Shown here one piece after another: positions 1-6,145 of a stretch of DNA of 6,145 nucleotides. Made by a program: the position numbers and the translations under genes. Where the stretch lies: the NCBI GenBank assembly GCA_023250585.1, contig JAHFAK010000019.1:17955-24099 (forward strand), read 5' to 3'. The stretch comes from Deltaproteobacteria bacterium (GTDB lineage Bacteria > Bdellovibrionota_F > JAHFAK01). Under the pieces are notes generated by a model, which did not search any database, was not told where the DNA came from, and saw only the letters and a list, made by a program, of their open reading frames with translations. Numbering within the stretch: position 1 is the first letter of the stretch; the number at the start of each line of letters is the position of its first letter.

Positions 1-1
1 T

Positions 2-802
2 TCATTGTTTGTTGTCTGTACTTTCGAAGATTTTATCAGCAGAGGGGGCGACAAAACCGTGGAATAATTTTCCATTTGGCAATAGATACCGCCGAGCAAA
101 CTCATAATAGCAGCCAGGGATCAAAGCTTTTCGATCCGCAAATTGGACTTCAATGGGATCCGCTAGTGTTGAAGATTGCTCCAAATATTCTTGTGGGCTT
201 CCTTTAATCTCTCCGCCTGAGGTATTTAATTTAAAACCATGATTTTTGAGAAGCTGATTAATATCGACTAAAGTTTTTATCTTTTTAAATGCATTAAAAA
301 ATACCGTAAAGTGATTTGCCCGAAAACCATATACCGACAACCATGCCGCATATTCACTCGCATGCTGAAGTTTCTTATAGGTTTCATATGAAATTGGTTT
401 CCATAAAATTCCTGACACCACAAAATCATCTCGTTGCGTATGATCAACGGGCACTTGGTTTACAAGGTTATCTATAATTGATTGTATATCCGGAGAAAAT
501 TCTTTAACTTTAAGAGCACTGATAAAAATTTTTGGAAGACTTATATCCTTATGTTCATAATGAAAAGCAAAGAATTTTTTTTCAGGAAATTGGTATTCCT
601 TCTTTTGTTGATACCCAAACTTTATAAATGGTCGAGCAATGACATCAATATTTACTTTTGGAATATCATACGTACGAAAGGCTATGTGATCATTAATTAC
701 TCTTTCTCCCTGCTTTTCCAATAATGCATGAATCGCGTGGGCTTGCTTATTTATCGATGAATAATCATCCCATAGTTTTTGAAATAATTCATTAAGTGTC
801 AT
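2..802 (-). CDS. DUF1338 family metalloprotein (2-oxoadipate dioxygenase/decarboxylase-like)
   Basis: The 266-residue product belongs to the DUF1338 (HglS/YdcJ-related) family. The characterised member HglS of Pseudomonas putida is an Fe(II) enzyme that converts 2-oxoadipate to 2-hydroxyglutarate in lysine catabolism. All three expected metal ligands are visible: H39 in HIAFRTYD, H164 in ANHFTV and E234 in YYEFARR, and the GSPQEYLEQSS stretch typical of the family lies at 201-211. The protein is much shorter than HglS (about 460 residues) and matches the compact subfamily, whose substrate I cannot assign. I chose the ATG at 800-802 because GGAG sits five bases before it and the conserved region begins there. 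An in-frame ATG at 824-826 would add eight residues but has no ribosome site. The gene is last in a minus-strand series, 37 bp after the epimerase gene, and its stop is at the window edge. Family call is confident; reaction is inferred. Confidence 0.88.
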   Translation of the reverse strand: MTLNELFQKLWDDYSSINKQAHAIHALLEKQGERVINDHIAFRTYDIPKVNIDVIARPFIKFGYQQKKEYQFPEKKFFAFHYEHKDISLPKIFISALKVKEFSPDIQSIIDNLVNQVPVDHTQRDDFVVSGILWKPISYETYKKLQHASEYAAWLSVYGFRANHFTVFFNAFKKIKTLVDINQLLKNHGFKLNTSGGEIKGSPQEYLEQSSTLADPIEVQFADRKALIPGCYYEFARRYLLPNGKLFHGFVAPSADKIFESTDNKQ

Positions 803-839
803 AAGTACTCCATATTTATGATACATGGCTTGAACAGCT

Positions 840-1751
840 TCATTGCTTCAATAAATCCCGCAATGCTTCTTCTAATGTAGGAAATAAAAAGTTAAACCCT
901 TCACTCTGTAATTTCTTTGGCTTCACTCGTTGTCCTTTCAGTAATACATCAGAAAATTCTCCCAATATTGATCTCATTATAAAGGCTGGTGCAGGTGGAA
1001 GTATGAGGGGTCGCTTCACAACACGTGCGAGTGTTTGGGTAAGTTCACTATTCGTTATTGGGTTTGGGCTTGTCATATTAATAGGACCTTGCAAGCTTTG
1101 TTTTTGTATTAAAAAGAGCATTGCATTCACGAGATCATCTTCATGAATCCAAGAAAACCACTGTTTGCCATTTCCAAGTTCCGCTCCGAGTAAGTATTTA
1201 AAGAGTGTCTTGAGTTTAGAAAATGCTCCTCCGTGCCTGCCCAAAATTATTCCAAAACGCATAGTAACAACATGAGTATTCTTAGATTCTGCTTTGAGCG
1301 CTTCATCTTCCCAATCGCGCGAAAGATTCGATAAAAAATCATCGCCTGCCGGGGATTTTTCATCCAGTATATCATCGTGCCCATCACCATAATATCCAAC
1401 CGCAGATGCATTTAAGAGATACCTCATCGGCAGTGATCGAAATTGAAAAGCTTCAACAATATTTTTTGTTGTAAGAATTCTTGTCTCGTAAATTTCATTT
1501 TTTGCCTTGTTTGACCAGCGGGTAAAAATTGAAGCCCCTGCAAGATTAATAACAATTTCGTTTTTGACTACATCATCTTGCCAGCTACCCTGCACAGTTG
1601 TATTGGCTTTAATGATACTAAGGCGAGAATCCCTAAAAAGTTCATCACTAAAATTTCTACCAATAACTGAGATTTCATAATTGTTTTCAAGCATCCTTGT
1701 GATGAGATGTTTCCCAAGAAATCCTGTGCCTCCTATAATAATGACTTTCAT
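840..1751 (-). CDS. yfcH: TIGR01777 family NAD(P)-binding epimerase-like protein (YfcH-like)
   Basis: The 303-residue product is an extended, atypical short-chain dehydrogenase of the TIGR01777 family (E. coli YfcH, human SDR39U1). Its members bind NAD(P), but their substrate is unknown. Visible landmarks are the Rossmann glycine motif GGTGFLG at 7-13, NLAG at 69-72, SAVGYYG at 116-122 (holding the usual SDR tyrosine area), the family-typical run GDDFLSNLSRDWE at 136-148, WIHEDDL at 201-207, and a C-terminal DUF1731-like segment (about 255-301, GEFSDVLLKGQRV). Length is normal for the family. The start codon overlaps the stop of the upstream transporter gene as ATGA, so translation is probably coupled; GAGAGG lies just before it. 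It is likely cotranscribed with the transporter and the DUF1338 gene. Family assignment is confident, physiological role unknown. Confidence 0.92.
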   Translation of the reverse strand: MKVIIIGGTGFLGKHLITRMLENNYEISVIGRNFSDELFRDSRLSIIKANTTVQGSWQDDVVKNEIVINLAGASIFTRWSNKAKNEIYETRILTTKNIVEAFQFRSLPMRYLLNASAVGYYGDGHDDILDEKSPAGDDFLSNLSRDWEDEALKAESKNTHVVTMRFGIILGRHGGAFSKLKTLFKYLLGAELGNGKQWFSWIHEDDLVNAMLFLIQKQSLQGPINMTSPNPITNSELTQTLARVVKRPLILPPAPAFIMRSILGEFSDVLLKGQRVKPKKLQSEGFNFLFPTLEEALRDLLKQ

Positions 1752-2986
1752 AATCCTCTCATTTCTTCTTGTCTGGTGACCTTATCTCTAAATCGTCGGC
1801 TGACAATAAAGGCAACTATACACCATATACATAATAAAAATAAAATCATAAAAGACATATAGCTTGTCAGGCTAAACATTATAAGAATGAACAGAAGTAT
1901 AGATGCTCCTCCCTTTGCACTTCGATAGGTGAGTAAATCCACGATAGATTTTCCACGTGTTTTTTCTAAATATGACAGAGGAATATAGAGAATCTCTTTG
2001 GAAGCCTTAAAGAGTGTATAATCAAAACATTTACTTAACACTTTAAGAGCGCTCACGGTATAAAAGTTAGGAACAATTGTATATGCACTCACTCCTATAC
2101 CTAAAACAAATGGAATAAAAACTAAGGTTAAAGGAATTCCTAGAAGCCGTAAGATTGGCCCCGTAAACCCATATAAAATAAAGGTCGCAGCATCGAGACT
2201 TGCATAGACCCTTCCAATCATTCCCGTTCGAATATCAGTTAGGGGGAATGTTTTTTCCATAAAACCATTGTATTCAAAATCTATTAAAGTAATGACAATT
2301 TGAGTCAGCGCAATAAGGCCAAGCACAAAGACAAGATAATGGCTTTTTTTGACAATGCGAAATGCATTCCGGATATTTTCTATTCCTTGATGCATATCTT
2401 CAGATTGTACTTTTAAATCCAAGCTGCGAGAGCATATGGTAATCAGACAAATAATAAAAAAAACTCCGGGCACAACCCACAAAGTAGCAAGAGATCCCAC
2501 GTGAGTTGCCATAGTTCCTACTAAGAGATTACCGACAATTCCTCCCGAGGCGCCCATTCCACCAAACAGGCCATATATCCATCGAGCGGTCTTAATTGGA
2601 AAAACTGAATTAGCATAGGCATAAAACGTATCCACAAGTAAAACAATATAAATATCCTTCCATAAATAAAGTGCATAATAAACACCAGGGAATTGAAGTT
2701 CTGCAAGAAATATAAGCACAATGACGGTGAAGCCGCTCACCAAAACAATGCGATTAAAAAGCTTCAAAAGGCTTATGCGAGTTACAAAGAGATTATAGAT
2801 GTACACCACCCCAAGCATTGAGGCTATTAAGAGTAACCAGACATAGGGAAGTGATTTACTGCTATGGATTTTCAGAAAAAGCGATTCAGTCGAAGGCCTT
2901 GAAATTGAATAAGAAAACATTACCAGAAATGCGAGTATCGATAAAACGAGAATGCGATAATGATTATTATTTTTAGTAGTATCCAT
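1748..2986 (-). CDS. Npt1/Npt2 (Tlc) family nucleotide transporter-like membrane protein
   Basis: This 412-residue, very hydrophobic inner-membrane protein has about 11-12 predicted helices (for example 11-28, 49-69, 103-125, 137-160, 169-186, 217-237, 283-305, 363-396). Blocks recalling ATP/ADP translocases of the Tlc superfamily are RPSTESLF at 30-37, LPYVWLL at 46-52, FYAYAN at 121-126, ARWIYGLFGGMGASGG at 134-149, FKASKEILYIPL at 326-337 and RGKSIVDLLTYRSAKGG at 344-360. Family members exchange host ATP for ADP or import nucleotides or NAD, mostly in obligate intracellular bacteria. This copy is shorter than the roughly 500-residue classical carriers and resembles the divergent short homologues, so its substrate is open. 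The ATG has no clear Shine-Dalgarno site (GCATCCG precedes it). An in-frame stop is only three codons upstream, so the start cannot extend far. It is first of three probably cotranscribed genes. A generic MFS carrier is the alternative, but the 326-360 block argues for Tlc. Confidence 0.85.
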   Translation of the reverse strand: MDTTKNNNHYRILVLSILAFLVMFSYSISRPSTESLFLKIHSSKSLPYVWLLLIASMLGVVYIYNLFVTRISLLKLFNRIVLVSGFTVIVLIFLAELQFPGVYYALYLWKDIYIVLLVDTFYAYANSVFPIKTARWIYGLFGGMGASGGIVGNLLVGTMATHVGSLATLWVVPGVFFIICLITICSRSLDLKVQSEDMHQGIENIRNAFRIVKKSHYLVFVLGLIALTQIVITLIDFEYNGFMEKTFPLTDIRTGMIGRVYASLDAATFILYGFTGPILRLLGIPLTLVFIPFVLGIGVSAYTIVPNFYTVSALKVLSKCFDYTLFKASKEILYIPLSYLEKTRGKSIVDLLTYRSAKGGASILLFILIMFSLTSYMSFMILFLLCIWCIVAFIVSRRFRDKVTRQEEMRGL

Positions 2987-2998
2987 CGGATGCTATTT

Positions 2999-3027
2999 AA
3001 TTTAATTGAGAGAAAGATAGATGTCTA
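2999..3027 (-). promoter_or_regulatory. Candidate promoter of the transporter operon, nearly leaderless
   Basis: Read on the minus strand, TAGACA (3027-3022, five of six to the -35 consensus) is followed after 17 bp by TAAATT (3004-2999, four of six to the -10 consensus). Transcription would start near 2992, leaving only about six untranslated bases before the ATG at 2986. This would fit the absence of a ribosome-binding site there. The region is AT-rich, so a chance match is quite possible. Confidence 0.3.
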
Positions 3028-3044
3028 GTAATCCCTCAGTTATT

Positions 3045-3158
3045 AGGGTGTAGGTAAGTTCTCAAAAAGAATTTATATCGACGTCGCTTCCATAATACTA
3101 TTAAGAACAGGAAAGCGCGCTCGTATAGAAATACTTTTTGAGAACATACCTACTCCCT
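3045..3158. repeat. Long imperfect palindrome, MITE-like
   Basis: The outer arms 3045-3074 and 3129-3158 are reverse complements at 27 of 30 positions; the shared core reads GTTCTCAAAAAG on the plus strand at 3058-3069 and inverted at 3134-3145. With two single-base gaps the pairing continues inward (TATCGAcgTCGCTTCC at about 3076-3091 against 3110-3127), leaving a loop of about 18 bases that is itself nearly palindromic (TAATA-C-TATTA, 3093-3103). The ends are GGG...CCC (3046 and 3157), flanked on both sides by TTA (3043-3045 and 3158-3160). This could be a three-base target duplication, as made by some IS5-group elements (TNA targets), or it could be chance. No coding sequence is present. 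The element fills most of the 224-bp gap between the NmrA-like and transporter genes. A folded RNA or DNA regulatory structure is an alternative. It lacks the T-run of a standard terminator in either direction. Confidence 0.75.
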
Positions 3159-3210
3159 TACTGCCCCATTTACTCAGCTATTACGATGTCTACGTGATTT
3201 CTCTACAAGA

Positions 3211-4077
3211 TTATTTAAAATTCTGAGTGTAATCTTTGACAAATTGAGAGAAGGAATGTCCCGGTTTTTTGGTAACCTGTAAAACCGTTGGTGTTACAAA
3301 AGCAGCTTTCCCGGAATTAAAGAATTCATAGAGTTTTGCCATATCTTCAACAAACCAATCCTCAATGCCCATTGATTTCATACCTTTTTTAAGATCATCA
3401 ATTGAGATAGGTACATACTTTACCTGTTTTCCAAGAACTTCAGAGAGTTTTGCTGCAGCTTCATTAAATGATACCGCTTCGGGACCAGTAATATCATAGG
3501 TTTTTCCCTCATGGCCTGTTTGAGTCAGCACTGTTGCTGCCACATGTGCAATATCTCGAGTATCAACCATGCTCATTTTTGCCTCTTTCATTGGAGCGTA
3601 AAATGCGCCATCTTTTTTTATCGTTTGTGCAAACATAAAAAAGTTTTGCATAAAAAAATGAGGATGGAGATGCGTATAGGGGATTCCTGATTTTTCAATG
3701 TGCTCTTCGGTTTGTCGATGCCATTGTGCAAGTTTTATAGGAGAATCCAACGAAGTGCCAAGAGCAGAAAGTTTAACGATATGTTTAACATGCGTCTTTT
3801 TTGCAGCTTCAACTACATTGCCTTGAAGTTCCATTTGTTTTGGATCGGCATTTGATAATAAAAATACTTTATCCACACCTTGCAATGCTTTTTCAATCGT
3901 ATCTTTTTTTGCTAAATCACCTTGCGTAATAGCTACGTTTGGACCTTCCAAAGACTGAGCCTTAGCCGCATTGCGAACAAATGCTCTTACCTGAACATCT
4001 TTCATTGCTCCTAGAGCTTTAACGACTCCATGGCCAACAGTTCCGGTTGCACCGGTTACTAAAATGGTTGTTTTCAT
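3211..4077 (-). CDS. NmrA-like atypical SDR, NAD(P)-binding oxidoreductase
   Basis: The 288-residue product is an atypical short-chain dehydrogenase of the NmrA/QorB-like group. Some members are NAD(P)H-quinone reductases, others redox-sensing regulators without catalysis. The N-terminus carries the dinucleotide motif TGATGTVG at 8-15, with an R35 (AFVRN) where NADP-preferring members have a basic residue. HRQTEEHIEKSGIPYTHLHP at 120-139 followed by FFMQNFF at 141-147, MVDTRDIA at 170-177 and YDITGPE at 194-200 are the family's usual landmarks. The classical YxxxK catalytic pair is not evident. Length is normal for the family. A strong GGAGG (4085-4089) sits seven bases before the ATG. The gene follows fdxA by 41 bp on the same strand, with no terminator between, so cotranscription is likely. 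A role in quinone or flavin redox chemistry is possible but not shown. Confidence 0.9.
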   Translation of the reverse strand: MKTTILVTGATGTVGHGVVKALGAMKDVQVRAFVRNAAKAQSLEGPNVAITQGDLAKKDTIEKALQGVDKVFLLSNADPKQMELQGNVVEAAKKTHVKHIVKLSALGTSLDSPIKLAQWHRQTEEHIEKSGIPYTHLHPHFFMQNFFMFAQTIKKDGAFYAPMKEAKMSMVDTRDIAHVAATVLTQTGHEGKTYDITGPEAVSFNEAAAKLSEVLGKQVKYVPISIDDLKKGMKSMGIEDWFVEDMAKLYEFFNSGKAAFVTPTVLQVTKKPGHSFSQFVKDYTQNFK

Positions 4078-4118
4078 ACGTAATCCTCCATATTATATTT
4101 TAGATCTAACTTCTTAAG

Positions 4119-4457
4119 TTAAGAATTACCTTGGCCCGGCTTATCGCTAAAATATTTTTCAAATTTACCTTCCATACCTTTATACGATTGAGCATCGGAA
4201 AGTGCACCTCGATTTTTAGTAATATTAGGCCACATGGTTGAATATTTTCGATTAAGTTCAAGCCAATGTTTGTTCGTTGGATTTTCTTCTTCGATCGCTT
4301 GAGCTGGACATTCAGGTTCGCAAGCACCACAATCCGTACATTGATCCGGATGAATGACGAGCATATTTTCACCTTCATAAAAGCAATCAACCGGACATAC
4401 TTCTATGCAATCCATATATTTGCATTTAATACATTGGTCATTAACGATAAAGGCCAT
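4119..4457 (-). CDS. fdxA: 7Fe-8S ferredoxin (FdxA type)
   Basis: The 112-residue product is a soluble seven-iron ferredoxin, a cytoplasmic low-potential electron carrier. By analogy with Azotobacter ferredoxin I, C9, C17 and C50 would hold the 3Fe-4S cluster and C21, C40, C43 and C46 the 4Fe-4S cluster; the usual extra cysteines C12 and C25 are also present. [17 protein letters not shown] (21-37) and [10 protein letters not shown] (46-55) are near-invariant family motifs. The tail with [15 protein letters not shown] and [10 protein letters not shown] is the long form found in Alphaproteobacteria. I start at the ATG at 4455-4457 because family homology begins there. Extending to an ATG at 4559 would add 34 residues unlike any ferredoxin and would run into the divergent tnaA start. 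GAGAGA lies eight bases upstream as a weak ribosome site. TATTAT (4480-4475 on the minus strand) could be its -10 box, but no good -35 accompanies it. The redox partner is unknown. Confidence 0.95.
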
Positions 4458-4485
4458 ATAATTTCTCTCATGTAATAATATTTGA

Positions 4486-4514
4486 TTGAAGAGGTAGCAT
4501 AGAATGGATATTCT
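4486..4514 (+). promoter_or_regulatory. Candidate tnaA promoter
   Basis: TTGAAG (4486-4491) and TATTCT (4509-4514) are separated by 17 bp, each matching four of six sigma-70 consensus bases. Transcription would begin near 4521, giving a leader of about 29 bases that contains the AAGGAG ribosome site (4540-4545). Such a short leader cannot contain a TnaC-type attenuation peptide. Confidence 0.4.
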
Positions 4515-4549
4515 GTAAAGGGATCTAAATTCTACTAACAAGGAGTTAT

Positions 4550-5911
4550 ATGAAAACACTGTTCGAGCCTTTTAAAATCAAAGTCGTTGAACACATTCGT
4601 GAAACAACCGAAGCTGAACGAACGACTCTTTTGAAAAAAGCTCATTATAATCCTTTCATGATTAAAGCAGAAGATGTTCTGATCGATTTCTTAACCGATA
4701 GCGGAACAGCTGCAATGAGTGATCATCAATGGGCCGCTATTATGGAAGGCGATGAATCATATGCAGGAAGTTCGAGTTTTTATCATTTCGAAAAAGTAGT
4801 TAAAGAAATTACTGGCTTCAAACATGTGATCCCAACTCATCAAGGAAGAGCAGCTGAACGTATCCTTTTTTCGATTATCGCAAAAACGGGTGATATTATT
4901 CCCAACAATACCCACTTTGATACAACGAGAGCAAATATTGAATTCAATAAAGCCGAAGCTCTTGATCTTGTGATTCCTGAAGGAAAAATTCCTGAGCTTG
5001 TTCATCCATTTAAAGGCAATATTGATTTAGAAAAGCTTTCTGCATTTGTTGAAAAAAATTATAAACATATTCCACTCGGCATGATTACCATAACAAATAA
5101 TTCCGGTGGTGGCCAGCCAATATCAATGAGTAACCTGCGAGAAACTTCTTACATTTTTAAAAAATACAAAATTCCTTTTTTTATTGATGCATGCAGATTT
5201 GCTGAGAATGCGTATTTTATTAAGCTTCGTGAAAAAGGTTATGAGTCAAAATCTATATTAGAAATTTCACAAGAAATGTTTTCATATGCAAATGGCTGTA
5301 CTATGAGTGCAAAAAAAGATGGACTCGTAAATACGGGCGGTTTTTTAGCGCTCAATGATGATGCCCTGGCAGAAAAAATAAAAAACCTCTCGATCCTTAC
5401 GGAAGGCTTTCCAACCTATGGTGGAATGACGGGCAGAGATTTAAACGCACTTGCCGTTGGACTCCAAGAAGTACTCGAAGAAAATTATTTGCGGTATCGC
5501 TTACGAACAGCAGAATATATGGGCGAAAAACTTCTTGCCGCAGGAGTCAGTATCATACAGCCAACAGGGGGCCATGCAGTTTATATTGATGCAAAACATT
5601 TTTACTCGCATATCCCTCTTCATGAGTTTCCAGCTCAAGCTCTTGTCTGCTCACTTTATAAAAAGGGTGGCATTCGTAGTGTTGAAATCGGCTCAGTTAT
5701 GTTTCAAAATCCTGCAATGGAGCTTGTTCGTCTTGCTTTTCCTCGACGGACATATACGCAAAGTCACTTTGATTATGCAATTGAAGTAATTATCGAATGC
5801 TTCAAAGAACGCGATACAGCTTGTGGGTTAAAAATTATCTGGGAACCACCCTTCTTACGTCATTTTTCCGCACAGTTTGAACCGGTCTCAAAAGTGCATC
5901 AGAGTCAATGA
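4550..5911 (+). CDS. tnaA: Tryptophanase (tryptophan indole-lyase)
   Basis: The 453-residue PLP enzyme would split L-tryptophan into indole, pyruvate and ammonia in the cytoplasm. It is collinear with the beta-eliminating lyases: Y71, Q98-G-R100, D213 (pyridine nitrogen), R216, the Schiff-base lysine K256 in MSAKKD, and carboxylate-binding R394 are all present. Three positions separate tryptophanase from tyrosine phenol-lyase, and all are of tryptophanase type: D124 in FDTTR (Thr124 in the phenol-lyase), I380 in VEIGS (Arg381) and H438 in LRHFSA (Phe448; His463 in E. coli TnaA). The loop after VEIGS is about eight residues shorter than in E. coli, which largely explains the smaller size compared with 471 residues. 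AAGGAG lies four bases before the ATG. The gene stands alone on its strand, divergent from fdxA, with no tnaC leader and no tnaB or mtr permease beside it. Substrate call comes from residue comparison, not from a direct test. Confidence 0.93.
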
Positions 5912-5927
5912 GTTCTTAGATTCAACT

Positions 5928-6145
5928 TTAGCTTTTTATCATTTTAAGCATTTTTTTAAGAGATGGTAACGATATTTTAATTGTCTTCCAAATAATTTCA
6001 TTATCAACTCCGAAATATTCGTGGGCAACTTTATCTCGCATACCTGCCATTGCTTTCCATGGAATATCGTGATGCTTCACCTTTATTTCATTTGATATAT
6101 GTTTAGTCGCTTCACCAATTATTTCGAGATTTCTGATAACAGCAT
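5928..6145 (-). CDS. hepT: HepT-like HEPN toxin (DUF86), C-terminal part, cut by window edge
   Basis: Reading from the right edge to a TAA at 5928-5930 gives 71 uninterrupted residues that match the C-terminal half of HepT/DUF86 proteins: AVIRNLEIIGEATKHIS, then IPWKAMAGMRDKVAHEYFGV. RDKVAHEY (about 6015-6038) is the RX4HXY motif, with the catalytic Arg and His of HEPN ribonucleases. The tyrosine is the site that the cognate MNT-type nucleotidyltransferase MntA AMPylates to neutralise the toxin in the characterised Shewanella system. The tyrosine has 28 residues after it, as expected for full-length proteins of about 110-140 residues. The N-terminal part and start lie outside the window, so an intact gene cannot be confirmed. 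The gene ends 16 bp from the tnaA stop in convergent orientation. HepT family identity is confident; toxin activity is inferred. Confidence 0.85.
   Translation of the reverse strand, partial: AVIRNLEIIGEATKHISNEIKVKHHDIPWKAMAGMRDKVAHEYFGVDNEIIWKTIKISLPSLKKMLKMIKS

Follow-up and report, generated by a model that had tools for sequence, protein, structure and literature searches.

What is the imperfect palindrome at 3045–3158 of the window (the whole stretch of 6,145 nucleotides analyzed here), and what maintains the complementarity of its arms? The initial annotation had described this palindrome as non-coding DNA between two minus-strand genes, and both the palindrome and its position were confirmed. 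The arms (34 nt each, at 3045–3078 and 3125–3158) are 88% complementary and are separated by a 46-nt spacer. The minus-strand fold of 3030–3170 has an energy of −52.4 kcal/mol, compared with −29.2 ± 4.0 kcal/mol for 200 dinucleotide shuffles of the same segment (z = −5.85), and none of the 200 shuffles equaled the native energy. The non-coding intergenic gap that holds the palindrome is 224 bp long and is bordered by an NmrA-like gene and a TLC-type ATP/ADP transporter-like gene (1748–2986), the profile match of the latter being mainly to the C-terminal part of the family. TLC-type ATP/ADP carriers are typical of intracellular bacteria.

Extent, copies, and target-site duplication of the window element

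We searched the host genome (assembly G000; 2.24 Mb in 164 contigs, 96.7% complete) with a 141-bp query, and copies were found throughout; the best 40 candidates gave 74 matches, many of which represent both strands of one palindrome. The boundaries of the element were set by aligning 30, and later 42, genomic copies with their flanks. The similarity stops at GTAATnnCTCAGTTA and its inverse, and the window element starts with GTAATC at 3028 and finishes with TATTAC at 3184. The GGG/CCC motifs next to TTA, which had been taken as the termini, are both internal to these ends, and the flanking duplication is not TTA but the 8-bp GATGTCTA. The search for copies with the same ends that the initial annotation had called for gave about 42 full-length copies as a minimum, since copy numbers here are lower bounds from the best-scoring candidates per search; the element is thus not single-copy. 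In the following, A-type denotes the MITE copies and H-type denotes lone hairpins without MITE ends. The features of the locus are given below, with a strand where one is assigned.

2986, minus strand: start of the TLC ATP/ADP-type transporter gene, one border of the 224-bp gap
3020–3027: left target-site duplication, GATGTCTA, identical to 3185–3192
3028–3184: complete A-type MITE, 157 bp, boundaries common to 42 aligned genomic copies
3028–3044: short terminal end, GTAATCCCTCAGTTATT, end-motif match
3043–3160: hairpin module (arms and conserved core), covariance-model (R2) match at C55:20997–21114
3045–3078: left arm, from complementarity and covariation
3079–3120, plus strand: conserved core (loop), CGACGTCGCTTCCATAATACTATTAAGAACAGGAAAGCGCGC, limits approximate, from core-pattern matches
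3125–3158: right arm, from complementarity and covariation
3159–3184: long terminal end, reverse complement starting GTAATAGCTGAGTAAATGGGG, end-motif match
3185–3192: right target-site duplication, GATGTCTA, identical to 3020–3027
3211, minus strand: stop of the NmrA-like gene, other border of the 224-bp gap

The flanking 8-mers were identical on both sides in 16 of the 42 A-type copies and matched at 7–8 of 8 positions in 27, compared with 2 of 1,722 mispaired controls in which the left flank of one copy was paired with the right flank of another. The A-type element is short, has no coding capacity, and occurs in many copies with common ends; it carries GTAATnnCTCAGTTA at each end as terminal inverted repeats, many of the copies having imperfect ones, and generates a target-site duplication with a constant length of 8 bp. 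Only one of the 42 copies lies inside a predicted ORF, which is short. These results indicate that the window palindrome is part of a mobile, gene-less MITE, in agreement with the small non-autonomous element that the initial annotation had suggested. Deletion of the window element together with one duplication would leave a 59-bp gap. No empty site was obtained from a joined-flank search of the fetched loci or from 58 other genomes, one of which belongs to the same class.

The initial annotation had suggested mobilization by an IS transposase. The GTAA tip is a trait of IS66, and because of this tip and the 8-base duplications, our best guess for the source family is IS66. The IS66-family elements ISPpa5a and ISPpa7 also have 8-bp direct repeats (PMC3281130), and the resemblance of the A-type ends to IS66 is confined to the tip. 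No match to the IS66 transposase (PF03050) was present in the host assembly, and a search for the IS66 and Y1 families in this 96.7% complete, fragmented assembly gave no autonomous element with the same ends. The parental IS was likewise not recovered as a long element between end motifs: the sole distant pair of motifs (C60, 2.1 kb apart) enclosed ribosomal L21/L27 and other genes, and the pair turned out to consist of a distinct short element and what is probably a fortuitous match. A transposase acting in trans would recognize the GTAATnnCTCAGTTA ends, move the MITE, and produce the 8-bp duplication.

Lone hairpins in gene junctions and their core

A covariance model (R1) was built from the 42 A-type copies and run on the host genome. 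It gave 36 further readable hairpins that have the shared core and lack MITE ends, which brings the hairpin module (~117 bp) to about 78 loci for the A-type and H-type together. In a separate pattern search, CGACGTCGCTTCCATAA (the first 17 nt of the core) matched 83 places at ≤3 mismatches, 62 of them exactly, compared with 6 control matches. The arms of the H-type are mostly 37–46 bp, and complementarity was perfect over the whole length in 19 of 35. Two lone hairpins (L175 and L188) share a rare inner-arm variant, CCCATGACG, and differ in their outer arms.

In regards to position, the upstream stop codon is commonly 2–20 nt from the H-type hairpin and the next start codon 5–30 nt beyond it, these distances being based on ORFs with uncertain start codons. 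Only 2 of the 36 H-type copies lie within ORFs, and the one of these that was scanned had no Pfam match. Insertions that split a gene were ruled out at the nine junctions below, where Pfam gives different genes on each side (names read from Pfam domains).

atpG/atpD
uvrD/rhomboid
mnmE/maf
AAA-ClpB-type/purA
phoH/murJ
T2SSE/rapZ
RNase J/M20 peptidase
tsf/amino-acid kinase (pyrH-like)
prkA/DUF444

The H-type showed no target duplication above the control level: ≥7 bases were shared between the flanks in 20% of copies and in 19% of controls. In the same test, the corresponding values for the A-type were 66% and 8%. Between co-directional genes, the loop of the H-type was directed with transcription in 11 cases and against it in 11. 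Homology and locations place the module of the MITE and the lone hairpins in one family; the lone hairpins are probably the older form, from which the MITE may have captured its module.

The core (~40 nt) is nearly invariant among copies. The core variants ACAGGA/ACGGGGT and TAATACT/TAAAACT/TAAAAAT occur in both the A-type and the H-type, although the arms of the two types differ (AAAAAG versus TTTTTT), and this sharing suggests several captures or an exchange of cores.

One alternative is that the hairpins are REPIN-like elements that a REP-associated tyrosine transposase (RAYT) mobilizes in single-stranded form, with the A-type MITE as a derivative. REPINs are also intergenic hairpins with compensatory changes in their spacers (PMC3116915). 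The host genome does contain four Y1 transposase genes, which we read as one IS200-type gene and three of RAYT-like length. Nevertheless, we regard this explanation as unlikely. None of the four Y1 genes has a hairpin match in its vicinity, and the foot of the hairpin lacks a conserved tetranucleotide, whereas REPINs have GTAG or CGTC at this place and adjoin a RAYT gene. The layout is also the reverse of that of REPINs, whose ends are conserved and whose inside is variable; here conservation lies in the apical core and variation in the outer arms. Furthermore, the A-type has 8-bp duplications and is bounded by other ends. The IS200-type gene (L194, on C13) has hairpin ends and is inserted in or beside a composite that includes a MITE end. 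Among the three RAYT-like genes (L195, L196, and L197), that of L197 is flanked by an inverted repeat of ~21 bp (AAAGGTGGGGACCGACATATG).

Arm pairing and probable interior inversion

We compared the pairing of the arms within copies with their identity between copies. Within a copy, about 95% of arm positions are paired (a fraction of 0.86–0.97), whereas the outer half of the arms is only about 30–50% identical between copies (about 0.3–0.5 by position). The pairing reaches position 38–39 from the core and then falls sharply to background. The arms are thus 38–39 bp long and copy-specific, with much stronger conservation in the inner arm and the core. In the H-type alignment, 95.1% of cells were paired, compared with 74.1% after shuffling and ≤58% with the partner slid, and two-sided changes were found in 39 of 46 pairs. 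The corresponding values for the A-type were 97.5% and 87.6% (shuffled), with two-sided changes in 23 of 43 pairs.

Covariation of this kind is as strong as that in known RNA families, and the H-type sits between operon genes a few nucleotides past a stop codon. Both observations would suit structured RNAs, for example intercistronic elements of mRNA processing or stability, in which selection pairs the RNA stem. A structured RNA should lie on one fixed strand and tolerate G-U pairs; the hairpins show neither property. With the loop orientation at 11:11, transcripts would contain either the core or the complementary sequence, without preference. The mismatches in about 2,755 arm pairs comprised 8 G-T and 13 A-C (H-type, 6 and 8; A-type, 2 and 5), small numbers that were scored along the direction of the loop, which bears no fixed relation to that of transcription. 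RNA selection should tolerate G-U and not A-C; since G-T was no commoner than A-C, the arms appear to be maintained at the DNA level. In addition, there was no Rfam match at the gathering score, and over half of the H-type stems are perfect across 37–46 bp, beyond the expected demand of an RNA stem. An origin of the pairing in structured RNA is accordingly improbable. The mismatch counts, together with the interior flips described below, fit template switching on DNA during replication better than selection on RNA.

Template switching between the arms of an inverted repeat homogenizes the arms and inverts the spacer (PMC8604942), and it yields instantaneous multi-base compensatory changes as well as inverted loops (PMC8794818). 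Inversion can be followed in the A-type because its ends differ, one being short (GTAATCCCTCAGTTATT) and the other long (GTAACAGCTCAGTTAATGGGGGAGT). With the core as reference, 21 of 38 copies have the long end on their left side and 17 have it on their right. On a tree of the interiors, the orientation label changes 17 times (15–17 in bootstraps); shuffled labels give 12.6. Although this tree is poorly resolved, with 1 of 33 inner branches starred, 4 changes are required by starred branches alone. Identical 89-nt interiors occur in opposite orientations in two pairs of copies (L021/L081 and L023/L087). In three copies, a homogenized tract enters an end and equalizes the end spacing (L007 and L017, short/short; L088, long/long).

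Judged from these comparisons, the interior may have flipped relative to the ends some 15 times among the 38 copies, with the qualification that short reads could misorient a segment between perfect arms and that the flips were read from a fragmented assembly of 164 contigs, several of which finish inside repeats. The same circumstances would favor an artefact in which the assembly of short reads created or reoriented perfect inverted repeats, and a part of the flips could still be explained in this way. As an explanation of the hairpins themselves it is very improbable: each of about 78 loci is individual in its flanks and arms, the arm length is constant, and the A-type has exact duplications.

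Another explanation for near-perfect arms of fixed length (38–39 bp) in nearly every copy is that every insertion creates them afresh through snap-back DNA copying, without later correction. The arms follow a graded family consensus (ATATGTTC, a T-run, and ATTTTCTATCGA), which indicates that they descend from each other. The tracts that partly enter the ends in L007, L017, and L088 look like later correction. Snap-back formation is therefore doubtful, if slightly less so than the RNA and REPIN-like explanations.

Arm homogenization, recurrent inversion, and the three copies with tracts entering the ends lead us to infer template switching. In this process, a polymerase would copy one arm onto the other and thereby keep the arms complementary as DNA, and at times the segment between the arms would be inverted. 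Overall, we consider it probable that the window holds a ~157-bp MITE moved in trans, which carries a captured hairpin of ~117 bp whose arms are kept by template switching. When the two sides of a stem covary strongly, this is normally accepted as proof that the stem functions as RNA. In these about 80 related hairpins of one genome, covariation most likely comes from template switching on DNA, and spacer inversion, the second signature that this process predicts, is visible in those copies. They offer naturally occurring material in which arm homogenization and inversion can be measured in bacteria, and a caution for the discovery of RNA families from covariation alone.

Template switching gives no account of a conserved core with diverging arms. 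Under template switching alone, the core would be expected to change at roughly the rate of the arms, whereas it is nearly invariant. Selection might hold the core for a function as DNA, protein binding being one candidate; action as DNA is suggested because both orientations occur. The lone hairpins in housekeeping operons also raise the question of what conserves their core. Tentatively, they could represent a novel class of DNA element in intercistronic positions, in which the apical core is recognized and the arms can be nearly any pairing sequence. Such an element would be read by a putative DNA-binding or mobilizing protein, the MITE would have captured one hairpin, and inversion would be frequent enough to randomize orientation. 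We regard this proposal as possible rather than likely.

Comparison with known systems and elements with the same ends

Neither the element nor the hairpin was found in the 58 other genomes (one of the same class, the phylum being represented by only two genomes), and the hairpin had no match in plasmid and phage records. A 20-nt core pattern was absent from 84,980 species genomes, a set that may leave out the host genome, and from viral contigs. No SSU rRNA was present in the host assembly, and the protein of the NmrA-like gene retrieved no relative from genome contigs. Bacterial MITEs such as Chunjie, QMITE2, and Cardinium MITECca01 (PMC9769881; reviewed in PMC10969869) are also short and ORF-less, with terminal repeats and a target duplication, and are likewise intergenic, present in tens of copies, and accompanied by deletion derivatives. 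Unlike these, the A-type has a near-perfect hairpin interior that flips, its ends enclose two unrelated cores, and its parent IS was not found among the IS66 and Y1 families searched.

Rickettsia palindromic elements, to which the initial annotation had likened the palindrome, are also palindromes of ~100–150 bp with many copies per genome. They are known to insert in frame within genes (PMC10969869), whereas the present elements lie between genes (ORF-internal copies, 1 of 42 A-type and 2 of 36 H-type), and the likeness did not hold. ERIC sequences (127-bp intergenic palindromes), compared by description only, are similar in size, central inverted repeat, and intergenic site. ERIC is not known to have arms that are specific to each copy and covary.

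The end motif GTAATNNCTCAGTTA (1 mismatch) occurred 95 times in the genome, compared with 6 for the reversed-pattern control. A second MITE family (B) has the A-type ends and an unrelated core built on GGATCCCGTGGTCAAGCCACGGGATGACA. B-family matches were found at about 30 to 40 places, and exact target-site duplications of this family are GTGTAAAT, GAAAGACA, and GAATCATT. Because most long matches are 95–100% identical and several contigs terminate within the family, the B family probably spread recently. Its members include L045, L064, L039, and L051, and two elements (L046 and L073) are A-B hybrids.

Four relics with the following lengths retain their duplications and form a visible series of decay by internal deletion; their junctions suggest deletions between short direct repeats.

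L049 (758): 16 bp, duplication TCATATCT kept
L048 (730): 30 bp, duplication TCAATTAT kept
L042 (755): 36 bp, duplication ATAAAAAT kept
L040 (2827): 43 bp, duplication GTTCAAAA kept

Furthermore, a composite repeat of ~245 bp (TGAGAAGGTGTGAAAAAATCAAG...GCAATGACA) abuts one MITE end at L019, L073, L105, L109, L120, and L123–L126.
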